From Occultella glacieicola (GTDB taxonomy: Bacteria > Actinomycetota > Actinomycetes > Actinomycetales > Beutenbergiaceae): a DNA stretch of 64,000 nt. The number at the start of each line of letters is the position of its first letter. Position 1 is the first letter of the stretch. Made by a program: the position numbers and the translations under genes. The stretch spans positions 248,001 to 312,000 of the forward strand of contig NZ_SMNA01000004.1 in the NCBI RefSeq assembly GCF_004353825.1, given 5' to 3'. Positions 1-64,000 of this stretch are shown one piece after another. The notes beneath the pieces are model-generated. The model searched no databases, was not told where the DNA came from, and saw nothing but the letters and a program-made list of their open reading frames with translations.

Positions 1-199
1 TGGCTGTGATGCCGTCCATCCCCGGCATCTCCACGTCGAGCAGGGCGACGTCCGGGTGGTGCCGCCGGGCGGCCGGGAGCACCTCGTCGCCGGAGCCCAC
101 CTCGGCGACGACCTCGAGGTCGGACTCGAGGCCGAGCAGGGCGGCCAGCGCCCCGCGCACGAGCGACTGGTCGTCGGCGAGGAGCAGTCTGATCGTCAC
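1..199 (-). CDS. Response regulator, N-terminal receiver domain (cut by window edge)
   Basis: The first 66 residues of a response regulator are visible; the rest lies outside the window. It opens with MTIRLLLADDQ, the acidic pocket of a receiver domain, and the phosphoacceptor Asp sits in the motif DVALLDVEMPGMDG. The GTG start overlaps the TGA stop of the kinase at 196-199 (GTGA), so the two are translationally coupled. The kinase is of the HisKA_3 type, so a NarL/LuxR-type helix-turn-helix output domain is expected but not seen. The likely target is the ABC-2 exporter operon just upstream, by analogy with DesKR-like or antibiotic-sensing systems. Confidence 0.9.
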   Translation of the reverse strand, partial: MTIRLLLADDQSLVRGALAALLGLESDLEVVAEVGSGDEVLPAARRHHPDVALLDVEMPGMDGITA

Positions 200-1329
200 C
201 GGGCCACCACCCGGAGCCGGAACCCGGACGCCGTCGACTCGGTGCTGACCCGGGCGCCCACCGCCGCCGCCCGTTCGCGCAGACCGCGCAGGCCGTGCCC
301 GTCGGTGGCGTCCGGCTGCGGCGCGCCCGAACCGTCGTCGCCGATCTCGACGGTGTCCGCGGTGAGGGTGACGGTGCAGGTCCGGGCGTGGCTGTGCCGG
401 ATCACGTTCGTGACCCCCTCGCGGACCGTCCAGGCGAACAGGTCCCGGAGCCGGGTGGGGACCGCATCGACGGACGCGGGCAGGTCCGCGTGGATGCCGG
501 CAGCGCGCAGGGCGGCCCGGGCGCGGGCGAGTTCACCGGTCAGGGTCAGGTCCCGGTAGCCGGTCACGGTCCGGCGCACGTCCGCGAGCGCGTCCCGGGA
601 GAGCCGTTCCACGTCGGCCAGTTCCGCGCCGGCGCGCTCGGGATCGAGGGGCAGGAGGCGCTGCGCGAGTTCCGCCTTCACGGTGATCACGGTGAGTGAG
701 TGGCCGAGGATGTCATGCAGATCCCGGGCGAAGGAGTTGCGCTGCTCCTCCAGGGCGAGCCGGGCGTTCTCCTCGCGGATCCGCAGCAGTTCGATGTTGC
801 GGTTGATCGCCATGGTCAGCCCCCAGATGGCGAGCGCGGCGACGCCGGTTCCGAACAACAGGCCACGGTCCACCTCCCAGCCCGGCACCAGGAGCGTGGC
901 GAGGTACGTCGCGGCCAGGATCGCGCCCACGCCGGCCCAGGCCCACCAGCCCGGTAGGCACATGACGGCGATCACGGCCAGGTACACCGCGGTGGCGGTG
1001 CCGATCTGGCCGAGACTCAGGCAGATGACCACGGCCAGGGCGACCTCGACGGCCAGGGCCGCGGCCGCCGTCGTGCGGTGTTCGAAGGGCCGGAACGGCC
1101 CACCCGGCCGGCGCCGGAACCGCAGGGCCAGGAAGATCGTCAGGTAGACCGCCGCGAACGCGACCGTGGCGACGAGGCCGACCCACCCGGCCACCGTGTC
1201 CCGCCGGCTCCAGGCGACCTCCAGCGGGTTGAGCAGGTAGAACAGCCAGACCGCGGCGAACAGCACGCCCCACCGGCGGGGGCCGGTCCGGGCGTCGCCG
1301 GGGGCACGTTCGACGGTCACGACCGTCAC
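196..1329 (-). CDS. Sensor histidine kinase (HisKA_3 family)
   Basis: This 377-residue membrane sensor kinase has hydrophobic segments spanning roughly residues 20-175. A dimerisation/phosphoacceptor helix follows, with the motif RDLHDILGHSL near residue 203, where His is the phosphorylated residue. A C-terminal HATPase carries the DDGSG and GHGLRGLRERA boxes. This is the NarX/DesK class that pairs with LuxR-type regulators, and the partner is the overlapping gene at 1-199. No separate extracellular sensor domain is evident, so the signal is probably membrane- or drug-related (inference). It lies 21 bp downstream of the ABC permease and is probably in the same operon. Confidence 0.92.
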   Translation of the reverse strand: MTVVTVERAPGDARTGPRRWGVLFAAVWLFYLLNPLEVAWSRRDTVAGWVGLVATVAFAAVYLTIFLALRFRRRPGGPFRPFEHRTTAAAALAVEVALAVVICLSLGQIGTATAVYLAVIAVMCLPGWWAWAGVGAILAATYLATLLVPGWEVDRGLLFGTGVAALAIWGLTMAINRNIELLRIREENARLALEEQRNSFARDLHDILGHSLTVITVKAELAQRLLPLDPERAGAELADVERLSRDALADVRRTVTGYRDLTLTGELARARAALRAAGIHADLPASVDAVPTRLRDLFAWTVREGVTNVIRHSHARTCTVTLTADTVEIGDDGSGAPQPDATDGHGLRGLRERAAAVGARVSTESTASGFRLRVVAR

Positions 1330-1350
1330 CGTAGTCCTCGCCGCCGCCGA

Positions 1351-2151
1351 TCAGACCCGGGCGGTGTCCCGGCTCATCCGCCACGCGGCTCCGGCCACGA
1401 AGATCCCGAGCCACGCCACCGCGTTCAGGACGGCGTACCAGGGAAGGTCGCCGGTCAGGACGGACCGGGAGATCTCCGCCACGCCGAACATCGGGGTGAA
1501 GGACGCGATGTGCCACATCAGCGAGCCCTGCGTGATCGGGATGAACACGTTGCCGAGGAACGCGAACAGGGCGAGCCCAGGACCGAGGATCTGCATCGCA
1601 TTCTCGCTCGGCACCAGGTAGCCGACGAACACGCCGAGCGCCGCGAACACGAGCGTGCAGATGAGGGTCAGGACGGCACTCGCGATCCAGGTGCCGACGT
1701 CCATCGAGGGCCTGCCCTGGGCCACGCCCGCGATGTTGACGACTCCGATCGCCAGCGCGCCGAGCGTGAGCGCGAGCAGCGCCTTGGTGAGGATGTACGC
1801 CGTCGGGCTCAGCGGCGTCAGCCGCAACTGTCGGGACCAGCCCTGCGCCCGCTCCACCGCGACCATGGCGCCGGCCGACGCCGCGGTGAGCGCGGCGCCG
1901 TAGAAAGCCATCGAGACCATCACGTACGCGGCGACGTTCCCGCGGCCGACCGTGGTGTTCCACTCCTCCTGGCCGCCGAACGCGAGGAACAGCGCGATCG
2001 GGAACACCAGCGTGAAGATGATCGTGCGGCGGTTGCGCAGGGTCCGACGCAGCTCGATGCCGAGCATGGTGGCGTTGAAGCCGCCCAGTGGCGGCACCCG
2101 GCGTGTGTCCGGGTCGAAGGAGTCGGGCAGAGGTGCGGTCGAGGTGGTCAT
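1351..2151 (-). CDS. ABC-2 type exporter permease
   Basis: This 266-residue integral membrane protein has about six hydrophobic segments. A cytoplasmic N-terminus is followed by a first helix around RRTIIFTLVFPIALFL, typical of DrrB-like ABC-2 permeases. Its ATG overlaps the stop of the ATPase gene (2148-2151, ATGA), so the two proteins are made as a pair. The adjoining two-component system suggests inducible export of a toxic compound or lipid. The substrate cannot be read from sequence. Confidence 0.9.
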   Translation of the reverse strand: MTTSTAPLPDSFDPDTRRVPPLGGFNATMLGIELRRTLRNRRTIIFTLVFPIALFLAFGGQEEWNTTVGRGNVAAYVMVSMAFYGAALTAASAGAMVAVERAQGWSRQLRLTPLSPTAYILTKALLALTLGALAIGVVNIAGVAQGRPSMDVGTWIASAVLTLICTLVFAALGVFVGYLVPSENAMQILGPGLALFAFLGNVFIPITQGSLMWHIASFTPMFGVAEISRSVLTGDLPWYAVLNAVAWLGIFVAGAAWRMSRDTARV

Positions 2152-3113
2152 CGTGGGCTCCCATCGGTGCTGTCGCTGCTGTCGCTGCTGTCGGAACTGC
2201 CGGTCAGGCGCAGGAACGCCTCCTCGATGCCCTTCGAGACGATCTCGAGGTCGGTGGCGTCGGTCCGGTCGAGCAGGTAGCGGGCGACGGCGTCGCTGTC
2301 GCCGGCGTGGACGGTCAGTCGGTCGCCGGTCAGGTTGACCGAGTCGACGCCCGCGATCGCCGCGATCGCCGTCGTGTCGACGCGGCCCACCGAGGCCCGG
2401 ACGGTGCGGCCCGAGGCGAGCGCCCGGATCTGTGCGCCGCTGCCGTCCGCGACGATCCGGCCCTGGCTGATCAGCACGATGCGGTCGGCGTACTGGTCGG
2501 CCTCCTCGAGGTAGTGGGTGGCGAACAGCACAGTGCGCCCGGTGTCGGTGTCCCGGCGGATCGAGTTCCAGAACGCGCGGCGCCCCTCGACGTCCATGCC
2601 GGTGGTCGGCTCATCGAGCAGCAGCAGGGCCGGGTTCGACAGCAATGCCATCGCGAACCGCAGTCGCTGCTGTTCGCCGCCCGAGCACCGGCCCACCTTG
2701 CGGTCGGCGATGTCGGCGATGCCGGCGGTCGCGAGGACCTCGGCGACCGGACGGGTGTCCACGAAGAGGCTGGCGGTGTAGGCGACGGTCTCGCGGACGG
2801 TGAGGTCCTTGAGGAGCCCGCCGGTCTGCATGACCGCCGAGACCAGGCCGCGGGCGATGGCGTGGCGGGGCGCCAGCCCGAGCACCCGGACCTCGCCGGA
2901 GGTGGGCTCGCTCAGCCCGAGGATCATGTCGATGGTGGTCGTCTTGCCTGCGCCGTTCGGGCCGAGGAAGGCGACCACCTCGCCGGGATGGATCTCCAGG
3001 TCGATGCCGCGCACGGCGCGCACCTGGCCGAAGTCCTTGGTCACCCCGGTGAGGCCGACGGCGGCCCGCCGGGTCGGGAGCGTCGCTGTCGGTCGTGTGG
3101 TCGTTTCGGTCAT
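2148..3113 (-). CDS. ABC exporter ATP-binding protein (DrrA-like)
   Basis: This 321-residue ATPase has Walker A GPNGAGKTT (about residues 51-59), signature CSGGEQQ (about 143-149) and Walker B ALLLLDEPT (about 162-170). A C-terminal extension of about 100 residues resembles the DrrA/NodI subfamily. It powers the overlapping permease. The C-terminus ends in a Ser-Ser-Asp repeat encoded by a 9-bp DNA repeat. The strong GGAGG lies only one base from the ATG, which is unusually close; no better in-frame start is seen. A palindromic region at 3158-3184 precedes the gene. Confidence 0.93.
   Translation of the reverse strand: MTETTTRPTATLPTRRAAVGLTGVTKDFGQVRAVRGIDLEIHPGEVVAFLGPNGAGKTTTIDMILGLSEPTSGEVRVLGLAPRHAIARGLVSAVMQTGGLLKDLTVRETVAYTASLFVDTRPVAEVLATAGIADIADRKVGRCSGGEQQRLRFAMALLSNPALLLLDEPTTGMDVEGRRAFWNSIRRDTDTGRTVLFATHYLEEADQYADRIVLISQGRIVADGSGAQIRALASGRTVRASVGRVDTTAIAAIAGVDSVNLTGDRLTVHAGDSDAVARYLLDRTDATDLEIVSKGIEEAFLRLTGSSDSSDSSDSTDGSPR
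2168..2194. repeat. 9-bp microsatellite in the ABC ATPase C-terminus
   Basis: Three near-perfect 9-bp units (gctgtcgct) encode the Ser-Ser-Asp tail of the ABC ATPase. They are in frame, so unit-number changes alter only tail length. The tail has no recognised function. Confidence 0.6.
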
Positions 3114-3157
3114 GCCTCCAGCGTGCGGCGCCGCCGGGCGGGGCGCCTACGCCGGTC

Positions 3158-3184
3158 GTCACGATCGGTGCGTGACATATGTCA
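3158..3184. promoter_or_regulatory. Nested palindromes upstream of the ABC exporter operon
   Basis: The 77-bp gap between the PPOX stop and the ABC ATPase start holds a perfect 12-nt palindrome, TGACATATGTCA (3173-3184). It also holds an inverted repeat GTCACG-N7-CGTGAC (3158-3176) that shares the TGAC arm. This is the expected position for the operator of the neighbouring response regulator. The assignment is inference. Confidence 0.5.
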
Positions 3185-3189
3185 GGCGT

Positions 3190-3579
3190 CTACTTGCGGA
3201 TGACCTTCTCGATCGACATCACGAGGATCACGCGGTCCGCGGAGTCCGGCGGGGCCGGGGTGTCCGGCGTGCCGTAACGGGCGCCGAGCACCTGGTAGAA
3301 CGCGCCGGTCGGGTCCGGCACCGCCTCGGTGAGCCGGCCGCGGGCCTCGATGAACCGGTACGGGTCCGCCGGGTCCGGCACCACGAGCGCCATCCCCGGG
3401 TTGCCCTGCAGGTTGCGGTACTTCGCTCGCTTGGTGGTGTGGGTGAACTTCAGGACGCCGTCCTCGAACAGGAACCACATGGGCTCCACCTGCGGGAAGC
3501 CGTCCGGGCGCACCGTGGCCAGGTGCCCGACGTTGGCGTTCTCGAGGAGGTCGGTCAGGTCTGCGGGAATCTCTGCCAT
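3190..3579 (-). CDS. PPOX-class / F420-dependent flavin-fold protein
   Basis: This 129-residue single-domain protein has the split beta-barrel of the pyridoxamine-5'-phosphate oxidase fold. The segment GHLATVRPDGFPQVEPMWF is the family hallmark strand pair, and KYRNLQGNPGMALVV follows. Actinobacterial relatives bind F420 or FMN and reduce small substrates. The exact cofactor and substrate are unknown. It lies 48 bp downstream of the DUF899 gene on the same strand and may be co-transcribed with it. Confidence 0.85.
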   Translation of the reverse strand: MAEIPADLTDLLENANVGHLATVRPDGFPQVEPMWFLFEDGVLKFTHTTKRAKYRNLQGNPGMALVVPDPADPYRFIEARGRLTEAVPDPTGAFYQVLGARYGTPDTPAPPDSADRVILVMSIEKVIRK

Positions 3580-3627
3580 CTCGCCAGCCTATGACGTGGC
3601 GCGGCGACCTCGGGCGCAGCGGCCGGT

Positions 3628-4398
3628 TCAGTGGTGGTGACCGGTCCGGCCGAGGGTCGCCACCGGGCCGGCGCCGGGTCGGGTCCACTGCGGCACCGGA
3701 CGGCTGGTGCCGTCCCAGGTGGAGTTCCCGTCGGCGTCCGTGCGCCAGTACCAGCACGCGTGCTGCCCCTGCGGCCAGCCCTGGGGGTTGTCCTCCCACG
3801 CCTCGCCGCGGCCGTACGGGGTCAGGTCCAGGAGGTGGAAGGGGCCGGCGATCTCGTTGCCACGGCCGGTTGTGGAGTAGGTGAGGAACACCCGGTCGCC
3901 GTCGCGAAGGAAGCAGGCGAGGTTGCCCATCTCGCCACCGATCGGGGCCGGAGCATCCCGCACCGAGTACCAGGGCTGGGTGTAGCCCATGAACGCGACG
4001 TAGGGGGCCACCTCCTCCCACCCACCCGTGGTCACGATGGCCAGTGAGACACCGCGCGCGTTGAGATAGGCGGCGTCCTTCAGATGCCAGGCGGCGACGG
4101 TGCATCCCTCGCACTGGCCCTGGTGGGGTGCGCCGTCGTGCCACATGTGCTGGTAGATCAGGAGCTCGTCGCGGCCCTCGAACAGATCGAGGAACGGGAC
4201 CGGGCCGTCCGGCCCGGTGACCTCGACGCTGCCGTCCACCTCGACCATCGGCAGCCGGCGACGGGCCGCGGCGAGGTCGTCGCCCGCGTGGGTGTGGGCC
4301 TTCTCGCGGACCAGGAGTTCGTCCCGGGCGGACTGCCAGGAGTCCATGTCGACGACCGCCGGACGGGCGCCGCTCGCGTGGTGGGGCGTGGTGGTCAT
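3628..4398 (-). CDS. DUF899 (thioredoxin-like) family protein
   Basis: This 256-residue protein belongs to the DUF899 family, recognised by the LFEGRDELLIYQHMW block, the CEGC cysteine pair and GYTQPWYSVRD. These proteins are predicted to have a thioredoxin-like fold and are common in actinobacteria, but their reaction is not established. The ATG at 4398 is chosen because GGAGGA lies at good spacing upstream; the open frame extends much further but is poor coding sequence. The gene is divergent from the TetR gene, and a palindrome array occupies the gap. The C-terminus is His-rich (GHHH). Confidence 0.88.
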   Translation of the reverse strand: MTTTPHHASGARPAVVDMDSWQSARDELLVREKAHTHAGDDLAAARRRLPMVEVDGSVEVTGPDGPVPFLDLFEGRDELLIYQHMWHDGAPHQGQCEGCTVAAWHLKDAAYLNARGVSLAIVTTGGWEEVAPYVAFMGYTQPWYSVRDAPAPIGGEMGNLACFLRDGDRVFLTYSTTGRGNEIAGPFHLLDLTPYGRGEAWEDNPQGWPQGQHACWYWRTDADGNSTWDGTSRPVPQWTRPGAGPVATLGRTGHHH

Positions 4399-4415
4399 GT
4401 GGTCCTCCGTTGGTT

Positions 4416-4475
4416 CTCGTCTGTTCTCGTGAGCACGAGTAGGTCTCGTGGGCACGAGTGGACTCTCGTGGGCAG
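4416..4475. promoter_or_regulatory. Array of CTCGTG-NN-CACGAG palindromes
   Basis: Two 14-nt palindromes, CTCGTGAGCACGAG (4426-4439) and CTCGTGGGCACGAG (4445-4458), are 19 bp apart. A third left half-site at 4465-4472 and a partial one at 4416-4420 continue the series. The array lies 18-77 bp upstream of the DUF899 start, where a repressor or activator would bind on one DNA face. The cognate factor is unknown; the TetR at 4648 has a different candidate site. Confidence 0.6.
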
Positions 4476-4611
4476 AACGCGGCGGCCCGTCCGGGCTCAC
4501 CGGGGACAGACCGGTTGTCGCGCGCGAACTCATCGGCGGCCGCGGCAGAGTTGGGCATCGGGCCGGCGCCAGATGCGTGGGCAAGGTCACAGACCTCGCG
4601 TCCGCAGGTAG

Positions 4612-4641
4612 TTGCACTGAGTGCATCGGTGCACTTAATGT
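4612..4641 (+). promoter_or_regulatory. Leaderless promoter and operator of the tetR-mmpL unit
   Basis: A -35 box TTGCAC (4612-4617) and a -10 box TAATGT (4636-4641) are 18 bp apart. The -10 box ends six bases before the GTG start at 4648, which fits a leaderless mRNA. Between the boxes is a palindrome TGCAC-TGA-GTGCA (4613-4625) with a third half-site at 4630-4634. This is where an autoregulating TetR would block RNA polymerase. Confidence 0.65.
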
Positions 4642-4647
4642 AAGAAG

Positions 4648-5298
4648 GTGCTTCGGACCCCTCCCGACGGCGACCGCCGTACCGCGCTGAAGGCGCGGCA
4701 CCGGCGCGCCATCATCGACGCCGCAGCGGTGCTGATCGACGAGACGGGCGTCGCCACGTTCACCGTCGACGAGCTCGCGGCGCGTGCGGATGTCTCCCGG
4801 CGCACGATCTTCAACCACTTCGACTCGATCGACGACGTCGTCACGACCGTCTGCAGCGAGGTGCTCGAGGGCGTGCTGGACGAGTTCATGGTCCGCCCGC
4901 CGGCGACCGGCGCCGTCGACATGTTCGACGAACTCGCCGACGTGCTCCGGGCCACCGACCTGGTACCGCCGATGGCCTACCTGACCCGGGTGATCGGCAT
5001 GGAGGACCCCGGCGACCCGTCCCCGCGTCAGGCCGTGATGTTGCTGAGCGCCTTCACCGACGTCAGCCAGCGGCTCTCCGACGAACTCACCACGCGTCAT
5101 CCCGGCACCGACCTGCTCGACATCCACCTCATGGTCAGCGCGCTCTTCGGTGGGCTGGTCGTGCTGCACCGGTACTGGTTCGAGGCCACCGGGGCTGCCG
5201 TGGACTCGGAGTCCCGACGCGTCTGGTCGGACCTGCTCGAGCGCCTCATCATCGCCACCCGGACCGGGCACCGCGCCTCCTCCACACCTCTCGCATGA
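4648..5298 (+). CDS. TetR-family regulator of the MMPL exporter
   Basis: This 216-residue repressor has an N-terminal TetR helix-turn-helix at about residues 15-60 (RRAIIDAAAVLIDETG, then SRRTIFNHFDSIDD). A helical ligand-binding domain makes up the rest. The GTG start is supported by a leaderless promoter immediately upstream. The MMPL transporter follows 140 bp downstream on the same strand, so this is probably a local repressor of that exporter. The ligand is unknown. Confidence 0.9.
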   Translation: MLRTPPDGDRRTALKARHRRAIIDAAAVLIDETGVATFTVDELAARADVSRRTIFNHFDSIDDVVTTVCSEVLEGVLDEFMVRPPATGAVDMFDELADVLRATDLVPPMAYLTRVIGMEDPGDPSPRQAVMLLSAFTDVSQRLSDELTTRHPGTDLLDIHLMVSALFGGLVVLHRYWFEATGAAVDSESRRVWSDLLERLIIATRTGHRASSTPLA

Positions 5299-5438
5299 GC
5301 ACGAGGCGGACCCGGTCACCCGCGACCCGCTGATCACGACCACACCACTCCCCACCGACCCACCGAACCGAGACCGTTCCGCCCGCCCACCCGGCGGCGG
5401 CCCGCGCCCGGCAAAACCATTGAGCCGAAGGAAACCCC

Positions 5439-7838
5439 ATGGCTGAACTCCTGTACCGCCTAGGCCGCTTCGCCGCGCGCCGGGCTCGCACCGTGATCGC
5501 CGTCTGGCTCGCCGTCCTGGTTCTGGCCGGCGGCGCCTTCGCGGTGGCCGGCGGGACCCTCTCGACGAGCATCTCCATCCCCGGAACCCCGACGACCGAG
5601 GTCACCGACCGGCTCGCGGACGAGTTCCCCGAGGCCTCCGGCGGCACCGGAACGGTCGTGCTGCGGACCGAGGACGGCTCCGCGTTCACCGCGGAGCAGC
5701 AGGCCCAGATCGCGGAGCGGCTCGCCGAGGGGGCCGAGGTCGACGGCGTCACCGCCGTCATCGACCCGTTCGTCACGGAGACCCAGCGGGCCACCCAGCA
5801 GGCCGAGCTCGAGGGGGGCCTGGCGCAACTCGACCAGGCCATCGCCGCGCAGGGCGAGACGCCGGAACTCGCGGCCCAGCGGGCCGGCCTCGAGATGGGC
5901 GCCGCCCTGCTCGAGATGGCCGCCGAGACCCGGCAGGTCTCCGACGACGGCGCCACCGCGCTCGCCACGATCGCGTTCGAGGACCCGGCGTTCTCGATCC
6001 CGCAGGAGACCAAGGACGCCGTCGTGGCCGTCTTCGACGAACCGATCGACGGCGTCACCGTGGACCTCTCCGCCGACATCACCCAGGGCATCCCCGAGCT
6101 GTTCGGGGTCGGCGAGGTGATCGGCCTGCTCGTCGCCGCCGTCGTGCTGGTGATCATGCTCGGCACCCTCATCGGGGCCGGTCTGCCGATCCTGACCGCG
6201 CTGATCGGCGTGGGCATCGGCGCGCTCGGTGCGCTGTCCCTGTCCGGCGTGGTGGAGATGGTCTCGGTCACCCCCGTGCTCGGGCTCATGCTCGGTCTGG
6301 CCGTCGGAATCGACTACTCCCTGTTCATCATCAACCGGCACCGGCGACAGCTGAAGCAGGGCGAGGACCTCCACGAGTCGATCGGTCTCGCGAACGGCAC
6401 CTCCGGCAACGCCGTGGTCTTCGCCGGCGCGACCGTCCTGATCGCGCTGCTCGCGCTGAACATCACCGGGATCCCGTTCCTCGGCCTGATGGGCACGGTC
6501 GGGGCGTTCTGCATCCTGGTCGCCGTGTTGATCGCCGTGACGCTGACCCCGGCCCTGCTCGGCCTGGTCGGAACCCGGATCCTGTCCCGCAAGGAGCGGG
6601 CCGCCTTGGCGGCCGGCACCGAGAACGGCGCCACCCCGGCCGCCCCCGCCGCGCCCCAGCCGATGTCCACCGCCCGTGCGATCGGCCGCGTGGTGATCGG
6701 GATCGCCGCCCTGGTGATCATCGCCCTGCCGGCCCTGGACCTGCGCCTGAATCTGCCCGACGGTTCCTCGGAACCCTCGGACTCGACCCAGTACCGCGCC
6801 TACACGACCATCGCCGAGGAGTTCGGCGAGGGCCGCAACGGTCCGCTGCTGGTGGTCGCGGATCTGCCCGAGGGGACGACCGAGGAGGAGGCGATGCTCG
6901 CCCAGGTCGAGGTCGGCCAGGCCCTGTTCGCGCAGGACGACGTGGTCGCCGTCGCCCCGATCGGCACCTCCGAGGACTTCGGCGTCGTCGCGTTCCAGGT
7001 GGTCCCGGCCGACGGGCCGACCAGTGAGTCCACCGAGACCCTGGTGCACACCCTGCGGGCGGCGTCACCGCTCGAGGGCACCTACGAGATCGGCGTGGCC
7101 GGCTCCGCGAGCGGCAACATCGACATCTCGGACAAGTTGGCCGGCGCCCTGCCGATCTACCTGGCCGTCGTGGTCGGGCTCTCCCTGATCATCCTGATCC
7201 TGGTGTTCCGCTCGATCTTCGTGCCGGTGATCGCCACCCTCGGGTTCATCCTGTCCTACTTCGCGGCCCTCGGCGGCGTGGTCGCGATCTACCAGTGGGG
7301 CTGGCTGGCCCCCGTCTTCGGCGTGGACACCCCGGGCCCGATCCTGAACTTCCTCCCGACGATCCTGGTCGGCATCCTGTTCGGTCTGGCCATGGACTAC
7401 ATGCTGTTCCTCGGTTCCGGCATGCGCGAGGCCTACGCCCACGGCGCCCCGGCGCGGGTCGCCGTCGTGCAGGGCGTGCGGGCGGGCCGGACCGTGGTCA
7501 CCGCCGCCGCGATCATCATGATCTCGGTGTTCGGCGGGTTCGTCTTCTCCCACAGTGCCATGATCCGGCCGATCGGGTTCGCGCTCGCGTTCGGTGTGCT
7601 CGTCGACGCGTTCGTGGTGCGGATGCTGATCATCCCGGCGCTGATGCACCTCGCCGGGGACAAGGCCTGGTGGTTGCCGCGCTGGCTGGACCGGATCCTT
7701 CCGGACGTGGACGTCGAGGGTGCGAAGCTCGAGCGGCGCCACGGTCACGGCGCCGAGGCGTCCGACATCCCGGCCGGGTCCGAGGCCGCCGACGGCGGAG
7801 CGGGCTCCGAGCGCGAAGGCGCCGCGGTCTCGGGCTGA
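5439..7838 (+). CDS. MMPL/RND-family membrane transporter
   Basis: This 799-residue transporter has the two-fold RND architecture. A first helix near residues 15-35 is followed by an extracellular domain, then a membrane block around residues 220-390. A second extracellular domain and a second membrane block (about 565-760) follow. The motifs GIDYSLFIINRHR and AMDYMLFLGSGMREAY are the characteristic Asp-Tyr helices thought to carry protons. GAAGGA precedes the ATG at good spacing. It likely exports a lipid, siderophore or drug under control of the upstream TetR. Confidence 0.93.
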   Translation: MAELLYRLGRFAARRARTVIAVWLAVLVLAGGAFAVAGGTLSTSISIPGTPTTEVTDRLADEFPEASGGTGTVVLRTEDGSAFTAEQQAQIAERLAEGAEVDGVTAVIDPFVTETQRATQQAELEGGLAQLDQAIAAQGETPELAAQRAGLEMGAALLEMAAETRQVSDDGATALATIAFEDPAFSIPQETKDAVVAVFDEPIDGVTVDLSADITQGIPELFGVGEVIGLLVAAVVLVIMLGTLIGAGLPILTALIGVGIGALGALSLSGVVEMVSVTPVLGLMLGLAVGIDYSLFIINRHRRQLKQGEDLHESIGLANGTSGNAVVFAGATVLIALLALNITGIPFLGLMGTVGAFCILVAVLIAVTLTPALLGLVGTRILSRKERAALAAGTENGATPAAPAAPQPMSTARAIGRVVIGIAALVIIALPALDLRLNLPDGSSEPSDSTQYRAYTTIAEEFGEGRNGPLLVVADLPEGTTEEEAMLAQVEVGQALFAQDDVVAVAPIGTSEDFGVVAFQVVPADGPTSESTETLVHTLRAASPLEGTYEIGVAGSASGNIDISDKLAGALPIYLAVVVGLSLIILILVFRSIFVPVIATLGFILSYFAALGGVVAIYQWGWLAPVFGVDTPGPILNFLPTILVGILFGLAMDYMLFLGSGMREAYAHGAPARVAVVQGVRAGRTVVTAAAIIMISVFGGFVFSHSAMIRPIGFALAFGVLVDAFVVRMLIIPALMHLAGDKAWWLPRWLDRILPDVDVEGAKLERRHGHGAEASDIPAGSEAADGGAGSEREGAAVSG

Positions 7839-7863
7839 GGGAGTGCCCCGCACGGGGCCTCCC
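7839..7863 (+). terminator. Hairpin directly after mmpL
   Basis: GGGAG-T-GCCCC, a GCAC loop and GGGGC-CTCCC form a ten-pair stem with one bulged T, starting at the base after the stop codon. There is no T-tract, as is common in high-GC actinobacteria. It probably ends the tetR-mmpL transcript. Confidence 0.6.
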
Positions 7864-7957
7864 AGACGGTTGCGGCCCGGTTGCCGCCTCTGCGACGCTG
7901 GCCCGGCCGAGCCGTTGCATGCGGGCCGGTCCGATGCCGCTCGAGCGCAGGAGCACC

Positions 7958-8623
7958 ATGACGGTAGCGAACGAACCGACCGATCGGCCCGGCGGTTGGC
8001 GGTCCTGGGTCAGCATCGGTGTTCGGGTGCTCGTCGTAGCGTTGGTGATCAGTGCCGAGATCTACCTCATCGTCGTGACCGGGGACCTCTATGTCCCGGC
8101 GAACCACTTCAGCTATTTCACGATCCTCAGCAATGTGTTCGCCGCCGTCCTGTTCGCGGTGTCGCTGGTGCGGCCGGTTCCGGATGGGGTCCGCGGGGCA
8201 GCCGTGACGTTCCTGCTCCTCACCGGAGTCGTCGCCAACACGCTGCTGCTCGGTGTGGAGGTGCAGACACCGGCCTACGCGAACGTCGTGCTGCACATGG
8301 TGGTACCCGTCCTGGTGCTGGTGGACTGGCTGGTCGCACCTCCGCGGACCCGGTTGACGACCAAGCACCTCCTCGCCTGGATGCTCATCCCGATCGCCTA
8401 CCTCGTCTACAGCCTCGTCCGGGGCGCCCTGGTGGACTGGTATCCGTATCCGTTCCTGGACCCGCGCGAGCAGGGCTACGGGATGGTCGCCGTCATGAGT
8501 CTCGTGGTGGCCGTCGCCTTCGGTGCCTGCGCTGCGCTCGTCATCTGGTCCGGCAACCGCCTGCAGCGGCGCCGCCGGGACTCCGGCGGTGTGTCGGTGC
8601 CCGAGGTGGCGGGGCCGGCCTGA
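7958..8623 (+). CDS. Pr6Pr-type integral membrane protein
   Basis: This 221-residue protein has about six transmembrane helices. The blocks NHFSYFTILSNVFAAV, VVLHMVVPVLVLVDWLV and YPFLDPREQGYG are characteristic of the Pr6Pr family of bacterial membrane proteins. Function is unknown. The ATG at 7958 has AGGAG at five-base spacing. A terminator hairpin separates it from mmpL, so it is probably its own unit, ending at the large hairpin at 8651-8728. Confidence 0.85.
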   Translation: MTVANEPTDRPGGWRSWVSIGVRVLVVALVISAEIYLIVVTGDLYVPANHFSYFTILSNVFAAVLFAVSLVRPVPDGVRGAAVTFLLLTGVVANTLLLGVEVQTPAYANVVLHMVVPVLVLVDWLVAPPRTRLTTKHLLAWMLIPIAYLVYSLVRGALVDWYPYPFLDPREQGYGMVAVMSLVVAVAFGACAALVIWSGNRLQRRRRDSGGVSVPEVAGPA

Positions 8624-8650
8624 CCCTTCCGGATTGCTGAGCCCTGTATT

Positions 8651-8728
8651 CCGCCGAGGAAGGTACGAAGCCCTCGAGACCGCCCGTCGGTGCGGGCGGT
8701 CTCGAGGGCGTGGCGACTTCCTCGGCGG
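8651..8728. repeat. Long dispersed palindrome, copy 1 (bidirectional terminator position)
   Basis: A perfect 17-bp stem (8670-8686 with 8693-8709, six-base loop) sits inside an outer 12-bp perfect stem (8651-8662 with 8717-8728). A 7x7 internal loop separates the two stems. It lies between two convergent genes, so it can terminate both transcripts. The core CCCTCGAGACC...GGTCTCGAGGG and right flank GTGGCGAC recur at 14246-14290, making it a dispersed repeat family. Confidence 0.75.
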
Positions 8729-8758
8729 GTGGGCGCCGGGCGGGTCAGGGGCGGCGGG

Positions 8759-9979
8759 TCACCAGTCGTGGACGGTGCCGTCCTGGAGTCGGTTGGTCGG
8801 CAGGTATGCCTGCGCGTAGGGGTGGGCCGCGGCCAGTTCCTCGTCCAGGTCCACGCCGATGCCGGGCGCCTCGCCCGGGTGCAGATGACCGTCGGAGAAC
8901 GTGTAGGCGTGCCGGAACACCTCGTTGGTGAGGTCGGTGTGGCCCGAGTACTCCTGGATCCCGAAGTTGTGGATCGCCAGGTCGAGGTGGATCGCGGCGG
9001 CCATGCCCACCGGCGAGATGTCCTCCGGGCCGTGGATCGCGCTCTTGATCTGGTGCTGGGCCGCGTAGTCGAACAGCTTCCGCAACGGCGACACCCCGCC
9101 GAAGTGGGTGACGGCGGAACGGACGTAGTCGATGAGCTGCTCGCCGACGAGGGTCTGGTAGTCGAACACCGTGTTGAACACCTCGCCGATGGCCAGTGGG
9201 GTGGTCGTGTGCTCACGGACGAGGCGCAGCCCGTCCTGGTTCTCCGCCGGCGTGCAGTCCTCCAGCCAGAACAGGTCGTAGGGCTCGAGCGACTTGCCGA
9301 GGCGGGCGGCCTGGATCGGGGTGAGCCGGTGGTGGGCGTCGTGCAGCAGCGGCAGGTCTGGACCGAACTCGTTGCGCACCGCCTCGAACACGTCCGGGAT
9401 GTGCCGCAGGTACGCCCCGGTGTCCCAGTCCTCGACGGAGGGCAGCGCGCGCTGGTCCAGGCGGGTCGCGTTCTCCGGGTGGGCGCCGGAGGCGTGCACG
9501 CCGTAGACGGCCTTGAGTCCGGGCACTCCGGTCTGGATCCGGATGCTCTGATAGCCCTGTTCCTGCAGCGCCCGCACGGAGTCGAACAGTTCCGGGACGG
9601 ACGCGCCGTTGGCGTGGCCGTAGGTGCGCACGCGGTCCCGCGAGGCCCCGCCGAGCAACTGGTACAGCGGCAGTCCCGCCACCTTCGCCTTGATGTCCCA
9701 TAGGGCGACGTCGACCGCGGCGATCGCGGCCATGGTCACCGGGCCGCGCCGCCAGTAGGCCCCGCGGTACAGGGACTGCCAGGTGTCCTCGATCCGGTGC
9801 GGGTCGGTGCCGATCAGCAGCGGCACGACGTGGTCGCGCAGGTAACTGACGACGGCGAGTTCCCGGCCGTTCAGGGTCGCGTCACCGAGCCCGGTGACGC
9901 CGTCGTCCGTGGTGATCTTCAGCGTGACGAAGTTGCGGCCGGGGCAGGTGACGATGACGCTCGCATCGACGATCTTCAT
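8759..9979 (-). CDS. manD: Enolase-superfamily acid-sugar dehydratase (ManD/RspA type)
   Basis: This 406-residue enzyme matches the D-mannonate dehydratase subgroup of the enolase superfamily. It has an N-terminal capping domain ([20 protein letters not shown]), a TIM barrel with DAHHRLTP as a metal-binding strand, and a further acidic ligand in [20 protein letters not shown] and [13 protein letters not shown] follow. Members dehydrate D-mannonate or D-gluconate to 2-keto-3-deoxygluconate. The gene follows an ABC importer and a GntR regulator, so it likely consumes the imported uronate or aldonate. Mannonate versus gluconate specificity cannot be told here. Confidence 0.88.
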
Positions 9980-10022
9980 GGTGGTCTTCCGGTTCGGAGG
10001 GGTGGGATCGGGGTGGGTCGGG

Positions 10023-10913
10023 TCAGCCCTTGGTCGCGCCGGCGGTCAGGCCCGCGACGAGGTAGCGCTGACCGAAGATGGCGGCAAGGATGACCGGCAC
10101 GGTCATCAGGGTGGCGGCGGCCATCAGGCCACCCCAGTCGGTGCTGGCGTAGGAGATGAAGTTGAACAACGTGACCGGCATCGTGAGGGTGTTCTCGTCC
10201 GCCAGGATCAGCGCGAACATGAAGTTGTTCCAGCTGCCGATGAACGCGAGCACGGCCGCGGCGGCCGTGCCGGGGGCGGCCAGCGGCAGTGCGATCCGCA
10301 GGAACGAGCCGAACGCGCTGAGCCCGTCGGTGCGCGCCGCCTCCTCGAGTTCGATCGGCAGCCCCTCGAAGAACCCGATCATGATCCACAGGATCAGCGG
10401 CACCGCCACGAACATGTGGCTGAGCACCAGCACGGTGTAGCTGCCCACCAGTCCGATCTGGGCGAACAGGTAGTACCACGGCACGAGCAACGAGATGGCG
10501 GGCACGATCCGGGCCACGAGCACCAGCGAGCCGGTGCGGCCCATCGAGAACCGGCCGACGGCCCACGCGGCGGGCACCGCGAGGATCGCGCTGAGGACGG
10601 TGGAGAGCACGCCCACGATCAGCGAGTTCAGCATCGAACCCAGGATCGCGCCGTCGGCGAACGCGTTCCGGAAGTTCTCCAGGGTGGGGGAGAAGACCAG
10701 GCCCACGCTCGGGTCGGTGACCTGCACGTTCGTCTTGAACGCGGCCGCGATCATCCAGATGATCGGCAGCGCCACGAGCAGGCAGACCACGGCGATCGTG
10801 ACGCCACGCAACCACGACCAGAGGCGACGCCGACCGCGGCGGCGACGCGCCGCCGTCGGGCGCTTCGTGGGTGACGAGACGGAAGGTGCGCCGACGGTGG
10901 TCACGGTGCTCAT
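10023..10913 (-). CDS. Carbohydrate ABC importer permease (MalG/UgpE type)
   Basis: This 296-residue permease has six predicted helices. The cytoplasmic EAA loop ([24 protein letters not shown]) couples to the ATPase. The ATG overlaps the stop of the partner permease (10910-10913, ATGA). No ATPase gene is in the cluster, so it probably uses a shared MsiK-type ATPase, as is usual in actinobacteria. Confidence 0.93.
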
Positions 10914-11881
10914 GCGGAGGTCCTTCCGGTGCGGCGGCGCAGCAGCACCACGATGGCGACGATGAAGATGGTGAACAGCACCAGCACGGCCGACGCGAGC
11001 CCGTACTCCTGGTAGTCGAACGTGAGGCCGTACGCGTACACGTTCAGGGTCTCGGCCTCGAACCCGGAGCCGCCGCCGGGGCCCTTCGTGGCGTAGATGA
11101 TGTCGAACGTCTTGAGGGCGTCGACGCCGCGCAGCACGAGGGCGGTCAGCAGTGTGGTCCGCAGCATCGGCAGGATGATGTAGCGGAACCGCTGCCAGGC
11201 GTTGGCCCCGTCCATCAGGGCGGCCTCCTCGGGCTCCTCGGGCAGCGTGGACAGCCCGGCGAGCAGCAGGATGGTCATCATCGGTGTCCACTGCCACACG
11301 TCGATGAGCATGAGGGTGGGCAAGGACTGGCTGACCGAGCCGAGGAACTCCTGCGGCGGGATGCCGACGAAGCCCAGCAGGTGGTTGGCGATGCCGTTCG
11401 TGGGGTCGAGGATGAGCAGCCACAGGATGCCGATCGCGACCGGCGTGGCCAGCAGCGGGACCATCAGGATGGTGCGGACGATCTCCATGCCGCGGAAGGC
11501 CTTGCGCATGAGCATCGCCAGCGCCAGGCCGAGCACCGTCTGCAGCAGCACGGCGCCGACCGTGAAGTACACGGTGCGCCATACGGCCGGCCAGAACCGG
11601 CGGGTGTCGGTGAGCGCGTCGATGAAGTTCTGCAGGCCGATATAGGCGTTGTTGGCGTTCACCGCGCCGAACGCATCGGTGAGGCTGAGGTTCAGGGTGA
11701 ACAGCAGCGGGAAGATGATCATCAGGGCGACGAAGCCGAGCGACGGGGTGAGTAGCGCCCACTTCAGGCGGCGGTTCGCCTGCTCGAACGTGAGCGCGGT
11801 CCGGCCGCTGCGGGTCGTGGCGCGCTGGGCGGGCGGCCCGGGAGTCGCGGTCGGGGTCTCGGCAACGGTGGGGGATGGCAT
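10910..11881 (-). CDS. Carbohydrate ABC importer permease (MalF/UgpA type)
   Basis: This 323-residue permease has an EAA loop EEPEEAALMDGANAWQRF near residue 210 and a first helix around residues 40-60. It forms the heterodimeric channel with the MalG-type protein. Its ATG shares one base with the stop of the binding-protein gene (TGATG at 11879-11883), which indicates tight translational coupling. Confidence 0.93.
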   Translation of the reverse strand: MPSPTVAETPTATPGPPAQRATTRSGRTALTFEQANRRLKWALLTPSLGFVALMIIFPLLFTLNLSLTDAFGAVNANNAYIGLQNFIDALTDTRRFWPAVWRTVYFTVGAVLLQTVLGLALAMLMRKAFRGMEIVRTILMVPLLATPVAIGILWLLILDPTNGIANHLLGFVGIPPQEFLGSVSQSLPTLMLIDVWQWTPMMTILLLAGLSTLPEEPEEAALMDGANAWQRFRYIILPMLRTTLLTALVLRGVDALKTFDIIYATKGPGGGSGFEAETLNVYAYGLTFDYQEYGLASAVLVLFTIFIVAIVVLLRRRTGRTSA

Positions 11882-13230
11882 CAGAACTCCCGCTGGCGGT
11901 TGTCACGGATGAGGAAGTCGGAGAACTCGGAGTCCGCGTCGGCAGCGACCGGCGGCACGGACGCACCCGTGATCCCGGCGACCAGCGGCCTGCCGACGAT
12001 GTCGCGGGCGCGACCCACCTGGATCACGTCGGGGCGGTCGGTGCCCTTGCCGTTCTCGGCGTTGACCCGCATGGATTCGGCGAGGTCCTCGGGGAAGGAG
12101 GTGAGCGTGGCCTGGTCGTCCCAGGCGGACTGGCGGGCGCCGGGGATGCCGCCCGCCTGCAGCCGGGCGACCATCTCGGGCCCGGAGATCCACCGGATGA
12201 ACTCCCAGGCGTCGTCCTGGAGCAGCGAGAACCTGTTGATGCCGAGGCTCCAGGACGGGATGTTGTGCGGGACGGACCCGGCCGGGCCGGCCGGGAACGG
12301 CGCGAAGCCCACGGTGTCGATGACCGTGGAGATGCCCGGGTCCAGGAAGTTGGAGTAGATCGCGTCCGCGTCGATGTAGAACGCGGCCTTGCCCTGCGCG
12401 AAGATCGGCATGGCCTGCTCGAGGCTCATGTTCGTCACCCCGGGCGGTCCGGTCTCGGCGAGCAGCCGGCCGTAGAACTCGTACGCGGCGATCGCCTCGG
12501 GGGTGCCGATGCCGGACTCGCCGTCGATCGTGAAGTCGCCACCGAAGGAGTACAGGAAGCTGGACCACTGGGTGACGGCGCCGGAGCGCTGCCCGCGGCC
12601 GACGTACCCGAAGAACCCGTTGTTGCGGTCCGCGAGCTCGAGGGAGATCTCGAGCATCTCGTCGAGCGTGGCGGGGGCGCCGCCGAAGTCCTCGAGCAGG
12701 TCCCTGCGGTAGTACAGGGCGGGCCGCTCAGTGACGATCGGAACGCTCACCACGGTCCCGGCGGTGATCGAACGCTCGCGGGGGGCCTCCTGGAAGTCGG
12801 CCCAGTCGTACGCGGCGTCGCCCTCGACCCGGTCGGTCAGGTCCGCCAGCCAGCCGTTGCGAGTGAACAGGATCTGCTCCTGCAAGGCCCTGACCATCAT
12901 CACGTCGATGTCCGTGGCGGAGGCGTTGAGCTTCACGTTGTAACTGTTCGAGAGCTGATCGGCGGTGAGCAGGCGCATGGAGACGCGCCGCCCGATCTGC
13001 TCCTCGAACTCGGGTAGGTACTCGGCGATCGCCTGGGACCAGACGTGGTTGATCGCCATGATCCGCAGGGGAGCGTTCGGGTCCGCGGTGCGCGGGCCGG
13101 ACGAACAGGCGCTCAGGGTCGCGGCGCCGGCAGCGGCCGCGGCGAGCGCGCCGAAGGACCTGCGGCTCACGACGTGCGCGGGCGTGCCGTGAGCGCGCCA
13201 GCTCGATGGCCGGCTCGATGGCATGGTCAT
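11881..13230 (-). CDS. Extracellular sugar-binding lipoprotein
   Basis: This 449-residue solute-binding protein captures substrate for the adjoining permeases. It starts with a twin-arginine-like signal (VSRRSFGALA) followed by lipobox LSAC at about residue 41. The mature part has family-1 binding-protein features such as PALYYRRDLLEDFG and PSWSLGINRF. Two in-frame ATGs (13230, 13224) are possible starts. It is the first gene of the importer operon after the GntR gene. A palindromic operator precedes it at 13281-13297. Confidence 0.92.
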   Translation of the reverse strand: MTMPSSRPSSWRAHGTPAHVVSRRSFGALAAAAAGAATLSACSSGPRTADPNAPLRIMAINHVWSQAIAEYLPEFEEQIGRRVSMRLLTADQLSNSYNVKLNASATDIDVMMVRALQEQILFTRNGWLADLTDRVEGDAAYDWADFQEAPRERSITAGTVVSVPIVTERPALYYRRDLLEDFGGAPATLDEMLEISLELADRNNGFFGYVGRGQRSGAVTQWSSFLYSFGGDFTIDGESGIGTPEAIAAYEFYGRLLAETGPPGVTNMSLEQAMPIFAQGKAAFYIDADAIYSNFLDPGISTVIDTVGFAPFPAGPAGSVPHNIPSWSLGINRFSLLQDDAWEFIRWISGPEMVARLQAGGIPGARQSAWDDQATLTSFPEDLAESMRVNAENGKGTDRPDVIQVGRARDIVGRPLVAGITGASVPPVAADADSEFSDFLIRDNRQREF

Positions 13231-13280
13231 GCGTAGGGCTCTCTTCCAGGGTCTGTCGGACCGCTACGGCCAACTGGTCC

Positions 13281-13305
13281 AACTGGTAGGACCAGTTGGA
13301 ACCTA
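13281..13305 (-). promoter_or_regulatory. GntR/FadR-type operator and promoter for the uronate importer
   Basis: AACTGGT-AGG-ACCAGTT (13281-13297) is a perfect 17-nt palindrome containing the FadR-subfamily core TGGT-N3-ACCA. A second overlapping copy of the left arm (CCAACTGGT) begins at 13270. A -10-like TAGGTT (13305-13300 on the minus strand) lies just upstream, so bound repressor would cover the transcription start. The upstream GntR is the obvious ligand-responsive factor. Confidence 0.7.
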
Positions 13306-13337
13306 ACAGGGAATCCGTTGGTCTCCAAAGACGCTGG

Positions 13338-14141
13338 TCAGCGCGAGGAGTCCCGACCGAGAAGGGTCTCGATGTGCCGGGTGGCCATGACGTCCAGGCT
13401 CACGTCCAGGTCCGTGCCGTAGGTGCGCAAGCCCAGCGCGAGGTGCTCGCGCATGTACCGCCGGGCGCGGTCGGAGTCCCGCGCCTGCAGGGCGGCGAGG
13501 ATCTCCGGGTGGTGCGGTACGCCCGGCTCCGAGATCGCGGGGTCGGAGTTCGACCGGAGCATCATCTCGAACATGAGGCCGCTGATCGAGGAGAGCATCA
13601 CGCGCAGCACCGGATTCCCGCTGGCGAGTGCGATCGCGTCGTGGAACTCGACGTCCGCCCGGGCCTTGGTGATCACGTCGGTGGCGGACTCGATGCGGTC
13701 GTTGATCTCGGCGAGGGCCTCGAGGTGCGCCTCGGTCGCGCGTTCGGCGGCGAGACCGACGATCTCGACCTCGAGGGGGATCCGGGCCTCGATCAGTTGC
13801 CGCACCGTCGGCCGCTCGGCCCGGTACAGCCCGTCGTACCCGCGGGCCTGGGCCGACGACTGCTCGGCCACGAACGAGCCGCGCCCGGGCGCGACCTCGA
13901 TCAGGTGCTGGGCCTCCAGGCGGCGCAACACCTCGCGGACCACCCCGCGGCTGGCTCCGAACTGGATGGCGAGTTCCCGCTCCGAGGGAAGCTTCGTGCC
14001 GACGGCGATCGCACCGGCGCGGAGGTCCTGCTCGAGTTCGCGCGCGATGCGTTCGGTGAGGAGGCCGCGGTGCCCGGTCGCGCTCACCGGCGGCGGGCCC
14101 GGAGAGGGCTCGGCCACGGGCGGGCTCGGTGGGGTGGGCAT
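13338..14141 (-). CDS. GntR-family (FadR subfamily) regulator
   Basis: This 267-residue repressor has an N-terminal winged helix (LPSERELAIQFGASRGVVREVLRRLEAQ) and a C-terminal all-helical FCD ligand domain (RADVEFHDAIALASGNPVL) that binds metal and a small acid. The ATG at 14141 is preceded by TATCCT and six bases, a leaderless pattern; a longer frame exists upstream but lacks this. It is immediately upstream of the ManD/ABC operon and its FadR-like operator, so it probably senses a hexuronate or aldonate. Confidence 0.9.
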   Translation of the reverse strand: MPTPPSPPVAEPSPGPPPVSATGHRGLLTERIARELEQDLRAGAIAVGTKLPSERELAIQFGASRGVVREVLRRLEAQHLIEVAPGRGSFVAEQSSAQARGYDGLYRAERPTVRQLIEARIPLEVEIVGLAAERATEAHLEALAEINDRIESATDVITKARADVEFHDAIALASGNPVLRVMLSSISGLMFEMMLRSNSDPAISEPGVPHHPEILAALQARDSDRARRYMREHLALGLRTYGTDLDVSLDVMATRHIETLLGRDSSR

Positions 14142-14245
14142 GCGACGAGGATACGCGGACCGGTCAGGGCGTGAGAGCGTCGGTGGGTCTGGGTCTCCTG
14201 GGCCGGCTCGACTGGCCCGGCACCGGGCGGCGTGCAAGTGCCAAG

Positions 14246-14290
14246 CCCTCGAGACCACGGGTACGAATCGACGGTCTCGAGGGTGTGGCG
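14246..14290. repeat. Dispersed palindrome, copy 2
   Basis: CCCTCGAGACC (14246-14256) and GGTCTCGAGGG (14273-14283) form an 11-bp stem with a 16-base loop, followed by the conserved flank GTGGCGAC. It matches the core of the element at 8651-8728. Here it lies between two divergent genes, where a terminator makes little sense. It may be a REP-like element or a protein-binding site. Confidence 0.7.
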
Positions 14291-14367
14291 ACCTCCAGGC
14301 GCTGCGGGTGGGTCCGGAGGTCTTGTGCCGGATCGCGAGCGTCGGATCTCGATGTCAGGCTGGGCGC

Positions 14368-15150
14368 ATGAGTGAATCCGTCCGTAACGCGGCATCCGAT
14401 GCCGGTGACCATCCCGTCGTGCGTACCGGTGCACGGGTCGGCTATGCCGCGAGCGGCGTCCTGCACCTGCTGATCGGGTGGATCGCGCTCCGGCTCGCCT
14501 GGGGCGGTGGGTCCGGTTCGGCCGACCAGTCCGGCGCGCTCGCCGAGCTCGGGTCAACGCCGGTCGGTGCCGTGCTGCTCTGGGTGGTCACGGCCGGGTT
14601 CGTGCTTCTCGGGCTCTGGCAGATCACCGAACTGGTAGGCGCGGATGAGGCGAAGGACAAGGTCAAGAGCCTCGGCAAGGCCGTGATGTATCTGGTCCTC
14701 GCCGGCACCGCACTGCGGATCGCGGCGGGCGGCTCGTCCGGCGGCGGGGACGCGCAGACCTCGAGCCTGACCGGCACCCTGATGGCCCAGCCGTTCGGCC
14801 GGGTCCTGGTGGCGGTGGTCGGGGCGGTCGTGATCGGCGTCGGTATCCATCACGTGGTGAAAGGGGCTCGTGCAAAATTTCTAGAGGACCTGCGCGCGAA
14901 CCCGGGCCGATGGATCACCCGGGCCGGACGGCTCGGGTACATCGCCAAGGGGATCGCCCTGGCCCTGGTGGGCGTGTTCTTCGTGGTGGCCGCCGTTCAG
15001 GCCGACCCCGAGGAGGCGCAGGGCCTCGACGGTGCACTCCGGTCCGTGCTCGAACTGCCTCTCGGGTCGGTGCTGCTCACCGTGGTGGCGCTCGGGATCG
15101 TGCTCTACGGCGTGTACTCCTTCGGCCGGGCGCGGTACGCGAAGGTCTGA
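14368..15150 (+). CDS. DUF1206 membrane protein
   Basis: This 260-residue protein has six predicted helices arranged as three similar two-helix units. Each unit has a G-x-x-A/G-x-G helix start (RVGYAASGVLHLLIG; RLGYIAKGIALALVG), as in the DUF1206 family. Function is unknown; the family is widespread in actinobacteria and cyanobacteria. ATG at 14368 is the first plausible start. No neighbour on the same strand suggests a role. Confidence 0.88.
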   Translation: MSESVRNAASDAGDHPVVRTGARVGYAASGVLHLLIGWIALRLAWGGGSGSADQSGALAELGSTPVGAVLLWVVTAGFVLLGLWQITELVGADEAKDKVKSLGKAVMYLVLAGTALRIAAGGSSGGGDAQTSSLTGTLMAQPFGRVLVAVVGAVVIGVGIHHVVKGARAKFLEDLRANPGRWITRAGRLGYIAKGIALALVGVFFVVAAVQADPEEAQGLDGALRSVLELPLGSVLLTVVALGIVLYGVYSFGRARYAKV

Positions 15151-15269
15151 GCGAGCCTCGACGTGCGCCGGCTCCGTCGTCGCAGTGTCATCCGCTCGCT
15201 CCTGAGGCGGCCCTGACGGTCGTGCTCGGGGTGAGTTCGGTTGACGGTGGGCGTTCGCTCGCGTCCGGC

Positions 15270-18032
15270 TCAGAACGGTGGTGGTTCGTCCGGGTCAGGG
15301 GCGGCGCGATAGGTGGGTCCGGTCCCGCTCGTTCCGGAGCCGGTGTCGGCACCGCCGCGGCTCGTGCTCGTGCTGTCGGTGCTGCTGCTCGTGCTCGTGC
15401 TGTCGGTGCTGCTGCTCGTGCTCGTGCTGTCGGTGCTGCTGCTCGTGCCCGCGCTCGTGCCTGTGCTCGTGCTCGTGCCTGTGCTCGTGCCTGTGCCTGT
15501 GCCTGCCACTGTGCCTGTGCTCGTGCTGGTGCTCGTGCTCGTGCTCGCGCTCGTGGCGTTGGTGCTGGTGCCGCGGGGGTCGGTTGTGCCAGTGCCGCGC
15601 TGCACGGAGGCGCCGCCCGGCTCGGTGGAGCGTGCGAGTTCGGTGATGGTTCCGCTGGGGGTGCGCATGTAGACGTGGCCGGTCGGAGTCCGCCAGAACC
15701 GGTTGCCCTTGGCGTCGATCTCGTCGGTGAAGCCGCCGTGGGTCTTGATCAGGTGGCAGCGTCGGCACTTGGGATCGAGGTTCGCATCGCTGGTGGGTCC
15801 CTCGGGGAACGGAATGCGGTGGTCGAGCTCGGTCATCCGCGCGGTGGCGCCGCACCCGGGCGTGCTGCAGTAGGGCTCGTTCTCCTTGACCCGGTCGGTC
15901 ATGTTCTGAGGTGGGCTGTACCGCGTGGTGCCGTAGTCGACGACGCGATCGGTGATCGGGTCGGTGACCAGCCGCCGCCAGCTACCGCCGGCCGCGAACG
16001 CGCGGGCGACCTCGGCCGGGATCGGGCCAAGGCCCTCGATGTCGGCCGGGGTGTCCCCGCCCATCAGAGTCGAGAGCGGAACGCGGACCAGGATCTGCGC
16101 CCGGCGCCCGCCGAGGACCCCGACCGGCCAGGTTCGCGGGAGGCCGCGGTCGACGGCCGGGTTGAAGACACGCGGGTCGGACCCGGTGTCGGCCCCATCC
16201 CACGACCCTAGGAAACCGCCCGCCGGCGAGGGGCCACCGCCGACCGTCGGAGTGCCAGCGTCCGCCGGCGACGGGCGGAGGTCCGTCGAGACGGTCTCCG
16301 ACGCGGCGTCCGCCTGGCCCTGCGTGCCACTCGACTCAACCGAGCTGGGCCGCGGCACACCCGTGCCGTTGGTGCCGTTGGTGCCGTGGGTGCCCGAGCC
16401 GTTGGCGTCCGAGCCGTCCTGGCGCACGCGGGTCCCGGAGATGGCCGGGGAGGCGCCGGGTTGACTCCCATCGGACCGGGCTGCGGTGGCCGAATCGGAG
16501 GGCGCGGCCGTCGGAGTGGGCGTTGACGAGTGCCCGCCGGGATCGCGTGGATCGCCCGTGGCTTCGCTGGGATCGCCTGTGGCGTCGCCCGTGCCGGCAC
16601 CGGTGCCCGCGACCGTGCCGGCGTCGGGCTCGGGGCCGTCGTCGGTGTGTTCACCGCCGTCACCACGTGCGCCGCAGGTGTGGTGCTCCCGGCCGTCGGC
16701 GCAGGTGCAGGGCGCGACCTGGAGATGGAACGTGAAGCCGGCCAGGTCGGCGACCTTCCCGACGTTGAGACCGTGGGCGATGATGTCGGCGAGCACGTCG
16801 GCCCGCAACTGTTCGAGGGTCCTCAGGTCCCCCGCAGCCTTCGCGGTGGCGGCAGCGCTGTCCAGGAGCAGGTCCATGGCCAGGGCATCGGCCGTCGGCC
16901 AATAGATCGACTGACTGGCCATCCCGTCGGTGTCCACCCGGGCCCTGCCCACGTACCGGCGCGTGCTCGCGATCGCGGCGCGTTGGTTGAACTGTGTCGG
17001 GTCGGCGGCGGCGACGAGCTTGGCAACCTCCCGTGCCACCCGCGACCTCGGCCAGGACGTGGCCTTGGGCAGGATCTCGTCCTGTACCTCGAACGCGGCC
17101 TCGCCGTCCAGGACCGCGACCGCGATCGCGATCACGTCGGCCTTGCCGGCATCGATGAGTCCGGCGGCGAGGGCGTCGCCGGTGGGTGCTGCGATCGTGT
17201 CCAGCAACTGACCGACACGCACGAGCCGGTTCGCCTCGAACTTCGAGCATCCGAGCTTCGGCGTGATCTCGTCGGCAGCCAAGGACTCCCGGAACACGAT
17301 CTGCTTACCGACCGAGCGAGGGCGAGTCATCACCATCGACGCCCGCGACGCCAGTTCCGCAGCCACGTGACGCAGCCCGGCAGCGGCAGCCGCCTCAAGG
17401 CGCTGGTAGCACGCCAACGCGTCGACCAGTTCGAACTCGTCGAAGTCGGTCAGGTCCGAGCGGTCGAGTTCGTCGACCATGAACCCGTCGACCGGTCGCG
17501 CAGCAAGCCTCGTCGGGTCCACCGAGGGCAGTCCGTCCGGGTCCCACGGAGCGGCCGCACGGGATGCTCCGGACGCCGCCGGGACTGGGGCATCCAAGGG
17601 GCGAGCACCGTTGACCATGGATCGGCCCCGACCTCCTCGAGCGCCGTCGACGGTGGCTCCGGACGTGGCGTCGGGCACGCCCGTCTCGCCGTCCTCGGCG
17701 ACGTCGACGGTGGGTACGGAAGCGGCCTCGGGCATGCCCGTCCCGCTGTCCTCGGCGACGTCCATCGTGTCAAGGTCGGGATCGAAGAAGGCCCCTTCAT
17801 CAGGGTCAAGGAACTCCGCGTACCAGTCCTCGAGCGCCATGGATCGTTCGTAGGCCTCGAGGTCGGCAAGGTCCTGCGGGCTCAACGCGGCCCGGGCGGA
17901 CTCGGTCAGCTTGCGATAGTCGATCACCCGCGCCGGCTCCCCAAGCGCATGGTCGAGGGAGGTGCAGTTCGCGCAGCACCCCGACCCCGGCATCGCCGCC
18001 GGGGCGGCCGCCTGACCGCTCGATTCGAACAT
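15270..18032 (-). CDS. DUF222 / HNH endonuclease domain protein with tandem repeats
   Basis: This 920-residue protein has a DUF222 helical domain (about residues 190-440). A Gly/Thr/Asp-rich low-complexity spacer follows, then an HNH nuclease domain with CSTPGC, ELDHRIPF and CRRCHLIKTHGG. The Cys pairs bind structural zinc and the His residues the catalytic metal. Such proteins are multi-copy in actinobacteria and their biological role is not established. A leaderless -10 box (TAGTGT, seven bases upstream) supports the start at 18032; ATG at 18062 is an alternative. The N- and C-terminal regions contain DNA tandem repeats. Confidence 0.88.
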   Translation of the reverse strand: MFESSGQAAAPAAMPGSGCCANCTSLDHALGEPARVIDYRKLTESARAALSPQDLADLEAYERSMALEDWYAEFLDPDEGAFFDPDLDTMDVAEDSGTGMPEAASVPTVDVAEDGETGVPDATSGATVDGARGGRGRSMVNGARPLDAPVPAASGASRAAAPWDPDGLPSVDPTRLAARPVDGFMVDELDRSDLTDFDEFELVDALACYQRLEAAAAAGLRHVAAELASRASMVMTRPRSVGKQIVFRESLAADEITPKLGCSKFEANRLVRVGQLLDTIAAPTGDALAAGLIDAGKADVIAIAVAVLDGEAAFEVQDEILPKATSWPRSRVAREVAKLVAAADPTQFNQRAAIASTRRYVGRARVDTDGMASQSIYWPTADALAMDLLLDSAAATAKAAGDLRTLEQLRADVLADIIAHGLNVGKVADLAGFTFHLQVAPCTCADGREHHTCGARGDGGEHTDDGPEPDAGTVAGTGAGTGDATGDPSEATGDPRDPGGHSSTPTPTAAPSDSATAARSDGSQPGASPAISGTRVRQDGSDANGSGTHGTNGTNGTGVPRPSSVESSGTQGQADAASETVSTDLRPSPADAGTPTVGGGPSPAGGFLGSWDGADTGSDPRVFNPAVDRGLPRTWPVGVLGGRRAQILVRVPLSTLMGGDTPADIEGLGPIPAEVARAFAAGGSWRRLVTDPITDRVVDYGTTRYSPPQNMTDRVKENEPYCSTPGCGATARMTELDHRIPFPEGPTSDANLDPKCRRCHLIKTHGGFTDEIDAKGNRFWRTPTGHVYMRTPSGTITELARSTEPGGASVQRGTGTTDPRGTSTNATSASTSTSTSTSTGTVAGTGTGTSTGTSTSTGTSAGTSSSTDSTSTSSSTDSTSTSSSTDSTSTSRGGADTGSGTSGTGPTYRAAPDPDEPPPF
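15364..15444. repeat. Three perfect 27-bp tandem repeats in the HNH protein C-terminus
   Basis: Units 15364-15390, 15391-15417 and 15418-15444 are identical and encode a nine-residue Ser/Thr/Asp repeat (STDSTSTSS type). A further, less regular Gly/Thr/Ser repeat continues to about 15560. The period is a multiple of three, so copy changes preserve frame. Confidence 0.9.
17646..17759. repeat. Two 57-bp tandem repeats in the HNH protein N-terminus
   Basis: Units 17646-17702 and 17703-17759 are similar but diverged and encode 19-residue repeats of the form VDVAED-xx-TG-x-P. They lie just after the N-terminal segment of the DUF222/HNH gene, and the period is in frame. Confidence 0.8.
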
Positions 18033-18106
18033 GTGTACCACACTACCCGCGCCCGCCGACATTGGGGAGACTGTCCGGCAGGCTGGGGATAATCGGCGAT
18101 GACCCG

Positions 18107-19162
18107 TCAGGGTGACTGCAGCGCCTTGATGATCGTGACGGCCTGGGTGATCGCTGCCGCGGTGCCCGGGTGTTCGACGGCGTCCAACTCCCAGATGGCG
18201 TTCCGGACGCACCGCACCAGGGCGAACGCACGCGCACGGTCGTAGTCGAGTCCGGCGGCGGCGCAGGCAACGTCCAGTCGCAGCTGGAGGTGGGCACGCA
18301 GGTCGTGGGCGCTGCGGGCGGGCTCCCACCGGTCCCACAGCAGTGGCGCGAGGACGAACGCCGGGTCCGCCGCCATCACCTCTGCGTCGATGGCGACCCA
18401 TTCGGCCGGATCGGTCCGACGCAGCACGTTGCCCGCGTGCAGGTCGGTGTGCACGAGTCGGGCGTCGACGTCGGGTTCCGAACCCAGGTCGACGGCGAGG
18501 GCTCGGCCGGCCTCGAGCAGTCGCCTGGGGAAGGTGTGGCCGCGGGCGTCCCGGGTGCGGAGTGCGTCGATGTCCGCCACGAGGGTGCGCAGGTGTTCCG
18601 AGAGTCGCGGTGCCCACGGCGGTGCCGGCCGGTCCAGTCGGGCGGCGATTCGGCCGAGTTCCTCGGCGGCGTCAAGGACGCTCTCGCTGTTCAGGTCGCG
18701 GACCTCCAGGCGTTCGAGCAGCAGCGCCCAGCGGCTCGGATCCGCGGCGAGGAGGCGGACGGCGCCGTCGCCGTCCCAGGTGCGCAGCGCGAGCCTCTCG
18801 GTGCGGCCCTCGGCGTGCGGCCAGACCAGTTTCAGCACGGCGGGTGTACCGTCCGTGCGCCGGACCGGTAGGACGAGCGCGGACGAGCCGTGCCACGCCG
18901 TGCCGGCCGGCGATGTCGCAGGTGTCGGGTCGGTCGGGCCCGTCGGGTCTACCGGATCTGCCGGCACTCTCGGGCGCGCCGAGCCTGTCGGCCCGGTGGG
19001 GTCTGGTGGACCGTCGCGGCGCAGCCGCCAGTGTCCGAGCACCTCTGGGACGAGGCGAGGGAGGGTGGCGAGCCAGGTGGCACCGTCGGGCAGGCCGGGG
19101 TCGGCGACGTGCCGGGTGACGGACTCACGCAGGCCGTCCGGAATCAGGTCGGGATCTCTCAC
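18107..19162 (-). CDS. Aminoglycoside/hydroxyurea phosphotransferase-like kinase
   Basis: This 351-residue kinase-fold protein has the catalytic loop VHTDLHAGNVL (about residue 235) and the metal-binding loop AIDAEVMAADPAF. This resembles the APH(6)/hydroxyurea phosphotransferase group. A Pro-Thr-Gly/Asp-rich insertion lies around residues 50-90, before the beta-strand lysine VLKLVWP. The GTG start overlaps the stop of a micro-ORF (GTGA at 19159-19162). Downstream of a MarR-MFS pair, a resistance role is plausible, but the substrate is unknown. Confidence 0.85.
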   Translation of the reverse strand: MRDPDLIPDGLRESVTRHVADPGLPDGATWLATLPRLVPEVLGHWRLRRDGPPDPTGPTGSARPRVPADPVDPTGPTDPTPATSPAGTAWHGSSALVLPVRRTDGTPAVLKLVWPHAEGRTERLALRTWDGDGAVRLLAADPSRWALLLERLEVRDLNSESVLDAAEELGRIAARLDRPAPPWAPRLSEHLRTLVADIDALRTRDARGHTFPRRLLEAGRALAVDLGSEPDVDARLVHTDLHAGNVLRRTDPAEWVAIDAEVMAADPAFVLAPLLWDRWEPARSAHDLRAHLQLRLDVACAAAGLDYDRARAFALVRCVRNAIWELDAVEHPGTAAAITQAVTIIKALQSP

Positions 19163-19215
19163 CGGGCCTCGGTCTCCTCACGCGGGTCGTCCGGGATCAG
19201 GTCGGGGTCGCTCAC
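19159..19215 (-). CDS. Micro-ORF b (18 residues), duplicated coupling cassette
   Basis: GTG start at 19215, TGA at 19159-19161. The predicted peptide is MSDPDLIPDDPREETEAR, identical to micro-ORF a. It overlaps the preceding micro-ORF and the following kinase gene by GTGA at each end. Its first ten residues resemble the kinase N-terminus (MRDPDLIPDG) and its last residues resemble the end of the MFS protein (EVEAR). It is probably a by-product of tandem duplication that keeps ribosomes flowing; expression is not proven. Confidence 0.5.
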   Translation of the reverse strand: MSDPDLIPDDPREETEAR

Positions 19216-19268
19216 CGGGCCTCGGTCTCCTCACGCGGGTCGTCCGGGATCAGGTCGGGGTCGCTCAC
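19212..19268 (-). CDS. Micro-ORF a (18 residues), duplicated coupling cassette
   Basis: GTG start at 19268, TGA at 19212-19214, identical in sequence to micro-ORF b. The GTG overlaps the TGA of the MFS gene (19265-19268). Together MFS, micro-a, micro-b and kinase form a chain of three consecutive GTGA overlaps. Whether a peptide accumulates is unknown. Confidence 0.5.
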   Translation of the reverse strand: MSDPDLIPDDPREETEAR

Positions 19269-20524
19269 CGGGCCTCCACCTCTTCGGGCAGCGTGGCCGG
19301 CTCGATCGTGAACGAGCGCAGCGGCCTATTCGTCGCGGCGATCAGGCCGACCAGGGCGGCGCAGGCCAGGCCGCCGGAGATGAGCGCGACCGGGGCCGAG
19401 GTGAGGCCCGCGACGATACCCGCCCGGAAGTTGCCGACCTCGGGCCCACCCACGCCGACGATGTGGTCGACGGCCGAGACGCGGCCGCGGTGCGAGTCCG
19501 GCGTCGCCAGTTGGACCATGGCGCCGCGGGTCACCACCGAGACGGTGTCCGCCGCGCCCGCCACCACGAGGGCCGCGAACACCAGCCACAGCGGCTGGGC
19601 GAACCCGACCACCGCGAGCGCGACGCCCCAGGTCGCAGCCGCGCAGAGTTGGATCAGGCCGGCGCGCCGGGCGCGGGTCACCGTGCCCGAGAGCAGGCCG
19701 GCCCCGATCCCGCCGACCGCGATCGCGGACAGGAACAGGCCGAGGGTCTGCGGGTTGCCCCCGAAGCGCTCCTCGTTGATGAGCGGGAACAGCGCGACCG
19801 GCATGGCGAGCAGCGTCGCGGCGAGGTCGGTGGCGAACGACCCCCAGAGCGCGGGCCGGGTGCGGATGAACCGCAGCCCGTCGATGCTCTGCCGCAGGCC
19901 GGCGCGCGCGACGGTGCCGAGCGGCGGCATGGCCGGAAGCCGGATCACGGCGACCAGGGACGCGCACCCGGCGACGGCCTGCACGAGATAGGTCGGAGCG
20001 AGCCCCCACCGGGCCAGGACCAGGCCGGCCAGTGCCGGTCCGACGAGCATCGACGCCTGGAACGCGAGGGACTGCAGCGCGAGACCGGCGCCGACCTGGT
20101 CCGCGGGCAGGAGCCGGACCGGGAACGTGCGCCGGGCGGGGGAGCCGAGGGCGTTGAACGTCGACGCCAGTCCGACCAGCACGAACAGCACCGAGATCGA
20201 GTCCAGCCGGAGGAAGGCCTGGGCGCTCAGTCCGACGGCGACGAGCACCTGGCCGAGGGTGGTCAGGCGGACCAGGGTCCGGCGGTCCATGGCGTCCGCC
20301 AGGGAGCCTCCGATCATCCCGAACACGAGTTGCGGGACCGCGTTCACCAGACCGATCGCGCCGGTCCAGACCGGGCTGTGGGTCAGCTCCCAGACCTGCA
20401 GCAGCACGGCGACCGTCGCGAACTGGTATCCGAACGTGCCGAGCGAGGACCCGATCCACAGTTCTCTGAACGCGCGGCTGGAGCGCAGCGGCCGGATGTC
20501 GACGAGGCGGTCGGCGAGGCTCAC
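19265..20524 (-). CDS. MFS exporter (EntS/MFS_3-like)
   Basis: This 419-residue transporter has about 12 hydrophobic helices. Conserved elements include the loop-2/3 motif GGSLADAMDRRTLVRLTTLGQ and the helix-4/5 region. The GTG start at 20524 overlaps the MarR stop (20521-20524, GTGA). It is the second gene of a MarR-controlled operon and likely exports a drug or metabolite. The open frame extends further upstream but there it is only a shadow of marR. Confidence 0.92.
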   Translation of the reverse strand: MSLADRLVDIRPLRSSRAFRELWIGSSLGTFGYQFATVAVLLQVWELTHSPVWTGAIGLVNAVPQLVFGMIGGSLADAMDRRTLVRLTTLGQVLVAVGLSAQAFLRLDSISVLFVLVGLASTFNALGSPARRTFPVRLLPADQVGAGLALQSLAFQASMLVGPALAGLVLARWGLAPTYLVQAVAGCASLVAVIRLPAMPPLGTVARAGLRQSIDGLRFIRTRPALWGSFATDLAATLLAMPVALFPLINEERFGGNPQTLGLFLSAIAVGGIGAGLLSGTVTRARRAGLIQLCAAATWGVALAVVGFAQPLWLVFAALVVAGAADTVSVVTRGAMVQLATPDSHRGRVSAVDHIVGVGGPEVGNFRAGIVAGLTSAPVALISGGLACAALVGLIAATNRPLRSFTIEPATLPEEVEAR

Positions 20525-21030
20525 GGCAGCTCGGGGCGGGCGGTGGAGTCGTCGGGCGCCTGGAGCAGCGCGGCGATCCGCTCGCTGAACGGCCGGGTCG
20601 CCAGTGCGGCCTCGAGGTCGGTCACCACCCGGGTGAGGGGGTACGGGATCTCGGTCTCCAGCTCGGCGACCGCCGCCTCGGTGGCCCGCCACTCGGCCTC
20701 GAGGAACGGCACCAGGCTCCGGCCCCGGGCGGTCAGGATGATCCGCCGGGTGCGGGCGTCGGCGCCCGGCTCGGTGGCGACCAGATCCTCGCGGCGCATG
20801 GCGGCGACCGTCTGACTGATCGCGGAGTGGGTCTTGCCGAGCTCCGTCGCGAGCTCCGTGATCGTCAGCGGACCGGTGTGCGCGAGCCGGATCAGCGGCC
20901 ACGCGAACCGCGGCCGCACCCCCTCGATGCCGCGCTGGCGGTAGAGGTGCTCGATGTCGGCGTCCATGGCCGCCAGGAGCTGGTGCAGCGCGAGCCAGTG
21001 GCTCTCGTGGGTCGGGTCCGACGTTGTCAC
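20521..21030 (-). CDS. MarR-family regulator
   Basis: This 169-residue winged-helix repressor has the recognition region TITELATELGKTHSAISQTVAAMRRE and the wing ATEPGADARTRRIILT. The GTG start follows a -10 box by six bases, which indicates a leaderless transcript. Two AGCGCT arms flank that -10, a likely self-operator. It heads the operon with the MFS exporter and the kinase, a common arrangement for inducible efflux. Confidence 0.92.
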   Translation of the reverse strand: MTTSDPTHESHWLALHQLLAAMDADIEHLYRQRGIEGVRPRFAWPLIRLAHTGPLTITELATELGKTHSAISQTVAAMRREDLVATEPGADARTRRIILTARGRSLVPFLEAEWRATEAAVAELETEIPYPLTRVVTDLEAALATRPFSERIAALLQAPDDSTARPELP

Positions 21031-21050
21031 AGCGCTAATATAACAGCGCT
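21031..21050 (-). promoter_or_regulatory. marR leaderless promoter with flanking operator arms
   Basis: On the minus strand the -10 is TATATT (21042-21037), six bases before GTG at 21030. Identical six-base palindromic arms AGCGCT sit at 21031-21036 and 21045-21050, bracketing the -10 box. A MarR dimer here would occlude polymerase. Confidence 0.65.
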
Positions 21051-21173
21051 CATGGAATGTCGGGCGCTCGCCCGCGTCCGGCCGAGTGAAGCGCGGTGGA
21101 GTTGCGCGGGGCCTCGGCTCCCGGGCAGCGCTACCCGTTCCACCTCCGACGTGCCCGATCTAGTCTCGGAGTC

Positions 21174-21851
21174 GTGATGACCAAGGACGAGTATGTGCAG
21201 CGCGCGCAGGCGCAGGACGATTGGGCTCCCGGCTGGGAGGCGATCGATGACGCGTTCGGCGCGGTCTATCCGGGCGTCGAGCCACCGCACCTGGCCACGT
21301 CGATGCCGGCCCGGGCGATGTTCGGCGGCAACGAGTACCTCGACGGCGCCAGCCTGTTCCCGTCGCCGAACGGCTACCAGCACGTGGTCACCTACGGCAT
21401 GAGCTCGCTGTATGCCGACGCGGAGGACTACGGCGGCGATCGCAGCGGCTGGGGTTACGAGATGACCATGAAGGTCGCCGCGCCGGGCAAGCCGGAGGCC
21501 GGCTGGGCCGTCTCCGTGATGAGCAACCTGGCGCGTTACACCTTCACCTCCGGCCGGTGGTTCGAGCCGTACCAGGCGGTCGCCGGCAATGGCACGCCGA
21601 TCAGTATCGGCTCCGGCAGTGCGCTCACGTCACTCCTGGTGGTGCCGGACACGGAGGTCGCGGGCGTGGACACGGTGCACGGCAGGCTCGACTTCCTCCA
21701 ACTCGTGGGCATCACCCAGCCGGAGTCCGACTGGGTCTTCGCCGACCCCTCGCTCACGGTCGGCCGGATCCGCGAACTAGCCGCCCGGCTGGCCGATGCC
21801 ACCGGACCCGAACTCGTCACCGACCTGGCGCGGACCGAGTCCTTCCTCTGA
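21174..21851 (+). CDS. Suppressor-of-fused (SUFU) domain protein
   Basis: This 225-residue single-domain protein is related to bacterial SUFU-like proteins. Recognisable elements include LDGASLFPSPNGYQHVVTYGMS, GWGYEMTMKV and a late LLVVPDTE...TVHGRLDFLQLVGIT block. Bacterial members are often immunity-type proteins in polymorphic toxin loci, but no toxin is adjacent here. A TAGTCT box seven bases upstream of GTG 21174 suggests a leaderless start; ATG at 21177 is almost equally good. It converges with the nucleotidyltransferase gene. Confidence 0.8.
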   Translation: MMTKDEYVQRAQAQDDWAPGWEAIDDAFGAVYPGVEPPHLATSMPARAMFGGNEYLDGASLFPSPNGYQHVVTYGMSSLYADAEDYGGDRSGWGYEMTMKVAAPGKPEAGWAVSVMSNLARYTFTSGRWFEPYQAVAGNGTPISIGSGSALTSLLVVPDTEVAGVDTVHGRLDFLQLVGITQPESDWVFADPSLTVGRIRELAARLADATGPELVTDLARTESFL

Positions 21852-21925
21852 CCGGTCGCTGCCGCCTGGGTCGGTGGACCGAGTGACGCCTGCGGCCACG
21901 GTCGGCGACGCCGGAGCGGATCGGC

Positions 21926-22729
21926 TCACGGGAGCGCGGCGACCTCCGCGCTGACCGAGTGCACGAGAGTCGCCACCTCCTCGAACCGGCCCGGCGCCCC
22001 AACCGTGCCGCCGTCGTACCACCACGCGGTCGCCCACTCGATCAGCTCGGCGGACTCCAGCCGCCGCGCCGCTGCCCAGGCCGCGGCGCGGCGCTTCGAG
22101 ACCTGGGTGCCCTCCGTCACCAGGTGCAGCGCACGGCACAGGGTGAGTACCGCGTAGGCCTGCGCCCCCGGCCGCCCTCGTGCGTCCGTGACCCACGCCG
22201 GCCAGCTCGCCGCGTGCTCACGCACCACCGCGAGAACCGCGACCCGATCGACCGGCGGGAGCACCGCCGTCGGGCTCGGGCCGCGCAGCGAGCGCCCGGT
22301 CGAACGTGCGAACGCGACGTTCAGCAGGTAGTGCCGCGTCGCCTCGAACAGGTGCAACGGCTCACCCGGGCTGATCCGGATCATCGGTCCCGAGCGGTCC
22401 GCCAGCGTGGTGAGCGTCGCGGTCGGGAGGTAGTCCACTTCGATCCGGTCCGCCCAGGCGGGATGGTCGACGGCGAGGCGTGCGTGCAGCGGTCGCAGCA
22501 GTTCCAGCGTGGTCGCCGTGGGCACGTCGCGCAGCACGGCGAGCAGGTCCAGGTCGCTACGGGCGGGGTCGAAGTCTCCGGCCACGTACGAGCCGTGGAC
22601 GTAGAGGCCGAGCAGGCCGTCGCCGAGCCGGGTGGCGATGCCGTCGGCGATGAGGTCGAGCATCCGTCCTGGGGGTGTGGGCTCCGACGGCTCCGATGGC
22701 ACTGAGGGCGGTGTGGGCACTGTCGTCAC
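21926..22729 (-). CDS. AadA-like nucleotidyltransferase
   Basis: This 267-residue protein has the nucleotidyltransferase motif GSYVAGDFDPARSDLDLL (GS...D-x-D metal site). A helical C-terminal domain of the DUF4111/AadA type (YAVLTLCRALHLVTEG) follows. Relatives adenylylate streptomycin/spectinomycin, but chromosomal members often have other or no known substrates. A TACGGT box six bases upstream of GTG 22729 suggests a leaderless start, preferred over an upstream ATG inside the divergent TetR control region. Confidence 0.82.
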   Translation of the reverse strand: MTTVPTPPSVPSEPSEPTPPGRMLDLIADGIATRLGDGLLGLYVHGSYVAGDFDPARSDLDLLAVLRDVPTATTLELLRPLHARLAVDHPAWADRIEVDYLPTATLTTLADRSGPMIRISPGEPLHLFEATRHYLLNVAFARSTGRSLRGPSPTAVLPPVDRVAVLAVVREHAASWPAWVTDARGRPGAQAYAVLTLCRALHLVTEGTQVSKRRAAAWAAARRLESAELIEWATAWWYDGGTVGAPGRFEEVATLVHSVSAEVAALP

Positions 22730-22762
22730 GGCCCCACCGTACGGTCCGCCGGTGAGGTAGGG

Positions 22763-22786
22763 TGAACAACGGTTCATTCAAAATGA
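22763..22786. promoter_or_regulatory. Operator-like palindromes before the TetR-GNAT pair
   Basis: TGAAC-AACG-GTTCA (22763-22776) overlaps TCATT-CAA-AATGA (22774-22786), both perfect inverted repeats. They occupy the divergent promoter region between the nucleotidyltransferase and TetR genes. The TetR encoded just downstream is the likely binder. Confidence 0.55.
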
Positions 22787-22796
22787 GAGTAGGCGC

Positions 22797-23402
22797 ATGC
22801 CCCGCACAGTCGAACAGAACGAGGTCATCCGCGCAGCCACCCGTGACACGATCCGTACCGCGGCCGTCCGTGAGTTCGCCCGGCGTGGCTTCGCGGCCGC
22901 CAGCATCCGCGGCATCGCGGCCGAGGCGGGCCTGAGCACCGGGTCGATCTACCGCCACTACGCCACGAAGGACGAGCTCTTCGACGAGCTCCTCACCCAG
23001 GCGGCCATCGGGCTGAGTGCGACCGCGGCCCGGCTCGCGGAGCCTGGCCGGCCCCTCGACCTGGTCCGCGAGTTCGCGGCGACGTACCTGACGGACCTCC
23101 AGGGGGACGACGGCGAGGCCGAGTTCTTCATGGTCATCAACCAAGGGTTCACCAGCGACACCCCGGCCGGCACGACGGCCCGGCTGGCGTCGGCGCACGA
23201 GGCGCTCTGGCGAGCATTCGCCGAGCTGGTCCGGCACGGGCAGCGGGAGGGTGCGTTCGGCGCCGGCGACCCGGACCGGCTTGCGGTCGGCTTCTTCGCG
23301 ATGCTCACCGGGCTCACCACCCTTCGACTCGCGCTCGGGCGCGACCTGCCTCTGCCGGACGCCGACCTGGTGTTGCGAACGCTGACCGGAGGGGACCGTT
23401 GA
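22797..23402 (+). CDS. TetR-family regulator
   Basis: This 201-residue repressor has an N-terminal helix-turn-helix (RTAAVREFARRGFAAASIRGIAAEAG, then SIYRHYATKDELF). An alpha-helical ligand domain follows. It overlaps the GNAT gene by four bases (TTGA), so the acetyltransferase is probably its target. Palindromes lie immediately upstream. The ligand is unknown. Confidence 0.9.
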   Translation: MPRTVEQNEVIRAATRDTIRTAAVREFARRGFAAASIRGIAAEAGLSTGSIYRHYATKDELFDELLTQAAIGLSATAARLAEPGRPLDLVREFAATYLTDLQGDDGEAEFFMVINQGFTSDTPAGTTARLASAHEALWRAFAELVRHGQREGAFGAGDPDRLAVGFFAMLTGLTTLRLALGRDLPLPDADLVLRTLTGGDR

Positions 23403-24034
23403 TCACCGTCGAGCGGGCCGACGTCCTCGGCGAGCCGTACCGGCGCCGGATCGCCGACGTCTGGGTCCGCGGGTTCGCGGAGGACTTCGCCTACTTCTCC
23501 AAGGACCCGGTGGTGCTCGGGGACGCCTTCGCGCACCTGCTGCTCCTGGACCGCTGGTACGTCGCGCTGGTCGACGGCGAACCGGCCGGCCTCGCGTGCG
23601 TGGCCGAGGGCGATCAGGAGGTCCTGCGCCCCCGGGCCGCGGAGCTGCGACGCCACCTCGGGCTGGTGCATGGCACGATCACCCACCTCATCCTCCGCAG
23701 TCAGTTCCTGGGCGCCTACGACGGCGCCCGGCCCGGACTCCTCGAGATCGGCTTCGTGACCACGGCGCCCGCCTACCAGGGCCGCGGCGTCGCGACCGCG
23801 CTGATGCGGCACCTCCTGGCCCTGGATGGCTACGACGAGTTCGTGCTCCGCGACATCAAGGACACGAATGCACCCGCACTCGGGCTGTACGAGAAGCTCG
23901 GGTTCACCGCGTTCGGCAGGCGCGCCGTCCGGGGGGCGGCGCGGGCCGGGTTCAGCGCCTACGTGTCGATGCGGCTGGTGCGGGGGCAGGGGCCCGTCGG
24001 CTCGACCGGCGACCCCGGCGGTGCTCCGCAGTAG
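23399..24034 (+). CDS. GNAT-family N-acetyltransferase
   Basis: This 211-residue enzyme has the acetyl-CoA pyrophosphate-binding motif YQGRGVATALM (about residues 126-136) followed by LALYEKLGF-like helix NAPALGLYEKLGF. The TTG start overlaps the TetR stop (23399-23402). The last 20 residues are low in complexity. Substrate cannot be inferred. Its TAG stop forms the start of a -10 box for the next gene. Confidence 0.87.
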   Translation: MITVERADVLGEPYRRRIADVWVRGFAEDFAYFSKDPVVLGDAFAHLLLLDRWYVALVDGEPAGLACVAEGDQEVLRPRAAELRRHLGLVHGTITHLILRSQFLGAYDGARPGLLEIGFVTTAPAYQGRGVATALMRHLLALDGYDEFVLRDIKDTNAPALGLYEKLGFTAFGRRAVRGAARAGFSAYVSMRLVRGQGPVGSTGDPGGAPQ

Positions 24035-24045
24035 GGTCGGCGTCC

Positions 24046-24465
24046 ATGGACACCAGGGCTGCCAGTTACGTCGTCGTCGTGCGCGAGCAGGCCGTGCTGC
24101 TCGCGCACTGGAACGAGGGCGGCCGGTCCGGCTGGACGTTGCCCGGGGGTGGCATGGAGGACTTCGAGACCGCTGAGGAGACCGCGATCCGCGAGTTCCT
24201 CGAGGAGACCGGCTACCGGGTCGAACTCGACGGCGTGCTCGGTGTCGACACCCACTACGTCGCGGCCGCGGACCGGCTGGTGACCCCCGCCGGTCCACTG
24301 CGCAGCGTCCGCGTCGTCTACGCCGGTCACATCGTCGGCGGCGAGCTCACCCACGAGGTCGACGGCAGCACCGACGAGTGCCGGTGGGTCCCGTTGGACG
24401 AGGTCGCCGACCTCGACACGGTGGAACTCGTCGACGCCGCGATGACGATGGCCGGCCTGCTCTGA
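24046..24465 (+). CDS. NUDIX hydrolase
   Basis: This 139-residue single-domain hydrolase has a complete Nudix box (GGMEDFETAEETAIREFLEE, then TGY), which binds metal and cleaves nucleoside diphosphate-X substrates. TAGGGT (24032-24037) eight bases before the ATG suggests a leaderless start. It converges with the following TetR gene. The substrate is unknown. Confidence 0.88.
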   Translation: MDTRAASYVVVVREQAVLLAHWNEGGRSGWTLPGGGMEDFETAEETAIREFLEETGYRVELDGVLGVDTHYVAAADRLVTPAGPLRSVRVVYAGHIVGGELTHEVDGSTDECRWVPLDEVADLDTVELVDAAMTMAGLL

Positions 24466-24502
24466 CGCGAGCGGCCCCCGGGGTGGCCCAGCGGGCCCGT
24501 CC

Positions 24503-25063
24503 TCAGCCGGCCATGCTCCGTCGGAACGAGCGCACCGCGAGGTCAGCGGCCATGTGCCTCGGGACGTCGCCGGCGCTGACCTCGGCGGCGGTGTAGAGGA
24601 CCGCATAGAACAGGTTCTCGGCCCACGCGTTCGGGATGTCGGCGGCGATGGCGCCCTCGGCCCGGGCCCGGTCCAGCAGCGGGGTCAGCCCCTCGCTGGA
24701 GTCGTCGGCCGGCCAGTTCGGGTTCCCCGCGAACCGGTCCGGGTCCGCGAACAGGAAGATCACCCGGTCCCCGATCTCGATTCCGGCACGCAGGTGCCGT
24801 TCGAGCGCGTCCATCGGGTCCTCGTCGGATGCACTCTCCGGGTCGGCGCCGTTGAGATGGTCCAGGGAGTCGACCAGGAGGGCGTCCACCAGCGCCTGGC
24901 GGTCGGCGAAGTACCGGTGCAACGTGGAGCGGCTGACCTCGGCGCGCTCCGCGATCGCGCCGAACGGTGCCGAGAAGTCGCGTGCCCAGAGGGCGGCCGC
25001 GGCGTCCAGGATGGCGGCGCGCGTACGGGCGCGCGCGCCTCGTTCGATCTGCTCCGTCGTCAC
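24503..25063 (-). CDS. TetR-family regulator of the ABC exporter
   Basis: This 186-residue repressor has an N-terminal helix-turn-helix (RAAILDAAAALWARDFSAPFGAIA) followed by SRSTLHRYFADRQALVDALL. The GTG start at 25063 has TATCCT seven bases upstream, a leaderless pattern. It is divergent from a large ABC exporter, and an 18-nt palindrome sits between them at 25114-25131. It most likely represses that exporter. Confidence 0.9.
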   Translation of the reverse strand: MTTEQIERGARARTRAAILDAAAALWARDFSAPFGAIAERAEVSRSTLHRYFADRQALVDALLVDSLDHLNGADPESASDEDPMDALERHLRAGIEIGDRVIFLFADPDRFAGNPNWPADDSSEGLTPLLDRARAEGAIAADIPNAWAENLFYAVLYTAAEVSAGDVPRHMAADLAVRSFRRSMAG

Positions 25064-25105
25064 GACGCCGAGGATAGGCCGTATCGGGCAGGTGCGCCAA
25101 TGCTG

Positions 25106-25135
25106 TTGCTAAATGCGACAGTGATGTCGCAGAAT
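25106..25135 (+). promoter_or_regulatory. Exporter promoter with embedded TetR operator
   Basis: A -35 box TTGCTA (25106-25111) and a -10 box CAGAAT (25130-25135) are 18 bp apart. Between them is TGCGACA-GTGA-TGTCGCA (25114-25131), a perfect 7-4-7 palindrome. Its position between the promoter boxes is classic for TetR repression. Confidence 0.7.
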
Positions 25136-25183
25136 GGGTCGGCGCAGTTCCCCAGATCGGGGCGCCGCGGATGGAGGGCGATC

Positions 25184-27031
25184 ATGACGAACACCGCGAC
25201 CGATACCGGGACCCGGGCGGCGACCGAACGCACGACCGCGGAGAAGGCGCGCATCCTCTGGGCCTACGCCCGCCCGCACAAGCCGGTTCTCGCCGTCGCC
25301 CTCGTGCTCGGCGCGCTCGGCACCGCGGCCGAACTTGCCACCCCGCTGGTGACGAAGGCCGTGCTCGACGGCCTTGAGATGTCGGCCTCCCTGCGCACGC
25401 CGATCACGATCCTCGCGGTCCTGCTCGTGGCCGGATCCGCAGTCGCCCTGATCCAGGGCATCATGCTCGGCACGCTCGCCGAACGGATCATCCTGGCGGC
25501 CCGCACCGGCCTGGTCCGTCACCTCCTGCGGGCCCGGGTCCCCGAGGTCACCACGCGCCAGCCCGGCGAGCTCGTCACCCGGGTCACCTCGGACACCCTG
25601 CTCATCCGGGAGGCGACGACGTCGAGCGTCGTCAACTTCGTGAACGGGATCATCGGGCTGGTCGGCGCGATCGTTCTGATGGCCTACCTGGACGCCGTCC
25701 TGCTCGGCGTGACGGTCGCCGTCCTGATCCTCGTCGGCATCTCCGTGGTCGCCCTCATGCCGCGGCTGTCGAAGGCGCAGCAGGAGGCCCAGGAACACGT
25801 CGGTGCGCTGGGCGGCCGCCTCGAGGGGGTGGTGCGGGCGCTGCGGACCGTGAAGTCCGCCCGCGCCGAGTCGCGTGAGACCGCGCGGATCGCGGAGCAC
25901 GCCGAGGCGTCGGCACGCAGCGGTATCCGCGCGGTCAAGCTGGAGAACATCTCCTGGACCATCACCGGTGCGGGCGTCAACCTCGCCGTGATGCTGCTGC
26001 TCGGAGTGGGAGCGTGGCGCGTGTCCGACGGTGCCATCACGGTCTCCACCCTGGTGGCGTTCCTGCTCTACGTGTTCCAGCTGATGATGCCGGTCATGCT
26101 GTTGACGATGGCGCTGACGTCGCTGCAGTCGGGGCTGGCGGCCGCCGCCCGGATCAGCGACGTCGAGGACATGGAACTGGAGACCGACGACGACGGCGCC
26201 CGCGACCTCCACACCGACGGTGCCGACGGCGGGGGTACGTCGGGCGTCGTCGCGGACACGCCCGCACTCCGTCTGCACGAGGTCACCTACCGCTACCGCG
26301 GGGCGGATGCCCCGGCGCTGGACGGTGTCAGCCTGACGGTGCCGCGTCGTGGCCACACGGCGATCGTCGGCCCGTCGGGCGCCGGCAAGACGACGATCAT
26401 GTCGCTCCTGCTCCGGTTCCTGCACCCCGAGCACGGACGCATCGAGCTCGACGGCCGACCGTACGCGGAGTGGACCACGGACGGGATCCGGTCCCGGATC
26501 GCCTACGTGGAGCAGGACACCCCGATCGTGCCGGGCACGCTGCGCGAGAACCTGGCCTACGCCGCGCCCGGCGCGGCCGATGGCGAGGTCAGGGCCGCCG
26601 TCGACGCCCTCCGCCTGACCGAGCGGGTGGCGGCGATGCCCGACGGGTTGGACACCGAGGTCAACGCCTCCAACCTGTCCGGCGGCGAGCGGCAACGGGT
26701 GGCCGTGGCGCGGGCGCTGGTCGCACGGCCGGAGATCCTGCTTCTCGACGAGGCCACGGCACAGCTCGACGGCCTCACCGAGGCGGCACTGGCCGGCGCG
26801 ATCCGCGAGGTGGCCCGCACCGGGACCGTCGTCACGATCGCGCACCGGCTCTCGACCGTCGTCGACGCCGACCAGATCGTCCTGCTCGACCACGGTCGCG
26901 TGCGGGCGATCGGGCGGCACACGGAGCTCCTCGAGACCGACGAGCTGTACCGCGAACTCGTCGCGGCGCTGCGGCTGGACGCGTCCATCGGCCACCCGAA
27001 CGAGCAGGAGCGGGTGCCGGCCGGGGCCTGA
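25184..27031 (+). CDS. ABC multidrug-type exporter (fused membrane and ATPase domains)
   Basis: This 615-residue half-transporter has a six-helix membrane domain (about residues 25-340) with the coupling region RVTSDTLLIREATTS, followed by an ATPase. The ATPase has Walker A GPSGAGKTT (about 396), signature LSGGERQRV (about 497), Walker B ILLLDEATA (about 518) and the switch His in TIAHRLST. The ATG at 25184 has GGAGGG upstream. It exports a hydrophobic compound as a homodimer; the divergent TetR implies induction by substrate. Confidence 0.93.
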   Translation: MTNTATDTGTRAATERTTAEKARILWAYARPHKPVLAVALVLGALGTAAELATPLVTKAVLDGLEMSASLRTPITILAVLLVAGSAVALIQGIMLGTLAERIILAARTGLVRHLLRARVPEVTTRQPGELVTRVTSDTLLIREATTSSVVNFVNGIIGLVGAIVLMAYLDAVLLGVTVAVLILVGISVVALMPRLSKAQQEAQEHVGALGGRLEGVVRALRTVKSARAESRETARIAEHAEASARSGIRAVKLENISWTITGAGVNLAVMLLLGVGAWRVSDGAITVSTLVAFLLYVFQLMMPVMLLTMALTSLQSGLAAAARISDVEDMELETDDDGARDLHTDGADGGGTSGVVADTPALRLHEVTYRYRGADAPALDGVSLTVPRRGHTAIVGPSGAGKTTIMSLLLRFLHPEHGRIELDGRPYAEWTTDGIRSRIAYVEQDTPIVPGTLRENLAYAAPGAADGEVRAAVDALRLTERVAAMPDGLDTEVNASNLSGGERQRVAVARALVARPEILLLDEATAQLDGLTEAALAGAIREVARTGTVVTIAHRLSTVVDADQIVLLDHGRVRAIGRHTELLETDELYRELVAALRLDASIGHPNEQERVPAGA

Positions 27032-27084
27032 CCTGCGTCCCGCTCGCCGCGCCGTCCCCAGGCCGGCGGCCGTATCATCGGGCG

Positions 27085-27774
27085 ATGCTGACGGCGTTGC
27101 TGTACGGGCTGGGCACCTCGGTGCCGATGCTGATCGGTGCGGTGATCGGGCTGCGATACGACCTGCCGACCAAGGTCCTGGCGGCGATGATGGCGTTCGG
27201 CGCGGGCACCATGATCGCGGCGGTCACGACCGAGTTGTTCCAGCCGTCGTTCGACAGCCAGGGCATGGTGATCGCCGGCTCGGCGCTGCTCGGGGGTGCC
27301 CTCGTCTATGTACTGGCCGACCGGCTGATCGAGCGCAAGCTCGGCCCGGCCGCGCTCGGGCCGGCGCTGATGCTCGGCGCGCTGCTCGACGGCATCCCGG
27401 AGAACACCGCGCTCGGGGTCAGCCTGATGGGCACGGGTGGCATCGTGCTGTTGGTCGCGGTGGCCGTGGGAAACGTGCCCGAGGCGATGGCCGGTGCGGC
27501 CTCGATGCGCCAGCAGCACGGGTTCGCGATCCGGCGGGCCTTCTGGATGTGGGCCGGGACGGCGATCCTGCTGACCCTGGTCGTCGTGGCCGCCTGGGCC
27601 GTCAGCGACACGATCTCCGACCGGAGCATCTCGGTCATCCAGGCGTTCGCCGGCGGCGCGACGATCGCGGTGCTGGCCGACTCGCTGATGCCGGAGGCCT
27701 ATCGCGACGGCGGCTGGTGGGTCGGCCTGTCGACGGCAGTGGGGTTCCTGGTCGCGTTCGCGCTCGGCGGCTGA
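27085..27774 (+). CDS. ZIP-family metal transporter
   Basis: This 229-residue membrane protein has about eight helices and the paired helix motifs LLDGIPENTALG and GNVPEAMAGAA, which form the metal site in ZIP transporters. The usual His of the first motif is replaced by Asp, as in a subset of bacterial members. It probably imports zinc or another divalent cation. TATCAT six bases before the ATG indicates a leaderless start. Confidence 0.88.
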   Translation: MLTALLYGLGTSVPMLIGAVIGLRYDLPTKVLAAMMAFGAGTMIAAVTTELFQPSFDSQGMVIAGSALLGGALVYVLADRLIERKLGPAALGPALMLGALLDGIPENTALGVSLMGTGGIVLLVAVAVGNVPEAMAGAASMRQQHGFAIRRAFWMWAGTAILLTLVVVAAWAVSDTISDRSISVIQAFAGGATIAVLADSLMPEAYRDGGWWVGLSTAVGFLVAFALGG

Positions 27775-27835
27775 GCCTGTCGCGACCGGCAGTCGGGGGC
27801 TTGTCACGCCCGGGGCACGTCGCCTACCATGATCG

Positions 27836-27849
27836 TCGATGCGTATCGA
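27836..27849 (+). promoter_or_regulatory. LacI operator at its own start codon
   Basis: TCGATGCGTATCGA differs by one base from a perfect palindrome and overlaps the ATG of the lacI gene. It matches the operator at 28978-28991 before the binding-protein gene, so the LacI protein probably represses itself and the importer. Confidence 0.65.
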
Positions 27850-28927
27850 CGACGAACGTGCGGGGGTGGCGACGGGCCCGGTGGGCCCGTCGGTCGCAGC
27901 GCCCCGCGGTCGCCGCGGCCGGCCGGCGCCGACGAGCAAGGACGTCGCCCGGGTGGCCGGTGTCTCGCAGAGCACCGTCTCCTACGTGATGAGCGGCAAG
28001 CGTCCGATCTCGGAGCGGACCCGCCGGACCGTCCTCGAGGCGATCGATCAGCTCACGTACGAGCCGAACGCGGGTGCCCGGGCGCTCGCCGGACATCGGA
28101 CCAATGTCGTCGGTCTGGTGGTGCCGTTCCACAACCCGGAGACGGCCAGCGGACTGATGGCGTTCGCCGAGGAGATCGCCGTGACCGCCCGCGGGCGTGA
28201 CTACGACGTGCTGATGCTCACCGCCGCGGAGGGCCCGGCCGGGCTCGCCCGGGTGCAGCGGCGCGCGATGTGCGACGCAGTGATCGTCATGGAGATCACC
28301 ACCGACGACCCCCGGGCGGCGATGGCCCGGGAGCTCGAGATGCCGGTCATCTTCATCGGTATGCCGGGAGACCGGGCCGGCCTGCACTGCATCGACTTCG
28401 ACTTCGAGACCGGCGCCGAGTTGCTGGTCGACGAGCTCGCCGACGTCGGGTGCCCGGAGATCGCGGTGCTGGGCTGGTCGCAGGACCGGGTCGGTCTCGG
28501 CATCAACTACGTCCCGCGGTTCCGCACCCATGCGCAGGCCCGTGCGGCCGACCGGGGGATCGCGCTGCGGTGGATCGACGCACCGCACACCCGCGCGGGC
28601 GTCGAGGGTTTCCTCGATGCCGTGCTCGGGCCCGACGGCGGCCCGCACCCGGGGCTGCTGACGGTGCACAGCCCGCACGACCTCGGCGCCGCGCTGCAGC
28701 AGCGTGGCCTGGTGCCCGGCCGTGACCTCGACCTGGTGTCCCTGTGCACCGATGTCGAGGCCGAGGGCCAGCCGGTTCCGCCCACGGCGGTCTCCCCGCA
28801 GCCCCGGGACGTGTCCCGGCTCGCGATGTCGTGGTTGTTCGACCTGCTCGAGGGCGACGTGCCCGCCGAGCTGCGCCTCGTGGACGCGCGCCTGACCCGG
28901 CGTGGCTCCGTTCGTCGGGCCGGCTGA
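27839..28927 (+). CDS. LacI-family regulator
   Basis: This 362-residue regulator has an N-terminal HTH (TSKDVARVAGVSQSTVSYVM, with hinge YEPNAGARALAG) and a periplasmic-binding-protein-like sensor domain. The first 30 residues are a basic extension. The ATG overlaps an operator copy. It controls the following importer with ThuA and Gfo/Idh genes, and its inducer is probably the imported sugar. Confidence 0.92.
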   Translation: MRIDDERAGVATGPVGPSVAAPRGRRGRPAPTSKDVARVAGVSQSTVSYVMSGKRPISERTRRTVLEAIDQLTYEPNAGARALAGHRTNVVGLVVPFHNPETASGLMAFAEEIAVTARGRDYDVLMLTAAEGPAGLARVQRRAMCDAVIVMEITTDDPRAAMARELEMPVIFIGMPGDRAGLHCIDFDFETGAELLVDELADVGCPEIAVLGWSQDRVGLGINYVPRFRTHAQARAADRGIALRWIDAPHTRAGVEGFLDAVLGPDGGPHPGLLTVHSPHDLGAALQQRGLVPGRDLDLVSLCTDVEAEGQPVPPTAVSPQPRDVSRLAMSWLFDLLEGDVPAELRLVDARLTRRGSVRRAG

Positions 28928-28977
28928 CCGCCGGCTGCGACCCTGCCCTGCTCGATCCCATTGAACCCGATTCGCAA

Positions 28978-28991
28978 TCGATACGTATCGA
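28978..28991 (+). promoter_or_regulatory. LacI operator before the sugar importer operon
   Basis: TCGATACGTATCGA is a perfect 14-nt palindrome with the central CG favoured by LacI proteins. A -35-like TTGAAC lies at 28961-28966, so the operator overlaps the -10 region. It is 74 bp before the binding-protein ATG. Confidence 0.75.
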
Positions 28992-29064
28992 CGGACCCGT
29001 GGCGACCCCGATGGCCGCAACGGCCCGGTCCACGCCGACGTGGGCCGGACAGAGAGGAAACGAG

Positions 29065-30303
29065 ATGTCCCGCATTTCCAGATCCCGAGCCCTGCTCGCC
29101 ACCGCGGCCGCCGTGCCGCTGGTGCTCGTCGCCGCCTGTGGCGGCACTGATGGCACTGACGGCGGTGGCGACGGCGGCGGTGAGGTCACCGAGCTGCACG
29201 TCGTCGACTACCACAACAATGAGCCGAACAAGTCCGTGTGGCAGGGCGTCCTCGACGGCTGCGCGACGGAGGTCGGGGTGTCGCTGAACCGCGAGACGGT
29301 GCCCGGCGGTGACCTCATCGCGAAGGTGCTCCAGATGAGTTCTTCGCGCACGCTGCCCGATGTGCTCATGCTCGACAACCCCGACGTCCAGCAGATCGCC
29401 GAGAGCGGCGCCCTGGCCCCGCTGTCCGATTTCGGCCTCGACCCGGGCGGCATCACCGAGGGCGTGCTGTCCGCCTCCACCTACGAGGGCGAGCTCTACG
29501 CCCTGCAGCCGGTCACCAACACGATCGCGCTGTTCTACAACACGCAGATGCTCGAGGAGGCCGGCATCGAGCCACCGAGCACCTGGGACGAGCTCGAGAG
29601 TGCGGCGGCCGCGCTCACCGAGGGGGATCGCTACGGGCTCGCGCTGTCGGCGATCAACACCTACGAGGGCACCTGGCAGTTCCTGCCGTTCATGTGGTCC
29701 AACGGTGGTGACGAGTCCGACATCGCGACCCCCGAGGTCGCCGGTGCGCTGCAGCTGTGGAAGGACCTGCTGGACGCCGGGTCGATGTCGCAGTCGGTGG
29801 TCACCTGGTCCCAGGGGGATGTCGCGGACCAGTTCGGCAGTGGCAACGCCGCCATGATGGTCAACGGCCCCTGGAACTTCGGCACCCTCGCGGAGGCGGA
29901 CGCGGACCTCGAGTACGACATCGTCCCGATCCCCGCACCGACCTCGGGAGACACGATCATCTCGCCGTTCGGTGGCGAGGCCTGGGCGGTCCCGCAGACC
30001 GGTGACGCGGATCGGATGGCCGTGGCCGCCGAGTTCGTGCAGTGCCTCGTCGGGGAGCAGGCCGTGGTCGATGCCGCCGTCGGTACCAACACGGTCCCGA
30101 CCGACCCGTCCCTGGCCGACACCGTGGTCGAGCAGGTGCCGAACCTGGCCTCGTTCGCCGCCCAGGTCCCGGACCTGCGGGCCCGCACCGGTGAGCTCGG
30201 ACCCGAGTGGCCGACCCAGGCGACGGCCATCTACGAGGCGGTCCAGAACGCACTCGTCGGCGGCATGAGCCCGGAGGACGCGCTCGCCCAGGCACAGGGC
30301 TGA
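29065..30303 (+). CDS. Sugar-binding lipoprotein of ABC importer
   Basis: This 412-residue solute-binding protein has a signal peptide with lipobox VAAC (Cys near residue 25), then a Gly/Asp-rich linker. Mature-domain landmarks are TNTIALFYNTQMLEEAGIEPPSTW and NGPWNFGTL. AGAGGAAA precedes the ATG. It feeds the two permeases that follow directly and is under the LacI operator at 28978. Confidence 0.93.
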   Translation: MSRISRSRALLATAAAVPLVLVAACGGTDGTDGGGDGGGEVTELHVVDYHNNEPNKSVWQGVLDGCATEVGVSLNRETVPGGDLIAKVLQMSSSRTLPDVLMLDNPDVQQIAESGALAPLSDFGLDPGGITEGVLSASTYEGELYALQPVTNTIALFYNTQMLEEAGIEPPSTWDELESAAAALTEGDRYGLALSAINTYEGTWQFLPFMWSNGGDESDIATPEVAGALQLWKDLLDAGSMSQSVVTWSQGDVADQFGSGNAAMMVNGPWNFGTLAEADADLEYDIVPIPAPTSGDTIISPFGGEAWAVPQTGDADRMAVAAEFVQCLVGEQAVVDAAVGTNTVPTDPSLADTVVEQVPNLASFAAQVPDLRARTGELGPEWPTQATAIYEAVQNALVGGMSPEDALAQAQG

Positions 30304-30307
30304 CCCG

Positions 30308-31267
30308 GTGACCGCCACCGAGGTACGCGCCGGGTCCGGCGGGCTCGTCCCGCCGGCCCCGGCCCGGTCCGGTCGTCGCCGACCCGTCACGCGGCGGCGC
30401 CTCGTCCAGTTCGCGTTCCTGGTCCCGGCCCTGGTGTATCTGGTGCTGTTCTTCGGCTATCCCGTGGTCAAGAACCTCATGATGGGATTCCAGGAGTACA
30501 CGACCAGGACGTTCTACACGGGCGAGGCGCCCTGGGTCGGGTTCGCGAACTACGTCACGGCCGTGACCGACCCGGTGTTCGACCAGGCGCTGCTCAACAC
30601 CGGACTGTTCACGGTGGGCTCCATCGTCGGGCAGTTCACGATCGGCCTGCTCATCGCCCTGTTCTTCCACCGGCGGTTCCACCTCTCCGGCGTCCTGCGC
30701 TCGTTGCTGCTGCTGCCGTGGCTGGTCCCGATGATCGCCGCGTCGGCGGTCTGGCGATGGATCCTCGACACCGACCACGGGGTCCTGAACCGAACGCTCG
30801 ACCTGCTGCCGTTCGTGGACGGACGCCCTGCCTGGCTGACCTCGACCACGTTGGCGCTGGTCGCCGTCATCATGGTCAACATCTGGCTCGGCATCCCGTT
30901 CAACGCGACGATCCTCTACGGCGGGCTGCAGGAGATCCCCGAGGAGCTCTACGAGGCGGGCTCGCTCGACGGCGCCACCGGGGCCCGGGCGTTCTGGCAC
31001 ATCACCTGGCCGCTGTTACGGCCGGTGGTGACGGTGGTCCTGGTGCTGGGCGTCGTCTACACGCTGAAGGTGCTCGACGTCATCCTGGGTCTGACCAACG
31101 GCGGTCCGGCGAACGCGACCCAGACGATCTCGACGTTCTCGTACCACATGTCCTTCCGCGAGTTCGACTTCGGGGTGGGGGCCGCACTGGGCAACATCCT
31201 GGTGCTGATCTCGCTCGTGTTCGCCATCGTCTACCTGCGTCTGAACCGGCGCGCAATCGACGAGTAG
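30308..31267 (+). CDS. Sugar ABC importer permease (MalF type)
   Basis: This 319-residue permease has six helices and an EAA loop IPEELYEAGSLDGATGARAF near residue 215. The GTG start is four bases after the binding-protein stop. It forms the channel with the next gene. No ATPase gene is present, so a shared ATPase is probable. Confidence 0.92.
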   Translation: MTATEVRAGSGGLVPPAPARSGRRRPVTRRRLVQFAFLVPALVYLVLFFGYPVVKNLMMGFQEYTTRTFYTGEAPWVGFANYVTAVTDPVFDQALLNTGLFTVGSIVGQFTIGLLIALFFHRRFHLSGVLRSLLLLPWLVPMIAASAVWRWILDTDHGVLNRTLDLLPFVDGRPAWLTSTTLALVAVIMVNIWLGIPFNATILYGGLQEIPEELYEAGSLDGATGARAFWHITWPLLRPVVTVVLVLGVVYTLKVLDVILGLTNGGPANATQTISTFSYHMSFREFDFGVGAALGNILVLISLVFAIVYLRLNRRAIDE

Positions 31268-31281
31268 AGGCTGGAGGTCTC

Positions 31282-32163
31282 ATGAGTGCCGCAGTTCCTA
31301 TCGCCCGGCGAACCTCGGGTGGCGACGTCGCCGGGAGTGCGTCGAGGGTCCCCACCCCGCGCCGGCCCGGTCACACGATCCTCGGCGTGATCATCATCGC
31401 CGTCATGCTGTTCCCGCTCTACTGGATGCTCAACGTCTCGCTGCAGCCGGCGGGCAACGCCGTTGCGACGCCGTGGCTCCCGTTGGACCTCTCCTGGGAC
31501 GGGTACGCGACGGCCCTCGCCGAGCAGGGCGGCAACCTGGTGACGAGCCTGATCGTCAGTCTCGGTGCCGTCGTGTTCAGCCTGGTCGTCGCGGCGCCGG
31601 CGGCCTACGCCCTGGCGCACTTCCGGTTCGGCAAATGGGTGGTCGTGCTCCTGTTCGGGGTGCTGACCACGCAGATGGTGCCCGGCATCGTCGTCGCGAA
31701 CGCGCTCTACAGCGCCTACAGCGACCTCGGGCTGTTGAACACCTACGTCGGCCTGATCCTGGCCGACTCGGCCGCCGGCATCCCGTTCTCGATCATCCTG
31801 ATGCGGGCGTTCATGATGAGCATCCCCGCCTCGATCGTCGAGGCGGCCTACGTCGACGGCGCAGGTCCGGTCCGTGCGTTCGTGTCCGTCGTGCTGCCGA
31901 TCAGCCGCAACGCCCTCATCACCTCGGCGCTGTTCACGTTCCTGTTCGCGTGGGGGGACTTCCTGTTCGCGCTCACGCTGACGACGTCGGAGAGCATGCG
32001 GCCGATCACGCTCGGCCTGTACAGCTATATCGGTGGCTACGTGAGCGACTGGTCCCCGATCATGGCGACGGCCGTGCTCTCGTCGCTGCCGGCCATCGCC
32101 CTGCTCGTCCTGGCCCAACGCTACGTCGCCGCCGGCGTCACCGGCGGCGCGGTCAAGTCCTGA
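31282..32163 (+). CDS. Sugar ABC importer permease (MalG type)
   Basis: This 293-residue permease has six helices and an EAA loop [25 protein letters not shown] lies just upstream of the ATG. The C-terminus ([12 protein letters not shown]) matches the family. It pairs with the MalF-type protein. Confidence 0.92.
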
Positions 32164-32206
32164 TCACCCACTCACAGCTCGATCCGACAACCCGAGGAGT
32201 CCACAC

Positions 32207-33028
32207 ATGTCCGAACCGATCCGCGTTCTCGTCTGGGGCGAGAACCGCCACGAGCAGCTCGAGCCCGCCGTCGCCCAGCGCTATCCCGACGGGATGCACG
32301 GGGCGATCGCGCAGGGGATCGAGGCGAACCTGGGCGGGCGCGTCCGGGTGCGCACCACCACCCTGGACGAACCCGAGCACGGCCTGACCGAGGAGGCGCT
32401 CGCGGACACCGACGTCCTGATCTGGTGGGGCCACGCTGCGCACGGCGAGGTCGCCGACGAGGTGGTCGAGCGGGCCCACCGACACGTCCTGGCGGGCATG
32501 GGCCTGATCGTGCTGCACTCGGGCCACTGGTCGAAACTGTTCATGAAGCTCATGGGCACCACCTGCACGCTGCGGTGGCGCACCGAGCACGACCGCGAGC
32601 TGATCTGGACCGTCGACGCGACCCACCCGATCGCCCAGGGCATCCCGCACCCGATGATCATCGAGGAGGACGAGATGTACGGGGAGCAGTTCGACATCCC
32701 GGCCCCGGACGAGCTCGTCTTCATCTCCTCCTTCAGCGGCGGTGAGGTGTTCCGCTCCGGATGTACCTTCAAGCGTGGCCACGGCAAGATCTTCTATTTC
32801 CGGCCCGGCGACCAGGACTTCCCCACGTACTTCCACGAGGGCGTGCGCCGGGTGATCTCGAACGCCGTGGAGTGGGCCCGGACGGTGCGTCCCGAGCGTG
32901 GCCTGCCCACCCTGCTGCGGTACGAGACCGAGGACTTCTACAACGGCCACGGCTACGGCGGGGCGCTCAGCGCCGAGGCCGTCGCAGCGGCGGAGCAGTT
33001 GTCGTCCGAGCACGCGGGCGCCGAGTGA
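32207..33028 (+). CDS. ThuA-like protein (trehalose utilisation family)
   Basis: This 273-residue glutamine-amidotransferase-like fold protein has [12 protein letters not shown] at the start and [22 protein letters not shown] and [14 protein letters not shown] further on. ThuA-type proteins accompany disaccharide importers, where they are implicated in 3-keto-sugar metabolism. It is paired with a Gfo/Idh oxidoreductase, overlapping by GTGA, which supports a 3-keto-glycoside route (inference). GAGGAG is well placed before the ATG. Confidence 0.88.
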
Positions 33029-34146
33029 GCGGGACGGGGCCCACGACGGCGCCGCTGCGGCTGGTCCAGGTCGGCGCCGGCAGCATGGGCCGGGCCTGGC
33101 TGCTCGCGATCGCGGCGAACCCCGACGTCGAGCTGGTCGGACTCGTCGACCTGGACCTCGACGGGGCGGCGGCGGCGCTCGCCGCCGCCCCGGCGGGTCT
33201 GGGTGCGGGCGACGTCGTGATCGGCACCGACCTGACGAGCGTCGCCCGCGAGACCGGCGCGACAGCCGTCGTCGATGTGGCAGTCCCCGCGGCGCACCAC
33301 CAGCTCACGACGGCGGCGCTGTTCGCCGGTCTCGACGTGCTCGGTGAGAAGCCGGTCACGGAGACGGTGGCGCAGGCGCTCTCGCTGGTGGCCGCGACCC
33401 AGGTGACCGGGAGACGCTTCGTGGTCAGCCAGTCCCGCCGCTACATCCGGGAGGCGTTCCAGTTCCGGACGGCTGCCCGGGCCGTCGGGACCGCCGGGAC
33501 CCTCGCCGTCGACTTCTTCAAGGCGCCGCGCTTCGGCGGGTTCCGGGAGCAGATGGCGCAGCCGCTGATCGTCGACATGGCGATCCACCAGTTCGACCTC
33601 GCCCGGTTCCTGCTCGACGCGGACCCGGTCGCGGTCTACGCGGAGTCGTTCAACCCGCCGTGGAGCTGGTACGCCGGCGACGCGTCCGCGGTCGCGACCT
33701 TCGAGATGAGCAACGGGTCCCGGTTCGTCTTCAACGGGTCCTGGTGCACGCCGGGTCTGGAGACCTCCTGGAACGGCGACTGGCGTCTGTCCGCAGAGCA
33801 CGGCAGCGCGACCTGGGACGGGGACCGGCTGCCGGTGGTCGAGGCCCCGGCCCCGGTCGATCTCACCGACGTGGCCGATCCGGGCCGGGAGCTGGTCGGG
33901 TCGCTGGCCGCGTTCGTCGCCGGCCTGCGGGGCGCCCCGATGATGTGCGAGGTCGCGGACAACGTGCTCAGCCTGGCGATGGTGGAGGCCGCGATCGCCT
34001 CGGCGGCCTCGGGCCGACGGGTCGCGGTCGACGACATCCTGGAGCGCGCGTACGCCGACGCGCTCGACGCGGAGCAGCGCGACGACGTTCGCACCACCCT
34101 GCTGTCCTGGCCCTCGGTCCGGGAGGGGCTCGTCCGGGTCCCCTAG
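33025..34146 (+). CDS. Gfo/Idh/MocA-family oxidoreductase
   Basis: This 373-residue NAD(P)-dependent dehydrogenase has the Rossmann motif [11 protein letters not shown] and the catalytic lysine motif GEKPVTET. The substrate-site motif [16 protein letters not shown] has the conserved Asp/His. It oxidises or reduces a sugar ring carbon, plausibly with the ThuA partner. Its TAG stop overlaps the stop of the convergent ankyrin gene in CTAG (34143-34146). Confidence 0.9.
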
Positions 34147-34916
34147 CCGTGGGCCTCGGGGTTCACCGGGACGTCGTGTGCCTGCAGCCACGCGATGACC
34201 TCGGCGCGTTCGGCGGCGGCCCGGTCGTTCAGGAGTTCGGGGTCGTACCCGAAGTAGTAGTCCTGGAAGGTCGCGCCGCCGCTGGTCTCGGCGAGCGGGT
34301 CGGCCCCGGCGTCCAGCAGGACGACCAGCTGACCGCCCCGGTTGACACGGGCGCAGTCGTGCAGCGGTCGGCTGCCGTTGGCGTCGGCGCCGTCGGGATC
34401 GGCGCCGGCCCCGAGGAGCAGGTCGATGGCCAGATCGGAGGAGGTCACGCACGCCGCGCCCAGCGCCATCACCCCCGTGATCGAGTTCGCGGCGTTCACG
34501 TCGGCGCCGGCCGCGAGCAGGATCGGGACCAGCTCCTCCGACGCGGCGTCGGAGGTGTTCACATCCACGGTGTCCTCGAGGGGGGTCTTGCCCGCCGAGC
34601 CGTTCAGGTCCGGATCGGCGCCCGCGTCGAGCAGAGCGGCGAGGCCGTCGGCGTTCTCGACCAGGATCGCCCACTGCAGCATGGTGAGGTCGTCCGCACC
34701 GCGCGCATCCGGGTCGGCGCCGTCGGCCACCAGTCGCGCAACCGCGCCGGAGTCCCCGGCCGCGACCGCCCGGGCCAGCTCCGCATCATCGTCGTCCGGG
34801 AAGTGCTCGGCGACGTCGGGTCCCGAGCCGCCCGCACCGGGCAGGAGGCCACAACCGGCGAGCACGAGCGCGACCGCGCCCAAGGACGACGCTGCCCGGA
34901 CAACCCGCGTGATCAT
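34143..34916 (-). CDS. Ankyrin-repeat lipoprotein
   Basis: This 257-residue secreted protein has a signal peptide with lipobox VLAGC (Cys about residue 22) and about five ankyrin-type repeats. Each repeat contains GADPD or GADVN turns, and the last is near residue 210. It would be anchored outside the membrane and bind protein partners; its role is unknown. It is convergent with the Gfo/Idh gene and 77 bp downstream of the PL26-like gene on the same strand. Confidence 0.85.
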   Translation of the reverse strand: MITRVVRAASSLGAVALVLAGCGLLPGAGGSGPDVAEHFPDDDDAELARAVAAGDSGAVARLVADGADPDARGADDLTMLQWAILVENADGLAALLDAGADPDLNGSAGKTPLEDTVDVNTSDAASEELVPILLAAGADVNAANSITGVMALGAACVTSSDLAIDLLLGAGADPDGADANGSRPLHDCARVNRGGQLVVLLDAGADPLAETSGGATFQDYYFGYDPELLNDRAAAERAEVIAWLQAHDVPVNPEAHG

Positions 34917-34993
34917 GACCGAATGCAACCACGCCGGAGCCGTCCTGTCCGGGGGTGCGGTCGCGGAACCTTCCGGGCCCGCTGACCGGCGAG

Positions 34994-36013
34994 CTACAGC
35001 ACCGCGTCGGGCGGGAGTGCGTCCCCGACGAGCGCGAGCGTCTGGATGGCAGCCAGCGCGTACTGCGAGCTCGCGTTCGTCGACACGAAGGCCGCCTCGT
35101 CCACCGGCGCGAGCACCGCCGGGCCCTCGATCCGGTGGGTGACCCAGTCCAGGTCCGGCCCGTAGCCGTTCCCGCCGGCGAAGAACTCGTCCCACGCGCG
35201 CCCGCGCAGGGCGTCGTCGTCGAGCGCGGCCCCCGCGTACGCCGTCAGCCGGCAGTGCGGCTGGCGCAGGTTCAGGTTGCCGAAGTGCGCGCCGACCTCG
35301 GCCGTCTGCTCCTCCCTGGTCGCGTTGTACAGGCGGCAGTACTGCAGCCAGGCGTCGGCGAACCCGGGCGCCTCCAGGTCGGTGCCGCGGGTCAGGGTGA
35401 GGACCTCCGAGCACATCTCGACCAGACCGAACATCGCGGACAGGTGAGACACCGAGACGTCGACCGCGTCCGTGGCGAACCGGCCGGTGTCGAGGTCGTA
35501 GAGCGCCGAGCCGGTGATGAACCCGTTCTGCATCGCGCCGATGTCCGCCATGGTGCCCAGCAGCTTGGCCCGAGCCGCTTCGTCACCGGTGCGTTCCCAT
35601 GCCGTCAGCCAGGCGGCGGCGAGGCCGCTCCAGTCGGTGCCGAGGCCGATCGAGAGGGCGTTCGGGTCCGGCTCGTACGGCTCGTCGCGGATCTTGCGGA
35701 TCGTGCCGTCCGGCCAGATCGCCGTCGGCCAGGACTGCACCGGGACGCCGTCGCCGCTAGCCGTGCGGAGCCCGATCGTGGTGGCGTCGGTGACGGCGCC
35801 GGCGGGCCAGGGCACGCCCCAGGTGGCGCCGACCACCCCGCCCGCGGAGCCGTCCAGCCATCGCAGCGGGACGGTGCCGTCGCTGGGGACCGGCGCCGGC
35901 TCCCGGGGGCTCGCAGCCGCGCGGGTGACGCCGGAGCCGGTGGCGGCCAGGGCACCGAGCGCGGCACCGGTGCTGAGGAAGGTGCGTCGGGAAAGATCGG
36001 GGAACGCGGGCAT
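34994..36013 (-). CDS. PL26/exo-rhamnogalacturonan-lyase-like protein, internally shortened
   Basis: This 339-residue Tat-exported protein (SRRTFLST near residue 9) starts like the PL26 exo-rhamnogalacturonan lyase family (VPLRWLDG, GVPWPAG, PVQSWPTAIWPDG). It jumps at about residue 110 directly into the family's C-terminal region (NALSIGLGTDWSGLAAAWLTAW, LNLRQPHCRLTAYAG). Family members are usually around 900 residues, so the middle appears to be deleted in frame; I recall this alignment rather than having computed it. The catalytic region is likely missing, so it may be inactive. An orphan binding protein lies upstream. Confidence 0.7.
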   Translation of the reverse strand: MPAFPDLSRRTFLSTGAALGALAATGSGVTRAAASPREPAPVPSDGTVPLRWLDGSAGGVVGATWGVPWPAGAVTDATTIGLRTASGDGVPVQSWPTAIWPDGTIRKIRDEPYEPDPNALSIGLGTDWSGLAAAWLTAWERTGDEAARAKLLGTMADIGAMQNGFITGSALYDLDTGRFATDAVDVSVSHLSAMFGLVEMCSEVLTLTRGTDLEAPGFADAWLQYCRLYNATREEQTAEVGAHFGNLNLRQPHCRLTAYAGAALDDDALRGRAWDEFFAGGNGYGPDLDWVTHRIEGPAVLAPVDEAAFVSTNASSQYALAAIQTLALVGDALPPDAVL

Positions 36014-36066
36014 GGTCGGTCTCCAAGTCGTGGCGACAACGGTGTCGTGACGTGAGGGTGCGGTGC

Positions 36067-37410
36067 TCAGCCGCGCAGCGTGTCCTCGGCCTCGGCGAAC
36101 CACTGGTCGGCGGCCTCGGCGGTAGTCACCGTGCCGTAGGCGAGTTCCTCGTGGATCCGCACGAACGACTCCTCGAGGGAGCCGAACCCGTCCACCGGGG
36201 GCGGCGGAGTGTCGGTCAGGGAGTCCGCGATCGAATCCTCGTAGTCGAGGATCTGGGCGTCCAGGCCCTCCGCGACCACGGCGTCGAGGGCGCTCGAGGA
36301 GGCGGGGACGCCGCGGGAGGTGCCGAAGATCTCGCTCACCTGCGCGTCGTTGACGAGGAAGTCGATGAGGGCCGCCGCCTCCTCGGGGTGAGCGGAGTTG
36401 GCCGAGGCGGCCAGCATCAGCGACGGCTTGAGGAACAGGCCGCTGCTCGCGGGGTCGTCGGCCGGCGGCGGGAGCATGGCGAGGGTCGCGCCGCCGCTGC
36501 CCTCGGAGAAGCGGACCAGGAAGTTGTCCCAGCTGATCTCGGAGACGGCCTGCTGGGAGCCGATGGCGTCGGCCCCACTGAGCTGGGCGGCCACGTCAGG
36601 GGGCATCACCACGTTCTCCGCGCGCAGGTCCGCGGTCAGGCTCCACCACTCGGTCAGGTCGTCGGCGGTGAAGCCCAGTGCGCCGTCCTGGTCGAACATG
36701 CTGAGCCCCTGCTGCCCGAGCCAGATGTTGAACAGCCAGAAGATCTGGGTGTAGTCGACCGAGCCGTACACCTGGGGTGAGGAGTCTGCCCCGGCCGCGG
36801 CCACCTCGCGCAGGAAGTCGTTGTAGCCGGCCCACGTGAGGCCGGCCTCCGGGGCGGCCACGCCGAGCTCGGCCAGCAGGTCCGTGTTCACGAACGTGGC
36901 CAGCGTGTTCGTGCTCGAGGTGATGGCGTAGGTGGTGCCCTCCAGCTGCCCGGCGGGCAGCACCGCCTCGGCGATGGTGGAGGTGTCGATCGTCGCGCCG
37001 ATCGCGTCGTCGAGTGCGGCGAGGCGGTCGTTGCCGCCGTAGACGGAGAGGTAGGCGATGTCCATCTGCATGACGTCGGGCAGCGCGCCGCCCGCGGCCT
37101 CGGTGTTTCGGGCCTGCCAGTAGTCGCCCCAGCCGGCGAAGCTCGTCTGCACGGTGACGCCAGGGTTGGCCTCCTCGAAGAGGTCGACCGACTGCTCGTA
37201 GCGCTCCGCGCGGGAGACGTCGCCCCACCAGGCGAACGTGAGGGTGACGTCGCCGCCCGAGGAGGCTCCGCCGTCGCCGGTGTCGCCGCCACCGCCGCAC
37301 GCGGTCAGCGCGAGGGCGCTCGCGGTCGCCATCGCTGCCCACGTCGCGAGCCGACGCGTCCGCGTTGTCGGGCGGGTCCGACCCGACCCGCCTGCCTTGT
37401 TCCCGATCAC
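36067..37410 (-). CDS. Orphan sugar-binding lipoprotein
   Basis: This 447-residue solute-binding protein has a signal peptide and lipobox LTAC (Cys about residue 41). A Gly-rich linker follows, then FAWWGDVSRAERYEQSVDLF, typical of oligosaccharide binding proteins. GAGGAGG precedes the GTG at 37410. Unlike the other importers here, no permease genes accompany it. It sits between the DeoR/LacI-type regulator and the shortened PL26 protein, suggesting a pectin-fragment role (inference). Confidence 0.9.
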   Translation of the reverse strand: MIGNKAGGSGRTRPTTRTRRLATWAAMATASALALTACGGGGDTGDGGASSGGDVTLTFAWWGDVSRAERYEQSVDLFEEANPGVTVQTSFAGWGDYWQARNTEAAGGALPDVMQMDIAYLSVYGGNDRLAALDDAIGATIDTSTIAEAVLPAGQLEGTTYAITSSTNTLATFVNTDLLAELGVAAPEAGLTWAGYNDFLREVAAAGADSSPQVYGSVDYTQIFWLFNIWLGQQGLSMFDQDGALGFTADDLTEWWSLTADLRAENVVMPPDVAAQLSGADAIGSQQAVSEISWDNFLVRFSEGSGGATLAMLPPPADDPASSGLFLKPSLMLAASANSAHPEEAAALIDFLVNDAQVSEIFGTSRGVPASSSALDAVVAEGLDAQILDYEDSIADSLTDTPPPPVDGFGSLEESFVRIHEELAYGTVTTAEAADQWFAEAEDTLRG

Positions 37411-37535
37411 CGAGCCTCCTCGCTGGTACCTGAGATCAACGGACCTGAGCGGTCCCGACCTACCGGCACACATGGTGGACGGCCCCGGCGGTCGCGCCCG
37501 GGAAACGGACAATAACGTGCACGATCGGACGCGAC

Positions 37536-38600
37536 TCAGGGGGCCGGCGACGTGGACTCCCGGACGGTCAACCGGGGCAGCAGCTGCACCTGGTACGGCG
37601 AGCGGGGCCGCTCCGGGTGGGGCTGGATCCGGTCCGCGAGCAGGCGCAGCGCCTCCTGGCCCAGTTCGCGGCGCGGCGACGTGATCGCGGTGAGCGGGAC
37701 GTCCGCGTGTGCCGCGAGCTCGTCGTCGTAGGCGACGATCGCGAAGTCCTCTGGCACGGTCAGGCCGATCTCGTGGGCCACCTCGACGAGCCGGGCGGCG
37801 TGGAAGTCGGTATGCACCACGGCGGCGCGGACCTCAGCGGCCAGGCACGCCCGCAGGAACGCCGCCAGGGTCCGCATCAGGCCACCCGGGTCCTCCTCGC
37901 CCTTGGGCAGGGATACGACCGGTCCCGCGTCGATGCCGAGCCGGGTCAACGCGACCGGGTAGCCGGTGTGCAGCCAGGGCGCGGTGGGGGTGCGGTCGAA
38001 GACGGCCAGGCCGACGGCGCGATGACCGCCCCGGGCGAGGTGCTCGAGGGCGAGGCCGATCCCGTAGATGTGGTCGGTGCGGGCACTGTCCAGGCGACGC
38101 ACCTGCAGGGTCTCCTCGACGCGGCGCTCCAGCATCACCACGGGCACCGGCAGCGTCTCGATCCACCGGGCCACCTCCTCGACGTCCTCGCCACGGATCG
38201 TGGGGGAGACGACCAGGCCCTTCGCGCCGAGATCGAGCAGCCGCTGCACGCGGCTGCGCTCGAGGTCCGGGCGGTAGTGCGAGACCGCGAGGGCCAGGCG
38301 CATCCGGTGGGTGAGGGCGGCGGCCTCCATGCCGCGGATCACCTCGGGGAAGTAGGAGGTGGTGCTCGGGATCACGATGCCGACGAGCGTGCGGGCCGCG
38401 CGAGGTGGGGTGGTCGCGGCCGGCGCTGCCAACGCGCCCCCGTGCACGCGCGCGAGCAGCCCCGCGGCGTCGAGCTCGGTGATGTCGCGGCGGATCGTCA
38501 CCTGCGAGACGCCGAGGTCCTGGGCCACCTCCGCGGCCACGACGCTGCCGTGCAGCTCCAACTGGCGCAGGAGGTGTTCGTGGCGGGCGCGCGGCAGCAG
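37536..38600 (-). CDS. DeoR-HTH/LacI-sensor hybrid regulator
   Basis: This roughly 354-residue regulator has a DeoR-type winged helix (VAAEVAQDLGVSQVTIRRDI, wing GLLARVHGGAL) fused to a LacI-type sugar-sensing domain. That domain has VGIVIPSTTSYFPEVIRGME, VHTDFHAARLV and FAIVAYDDELAAHADVPLT. The nearest ordinary start is TTG at 38561, which would remove the first DNA-binding helix (RHEHLLRQL). A CTG at 38600 with GAGGAG six bases upstream is therefore preferred. It precedes the orphan binding protein, its likely target. Confidence 0.82.
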   Translation of the reverse strand: MLPRARHEHLLRQLELHGSVVAAEVAQDLGVSQVTIRRDITELDAAGLLARVHGGALAAPAATTPPRAARTLVGIVIPSTTSYFPEVIRGMEAAALTHRMRLALAVSHYRPDLERSRVQRLLDLGAKGLVVSPTIRGEDVEEVARWIETLPVPVVMLERRVEETLQVRRLDSARTDHIYGIGLALEHLARGGHRAVGLAVFDRTPTAPWLHTGYPVALTRLGIDAGPVVSLPKGEEDPGGLMRTLAAFLRACLAAEVRAAVVHTDFHAARLVEVAHEIGLTVPEDFAIVAYDDELAAHADVPLTAITSPRRELGQEALRLLADRIQPHPERPRSPYQVQLLPRLTVRESTSPAP

Positions 38601-38693
38601 GGCGGGCTCCTCGGTCCGATGGATGCGCGCGATCGCGCGCGGTAGGGCGCCACGATAGCCCGCCGGTGCCGGCGCCCACGCCGGGTCCGAGCG

Positions 38694-39059
38694 TCAGAGC
38701 CCCACGGACGGGTACTCCCTGCCGAGCCAGTGGCTCAGCTTCCGCCCGAACTCCCGCTGGAACGACAGCGGGCCCTGCTCGCGGGTGTAGTCCTCGTCGT
38801 AGAGGGCGATGAACAGGGTCAGGTTCAGGAAGAAGTGGGCCCCGTGCTCGAACAGCCAGACGTAGTCGTGCGCGGCCAGGGCGGCCCGCTCGGAGTCGGT
38901 GAAGGACTGGACCGTGGTCTCCTCGACCGCGTTGAGCCAGCGGCCGACCTCCTCCTCCCAGGCCGCGACCGTGCCGGCCGGGTCGTCCTTGTAGCGCTGC
39001 ACCCACTTCGGGTCCCGGTCGATCGTGTAGAGGAACTTGTCGACGTAGTACGTGCTCAT
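38694..39059 (-). CDS. LigA-like small subunit of extradiol dioxygenase
   Basis: This 121-residue helical protein matches the alpha chain of protocatechuate 4,5-dioxygenase-type enzymes (FLYTIDRDPKWVQRYKDD, GRWLNAVEET, DYVWLFEHGAH). It caps the active site of the LigB-like subunit. Its ATG overlaps the LigB stop (39056-39059, ATGA), so they form a two-subunit enzyme. It is last in an operon that also holds a citryl-CoA-lyase-like and a CoA-transferase gene. Confidence 0.88.
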   Translation of the reverse strand: MSTYYVDKFLYTIDRDPKWVQRYKDDPAGTVAAWEEEVGRWLNAVEETTVQSFTDSERAALAAHDYVWLFEHGAHFFLNLTLFIALYDEDYTREQGPLSFQREFGRKLSHWLGREYPSVGL

Positions 39060-39919
39060 GCCGGGGCTCCGTTCGGGTACCAGGTCATGTACATCTCGCG
39101 CGTGTGGAAGAGGTCGAGCTCGTCGACGTAGTCCGCCCGCACGCCGTCGCCGGCGATCCCCATCATCAGCACCAGGTCCATGAACCCGTGCGTGGCATTG
39201 CCTGCGCCGGCCATCGACTCGTGCGTCACGTTCGCCAGGATCGCGTCGATGTTGCCGTCTCTCAGCCATTCGATCGCCTGCCGGTCGAACTCCGGGTCCG
39301 GGCCGTGCTCACCGAACTGGCGCGGCCCGCCGAGCTCCAGGGACAGGTGCCCGGTGCCGATCGCCGCCACCCGCAGGTCCGAGGGCCAGGCGTCGATGAT
39401 CTCCCGGATCGCCCGGCCCACCTGCCAGAACCGCTTCGGCGAGGGCATCGGCGGCGCGAAGATGTTCGTGTAGACGGGCACGACCGGCAGGTCCGCCTCG
39501 GGTCGCACCGTGATGATCGGGCAGATGATCGAGTGGTCCAGCTTCAGCTCGTGCGAGAAGGCGAAGTCGAAGTCCCGTTCCAGCAGGCCCTCGTGCAGGT
39601 ACCGGGAGAGTTCGACTTCGCCGTCGAGGACGTACGTGGGCAGGCCGAACTCGCGCTGCTCGTTGTAGAACGTGGCGTCGTAGCGCTCCGCCCGGCCGAT
39701 CAGGAACTGCGGGTAGTTGTCGAGGAAGAACTGGTGGAAGTGGTCGGCGCCGACCATCACGAGCACGTCCGGCGCCGCCGCGGTGAGGGTCTCCCGGTAG
39801 GCCTCCACCTTGCGCTGCCACTCGGCGGCGAACGGTGGGCGTTCCTCCGGGGGCGAGGTGGTGGCCTTGTAGTAGAAGGGGTGGTGCGTGCTGGCCAGCA
39901 CGGCGGTGAGCTGGGCCAC
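39056..39919 (-). CDS. LigB-like catalytic subunit, class III extradiol dioxygenase
   Basis: This 287-residue Fe(II) enzyme has the expected ligands. The N-terminal STHHPF (His about 12), GADHFHQFF (His near 60) and THESMAGAGN (Glu near 240) bind iron, and GTGHLSLEL (His near 195) is the catalytic base. It opens an aromatic ring next to the hydroxyls. The substrate may be protocatechuate, gallate or another catechol acid. It pairs with the LigA-like subunit in an unusual CoA-dependent operon. Confidence 0.9.
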   Translation of the reverse strand: MAQLTAVLASTHHPFYYKATTSPPEERPPFAAEWQRKVEAYRETLTAAAPDVLVMVGADHFHQFFLDNYPQFLIGRAERYDATFYNEQREFGLPTYVLDGEVELSRYLHEGLLERDFDFAFSHELKLDHSIICPIITVRPEADLPVVPVYTNIFAPPMPSPKRFWQVGRAIREIIDAWPSDLRVAAIGTGHLSLELGGPRQFGEHGPDPEFDRQAIEWLRDGNIDAILANVTHESMAGAGNATHGFMDLVLMMGIAGDGVRADYVDELDLFHTREMYMTWYPNGAPA

Positions 39920-39962
39920 TTCGGGCTCCTTCGCAGGGGTCGACGGCGGGGGCGGGGGCTTC

Positions 39963-40769
39963 TCAGGCGGGGTCGGGGGCGGGCGGGGGTACGTAGACCG
40001 CGTTGCGGTCCACCGACGCGTAGATCGCCGGGGCGATCGGGTCGCGGTGCTCCTCGGCGATCTGGCCGAGCAGCCCGGCGGTGCGGGCGAGCAGCGCGAA
40101 CCCGCGGAGCATCTCGACCGGGAGGCCGAGATCGGCCAGGGCGGCGCCGCAGACGCCGGCGCCGTTGAGCGGCAGGGGCCGCCCGAGCACCGGCTCGCTC
40201 ATCCGGCCGAGCGCCTCGAACAGGCGCAGGTGCGGTCCGCGCAGCCCCTCCTCCTCGGCGATCGCGATCAGGCGGGGGGTGCGTGGGTCGCCCTGCTTGT
40301 GCACCGGGTGCCCCAGGCCCGGGACTTTGGCCCCGGCGGCCCGCCGCGCGCGCAGGGCGGATGTGGCGAGCGCGTCCCAGCCGGCGTCCGTGTCCGGCAG
40401 TGGCGCGGGCGCGGCCGTGAGGGTCTGGGCGAGGAACACGCCGGTGTCCTCGGTGACCCCGAGGTACCGGGACCCGCCGCCGAGGATCCCGGCCGCCACG
40501 GCGCCCTGCAGGGCCCCGGGCGCGCTGAGGTCGGTGAGCCGGGCCACGATCGCGGTGGGGGTGAAGCCGTGGTCGGTGAGCGCGACCAGGACCGCCTCGA
40601 ACACGCGGACCTCACCCGGGCTCGGGCGTCGCAGGGCCACCAGCCAGAACGCGAGCTCGCCGAAGCCGACCGTGCCCATCAGGTCCTCGGTGAGGTCCTG
40701 GCCGAGCAGGTGGATCTCCTCGGCGCTCGAGGTGCCGAGCGACGTCGGGTAGCGGGGCGGCTCGGTCAC
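39963..40769 (-). CDS. Citrate-synthase-like citryl-CoA lyase family protein
   Basis: This 268-residue protein has citrate-synthase-fold features, including GLGHPVHKQGDPR with the conserved His and RTPRLIAIAEEEG. It is shorter than true citrate synthase and resembles citryl-CoA lyase-type relatives. These cleave a 3-hydroxy-3-carboxyacyl-CoA to acetyl-CoA and a keto acid. The GTG start overlaps the CoA-transferase stop (40766-40769), so the pair likely activates and cleaves an acid produced after ring opening. The substrate is unassigned. Confidence 0.82.
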   Translation of the reverse strand: MTEPPRYPTSLGTSSAEEIHLLGQDLTEDLMGTVGFGELAFWLVALRRPSPGEVRVFEAVLVALTDHGFTPTAIVARLTDLSAPGALQGAVAAGILGGGSRYLGVTEDTGVFLAQTLTAAPAPLPDTDAGWDALATSALRARRAAGAKVPGLGHPVHKQGDPRTPRLIAIAEEEGLRGPHLRLFEALGRMSEPVLGRPLPLNGAGVCGAALADLGLPVEMLRGFALLARTAGLLGQIAEEHRDPIAPAIYASVDRNAVYVPPPAPDPA

Positions 40770-41938
40770 CGGTCCTCCTCGGTCGCCGGACCGGCCAGCC
40801 AGGCCCGGATCTCCTCGGTGTGCTCTCCGAGCCCCGGAGGGGCGAGGTCGTAGCGCGGAGCAGTCCCGGAGAAGGTGAGCGGATGCCGGACCCCGGGGAC
40901 GCCGTCGGGCCCCACGGCGACCTCGGGCTCCAGCCCGAGCCGGCGCGCGTACTCGACTCCCTGCGCGATCGTGTTGATCGGCCCGCAGGCCACGCCGACG
41001 GCGTTCAGAGCCTCGAACCAATGCTCCGCGGGCGCCGTCCGCAACCGTTCCACGAGCAGCGGTCGCAGCTCCTCGCGGCGTTCGGTGCGGTCGGCGTTCT
41101 CGGCGAAGCGGGGGTCGTCGGCGACCTCGCCGATGCCGAGGACCTCGCACAGCCGCCGGAACTGGGTGTCGTTGCCGGCGGTGATGATCAGGTCGTCGTC
41201 CGCGGTGGGCAGCGGCTCGTACGGGAACAGGCTCGGGTGCGCGTTGCCCATCCGCATCGGGGTGACGGAGCCGCCCACGTAGGCCATGGTCTGGTTCACC
41301 AGCCCGCTCATCGCGGACGCCATCAGGCTGGCCTCGATGTGCTGGCCCTGCCCCGTGCGCTCGCGGTGGTGCACGGCGGCGAGGATCCCGATCGTCGAGT
41401 GCAGCCCGGCCATGACGTCGAACACGCTGATCCCGGCCCGGTAGGGCGGTCCGTCGGGGTCCCCGGTGAGGCTCATCAGGCCCGACATGGCCTGCACGAT
41501 CAGGTCGTAGCCGGGCAGTCTCGCGCCCTCCGCGGAGCCGAACCCGCTGATCGAGGAGTAGATGATCCGGGGGTTGTGCGAACTGACGGTCCCGTAGTCC
41601 AGCCCGAACTTCGCCAGGCCACCGGGCTTGAAGTTCTCCACGAGCACGTCCGACCGGCGGGCCAACTCCCGGGCCGCGGCCAGGTCGGTCTCGTCCTTGA
41701 AGTCCAGCACGATCGAGCGCTTGTTCCGGTTGATCGAGGCGAAGTAGGTCGACACGCCGTCCGGGCGGACCGGCGGGACCCAGGTACGGGTGTCGTCGCC
41801 GCCCGGGGACTCGACCTTGATCACCTCCGCACCCAGGTCCGCGAGCAGCATCGTCGCGTACGGCCCGGCGAGCACCCGGGAGAGGTCCGCGACGAGCAGC
41901 CCGTCCAGGGGGCGTGCCGGTGGGCTCTGGGCTGGCAT
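40766..41938 (-). CDS. Family III CoA transferase (CaiB/Frc type)
   Basis: This 390-residue enzyme carries the family III signature GLLVADLSRVLAGPYATMLLADLGAEVIKVE and the motif GYDLIVQAMSG with the catalytic Asp. It moves CoA from one carboxylate to another. It is the first gene of the operon containing the lyase and LigBA genes and is divergent from an IclR regulator. An operator palindrome at 41979-41992 lies just upstream. Confidence 0.92.
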   Translation of the reverse strand: MPAQSPPARPLDGLLVADLSRVLAGPYATMLLADLGAEVIKVESPGGDDTRTWVPPVRPDGVSTYFASINRNKRSIVLDFKDETDLAAARELARRSDVLVENFKPGGLAKFGLDYGTVSSHNPRIIYSSISGFGSAEGARLPGYDLIVQAMSGLMSLTGDPDGPPYRAGISVFDVMAGLHSTIGILAAVHHRERTGQGQHIEASLMASAMSGLVNQTMAYVGGSVTPMRMGNAHPSLFPYEPLPTADDDLIITAGNDTQFRRLCEVLGIGEVADDPRFAENADRTERREELRPLLVERLRTAPAEHWFEALNAVGVACGPINTIAQGVEYARRLGLEPEVAVGPDGVPGVRHPLTFSGTAPRYDLAPPGLGEHTEEIRAWLAGPATEEDR

Positions 41939-41978
41939 GGGTTCCTTCCGGGCGGGCAGACGGCGGGTGACCGCTGAG

Positions 41979-41992
41979 CGGACACATGTCCG
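41979..41992. promoter_or_regulatory. Operator motif, copy 1 (CGGACA-CA-TGTCCG)
   Basis: A 6-2-6 palindrome in the divergent region between the CoA-transferase and IclR genes; AGCGGACA...TGTCCG is shared with the site at 44053-44068. A TTGACA -35 for the CoA-transferase side is at 42028-42023 on the minus strand. Confidence 0.65.
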
Positions 41993-42112
41993 TTGGCCTA
42001 GCGTCGCCCCGGGGCGGTTCGCTGTCAAGGTTCGCCCCGCGGTGGCGTGCGCTGTCGATCCGGGTCCGGTTGGGGCACACTGGCGCACACTGCATGGGCA
42101 AGGAAGGACGAC

Positions 42113-42910
42113 ATGGCGCAACCGGCTCGCGGCCCCGACTTCATCGAGGCGCTCGCGCGCGGCCTCGACGTGCTGCGGGCCTTCGGCCCCGAGCGCCCCG
42201 CGATGACGCTCAGCGAGGTCGCCAGGGTCGCGGACCTGGCCCGCCCCACGGCGCGTCGGATCCTGCTCACCCTCGCCGAGCTCGGCTACGTCCGGGCGGA
42301 CGACGGCACCTACGCGCTCACCCCGCGGGTGATCGACCTGGGCATGGCCTACGTCGGCGCCCTCGGTCTCTGGGACATCGCCCGTCCGCACCAGGAGGCG
42401 CTGGTGCGGCGCACGCACGAGTCGTCCTCGATGTCCCAACTGGACGGGTCGGACATCATCTACGTCACGCGGGTCGCGGTACCCAAACTGATCGCGCTGC
42501 GCGTCGACGTCGGCACCAGGTTCCCGGCTATGGTCACCTCCCAGGGCAAGGTGCTGCTCGCCGACCTGCCAGACGGCGAGGTCGCCAAGGTCCTGAAGGT
42601 GCCGTCCCGCTCCGATCTGCCCGTGCGGGAGTTCGCGCGGGCGGCCGTGCGCGAGTCGCTCGCCGAGGTGCGGGAACAGGGGTACGCCGTCGCCGACGAG
42701 GAACTCGCGCCGGGCGTGCGGTCGGTGGCGGTTCCGGTCCGGGATGCTTCCGGGCGGGTCGCCGCCGCGATGAACGTGACCGTGCACGCCGCCGAGACGT
42801 CCCTGGCCGTGCTGCTGGACGAGCACCTGCCGCCACTGCGCGAGGCCGCCGCCGCGGTCGAGGCGGACTGGGCCCGCTGGGCGGCCCGGCCGGTGGCGAC
42901 GCTGTCCTGA
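42113..42910 (+). CDS. IclR-family regulator (PcaR/PobR-like)
   Basis: This 265-residue regulator has an N-terminal winged helix (MTLSEVARVADLARPTARRILLTL) and the C-terminal IclR effector domain (SSSMSQLDGSDIIYVTRVAV, PGVRSVAVPVRD). AGGAAGG lies well placed before the ATG. Members of this clade regulate aromatic-acid catabolism and bind the aromatic or its ring-cleavage product. It is divergent from the CoA-transferase-LigAB operon, whose promoter carries the operator motif, so it is the probable regulator. Confidence 0.9.
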   Translation: MAQPARGPDFIEALARGLDVLRAFGPERPAMTLSEVARVADLARPTARRILLTLAELGYVRADDGTYALTPRVIDLGMAYVGALGLWDIARPHQEALVRRTHESSSMSQLDGSDIIYVTRVAVPKLIALRVDVGTRFPAMVTSQGKVLLADLPDGEVAKVLKVPSRSDLPVREFARAAVRESLAEVREQGYAVADEELAPGVRSVAVPVRDASGRVAAAMNVTVHAAETSLAVLLDEHLPPLREAAAAVEADWARWAARPVATLS

Positions 42911-43021
42911 CCGTCCGTCGCCCCGAAGGTGCGCCGGCGTCCACCTTCCGACCATTCACGGTCGGACTGAATCGTTTGAAGGTCGACCTCGGCTGGGTGC
43001 ACGCGGGTCGGGAGTGGGGGG

Positions 43022-43999
43022 TCAGGGGGTCAGGACGATCCGCCCGTCGCAGCGTCCCTGGGCCTGGCGGGTCCAGGCGTCGGTGACGTCGGAGAGCGGC
43101 ACGAGCTCGTGGGCGACGGTGATCGCACCGGCGACGGCGTGCTCGAGCACCTCGGCGAGGAGTTCCCGCTGCCGCGCCGGCGCCAGGGCGTTGTTGGTGT
43201 AGCCGAGGATCTCGGCGGACCGGCTCCGCAGGAGCGCCGAGTCATAGGCCGAGGTCGGACCGGCGGAGCTGCCGAGGTTCACCAGCCGGCCGCCCTCGGC
43301 GAGGATCGAGGCGGCCGCGGTGCCCGGGTCCCCGCAGAGCGGGTCGACGACGACGTCCACCGGCCGCCCGCAGGCCTCGAGCAGGCGCAGCGCCAGGTCG
43401 GCGCGTGCCTCGTCCGCACGCAGGTCCACGACGACGTCGGCGCCCGCGTTCTCGCAGCGGCGACGCGCCGCCTCGGAGCGGGCGGCGGCGACCACGCGGC
43501 CGGCGCCGAGCACGCGGGCGGCCTGGATCGCGACCTGGCCCACCACCCCACCGCCGCCGAGCACCAGGACCACCTCGCCCGGCCGCAGCCCGGCGCGCTG
43601 CGTCAGGACCGCCCAGGCCGCCACGGCGGACAGGCCGAGCGCCGCGACGAGAGCGTCACCGGCGCCGTCCGGCAGGGGGAGCAGGCCCTCCTCCTTGGCG
43701 ACGCTGAGGCGTGCCATCGAACCGTCGCCGGGCGCCATGCCCGCCGTGGTGGGGAACCAGACCCGGGTGCCGGAGGGCAGGGTCGGGGCGGTGACGACCT
43801 CGCCGACGCCCTGAACGCCGGGGACGTAGGGGGTGGCGGGCGTGCCGAAGTAGGAGGCGCCGCTCGCGCAGAGGAGGTCCAGCGGGGCGATCGCGGCCGC
43901 GTGCACACGGATCAGCGCCTCGCCGTCGCCGGGGGCGGGATCGGGCCGTTCCAGCGGCCGCGGTGGCGCGCCGGCCTCGGTGATGACTGCCGCGTCCAT
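43022..43999 (-). CDS. MDR-family NADPH quinone/zinc-type oxidoreductase
   Basis: This 325-residue protein has an N-terminal GroES-like fold (AAIAPLDLLCASG), the nucleotide-binding motif VLGGGGVVGQVAIQ and a Zn-independent quinone-reductase arrangement. Zn-site cysteines are not evident. It lies divergent to the amidohydrolase, with a shared operator copy between them. AGGAGG precedes the ATG. It may act on an enone or quinone formed in the same pathway (inference). Confidence 0.87.
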   Translation of the reverse strand: MDAAVITEAGAPPRPLERPDPAPGDGEALIRVHAAAIAPLDLLCASGASYFGTPATPYVPGVQGVGEVVTAPTLPSGTRVWFPTTAGMAPGDGSMARLSVAKEEGLLPLPDGAGDALVAALGLSAVAAWAVLTQRAGLRPGEVVLVLGGGGVVGQVAIQAARVLGAGRVVAAARSEAARRRCENAGADVVVDLRADEARADLALRLLEACGRPVDVVVDPLCGDPGTAAASILAEGGRLVNLGSSAGPTSAYDSALLRSRSAEILGYTNNALAPARQRELLAEVLEHAVAGAITVAHELVPLSDVTDAWTRQAQGRCDGRIVLTP

Positions 44000-44017
44000 G
44001 GGCTCCTCCTCAGGGGG

Positions 44018-44068
44018 TTGACATGCGGTCGGCGTGACCTATTGTGACTTCAGCGGACAAGTGTCCGC
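44018..44068 (+). promoter_or_regulatory. Amidohydrolase promoter with operator motif, copy 2
   Basis: A -35 TTGACA (44018-44023) and -10 TATTGT (44040-44045) are 16 bp apart. Just downstream is GCGGACA-AG-TGTCCGC (44053-44068), a perfect 7-2-7 palindrome, followed by a degenerate copy at 44072-44087. The same palindrome core appears at 41979-41992. Confidence 0.7.
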
Positions 44069-44111
44069 CAGGCGGATGGTTGTCCGCGAACCTGCGACGG
44101 CGGAGGTTGGA

Positions 44112-45566
44112 ATGAGCGAACCCCAGGGCGACGAGGCGTTCGGCGACGACCGTCCGATCGTATTCCGCAACGCCCTCGTGGTGACGATGGACGACGCGCA
44201 TACGGTGCTCGACGGCGCCGATCTGCTCGTCGTGGGCGAGCGGATCGAGGCGGTCGGACCGGCGCTGGAGGTGCCGGAGGCGACCGTCGAGATCGACGCG
44301 TCCGGCGGCATCCTGATGCCCGGGATGGTCGATACGCACCGGCACCTGTGGCAGACCGCGATGCGTGGCTACGGCGCCGACTGGACCCTGACCCAGTACT
44401 TCGTCTGGAACTACCTGTCCTACGGCAAGCACTTCCGCCCGCAGGACATCCACGCCGGCAACCTCCTCGGCGCGATCGAGGCGATCGACGCGGGCGTGAC
44501 CACCACGGTCGACTGGTCGCACGGGCTGCAGACCGTCGAGCACGCGCAGGCGGCCCTCGAGGCGCTGCAGCAGGTGGGCGGCCGCTCGGTGCTCGCCTAC
44601 GGCAACATCCACGCCGGACCCTGGGAGTGGACCGCCACCCCGGAGTTCCGCTCGTTCGCCGAGGGGTTGCCGCGCAGCGACATGCTCGGGTTCCAGCTGG
44701 CCTTCGACGTCACCGGAGACCCCGCCTATCCCGAGGGTGCCGCGTTCGACGTCGCCCGCGACCTGGACGTGTCCGTCACGACGCACGCCGGCGTCTGGGG
44801 TGCCACGAACGACGACGGGATCCGGCTGATGCACGAGCACGGGCACATGCGGCCCGGGCACGTGTATGTGCATGCCGCGACGCTCAGCGCGGACTCCTAC
44901 CAGCGGATCGCGGCGACCGGCGGGTTCGCGTCGGTGTCCTCGGAGAGCGAGTCCTCCTGCGGGCAGGGCTACCCCTCGAGCTGGGCGCTGCGCGCCCACG
45001 GCGTACCGATCTCGCTGTCCATGGACACCAGCGTGTGGTGGAGCGGTGACCTGTTCTCCGCCATGCGCGCGACCCTGTCCACGGACCGCACCCGCGAACA
45101 CTTCGAGGCGCACGTGAACGGCGACACCGTCACGAACATCTCGCTGCGCGCCCAGGACGTGGTCGAGTGGGCCACCCGCGGCGGCGCCCGGGCGCTGGGA
45201 CTGGACTCCGCCGTCGGGAGCCTGGAACCGGGCAGGAAGGCCGACGTCGTGCTGGTCAAGAACGATGCGTCACCGGTGATGTTCCCGATCCTGCACCCCT
45301 ACGGGCACATCGCCTTCCAGGCCCAGCGTGGCGACGTGCACACCGTGGTGGTCAACGGCCGCGTCCTCAAGCACGAGCACCGTCTGCTCGGCGCCGACCT
45401 CGCGAAGGCTCGCACCGCCGTCGAGCAGACCGTCGAGCACCTGCGCGCCACCCTCGGCGACGAGGAGTGGCGCACCGGTATGAGCCCGGAGATCCCGGAG
45501 TCCAAGGTGCTCGACAATCCCTACATGTACACCGACTACGCGGACGACTCGACCCACCGCGCCTGA
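44112..45566 (+). CDS. Amidohydrolase (cytosine deaminase/ATZ-TRZ-like)
   Basis: This 484-residue metal-dependent hydrolase has the metal motif VDTHRHLWQT (His-x-His near residue 77), HAGVWG, and late MDTSVWWSGD with the Asp ligand. LGLDSAVGSLEPGRKADVVLVKN closes the barrel. The family includes chlorohydrolases, deaminases and related enzymes. GGAGG lies upstream of the ATG. Operator copy 2 ties it to the LigAB pathway; its substrate could be an aromatic with an amino or halide group (inference). Confidence 0.87.
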   Translation: MSEPQGDEAFGDDRPIVFRNALVVTMDDAHTVLDGADLLVVGERIEAVGPALEVPEATVEIDASGGILMPGMVDTHRHLWQTAMRGYGADWTLTQYFVWNYLSYGKHFRPQDIHAGNLLGAIEAIDAGVTTTVDWSHGLQTVEHAQAALEALQQVGGRSVLAYGNIHAGPWEWTATPEFRSFAEGLPRSDMLGFQLAFDVTGDPAYPEGAAFDVARDLDVSVTTHAGVWGATNDDGIRLMHEHGHMRPGHVYVHAATLSADSYQRIAATGGFASVSSESESSCGQGYPSSWALRAHGVPISLSMDTSVWWSGDLFSAMRATLSTDRTREHFEAHVNGDTVTNISLRAQDVVEWATRGGARALGLDSAVGSLEPGRKADVVLVKNDASPVMFPILHPYGHIAFQAQRGDVHTVVVNGRVLKHEHRLLGADLAKARTAVEQTVEHLRATLGDEEWRTGMSPEIPESKVLDNPYMYTDYADDSTHRA

Positions 45567-45580
45567 GGTGTGCGCCGGAC

Positions 45581-45621
45581 CGTTGCGTCACTGACCCGTG
45601 CGGTGGGTCAGTGACGCAACG
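45581..45621. terminator. Palindrome family B, copy 1 (between convergent genes)
   Basis: A perfect 17-bp stem (45581-45597 with 45605-45621, seven-base loop) sits between two convergent genes and can terminate both. The core TTGCGTCACTGACCC recurs at the end of the operon at 58299-58345. Confidence 0.8.
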
Positions 45622-45633
45622 ACCTGTTGACGG

Positions 45634-46317
45634 TCAGCGGGGCCGGTCCGACTCGGTCGGCAACTCCAGCTGACGCAGCCTGGTGTAGGCGCCGCTGAGG
45701 TGCTCCTCGGCCGCGGCGCGGGCGACGGCCGGGTCACCCTTGGCCAGGGCCATGCGCAGGTCGTGGTGCTCGGGGTAGCCGACGGTGGGGAAGTCGGGGA
45801 AGTTCACATTGCGGGTGTGCAGGAAGAAGAACACCTGGCTGCGTATCGAGATCCAGGCCCGGCTCAGTCGTTGGTGGTCGGCCGCGTCGTAGAGGACGTC
45901 GTGGAAGGCGAGGTCGAGCCGGACCGCCTCCTGTGGGGCGACGGACCCGGAGGTCTCCTTCATCGCGTCCAGGACACGGTCGAGCTCGGCAAAGTGGGCG
46001 GGCGTCATCCGCGTCGCCGCACGTTCGGCGGCGAGGGACTCGATGGCCGCGCGGAAGGTGTGCACCTCCTCCACGTCCACCTGGGTCAGGACGCTCACGA
46101 ACGCACCGCGGTGGCGCTTGATCTCGACCTGCCCCTCGGACTCCAGGAGCGCCAGGGCGTCGCGGACCGGGCCCCGGCTCACATCCAGGCCGGCGGCGAG
46201 TTCCATCTCACGCAGGTGCTGGCCGGGCGCGAGTTCCCCGGTCGCGATCTTCTCACGGAGCACGGCCAGCACGTACTCGCTCAGGGAGGTGCGCGGCGGG
46301 GTGTTTCGCAGCTCCAT
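45634..46317 (-). CDS. GntR-family (FCD) regulator
   Basis: This 227-residue repressor has an N-terminal winged helix (ASLSEY.. start, LREMELAAGLDVSRGPVRDALALL) and an FCD domain (RLDLAFHDVLYDAADHQRLSRAW) that binds metal and an effector acid. ATG at 46317 or TTG at 46320 are possible starts. The gene is divergent from the 11-gene operon beginning at 46653, and an inverted repeat of GntR type lies between them. It is the probable repressor of that operon. Confidence 0.9.
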   Translation of the reverse strand: MELRNTPPRTSLSEYVLAVLREKIATGELAPGQHLREMELAAGLDVSRGPVRDALALLESEGQVEIKRHRGAFVSVLTQVDVEEVHTFRAAIESLAAERAATRMTPAHFAELDRVLDAMKETSGSVAPQEAVRLDLAFHDVLYDAADHQRLSRAWISIRSQVFFFLHTRNVNFPDFPTVGYPEHHDLRMALAKGDPAVARAAAEEHLSGAYTRLRQLELPTESDRPR

Positions 46318-46652
46318 CAACGCGCCACCCGGCCGGTCGTCACGGCCCGCCCCGGATCCGCGCCGGCGGCATCGCCGGCCCCGCGCCCCCGGATCGGAGG
46401 CGTTGTCTGAGAGGCCCCGTCGGGCCCACCGATGATGCGCATGCTTCCCCTCGTTTCTTGGCCGCCACGTCGCGCCACCTCAACGAACGGTAGCGCCTGG
46501 CAGGTCCCGGCGACGACCGATCCGATCGATTGCAGACAATCGACATCGCGGATTGAAGATCATTGACAATCTGGAATCGAGCCTTCTAGCCTCCTCGAAG
46601 GCCGCCAGCGACGGACGGCCCGACGACCACCGCAGAGAGGCAGAGTCCGGAC
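46318..46652. promoter_or_regulatory. Divergent control region between GntR and the GH39 operon
   Basis: This 335-bp gap has no gene. GATTG-CAGA-CAATC (46528-46541) is a perfect inverted repeat, and GATTGAAGATCATTGACAATC (46551-46571) repeats the same GATTG...CAATC arms at wider spacing. The second overlaps a -35 TTGACA (46563-46568), with a weak -10 near 46585-46590 for the operon. These are likely the GntR sites. The upstream 200 bp are featureless GC-rich sequence. Confidence 0.6.
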
Positions 46653-48380
46653 GTGACCTTCACAGCCGAAGTCAACCCAGGAGTGGGACTGAACAAGGGA
46701 TCCTTCCCGCACGCCGCGCCGAGCGACCCGAGCGCGCCGCACGTCCACGCGGCGGAGATCGCGATCGACGCCGCCGCCGACCGTGGCGCGCTCGCCCGGA
46801 TCTGGGAGAGCATCGGGTACGACGAGATCAACTGGACCTACACCCCCACCGGCCGCTCGCTGCTGGGTCGCTTCGGGGAGCTGAGCGACAAGGGCTTCCA
46901 CGTCCGTCCGCACTACGTGTTCTGCTCGGGCACCGGCTTCGGGATCCCGCACTGGGGCAACGGCAACGTGTTCCACCTCGACGCCGACGGGAACGCGTTC
47001 TACGACTTCACCATCACCGATCAGGTCTACGACGCGATCGTCGAGTCCGGCAACCATGTGCTCGTCGAGCTCGCGTTCACCCCGCGCGACCTCGTGCCCG
47101 ATCACGCCGCCGAGCTCGAGGTGGTGCCCAGCCCGACCGTCTACAGCAACTACGAGGCGGGCGCGTGGGGGTACCCGCCGAAGGACTACGCCGCGTGGGG
47201 CGACCTGATCGCCGCGCACGCCCAGCACTGCCTGGACCGCTACGGCGCCGACGAGGTCGACACCTGGCTCTGGGAGCTGTGGAACGAGCCGGACATCTTC
47301 TACTGGCGCGGCACCCCGGAGGAGTTCTACGAGCTGTACTCGGTGACGGCGGCCGCGGTCCGGCGCGTGCTCCCCACGGCGAAGGTGGGCGGCCCGGCCG
47401 TCACCGGTTCCGGTGCCGAGTTCCTGCGCGGCTTCCTCGCCCACACCAGTGCCCGCAAGGACCCGCTCGACTTCGTCTCGTTCCACACCAAGGGCTCGGC
47501 CTTTCGACCCTGGCGCGTCTACGGACCCACCGGCGGCCCGGCTCCCGAGCAGCAGAGCCCGAGCGCACACAAGATGCTCTTCGAGATCCGCACCCTGTCC
47601 CGCGTGATCGAGGAGTTCCCCGAGTACCACGGCCTGCCCGCCATCGTCGATGAGTGCGACGCCGGGGTCCCGGCCCACTACAGCGTCTACGACAACGCGA
47701 ACTTCCGGTTCCAGAACACCGAGTACTACCCGGTGTTCCAGGTCAAGCTCATGAAGAAGATCCTCGACCTGAACGCCACCGAGACCGTGCAGGTGGAGCA
47801 GGCGACGTCGTGGAGCTTCTACTTCGAGGGCGAGCGCTACTTCGAGGGCACCCGCGCGTTCCTCACCGCGGGCGGCGTGGAGAAGCCGTTCCTGAACGCC
47901 TACCGGGCCCTCGCCCGGCTCGGCGAGCGGCGGATCGAGGCCGCCTCGGACGCGGCCCACCCGGTCACCGCCCTGGACGACTGCGGCGGCGCGAGCATGC
48001 CCGAGGAGGTCGACGTCCTGGCCTCCCGCGGTGCGGACGGCACGGTGGCCGCACTCGTCTGGCGGCACATCGACGACCAGTACCACACGGACGACACCGA
48101 GGCTGCTGTGAACGTGAACATCACCGGCCTCGATGCCGCCTCCTACACCCTGCGGCACTACCGGATCGACGCCACCCACTCCAACGCGCACACGATCTGG
48201 GAGGGAATCGGCTCGCCGCAGCTGCCCACCGACGACCAGCTCGCCGCGATCAAGGAACGTCAGGGGCTCGAGGAGTTCGAGGCGGCCCGTGAGGTGACGC
48301 CCGCCGACGGTGCCGCGCAGGTGGGACTGCGCCTGCCGTTGCCGGCGGTGTCGCTGCTGATCTGGGAGCCGAAGGCATGA
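46653..48380 (+). CDS. GH39-family glycoside hydrolase (beta-xylosidase-like)
   Basis: This 575-residue TIM-barrel enzyme has the acid/base motif WELWNEPDIFYW (Glu about residue 210) and a nucleophile candidate in AIVDECDAG (about residue 335). A C-terminal beta-sandwich-like region follows. GH39 enzymes release xylose or related pentoses by retention. There is no signal peptide, so it acts on sugars after import. It is the first gene of a large operon, with GTG start at 46653, and overlaps the next gene by ATGA. The operon's tetrulose chemistry hints at an unusual pentoside substrate. Confidence 0.85.
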   Translation: MTFTAEVNPGVGLNKGSFPHAAPSDPSAPHVHAAEIAIDAAADRGALARIWESIGYDEINWTYTPTGRSLLGRFGELSDKGFHVRPHYVFCSGTGFGIPHWGNGNVFHLDADGNAFYDFTITDQVYDAIVESGNHVLVELAFTPRDLVPDHAAELEVVPSPTVYSNYEAGAWGYPPKDYAAWGDLIAAHAQHCLDRYGADEVDTWLWELWNEPDIFYWRGTPEEFYELYSVTAAAVRRVLPTAKVGGPAVTGSGAEFLRGFLAHTSARKDPLDFVSFHTKGSAFRPWRVYGPTGGPAPEQQSPSAHKMLFEIRTLSRVIEEFPEYHGLPAIVDECDAGVPAHYSVYDNANFRFQNTEYYPVFQVKLMKKILDLNATETVQVEQATSWSFYFEGERYFEGTRAFLTAGGVEKPFLNAYRALARLGERRIEAASDAAHPVTALDDCGGASMPEEVDVLASRGADGTVAALVWRHIDDQYHTDDTEAAVNVNITGLDAASYTLRHYRIDATHSNAHTIWEGIGSPQLPTDDQLAAIKERQGLEEFEAAREVTPADGAAQVGLRLPLPAVSLLIWEPKA

Positions 48381-49234
48381 CGACGGCGGCGCTCACCTCG
48401 CTGGATTGGCGCACCACGCTGCCGGGCGGCGTCGAGATCCCCCAGGTGGGCCTTGGGGTCTTCCAGGTGCCGCGCGACCAGGCGCAGCGGGTCGTCGAGG
48501 ACGCCCTCGAGGTGGGGTACCGCCACGTGGACACGGCAGCCGCATACGTGAACGAGGAGGGCGTGGGCGCCGCGCTCGGTTCCGCCGGGCTACCGCGCGA
48601 GGAGGTGTTCGTCACCTCGAAGCTCCGGAACGGGGACCAGGGGTACGAGAGCACCCTGCGCGCCTACGACGACACCCTGGCCCGGCTCGGCCTGGAGACC
48701 CTGGACCTGTACCTGATCCACTGGCCGAACCCGGCCGCCGGGCTGTGGCAGGAGAGCTGGCGGGCGCTCGAGCGGATCCTCGACGAGGGGCGGGTCCGCG
48801 CGATCGGTGTCTCGAACTTCCTGGTCGAGCACCTGCGTGAGCTCCTCGACCGGGCCGGGCAGGTGCCGGCCGTGAACCAGATCGAGGTGCACCCCAGCTT
48901 CGGCCAGGCCGACCTGGCCGGCTTCTGCGCGGAGCACAGGATCACGGTGCAGGCGTACTCCCCGCTGGGACAGGGCGCGGACCTGACCGCTCCGGCGGTC
49001 GCCGCGGTCGCAGACCGGCTCGGTGTCGGCCCGGCCCAGGTGGTGCTGCGCTGGCACCTGGACCGGGGCCGGGTGGTGATCTCGAAGACCACCTCCCGGG
49101 CCCGGATGGTCGAGAACGCCGACCTCGACGGGATCGACCTCACCGATGCCGACCTGGCGGCGCTGGACGCCCTGGACGCCGGGGTGCGGATCGGCAACGA
49201 CCCGCACACCTTCGCACTCAGCCAGATCCGCTGA
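48377..49234 (+). CDS. Aldo/keto reductase
   Basis: This 285-residue NADPH enzyme has the catalytic Asp/Tyr in HVDTAAAY, Lys in TSKLRNGD and His in YLIHWPNPA. The C-terminal NADP site (VVISKTTSRARM) is present. It converts an aldose or ketose to a polyol or the reverse. The ATG overlaps the GH39 stop (48377-48380). Confidence 0.9.
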   Translation: MTTAALTSLDWRTTLPGGVEIPQVGLGVFQVPRDQAQRVVEDALEVGYRHVDTAAAYVNEEGVGAALGSAGLPREEVFVTSKLRNGDQGYESTLRAYDDTLARLGLETLDLYLIHWPNPAAGLWQESWRALERILDEGRVRAIGVSNFLVEHLRELLDRAGQVPAVNQIEVHPSFGQADLAGFCAEHRITVQAYSPLGQGADLTAPAVAAVADRLGVGPAQVVLRWHLDRGRVVISKTTSRARMVENADLDGIDLTDADLAALDALDAGVRIGNDPHTFALSQIR

Positions 49235-49264
49235 CCCCGACCGACACTCGATGGAGCGTGTTCG

Positions 49265-50235
49265 ATGGCGACACAAGTAATGCCGGTGCGAGCCACCGGT
49301 ACCCCGGCGACGCCGGCCCCGCCGCGGTCGCCGGCCCGGCGCCGGCGCGAGCGACAGCGCAATCTCTGGATCTACGCCTTCCTGCTGCCCACGTTCATCC
49401 TCTACGGGATGTACACCCTCTACCCGATCGTGGCCAGCTACTGGTACTCGCTGGTGGAGTGGAACGGGTTCACTGCGGACCAGCGGTTCGTCGGCCTCGA
49501 CAACTACGAGAGGGTCCTCGCGGACCCGCTGTTCTGGTCGTCGGTGGGGATCACGCTCCTGTTCATGCTGATCGTGGCGCCACTGCGGGTGTTCGGGGCG
49601 TTCGCGATGGCGATCCTGCTGAACTCGCCCCGGCTGCCCCTGCGGTCCTTCTTCCGGACCGCCTACTTCCTGCCGGTCGTGACCACCACGGCGATCGTCG
49701 GGGTGGTGATGCGGTTCATCCTGGATCCGGCCAGCGGGCCCGTGGCCTCGGTGCTGCAGGTGTTCGGGCTCGGACCCGTCGATCTGCTCGGGAACTCCTC
49801 AACGGCGCTGGTGACCGCCGGGGTCGTCTATGTGTGGAAGTTCTTCGGCATCACGATGATCTACTGGCTCGCCGCGCTGCAGACCATCCCGAAGGACCTG
49901 TACGAGGCCGCGAGGATCGACGGGGCGGGCGCATTCGGGCTGTTCCGGCACATCACACTGCCGCTGCTCATCCCGTTCCTGCTGATCATCTCGGTGCTCA
50001 CGATCGAGGACTGCTTCCACGCGTTCGACCTGATGCAGTCGATGACGGCGGGCGCCCGTTCTTCAGCACCGAGATCATCGAGATCTACATCTACCGGTGG
50101 GCCTTCGCCGCCACGATCCCGCAACTCGGGTTCGCCTCCGCGGCGGCCGTGCTCTTCGGCGTGATCGTGCTGGTCGTAGTGATCGCCCAGGTCTGGGCCA
50201 CCGTGGTCTCCCGGCGGCTGCGAGCCCGAGCATGA
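49265..50235 (+). pseudogene. Sugar ABC importer permease (MalF type), frameshifted
   Basis: The N-terminal 260 residues are a good MalF-type permease with EAA loop IPKDLYEAARIDGAGAFGLF near residue 210. Near 50050-50057 the frame breaks: after MTAGA the read-through is nonsense (ends at 50164), while the +1 frame continues sensibly as FFSTEIIEIYIYRWAF to 50235. One base appears to be missing in the Gly-Gly-Pro codons. The remaining genes of the operon are intact, so this may be a sequencing error or a recent inactivation. The downstream permease ATG overlaps the corrected stop (ATGA). Confidence 0.8.
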
Positions 50236-51104
50236 GCGCCACGACCGCCTCGACCGGCTCGCGCAGTTGGGGCCGGCTGCGCCGCCGGATGCCCTGGTGG
50301 GTCCTGGTCCTGCTGCTCGTGGGCCTCGCGTTCATCTGGGTGTTCCCGTTCATCTGGATGGTGTCCGCGTCCCTGAAGACCTCCGCCGAGATCTTCGGTG
50401 GCGGCCTGAACCTCATTCCCGAGGCGCTGCGCTGGGAGAACTACGCGCGGGCCTGGGTGGACGGGAACTTCCGGACCTACCTGCTGAACACCGTCCTCGT
50501 CACCGTCGCCACCGTGGCCATCGTGGTGGCCCGGTGCGCCCTGGCCGGGTACGTGCTCGGGCGGTACCGGTTCCCGGGGTCGCGGCTGGTGATCGGGATC
50601 CTGGTGGCCACGCTGTTCGTGCCCACCGGCTACACGATCATCCCGATCGTGAAGCTGTCCCTCGAACTCGGCCTGTTGGACCAGCTCGGCGGCATGATCC
50701 TGGCCCTGGCCGGTGGCGCCAACGTCGCCTCGATCCTCATCTATGCGGGCTACTTCCGCGGCATGCCCGCCGAACTGGAGGAGGCCGCCATCGTCGACGG
50801 CGCCGGCTTCCTGCGCACCTTCGCACGGATCATGTTGCCGCTGTCGATGCCGGTCACCGCGACGGTCGCCATCCTCACCTTCCTGTTCACCTGGAACGCG
50901 TTCTTCCTGCCCCTGGTGTTCTCGTTCAGCAACCCGGCGCTGCGCACGGTCAGCGTGGGCATGCAGGCGTTCGTGGGCGAGAACTCCACCGACTGGCCCG
51001 GCATGGCGGCCGCGGGCGTGATCTCGCTGCTGCCGATCGTCGTGCTCTTCGCCTTCATGCAGCGCTACTTCATCGAAGGCATCGCGGGCGCCGTCAAGTC
51101 CTGA
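50232..51104 (+). CDS. Sugar ABC importer permease (MalG type)
   Basis: This 290-residue permease has six helices and EAA loop MPAELEEAAIVDGAGFLRTF. The C-terminus (RYFIEGIAGAVKS) is typical. It overlaps the frame-corrected end of the MalF gene at 50232-50235. It pairs with that protein only if the frameshift is not real or is suppressed. Confidence 0.92.
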   Translation: MSATTASTGSRSWGRLRRRMPWWVLVLLLVGLAFIWVFPFIWMVSASLKTSAEIFGGGLNLIPEALRWENYARAWVDGNFRTYLLNTVLVTVATVAIVVARCALAGYVLGRYRFPGSRLVIGILVATLFVPTGYTIIPIVKLSLELGLLDQLGGMILALAGGANVASILIYAGYFRGMPAELEEAAIVDGAGFLRTFARIMLPLSMPVTATVAILTFLFTWNAFFLPLVFSFSNPALRTVSVGMQAFVGENSTDWPGMAAAGVISLLPIVVLFAFMQRYFIEGIAGAVKS

Positions 51105-51155
51105 CGCGCCACCACCCATCCCCGACACATCCCCATCTCAACGAGGAGAGTCCCC

Positions 51156-52589
51156 ATGTCCCGAACACCTCTGAGCCGCCGCCACTTCCTGGGCGGGGTC
51201 GGACTCACCGGCATGGCCAGCCTGCTCGCCGCGTGCGGCGGGGAGAGCCCGCCGCCGGGTGGAGGCGGCGGTGGCGACGCCGGCACGCTGCGCTGGTGGG
51301 ACCACCTCGGCGGCCTCCAGACCCTGCACGACGACTGGGCCGTCAGCGAGGGCGAGCGGCTCGGCATCACGATCGAGCACACGTACAACGAGCCGGGCAA
51401 GGCCACCGAGGCCCTGCAGCTGGCGAACCAGAGCAACCAGCTCCCCGACGTCTACTCCCCGGTGATCGGCCTACCGTTGCCGGCGCTCGTCGAGGCCGGA
51501 TGGGTGCAGGAGATCACCATCTCCGACGAGGTCATGGCACGCCTGCCGGAGAACACGTTCGTCGAGGGCCTGTCCATGCTCGACGGGGTGATCTACGGCC
51601 TGCCCGCGTTCACGGACAAGCAGTACGTCGCCTGCACCTGGTACAACGCCGAGATCGCCGAGGCGGTCGGCTTCGAGCCACCCACGAGCTACGACGAGTT
51701 CCTCGCCGCGCTGCGGGCGATCGCCGATCACGGCGAGTACGCGCCGATGACCATCGCGCTCGGCGCGGTCGGCCGGATGCGGGAGCAGATCGACGACCTG
51801 GCCCAGGCGGGCGGCTTCCCCGGCTTCACCGGACTGCGGTTCGACACGGGCGAGTACGAGTACCACCACGATGCCTACGTCAACGCGATCGAGCTGTACA
51901 AGGAGATCTCGGACAACGGCTGGCTGCTGCCCGGCACGAACGGGTTCCAGATCCCCGACGCCCGTGGCCGCTGGGCCGCCGGCGGCATCGGCTTCCACAT
52001 CGACGGCCCCTACTCGCCCGGGGCGGTGCGCTCCCTGAACGCGGAGATGCTGCCGAACATGGCTGTCGCCGGGATGCTCACGCCCGACGGCGAGGACATC
52101 GTCGCGACGAAGGGCGCCCGTGGCGGCGACTGGGTGCTCGGCGGTACCAGCGAGATCGCCGACCTCGCGAGCCAGCTCATCGAGACGTTCACCCAGGACG
52201 ACTACCAGACCGCCCTCGCCGCCGGCATGGACCAGCCCCCGCTGAACCTCGACGTGGTCGCCGATGCGGACGTCATCGAGCCCTACGCCTGGCTCGTCGA
52301 GGACTTCCGCGCCCGGGTGTTCCGGGCACCCCAGCCGCAGGTCCGCAACGTCGACGTCGCACAGGTGCAGGCGAGGCAGGCACCGGTCGCACCCGAGCTC
52401 GGCAACGTCATCCAGGGCTACCTCGGCGGGCAGATCACCGACCTACGCGCCGAGCTGACGAAGCTGAGCGACTCCTACTCGGCCGCGCTGGACGAGGCCA
52501 TCGCCGCCGCGACCGCCGAGGGGGCCGCCGTCAGTCGGGCGGACTGGGAGTTCCCGGACTGGCAGCGCGGCGTCGACTACACGTACTGA
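51156..52589 (+). CDS. Sugar-binding lipoprotein
   Basis: This 477-residue solute-binding protein has a twin-arginine-like signal (SRRHFLGGVG) and lipobox LLAAC (Cys about residue 27). A Gly-rich linker and mature landmarks such as LRWWDHLGGLQTLHDDW follow. AGGAGAG precedes the ATG. It delivers substrate to the permeases just upstream, and this system probably brings in the pentoside or tetritol used by the operon. Confidence 0.92.
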   Translation: MSRTPLSRRHFLGGVGLTGMASLLAACGGESPPPGGGGGGDAGTLRWWDHLGGLQTLHDDWAVSEGERLGITIEHTYNEPGKATEALQLANQSNQLPDVYSPVIGLPLPALVEAGWVQEITISDEVMARLPENTFVEGLSMLDGVIYGLPAFTDKQYVACTWYNAEIAEAVGFEPPTSYDEFLAALRAIADHGEYAPMTIALGAVGRMREQIDDLAQAGGFPGFTGLRFDTGEYEYHHDAYVNAIELYKEISDNGWLLPGTNGFQIPDARGRWAAGGIGFHIDGPYSPGAVRSLNAEMLPNMAVAGMLTPDGEDIVATKGARGGDWVLGGTSEIADLASQLIETFTQDDYQTALAAGMDQPPLNLDVVADADVIEPYAWLVEDFRARVFRAPQPQVRNVDVAQVQARQAPVAPELGNVIQGYLGGQITDLRAELTKLSDSYSAALDEAIAAATAEGAAVSRADWEFPDWQRGVDYTY

Positions 52590-52643
52590 CCCGCAACCCC
52601 CGTCGGCGCACCGACAGTCACAGAGAGAGGACAGGACCACACC

Positions 52644-53411
52644 ATGGGAGTCTTTCCCACCGAACGCACCGCGGTCATCACCGGCGCCGGATCCGCCCGG
52701 GGGATCGGGCGGGCCACGGCCCACCGGCTCGCCGCCGAGGGCTGGAGCCTCGGGCTCCTCGACATCGACGGGCCGGCCGTGGAGGCGCTCGCGACCGAGT
52801 TGTCCCAGCGGCACGAGGTCGCGGCGGTGGGGCTGCGGGTGGACGTGAGCGACCCCGCGGACGTCCGCACCGCCGTCGGGAAGCTCGAGACGGAACTGCC
52901 GCCCCTGGTGGCGCTCGCGAACGTGGCCGGGGTGAGTTCACCGGTGCCGTACCTGGACCTGCCGGACGAGGAGTGGACCCGGGTGATGCGGGTCAACCTC
53001 GACGGCGTCCATTACGTCAGCAAGCGCGTCGCCGAGTCGATGGCCGGTCGGCGCCTCGGCAGGATCGTGTCCATCTCGTCGGTCTCGGCCCAGCGCGGCG
53101 GCGGCACCTACTCCAAGACCCCGTACTCGGTGGCCAAGGCCGGCGTGATCGGGCTGACCCGGGCCCTGGCCCGCGAACTCGGCCCGCACGGGATCACGGT
53201 GAACGCGATCTGCCCCGGCCCGATCGACACCGACATCATGGGCGGCACTCTCAGCGAGGAGCGCAAGCGCGAGCTGGTGGCGGACCTGCTCGTCGACCGG
53301 GTCGGCACCACCGAGGACATCGCCGCGGCGATCAGCTTCCTGCTCGGACCGGACGCGGGCTACATCACCGGGCAGACCCTCAACGTCGACGGCGGCCTCT
53401 ACATGCACTGA
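52644..53411 (+). CDS. SDR-family oxidoreductase (tetritol dehydrogenase candidate)
   Basis: This 255-residue classic SDR has the NAD(P) site TGAGSARGIG, catalytic Ser in SISSVSAQRG and YSVAK with the Tyr/Lys pair. The C-terminus is GQTLNVDGG. Adjacent erythrulose-kinase and isomerase genes suggest oxidation of a polyol such as D-threitol, by analogy with the mycobacterial pathway (inference). GAGAGGA precedes the ATG. Confidence 0.9.
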   Translation: MGVFPTERTAVITGAGSARGIGRATAHRLAAEGWSLGLLDIDGPAVEALATELSQRHEVAAVGLRVDVSDPADVRTAVGKLETELPPLVALANVAGVSSPVPYLDLPDEEWTRVMRVNLDGVHYVSKRVAESMAGRRLGRIVSISSVSAQRGGGTYSKTPYSVAKAGVIGLTRALARELGPHGITVNAICPGPIDTDIMGGTLSEERKRELVADLLVDRVGTTEDIAAAISFLLGPDAGYITGQTLNVDGGLYMH

Positions 53412-53447
53412 CGGCAACCCGCCGTCGGTACACCAGGGAAGGAACAC

Positions 53448-54422
53448 ATGCGCACCATCACCACCGTGGCGGTCATCGGGTCCGGGTACATGGGCGGCGG
53501 GATCGCCCAGACGCTCGCGGACGCAGGCCTGGCCGTGCGGATCGCGGACGCCACCGCCGACCTGGCCCGGACCGCGCACGCACGGATCCTCGCCGAGGCC
53601 GCCGACCTCGAGGCCTCGGGCCTGATGCCCACCGGTCATGCCGAGCGGGTCCGCGACAACCTCAGCTGGAGCGAGTCGCTCCGGGAGGCGGTCGACGGCG
53701 CCGACCTCATCGAGGAGGCGGTGCCGGAGGACCCGAACCTCAAGCGCCGGGTCCTCGCCGAGATCAGTGCCGTGGCCGCTCCCGAGGCGCTGATCGGGAC
53801 GAACACCTCGACGATCCCGCTCGCCCGGCTCGCCGATGCGGTGACCCACCCGGACCGGTTCCTGGTGGTCCACTTCAGCAACCCCGCGCATCTCGTCCCC
53901 GGCGTGGAACTGGTGGCCGGGGCACACACCGCGGACTCGACCGTGGCGGCGGTCCGGGCCATGCTCACCGGGATCGGCCGACCGAGCGCGGTGGTCGCCG
54001 ACGCCCCCGGTTTCGTCCTGAACCGGGTCCAGTACGCGATGGTGAAGGAAGCCCTGCTGATCGTGCAGGAGGGGCACGCGACCCCCGAGGACGTGGACAC
54101 CATCCTGCGCTCCACGCTCGGGTTCCGGGCCGCGTTCTTCGGGCCGCTCGCGATGCTGGACATGGCGGGTCTCGACGTCTACGCCGACTCCTTCCGGCTG
54201 CTCGCCGACGCGCTCGGGGACCGGTTCGCCCCACCGGAGATCCTCACGGACGCGGCGGACGCGGGCCGGCATGGCATGAAGAACGGTGCCGGGTTGTGGC
54301 GCGACTACACCGGCCAGGACGCCGGCGCCATCCAGGCCTGGCGGGCGCAGGCCTACTCGCGGATGAGCGCCCTGCTCGCGGACCTGCCCCCGGCCCCGAC
54401 CCTGACCAGGAGCACGGTATGA
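53448..54422 (+). CDS. 3-hydroxyacyl-CoA-dehydrogenase-like NAD oxidoreductase
   Basis: This 324-residue protein has a Rossmann domain (VAVIGSGYMGGGIAQTLADAG) and a helical C-terminal domain (APGFVLNRVQYAMVKEA). The catalytic His motif VVHFSNPAHLVPGVELV is intact. Relatives act on hydroxyacyl-CoAs, L-gulonate or carnitine, so the substrate may be a hydroxy-acid sugar. It overlaps the next gene (54419-54422, ATGA). Confidence 0.87.
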   Translation: MRTITTVAVIGSGYMGGGIAQTLADAGLAVRIADATADLARTAHARILAEAADLEASGLMPTGHAERVRDNLSWSESLREAVDGADLIEEAVPEDPNLKRRVLAEISAVAAPEALIGTNTSTIPLARLADAVTHPDRFLVVHFSNPAHLVPGVELVAGAHTADSTVAAVRAMLTGIGRPSAVVADAPGFVLNRVQYAMVKEALLIVQEGHATPEDVDTILRSTLGFRAAFFGPLAMLDMAGLDVYADSFRLLADALGDRFAPPEILTDAADAGRHGMKNGAGLWRDYTGQDAGAIQAWRAQAYSRMSALLADLPPAPTLTRSTV

Positions 54423-55360
54423 CGCCGTTCACGGCTGACACCTGGCCGATCGGCGTCGGTCTGCCGCAGCTCGTCGGCACCCTGACCGACGGCCGGGACG
54501 TCACCACGACCGGGCCGCACGCGTGGCGGCCGACGTTCCACGAGGTCGCTGCGGCCGGCTTCACCGAGATCGACCTGTTCACCACGTTCATCCGGATCTC
54601 CGAGCTGGACGACGACGGTCGCCGAGGCCTGCGCCGCCTGCTCGACGAGTACGGCCTGCGGATCAGCGCGATCCCGCTCGCGCGCCGGAGCATCCTCGAC
54701 CCGGACCCCGACCGGGCGGCCGCCAACCTGGAGTTCGCTCTGGCGACGGTCCGGGCCGCCGGTGAGCTCGGTGTCGGCACCGTGTGCGTCGGGCTGCACC
54801 AGCCCCTGACGGACGCGCAGCAACAAGCGGAGTGGTTCTGGCTCGAGCCGGGCGAGGAGAACCCGGAGGACCCCGCGGTCTGGGCGGCCGCCGTCGACGG
54901 CTTCCGCCGGATCGGCGAGGAGGCGGCACGAGCCGAGGTCCAGGTCTCCCTGGAGATGTACGAGGGCACCTACCTCGGGACGTCGGAGAGCTCGGTGCGG
55001 CTGGTCACCGACATCGGCCTGCCCAACGTGGGCCTGTGCCCCGACATCGGGAACATCGTGCGGCTGCACCGTCCCGTCGAGGACTGGCGGGTGATGCTCG
55101 AGCGGATGCTGCCCTACGCCAACTACTGGCAGCTGAAGAACTACCTGCGCGACCACGACCCGGCCACCGGTGCCTACTTCTCGGCGCCGGCCCCGCTGGA
55201 GAGCGGCTACATCGACTACCGGACCGCCGTCGGGATGGCCCTGGCGGCCGGGTTCTCCGGCCCGCTGTGCGTCGAGCACTACGGCGGCGACGGGCTGAGT
55301 GTCGCCGCCACCAACCGTGACTACCTGCGCCGCATCCTCGCGGCCAAGATCGCGAGCTGA
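54419..55360 (+). CDS. Xylose-isomerase-like TIM-barrel enzyme
   Basis: This 313-residue protein belongs to the sugar-phosphate isomerase/epimerase family. Metal ligands are expected in SLEMYEGTYLG (Glu), LCPDIGNI (Asp), and LCVEHYGGDG (Glu/His). Members include hydroxypyruvate isomerases, epimerases and the 3-oxo-isoapionate decarboxylase OiaC. Sitting directly before an erythrulose-kinase-like gene, decarboxylation to L-erythrulose is an attractive role, but I cannot prove it. Stop and next start are one base apart. Confidence 0.85.
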   Translation: MTPFTADTWPIGVGLPQLVGTLTDGRDVTTTGPHAWRPTFHEVAAAGFTEIDLFTTFIRISELDDDGRRGLRRLLDEYGLRISAIPLARRSILDPDPDRAAANLEFALATVRAAGELGVGTVCVGLHQPLTDAQQQAEWFWLEPGEENPEDPAVWAAAVDGFRRIGEEAARAEVQVSLEMYEGTYLGTSESSVRLVTDIGLPNVGLCPDIGNIVRLHRPVEDWRVMLERMLPYANYWQLKNYLRDHDPATGAYFSAPAPLESGYIDYRTAVGMALAAGFSGPLCVEHYGGDGLSVAATNRDYLRRILAAKIAS

Positions 55361-55361
55361 C

Positions 55362-57101
55362 ATGACCCACCTCGTCAACGACCCCAGGACGTTCGCCGCG
55401 GACGTCCTGACCGGCTTCGTCCGGGCGCACGCCGACCGGGTCCGGGAGGTGCCCGGCGGCGTGGTCCGCGCGGCACCGGCGGCGCCCGGGAAGGTCGCCG
55501 TGGTCCTCGGCGGCGGGTCCGGGCACTACCCCGCGTTCGCGGGGTGGGTGGGGGAGGGGATGGCCGACGGCGTCGTGTGCGGCAACATCTTCGCCTCGCC
55601 CTCTGCGGACCAGGCCGTCACGGTGATCCGCGCCGCGGACCGCGGCGCCGGAGTGCTGCTCGGCTTCGGCAACTACGCCGGGGACCGACTGCAGTTCGGT
55701 CAGGCGGCCCGGGAGCTGCGGGCGGACGGCATCGACGTGCGGATCGTCACCGTGACCGACGACGTCGCCTCGGCCGCCGAGCCCGAGCAGCGCCGGGGGA
55801 TCGCCGGAGACCTGATCGTGTTCAAGATCGCCGGCGCAGCCGCGGCCGCCGGCGCGGACCTGGACCGGGTCGAGCGGGTCGCGGCCCGGGCCAACGCCCG
55901 CACCCGGACCATCGGGATCGCGCTCGCCGGATGTACGCTGCCGGGCCAGGACGAGCCGCTGTTCACCGTCCCTGCGGGCCGGATCGCGCTCGGCCTCGGG
56001 ATCCACGGCGAGCCCGGGCTGAGCACCGAGGACCTCGGCAGCGCGACGGAGGTCGCCGACGACCTGGTCGACCGGATCCTCGCCGAGGCTCCCGCCGATG
56101 CCGGGCGGGTCGCCGTGCTCGTCAACGGGCTCGGTGCGACCACCCACGAGGAGCTGTTCGCCGTCTACGGGCGGGTGGCCGATCGGCTCACCGCGGCGGG
56201 CCTGGTGATCATCGCCCCCGAGGTCGGGGAGCAGGTGACCAGCCTGGACATGGCCGGGATGTCCCTGACCGTCACGTTCCTCGACCCCGAGCTCGAGCGC
56301 TATTGGACGGCGCCCGCGGACACGCCCGCGTTCCGTCGCGGCCGGCCCGGCCCGGTCGGGGCGGAACCGCCGCCCGCGGCCGCAGCTCCGCCCGCCGACG
56401 CTCTCGCGCCGCCACCCGCGACGGTGGTCTCCCCGGGGAGCGAGGACTCTCGACGGGCGGCCGAGGATCTGTTGCGCTCCGCCGCCGCGGTCACCCGCGC
56501 GCTCGCGGACCACGAGGCGGAGCTCGGCCGGCTGGACGCCGTGGCCGGCGACGGTGACCACGGTCAGGGCATGGTGCTGGGGGTCGGTGGTGCGGTCCGG
56601 GCCGCCGAGGAGGCGCACCTGGCCGGGGCCGGCCTCGGGGCCGTCCTCGACGCCGCCGGCCGGGCCTGGTCCAACGCTGCCGGTGGCACCTCGGGGGCGC
56701 TCTGGGGAGCGGCGCTGCGGGCCGCCGGGGCCGAGGTCGGCAACGACCGCGCCCCGGATGCCGACGGCGTCGCCCGGGCCGTGGACCGCGCGGTCACCGC
56801 CGCCGCAGACCTCGGGGGCGCCCGGGAGGGCGACAAGACCGTCATCGACGCGGCGGTGCCGTTCGCCGCGAACCTGCGTGCCGCCGTCGGGCAGGGGGCC
56901 GCGGTGCCCGCCGCATGGGCGAGCGCGGCGACCGCGGCGGAGGAGGCCGCCCGCGGCACCGCCGCCCTCACGGCCCGGCTCGGCCGGGCCCGCACCCATG
57001 GTGAACACGCCCGCGGTCATGCGGACCCGGGTGCCATTTCGTTCGCGCTCGTGGTCGCCGCGGTCGCGCAGTCGTCGACGGTCTCAGCGGAGGAATCATG
57101 A
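55362..57101 (+). CDS. DhaKL-type erythrulose/dihydroxyacetone kinase
   Basis: This 579-residue fusion has a DhaK-like domain ([19 protein letters not shown] with the substrate His) and, after a Pro/Ala-rich linker (about residues 325-360), an ATP-binding DhaL domain ([20 protein letters not shown]). In mycobacteria the same architecture phosphorylates L-erythrulose (LerK). The RpiB and TPI paralogue genes that follow match the next two steps of that pathway. It overlaps the RpiB gene by ATGA. Confidence 0.9.
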
Positions 57102-57556
57102 ACTGGCGGATCGCGGTCGGTGCGGACAGCGCCGGCTACCACTACAAGGAAGCCCTCAAGCGTGACCTGGAGGCCGACCCGCGCGTCTCGGAGGTGATCG
57201 ACGTCGGGGTGATCGAGGGGGATGGCACCGACTACCCGCACGTCGCGGTGGACGCCGCCCAGCTCGTGGCCGACGGTCGCGCCGACCGGGCCCTGCTGGT
57301 CTGCGGGACCGGGCTCGGCGTGGCGATCTCGGCGAACAAGGTTCCCGGGATCCGGGCCGTCACCGCGCACGACTCCTACTCGGTGGAGCGGTCGGTCAAG
57401 TCGAACAACGCCCAGGTGCTCACGTTCGGGGAGCGGGTGATCGGGCTCGAGCTGGCCCGCCGACTCGCCTCGGAGTGGCTCGGCTACACGTTCGACGGCG
57501 CATCCGCCTCCGCGGCGAAGGTCGCCGCGATCACGGCATACGAACGTCGTGACTGA
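57098..57556 (+). CDS. rpiB: RpiB-like erythrose/ribose 4/5-phosphate isomerase
   Basis: This 152-residue isomerase has the RpiB/LacAB fold with active-site Cys in [28 protein letters not shown] and the ADSAG start ([11 protein letters not shown]). In the erythrulose pathway the RpiB paralogue interconverts D-erythrulose 4-phosphate and D-erythrose 4-phosphate. It overlaps the kinase by ATGA and the TPI-like gene by eight bases. Confidence 0.9.
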
Positions 57557-58286
57557 GTTCTGGGTCGGCACGAGCTGGAAGATGACCAAGACCCTCGGAC
57601 CGGCCCGCGAGTTCGCGCGCGGGCTACGTGCCCGGCGGGACTGGCCGGTGCGCCCGTTCGTCATCCCGCCGGCCACCGCGCTGGCCACGGTCGCCGCCGA
57701 GCTCGGCCCGGACTCCCCGGTGCGGCTCGGCGCCCAGAACGCCCACTGGGAGGACGCCGGCGCCTGGACCGGTGAGGTGTCCGTGCCGCAGGTGGCCGAC
57801 GCCGGCGCGACGATGCTGGAGATCGGGCACTCCGAGCGCCGCGAGCACTTCGCCGAGACCGACGAGCGGGTCAACCTCAAGGTGCACGCCGCGCTGCGGC
57901 ACGGGCTGCTCCCGCTGATCTGCGTCGGCGAGTCGGCCGAGGTGCGCCGGGCCGGCGGGGCCGCCGAGTTCGTTGCGGACCAGGTCCGCATGGCCCTCGC
58001 CGGGGTCCCGGACGCGGTGCCGGCGCTGATCGCGTACGAGCCGATCTGGGCGATCGGGGCCGCCGGCCGCCCGGCCCAGCCCGAGGCCGTGGCCGAGATC
58101 GCGGCGACCGTCGCAGCGGCTGCGGGTGCCAGGGCGACGGTGCTCTACGGCGGCTCGGTGGACCTGGGCAACGCGGTGGACCTGGCCCTGGTGCCCGGGA
58201 TCGGCGGCCTGTTCGTCGGGCGCGCCGCCTGGCAGGTGTCCGACTACCTGAGCATCGTCGACCGTGTGGGTGAGCGCCTCGGCTGA
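57549..58286 (+). CDS. Triosephosphate-isomerase paralogue (LerI-like)
   Basis: This 245-residue TIM-barrel protein retains the catalytic triad: Lys in GTSWKM (residue 11), His in [11 protein letters not shown] and Glu in AYEPIWAIG. The phosphate loop region YGGSVDLGN is present. The operon context (kinase, RpiB) suggests L-erythrulose 1-phosphate isomerase (LerI) rather than glycolysis. The operon ends here with a palindrome at 58299. Confidence 0.88.
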
Positions 58287-58298
58287 GCGGGTGGATCC

Positions 58299-58345
58299 CG
58301 TCATTGCGTCACTGACCCGCCGGACGGGTCAGCGACGCAATGACG
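58299..58345. terminator. Palindrome family B, copy 2 (operon terminator)
   Basis: A 21-bp stem (58299-58319 with 58325-58345) has one A-C mismatch and a five-base loop. The core CGTCACTGACCC...GGGTCAG matches the stem at 45581-45621. It follows the last operon gene by 12 bases. The stretch to about 58540 is otherwise empty. Confidence 0.8.
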
Positions 58346-58541
58346 TGGAGCCCTCCCGTTCCGGGCCAATTCGGACGCGTCGGCATGGTCAGCCGCCTGA
58401 CCTGGCTCCGGCCGTCCTGGTCGTACTCGGTTTCGTCGGGTACGCCGCCCGCTCGGTGCTCACCGGCTCCTGAGCCGTCCGCAGGCCCAAAGCAGGCGCC
58501 CCGCCGGTCCGCCAGGTCGCGTGACTGGAGCGATCCGTCCT

Positions 58542-58851
58542 GTAAGACGAGGTGTCATACAACGGTGAGTATGCCAAGGGGGCACGAGCAGGCCGGGCGA
58601 CGGTTCGCCGTGGTGCTCCAGTCGGACGACCTCCCACTGTCCACCTGGGTGGTCGCGCCAACGTCCACGGGGCGGCGGGAGGCGTCGTTCCGGCCGGAGA
58701 TCACCATCGCCGGAGCGCCGACCCGGGTGCTCGTCGAACAGCTGACGGCGGTCGATCCGGAGTCAGGCTCGGGGCCAGGGTCGGGAGACTGACCCGTGAC
58801 GAGATGACCAGGATCGACAGGGCCGTGGTCGACGTGCTCGGCCTGGCCTGA
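58542..58851 (+). pseudogene. Degenerate mazF/PemK-type toxin gene
   Basis: The translated pieces lie in three frames and together resemble a MazF toxin. A start-like segment is in the first frame (RRGVI, 58544-58559), then PRGHEQAGRRFAVVLQSDD and STWVVAPTS in a second (58571-58780). RLGARVGRLTRDEMTRIDRA follows in a third (58778-58851). The shifts mean no full-length toxin can be made. No mazE antitoxin is seen nearby. Confidence 0.7.
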
Positions 58852-58985
58852 TCCGGCTGACCGACCGTACGCCGGCCGGCCCATGGCTCAGCTCTGCCCG
58901 TCCGCCCACGCCCGCGCGAGCGTCGACGCGCTGGGCGTGGGTCGAACGGCGCCCGAGCGGGTCGCCGAGCCCCTACCCTGCCGGT

Positions 58986-59366
58986 ATGACCGAGGATCCG
59001 TACGCGCGCGGCGTGACCGGCTGGGGCGAGCAGGGTCCGCCGGCGCCGCCGTCGAGCGGGTTCACGGCCGGGCGGATCGTCGCGCTGGTGGCCGCCGTGC
59101 TGGTGTGCTTGCCGCTGGCGCTCGGCGTGTGGATCCTGCTGACGAGCACCGTGCTCGCCGCCCCCGGGGCGGACCAGCACGGCTACGGCCTGATCTTCGG
59201 CACCCTCCTGACGGCCGTCTGCGTCCTGCTCCTGCTGCCGGTCGTGCCGTGGATCTTCGCGGGGCGGGCCCGGAGGATCGCCGGGTTCGTGTGCGGCGCG
59301 ATCGCGGTGGCGTTCGTGCTGCTGGTCGTCGGCGTCGTGCTCTACGGCCAGCTGACCGACCCGTAG
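58986..59366 (+). CDS. Small membrane protein, unknown function
   Basis: This 126-residue protein has a Pro-rich N-terminus and three hydrophobic helices (IVALVAAVLVCLPLALGVWILL; LIFGTLLTAVCVLLLLPVV; AIAVAFVLLVVGVV). A TACCCT box six bases before the ATG suggests a leaderless start. No family is recognised. It converges with the FAD-oxidoreductase gene. Confidence 0.75.
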   Translation: MTEDPYARGVTGWGEQGPPAPPSSGFTAGRIVALVAAVLVCLPLALGVWILLTSTVLAAPGADQHGYGLIFGTLLTAVCVLLLLPVVPWIFAGRARRIAGFVCGAIAVAFVLLVVGVVLYGQLTDP

Positions 59367-59375
59367 AGCGGCCGA

Positions 59376-61652
59376 TCAGCCCTGCCCGTCCGCCCAGGCC
59401 CGCAGCGACACCACCCGGGCGCTGTCGGTCCCGTTCGTGGCGGTGACCACCAGGCGCAGCGTGCTCGCGCCGACCGGCCGCTCGAGCGGGTGCCGGCGGT
59501 GCCGGTGCCGGTTGTCGGTGACGTCGGCGAGAACCCGCCAGCCGCCGTCGACCTGCGCCTCGATCCGGTAGTCGCGGACCAGGGTGGGCAGCACGTCGAA
59601 CGGCGTCCGGTGGTGGTGCAGGTTGATGAGGTCCTCGTCGAGGTCGTCGTCGAAGATCACGGCGATCTCGGTCAGGTCCACCGGTTCGTCCCAGGTCAGG
59701 GACAGGGTGGGCTGTGGGTCGTGCGCGAGCGGCTGGGAGATCCACATCTGCGGACCGGCGAACGGCCGCGCGTACCCACCGACCGCGCGCTCGGCCGCGT
59801 ACGCGTCGGTGGGGGCCTCCAGCCGCAGGCACACCGACCCGCGTCGCAGCACCTGCTTCCACTCCCGCCACTGCTCGGTGTAGCGCTCGTCCTCGCCGGG
59901 GTCGCGGTGGGTGAACGTCAGGACGCCCGGCAGTGGGGTGCACGCCGTGTGCACCCGCACGTGGGCGTTCGCCCGCAGCACCAGGAACGCGTTGCGCGCC
60001 GAGGCCGGGCGCCACCGCGCGGGCAGGGAGACCCACTGCTTCTCACCGGCGGGCACCTCTACCGTGACCGTCTCCACCAGCTCCCGTGGGATGTAGTTCT
60101 GGCCGAGCCCGGGGTCGTGGATCTCGAGCACCAGCTCGGTGTCGGTGTCGGCGTCGATCAGGATCTCGAGGCCGTCGAGGGCCGGGTCGACCGGGACCAC
60201 GAGCCCGAGCTTGGTGGTCAGGTCGAGGATGCCCGACGGCGTCGGCGCGGCCAGGGTGCGCAGCGTCGAGGACGCGCTCACTCGCGCGGTCAACGCGGCG
60301 TCGGCCGGGTCGTCATGGACCACGCCGAGCACCGCTGCGTCGGCGCGCACCAGCGCCCGCCGGACCGAGGCGACACGGTGGGTCGCCAGCTCGCGGGGAG
60401 TGACGCCGTCGGCCACCGCGACCGCGGCCGCCACCCCGGCGGCCTCGCCGATGACCGCACAGGTGGCCATCACCCGGGTGGTGCCGAACGCCACGTGCGA
60501 GGCCGAGATGTTGCGTCCGGCCATCCACATGTTCGAGACGTTCTGCGAGTACAGCGAGCGCAGCGGGATGTGGTAGTTCCCGTCCGGGTGCCAGTGCCGG
60601 GACCCGTGCTCGGTGGCGTACATACCGCCCGGGGGGTGCAGGTCGATCGACCAGCCGCCGAACGCGACCCGGTCGTCGAACTCCTCCTGGCCGAGCACCT
60701 CGTGCTGGGTGAGCGTGTGGTCGCCGACGAAGCGGCGGTACTCGCGCTTGCCCGGCACGGAGCCGACCCACTCCAGGGTCAGGTTGTCCGCGTCGTAGGA
60801 CCCCGAGTTCTTGATGTGGTCCCAGATGCCGTACACCGCGGCCTGCAGTTCGTCGCGGATCTCCTCGTTGTCGGCGACCACGTCCCGGTCGCCGCCCCAC
60901 TCGATCCACCAGTAGTCGCAGCCGTTCGCGTCCACCCGGATGCCGCGCAGCTCGGGGATGGAGGTCCGGGTGATGTCCTTCGCGAACGTCGGCGGCACGA
61001 ACTTCACGGGGTGGCCGACGTCCTTGGTGTAGAAGAGGATCGTCGATCCGAGGGTCTCCTCGTCGGCGCGCTCCGGCGCCCAGGACTCGCCGAGCTCGGC
61101 GCGCGACTCCCGGCCGGTGCGGTACCGGGCCCCGGCCAGGAACCCGACGAGACCGTCCCCGGTGGCGTCGACGAACGAGGTGGAGGTGAACCGCAGCCGC
61201 CGCTCCGAGCCCATCTGCCAGCCGGCGACCGACCGGATCGTGCGCTCGTCCTCGGGCCCGTCCGCCTCGACCTCGCGGATGTCGGTGTTCAGGAACAGGG
61301 TGATGTTCGGCTCCGCGCGCACCGCCTCGCTCACCACCAGGTCCCAGTAGTAGGGGTTGCCGTCGGCATTCGTGAACTGGTTCTCCACGAACAGCTCGCC
61401 CATGATCCCGGTCTCCCGGGCGTAGTGCTGCACGCCGTGTGCGGTCGCCCCGCACACCCAGACCCGCACCTCGCTCGAGGAGTTCCCGCCCAGCATCGGC
61501 CGGTTCTGGATCAGGGTCACGGTGGCGCCCCGTCGGGCGGCGCCGATGGCCGCGCACACCCCGGCGAGGCCGCCGCCGACGACGGTCAGGTCCGCGTGGA
61601 CGTCCTCGGTGGGGATCACGGGCGGTTGGAAGCGCTGCGGGGCCTGGGTCAC
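59376..61652 (-). CDS. FAD-dependent oxidoreductase with C-terminal beta-rich domain
   Basis: This 758-residue protein has an FAD-binding N-terminus (VVGGGLAGVCAAIGAARRG), a GGNSSSEVRVW motif and a second FAD contact AGRNISASHVAFGTTRVM. These are typical of the PF12831-type oxidoreductases that accompany polysaccharide gene clusters. The last 250 residues are beta-rich and discoidin-like, suggesting carbohydrate binding (inference). The GTG start overlaps the RpiR stop (61649-61652). Confidence 0.85.
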   Translation of the reverse strand: MTQAPQRFQPPVIPTEDVHADLTVVGGGLAGVCAAIGAARRGATVTLIQNRPMLGGNSSSEVRVWVCGATAHGVQHYARETGIMGELFVENQFTNADGNPYYWDLVVSEAVRAEPNITLFLNTDIREVEADGPEDERTIRSVAGWQMGSERRLRFTSTSFVDATGDGLVGFLAGARYRTGRESRAELGESWAPERADEETLGSTILFYTKDVGHPVKFVPPTFAKDITRTSIPELRGIRVDANGCDYWWIEWGGDRDVVADNEEIRDELQAAVYGIWDHIKNSGSYDADNLTLEWVGSVPGKREYRRFVGDHTLTQHEVLGQEEFDDRVAFGGWSIDLHPPGGMYATEHGSRHWHPDGNYHIPLRSLYSQNVSNMWMAGRNISASHVAFGTTRVMATCAVIGEAAGVAAAVAVADGVTPRELATHRVASVRRALVRADAAVLGVVHDDPADAALTARVSASSTLRTLAAPTPSGILDLTTKLGLVVPVDPALDGLEILIDADTDTELVLEIHDPGLGQNYIPRELVETVTVEVPAGEKQWVSLPARWRPASARNAFLVLRANAHVRVHTACTPLPGVLTFTHRDPGEDERYTEQWREWKQVLRRGSVCLRLEAPTDAYAAERAVGGYARPFAGPQMWISQPLAHDPQPTLSLTWDEPVDLTEIAVIFDDDLDEDLINLHHHRTPFDVLPTLVRDYRIEAQVDGGWRVLADVTDNRHRHRRHPLERPVGASTLRLVVTATNGTDSARVVSLRAWADGQG

Positions 61653-62560
61653 GGGGAACCTCCGGTGGATGGGGTGGTCGGGGGTCGGGTGAGGCGTGTG
61701 GGGGCGGGGACCTTCTGACCGCCGTAGGAGACGCCGAGGCCGTCCGGGACCTTCTGCGCGACGAGGACCCAGAGCAGGGCGGTGGTGAGGGTGTCGCCGA
61801 CCCGCCCGCTGAAGTAGTCGGTCCAGGCCGTGCCCTCGCGGGTCCCGGTGAACAGGGCGACGTCGGCATCCGTGGCGAGTGACGCGGTCGGGTCACCGGT
61901 GAGGACGACCGTGTGGGCACCGTTGATGCGGGCGAGGGCGAGGAACTCGGTGGCGACCTCGTCGCGCCCGGACCGGGTCAGCGCCAGGGCCACGTCGCCC
62001 GGCTGCATGAGGCTGGCCGCGACCCGGGCCGCCTGGGCGCCCTCGTGCCACCAGACCGGCCGCCCGATCCGGAGCAGCCGCAGCGACAGCTCGTGCAGGG
62101 CGATCGAGTCGCCCCACTCACCGTAGAGGTGGATCCGGGACGCGTTCGCGAGCCAGCCCGCCGCCCGGTCCGCGGCCGCCAGGTCGATCGAGCCCAGCGC
62201 CTGCCGGGATGCGCGGTGCTGGGCCGCGACGAGCACGCCGAGGACCTGGTCGGGGGAGTCGTCGGGTTGGATCTCGGTGCCGATGTCCCGCTGCCACCCG
62301 CCCTGGACCTCGCGGCCGTGCTCGGTGGCGATCGCCGCGCGCAGCGCCGGGAACCCGTCGAAGCCGAGCAGGTTCGCGAGCCGGGTCAGCGTCGCCGCGG
62401 ACACCCCGGCCGCCTGCGCGAGCCGGGTGATCGACTCCCGGCCGGCCGCGGCCGGGTCCGCGACGATGTGCGCGGCCGCGCGCGCGGTGGCGCCGGTCAG
62501 ACCGGGCAGGGAGTCGCGCAGGGCCTGCAGGGGGCTCGTCGAGTCGGCGTGGCTGCTCAT
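61649..62560 (-). CDS. RpiR/MurR-family regulator
   Basis: This 303-residue regulator has an N-terminal HTH (ESITRLAQAAGVSAATLTRLANLLGFDGF) and a C-terminal SIS sugar-phosphate domain (IHLYGEWGDSIALHELSLRL, MQPGDVALALTRSGRDEVA). It presumably senses a phosphosugar and controls the surrounding operon. Its ATG overlaps the stop of the unknown gene upstream (62557-62560). A Pro/Thr-rich tail ends the protein. Confidence 0.9.
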   Translation of the reverse strand: MSSHADSTSPLQALRDSLPGLTGATARAAAHIVADPAAAGRESITRLAQAAGVSAATLTRLANLLGFDGFPALRAAIATEHGREVQGGWQRDIGTEIQPDDSPDQVLGVLVAAQHRASRQALGSIDLAAADRAAGWLANASRIHLYGEWGDSIALHELSLRLLRIGRPVWWHEGAQAARVAASLMQPGDVALALTRSGRDEVATEFLALARINGAHTVVLTGDPTASLATDADVALFTGTREGTAWTDYFSGRVGDTLTTALLWVLVAQKVPDGLGVSYGGQKVPAPTRLTRPPTTPSTGGSP

Positions 62561-63954
62561 GTGTAGAAGAATTGCGCACTTGCCCGCCCGGCGTGGTCGC
62601 TGACCAGTCGGGCCCAGTGCGCGCTGAACCCGGGCGGGAAGGTGTGGGTGACCAGGGCGCCGGGCGCCACCTCGAGGGTGGTCACCCGCCCGAACGTGCC
62701 GTCGCCGCGGGCGTCGATCTCCAGGTGCACCGTCATCGCGGTGTCGCCGTGGTTCTGCAGGTGCACGCACTTGTTGTCGAAGCCGGTCATCAGGTACGGG
62801 TCCGAGGCCTCGCCCGCATCCACGTCGGTGTCCCACCAGGGACCGCCCCACCCGGACGGTTTCCCGAACGACCACAGGTCGTCGGTCTTGCCGAAGAACA
62901 TGCCGGACTGGGGTTCCGCCGTCGTCGGGTTGAGCCCGTGGCTGGGTGAGGCGTTGTCCGCGCCGGCGACGAACATCCCGCGCCAGCTGCAGAAGTCGCC
63001 GAGCACCCACAGGTGCGTCGAGACCGGCCGCACGCCCCAGATCCGGTTCCCGTAGGCCCACGGCGAGAGCTCGTAGAACATGCCGTGATGGTCCAGGAGC
63101 AGACGCTCGTGCTCGACCTCCCGGATCCGCGGCCACTCGGTCTGCCACTTGTGGTCGAACGTGTGCGAGGCCTTCGGCAGCCGGTACCGGCGCCAGGTGC
63201 CGTCCGCCTCGGTGAACACCTCGAGGATGGCCGAGGCGGCGTCCCACCCGGACGCGAAGATGGTGCCGCCGAACTCGTGCCGCCCACCGATCGCCGTGAA
63301 CGGCTTGCGCTCCAGGATCCGCCAGGACTCGCCGTCGAACTCCGCGAGGCGCCCGCGGGCGCGCTCGCCGCGCCACTCCGGCTCGGCGTACTCGTTCGAG
63401 CACACCACGAGCCGGCCGAAGCTGGAGTAGCAGTCCTTGTAGTGGACCTTCCACTCGCCCTCGGTGTCGAGCTCGTCGTTCAGGTCCCAGGCGAGCTCGC
63501 AGGCCAGCGTGGTCAGGTCGAGGGAGAACACCTCGCCCTCCATGGTCAGCACGTACACGTGCGTGTCCGGCTCGGTCAGGTGGCGGGTGGTACCGCACAG
63601 CCGGTGCCCGGTCAGCTCCGGCACCGTGCGGATCGTGTGGTCCGGGGAGATCACGTGCGGCCCGATCACCAGGTGCCCGGTGGGGTAGTGCACGAACCGG
63701 TTCGTGTAGGTGCCGTCCACCCCGAGGGTCTCGGCCACGACCTCCATCCGCAGGTCCGCGTCGATGCGGCGCAGGCTCACCCCGGCCCCGCTCGCGGCCT
63801 TGTGCGAGTTGTAGTTCTGCACGTACAGCACGCCGTTGTAGGGCATCAGGGCGCCGACGCCGAGCTCGCTGCGCGGCGGTCCGAAGTCGCCGACCTGGGC
63901 GAGGGAGGGGAAGACGCCGGACACCTGGAGCGGCGCGTCGGTGGAGGAGGTCAT
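62557..63954 (-). CDS. Conserved-looking protein of unknown family (beta-propeller-like)
   Basis: This 465-residue protein has no signal peptide and repeated aromatic, strand-like stretches such as PYNGVLYVQNYNSHK, HYPTGHLVIGPHVISPDHT and LWVLGDFCSWRG. A propeller or similar fold is possible but not certain. It is translationally coupled to the permease upstream (63951-63954) and the RpiR gene downstream. This suggests an intracellular enzyme or binder in the same sugar pathway. I do not recognise a family. Confidence 0.8.
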   Translation of the reverse strand: MTSSTDAPLQVSGVFPSLAQVGDFGPPRSELGVGALMPYNGVLYVQNYNSHKAASGAGVSLRRIDADLRMEVVAETLGVDGTYTNRFVHYPTGHLVIGPHVISPDHTIRTVPELTGHRLCGTTRHLTEPDTHVYVLTMEGEVFSLDLTTLACELAWDLNDELDTEGEWKVHYKDCYSSFGRLVVCSNEYAEPEWRGERARGRLAEFDGESWRILERKPFTAIGGRHEFGGTIFASGWDAASAILEVFTEADGTWRRYRLPKASHTFDHKWQTEWPRIREVEHERLLLDHHGMFYELSPWAYGNRIWGVRPVSTHLWVLGDFCSWRGMFVAGADNASPSHGLNPTTAEPQSGMFFGKTDDLWSFGKPSGWGGPWWDTDVDAGEASDPYLMTGFDNKCVHLQNHGDTAMTVHLEIDARGDGTFGRVTTLEVAPGALVTHTFPPGFSAHWARLVSDHAGRASAQFFYT

Positions 63955-64000
63955 TTGATCCCGGTGTGGGTGAGGGCCTGCACGAACCGCTTCTGCAGGA
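63951..64000 (-). CDS. Sugar ABC importer permease (MalG type), C-terminal fragment
   Basis: Only the final 15 residues are inside the window (LQKRFVQALTHTGIK). The pattern L-Q-K-R-F-V-Q is the usual end of MalG-type permeases. Its stop overlaps the next start (ATGA), so the FAD-oxidoreductase operon belongs to a sugar importer that extends beyond the window. Confidence 0.7.
   Translation of the reverse strand, partial: LQKRFVQALTHTGIK

Follow-up and report, generated by a model that had tools for sequence, protein, structure and literature searches.

The question raised by this locus of Occultella glacieicola is how a chain of very short, overlapping open reading frames came to lie between a transporter gene and a kinase gene, and what such a chain would do to the production of the kinase. 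All positions given below refer to the window, i.e., the whole stretch of 64,000 nucleotides that was analysed. Considering the composition of the chain and the state of the same junction in related genomes, we propose, with a probability of about 0.7, that it is a local tandem duplication of the transporter/kinase junction which preserves coupling, and which would be relayed by reinitiation with a modest effect on the kinase and little harm.

The genes concerned form a presumed coupled operon. A marR-like regulator gene comes first (20521..21030, (-); Pfam MarR_2, 30.1 bits, cutoff 27), followed by an MFS transporter gene of 419 aa with a GTG start (19265..20524, (-); Pfam MFS_3, 133.2 bits with query 20518-19268), whose last letters are CGGTGA, and by an APH(6)/hydroxyurea-kinase-like gene of 351 aa (18107..19162, (-); Pfam APH_6_hur, 94.6 bits, cutoff 27). 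Against the NCBIfam APH_6 equivalog the kinase reaches 99 bits, under the cutoff of 325, and it is therefore assigned to the broad Pfam family only. The TGA of marR falls on the GTG of the MFS gene in a 4-nt GTGA overlap (20521-20524, (-)), which is also present in the three relatives G001, G002 and G003 (3/3). The C-terminus of MarR differs in sequence among the genomes sharing this overlap. Further downstream, the window carries a DUF222/HNH-endonuclease-like frame (15270-18617, (-)), which holds a 57-bp repeat in 2.4 copies (17627-17762) and a 27-bp repeat (15360-15478) that codes for a Ser/Thr-rich tail.

Between the MFS and kinase genes lies a 53-bp tandem array of 2.9 copies (19124..19276, (-); Tandem Repeats Finder, 95% matches, score 271). 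The partial third copy counted in this figure coincides with the opening 39 nt of the kinase gene (19162-19124). The first-pass annotation had described two identical micro-ORFs in this repeat, at 19268-19212 and 19215-19159, and all of these coordinates hold. Putative micro-ORF a (repeat unit 1; 19212..19268, (-)) comprises 18 codons and a stop (57 nt), and putative micro-ORF b (repeat unit 2; 19159..19215, (-); 57 nt) is letter-identical to it, so that both read V(M)SDPDLIPDDPREETEAR followed by a stop. They are joined to each other and to their neighbours by GTGA overlaps at junction 1 (MFS/micro-ORF a, 19265..19268, (-)), junction 2 (micro-ORF a/b, 19212..19215, (-)) and junction 3 (micro-ORF b/kinase, 19159..19162, (-)). 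Together with the marR/MFS overlap, the sequence thus contains four successive 4-nt GTGA overlaps, and the stop/start NTGA overlap used as a criterion for translationally coupled, co-directed genes is found throughout the locus. The source genome is a draft of 23 contigs, and the copy number of the unit may therefore be miscounted.

The make-up of the unit points to its origin. Its first 39 nt are identical to the head of the neighbouring kinase gene at 34 of 39 positions (5/39 differ), its last 12 nt equal the MFS end exactly, and its last 21 nt differ from the MFS tail at 4/21 positions in a gap-free alignment, a figure that depends on where the breakpoint is placed. The earlier suggestion that the junction itself had been repeated is thereby supported, the unit being a kinase head joined to an MFS tail. 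In total, source and unit differ at 9/60 sites (5/39 in the head, 4/21 in the tail), whereas the two units differ from each other at 0/53 (Fisher p 0.003), with a 95% upper bound of 5.5% on their divergence. Since the units are identical, yet both have diverged from their source, the array probably arose in two steps, a first, older duplication being followed by a second, younger one; alternatively, the units may have been made identical by later homogenisation.

The unit and the adjacent kinase gene share a GTG start and a GAC ninth codon, where the three relatives have ATG and CCC, which argues that the unit was copied on this branch. Copying on the branch of this genome is the most likely history, and the statement that the unit was gained here rests on its composition from parts of the junction and on its closest match being the head of its own kinase gene; beyond the genus, the search yielded no outgroup in which the MFS and kinase genes are neighbours. 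Among the codons on which the relatives are unanimous, two have changed in the unit with an effect on the amino acid (GGN to GAC, CTG to CCG), and one has changed silently in the kinase (ATC to ATT). The changes in the unit suggest that the micro-peptide is free to depart from the kinase sequence, as far as these three sites can tell.

The closest named relatives of the kinase belong to Occultella, namely O. aeris and O. gossypii; the genus is presumably a member of the Ruaniaceae. In the other genomes of the genus (3/3), the MFS and kinase genes are adjacent and share a direct ATGA overlap with no unit. The number of units thus varies between species, with two here and none in the other three (one genome per species), as had been anticipated, and the fixed, identical sequence in relatives that had been named as counter-evidence was not encountered, since these relatives lack the units. 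Fourfold-site differences, calculated without the G003 MFS gene, amount to 0.34-0.39 between the lineage of the window and G001-G003 and to 0.14-0.24 among those three; of the four genomes, that of the window is thus the most distant. Beyond the genus, none of the 29 loci with kinase relatives gave an MFS or marR match (tblastn, E <= 1e-5) in the sequence available upstream, which spans about 1.35-3 kb except at L025 and L041, where it is shorter than 100 nt and uninformative.

Some further features of these genes vary in the genus. In G001, the C-terminus of the MFS protein is longer by 16 residues of its own ahead of the same EVEAR end (L006, near 1450-1504), indicating that the MFS tail beside the junction varies. 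The kinase carries a P/T/G-rich insert of about 33-36 residues (PPDPTGPTG...ATSPA; 18905-19009, (-)), which is missing in the three relatives; their kinases are 315-318 aa long vs 351 aa here. Judging from this comparison, the insert is another expansion confined to this lineage, a short way downstream of the array at the junction. The kinase open frames of 781-806 aa in the relatives prompted us to consider an MFS-kinase fusion, which was rejected because, on translation, the MFS gene proved to occupy a different frame and to end at a stop of its own.

The first-pass annotation had also claimed that the length of the duplication recreates the overlap, and this is borne out by simulation. We placed tandem duplications of 12-200 bp across the direct junctions of the three relatives. 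With lengths of 2 mod 3, the linked chain was re-formed in 6518, 6537 and 6535 of 6552 placements, while lengths of 1 mod 3 re-formed the link in only 2, 18 and 19 of 6489, and lengths of 0 mod 3 in 0/6426 for each relative. Duplications of exactly 53 bp re-formed it in 50/50 cases in each of the three. As 53 is 2 mod 3, each tandem copy rebuilds the GTGA overlap. Approximately one in three duplications across a 4-nt overlap heals itself, and the additional overlaps follow of necessity. Of the three GTGA overlaps in a row noted previously, all are present and marR/MFS adds a fourth, but they should not be counted as three coincidences, because one duplication event and a one-in-three frame condition account for them.

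The persistence of the array is less informative. Assuming six substitutions, the chance of keeping both frame and overlap without selection is 0.47, so that persistence neither supports nor excludes a function. As a control on the period, 57 arrays (period >= 25, score >= 90) were collected from 1.6 Mb, and in 10 rows at 8 places the period is no multiple of 3 (2 mod 3 in seven rows, 1 mod 3 in three). All 8 places were inspected, and the MFS/kinase array alone sits on a coupled junction; the excess of 2 mod 3 in this set therefore gives no support by itself to the frame rule.

We further considered how unusual the arrangement is. A mechanical search of 1.6 Mb from this and related genomes (68-72% GC) returned 51 NTGA-linked micro-ORF chains between gene-like frames, 16 of them with at least two micro-ORFs, including the MFS/kinase chain. 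With 16 such cases, a chain alone is not striking, and it is the exact tandem repeat that stands out. A survey for junction duplications covered 2.8 Mb of this and related genomes, with 3725 gene-like ends and 459 direct 4-nt junctions. Similar 24-mers within 600 nt occurred at 15 other gene ends (20 rows, 2 from this locus and 18 from elsewhere). All 15 places were tested for NTGA in the copies and for the frame opened, and six were also checked in translation; at none of them does a copy with the needed lag (2 mod 3) open a frame of at least 100 codons. Within the 2.8-Mb sample, the survey thus detected no duplicated coupled junction other than the MFS/kinase site. Because the locus was chosen beforehand, the survey describes rarity and gives no rate.

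Two near misses were recorded in the survey. In G018, a long frame carries at its 3' end a 17-bp ATGA tandem repeat (L120 3310; C1 about 503310, +), which has the right period and chained six-residue micro-ORFs, with no gene after it on that strand. A place in G003 has a lag of 294, is in frame and lies inside the next open frame.

Searches with the repeat itself gave a similar picture. The 53-bp unit occurs at one locus only in its own genome. A 122-nt array query matched 42 of 297 genomes of the order at E <= 0.001, more than the E-values alone predict, and these matches include the orthologous junctions in G001 (C17) and G002 (C5). No other full unit was found in the 297 genomes; the remaining matches are scattered pieces of 21-66 nt (E 4e-7 to 1e-3), which we take as composition-driven. 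Seven other matched loci (within L190-L197) were examined, and none has a 53-bp array.

Putative signals for initiation are present at each junction of the array. A GGAGG-type SD-like stretch lies just upstream of junction 1, with an anti-SD duplex of -10.8 kcal/mol, and the duplexes at junctions 2 and 3 are -9.3 kcal/mol each. These values fall within the best 5-10% of 179 MFS 20-mers, for which the median is -3.4 and the best decile -8.4 kcal/mol. At the MFS/kinase junction of the relatives, the duplex is -11.6 kcal/mol in G001 and -2.5 kcal/mol in both G002 and G003; as the latter two are nearly without an SD, the SD at this junction is not conserved. A crude scan of 18900-19500, confined to the sigma-70 type and leaving other promoter types outside it, detected no promoter or terminator-like site. 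The predicted fold of the region is nothing unusual, with 172 of 200 shuffles at least as good (z +1.08). An RNA element was considered and rejected on this fold and on the Rfam matches at E <= 1, which are two snoRNA matches on the other strand (E 0.58 and 0.68), far below gathering scores.

Based on these observations, we propose a theoretical scheme for the array. With a copied length of 2 mod 3, the frame that opens at the copied kinase start continues through the copied MFS tail, read as in the MFS gene, and ends exactly on the next GTGA. Ribosomes ending the MFS gene would then be handed by termination-reinitiation to micro-ORF a, next to micro-ORF b and finally to the kinase. Pairs overlapping by -4 nt through ATGA or GTGA are described in PMC6728339 as translated by termination-reinitiation, with yields that differ between pairs, and one E. 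coli pair, bioBF, seemed uncoupled there; an overlap does not, for this reason, prove coupling. An upstream SD raises reinitiation according to PMC2268962. Kinase output would be kept or somewhat lowered, being multiplied by the reinitiation yield for each added junction where de novo initiation plays no part. Under pure coupling with a yield r per junction, it would equal r squared of the level without units, which as a matter of arithmetic only is 0.64 at r = 0.8 and 0.25 at r = 0.5. The loss would be smaller if ribosomes also started de novo at the SD. The array would persist for doing little harm, not for selected peptides or a selected copy number, and such a near-neutral, coupling-preserving duplication is no worse a fit to the evidence than a device for tuning.

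Other explanations give the array a function of its own. It might be a contingency device in which the 53-bp repeats change in number, by slippage or by unequal crossing-over, the level of the kinase shifts in steps and variants are selected. Identical tandem units are, from general knowledge, of the form expected to change in number readily, the link is preserved when such a junction acquires a 53-bp unit, and the unit number does differ between species (2 vs 0); the units number only two, however, and the array is missing from 3/3 relatives, which makes this explanation improbable. A sensor, in which drug-stalled ribosomes on the micro-ORFs would control the resistance-type kinase in the manner of a leader peptide, would agree with a kinase of an antibiotic-kinase family behind a marR-MFS pair and with short ORFs directly upstream, the right place for such control. 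Against it stand a fold that does not surpass that of shuffled sequence (z +1.08), Rfam matches (two at E <= 1) that stay far below gathering scores, the lack of the array in 3/3 relatives with the same operon, and the change of the unit's amino acids relative to the source, so that a sensor seems very unlikely.

The architecture is also like that of MIRUs, in which small ORFs are coupled by -4 nt overlaps (PMC12548453), and a mobile element of this type could have been inserted at the overlap. This reading conflicts with a unit sequence that derives from the local junction, with the single locus in its own genome, with the lack of another full unit in the 297 genomes of the order and with the seven other examined loci without a 53-bp array, and we hold it to be extremely unlikely. 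A draft of 23 contigs and a short tandem repeat are grounds to suspect an artefact of assembly. Short-read assembly nevertheless tends, from general knowledge, to collapse such repeats and not to invent them; the third copy is diverged, both flanking genes are intact, and the 5/39 difference between unit and kinase head cannot arise by misjoining identical reads, which leaves an artefact with very little probability. A bolder extension of the frame rule would make any 2 mod 3 duplication across a 4-nt overlap the source of a linked micro-ORF, and would turn coupled junctions into self-copying expression dials that give rise to MIRU-like arrays on the spot, with no need for a mobile element. 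Each unit gained or lost would then change the level of the downstream protein, here the resistance-type kinase, by the same factor; we consider this unlikely.

The coupling-preserving local duplication that we prefer has consequences beyond this operon. The array shows a micro-ORF chain arising from the junction itself, with the source sequences still alongside. If the number of units scales output, the locus would provide a clean natural assay of the reinitiation yield per junction; if it does not, it would be an example of operons tolerating duplications. Among the matches listed for the literature on coupling, junction duplication and MIRUs (titles and abstract openings, most subscription journals lying outside), there is no description of a local duplication of a coupled junction.

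Among coupled genes in general, the marR/MFS pair and the MFS/kinase pair, direct in the relatives, resemble the usual -4 nt pairs as these are described in PMC6728339; unlike such pairs, the MFS/kinase junction here has two extra junctions in series, derived from duplication. E. coli iraD is preceded by a translationally coupled short ORF (PMC5574718), and, as in the present case, the stop of that ORF overlaps the start of the controlled gene. The iraD ORF lies in a leader and serves as an entry point under the control of CsrA, whereas the micro-ORFs studied here are intra-operon and repeated.

The closest known system is the senX3-regX3 MIRU array of the Mycobacterium tuberculosis complex, to which the MFS/kinase array is likened by architecture and unit length, not by unit sequence. 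MIRUs are described as apparently mobile, repetitive units with an ORF that comes to be coupled through -4 nt overlaps (PMC12548453), and the senX3-regX3 intergenic array consists of three 77-bp units in one strain vs two 77-bp units and one 53-bp unit in another (PMC4213456); the two sources disagree on how widely MIRUs occur in mycobacteria. Both arrays are tandem units between two genes, and the joining of a small ORF to the flanking genes by -4 nt overlaps is likewise found in the sequence here. Both quoted MIRU lengths, 77 and 53, are 2 mod 3, as the frame rule demands, so that one simple rule on length also fits the mycobacterial units. Promoter activity has been reported for the senX3-regX3 region (PMC4213456), unlike the MFS/kinase array, where the crude sigma-70 scan found none. 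The MFS/kinase unit also differs from a MIRU in not being dispersed, with one locus in its own genome, and in not being outside sequence, since it consists of kinase head and MFS tail. For these reasons the MFS/kinase array is no MIRU, though it is built alike, and it looks like a tidy, perhaps nearly neutral, local counterpart of what has been described in mycobacteria.
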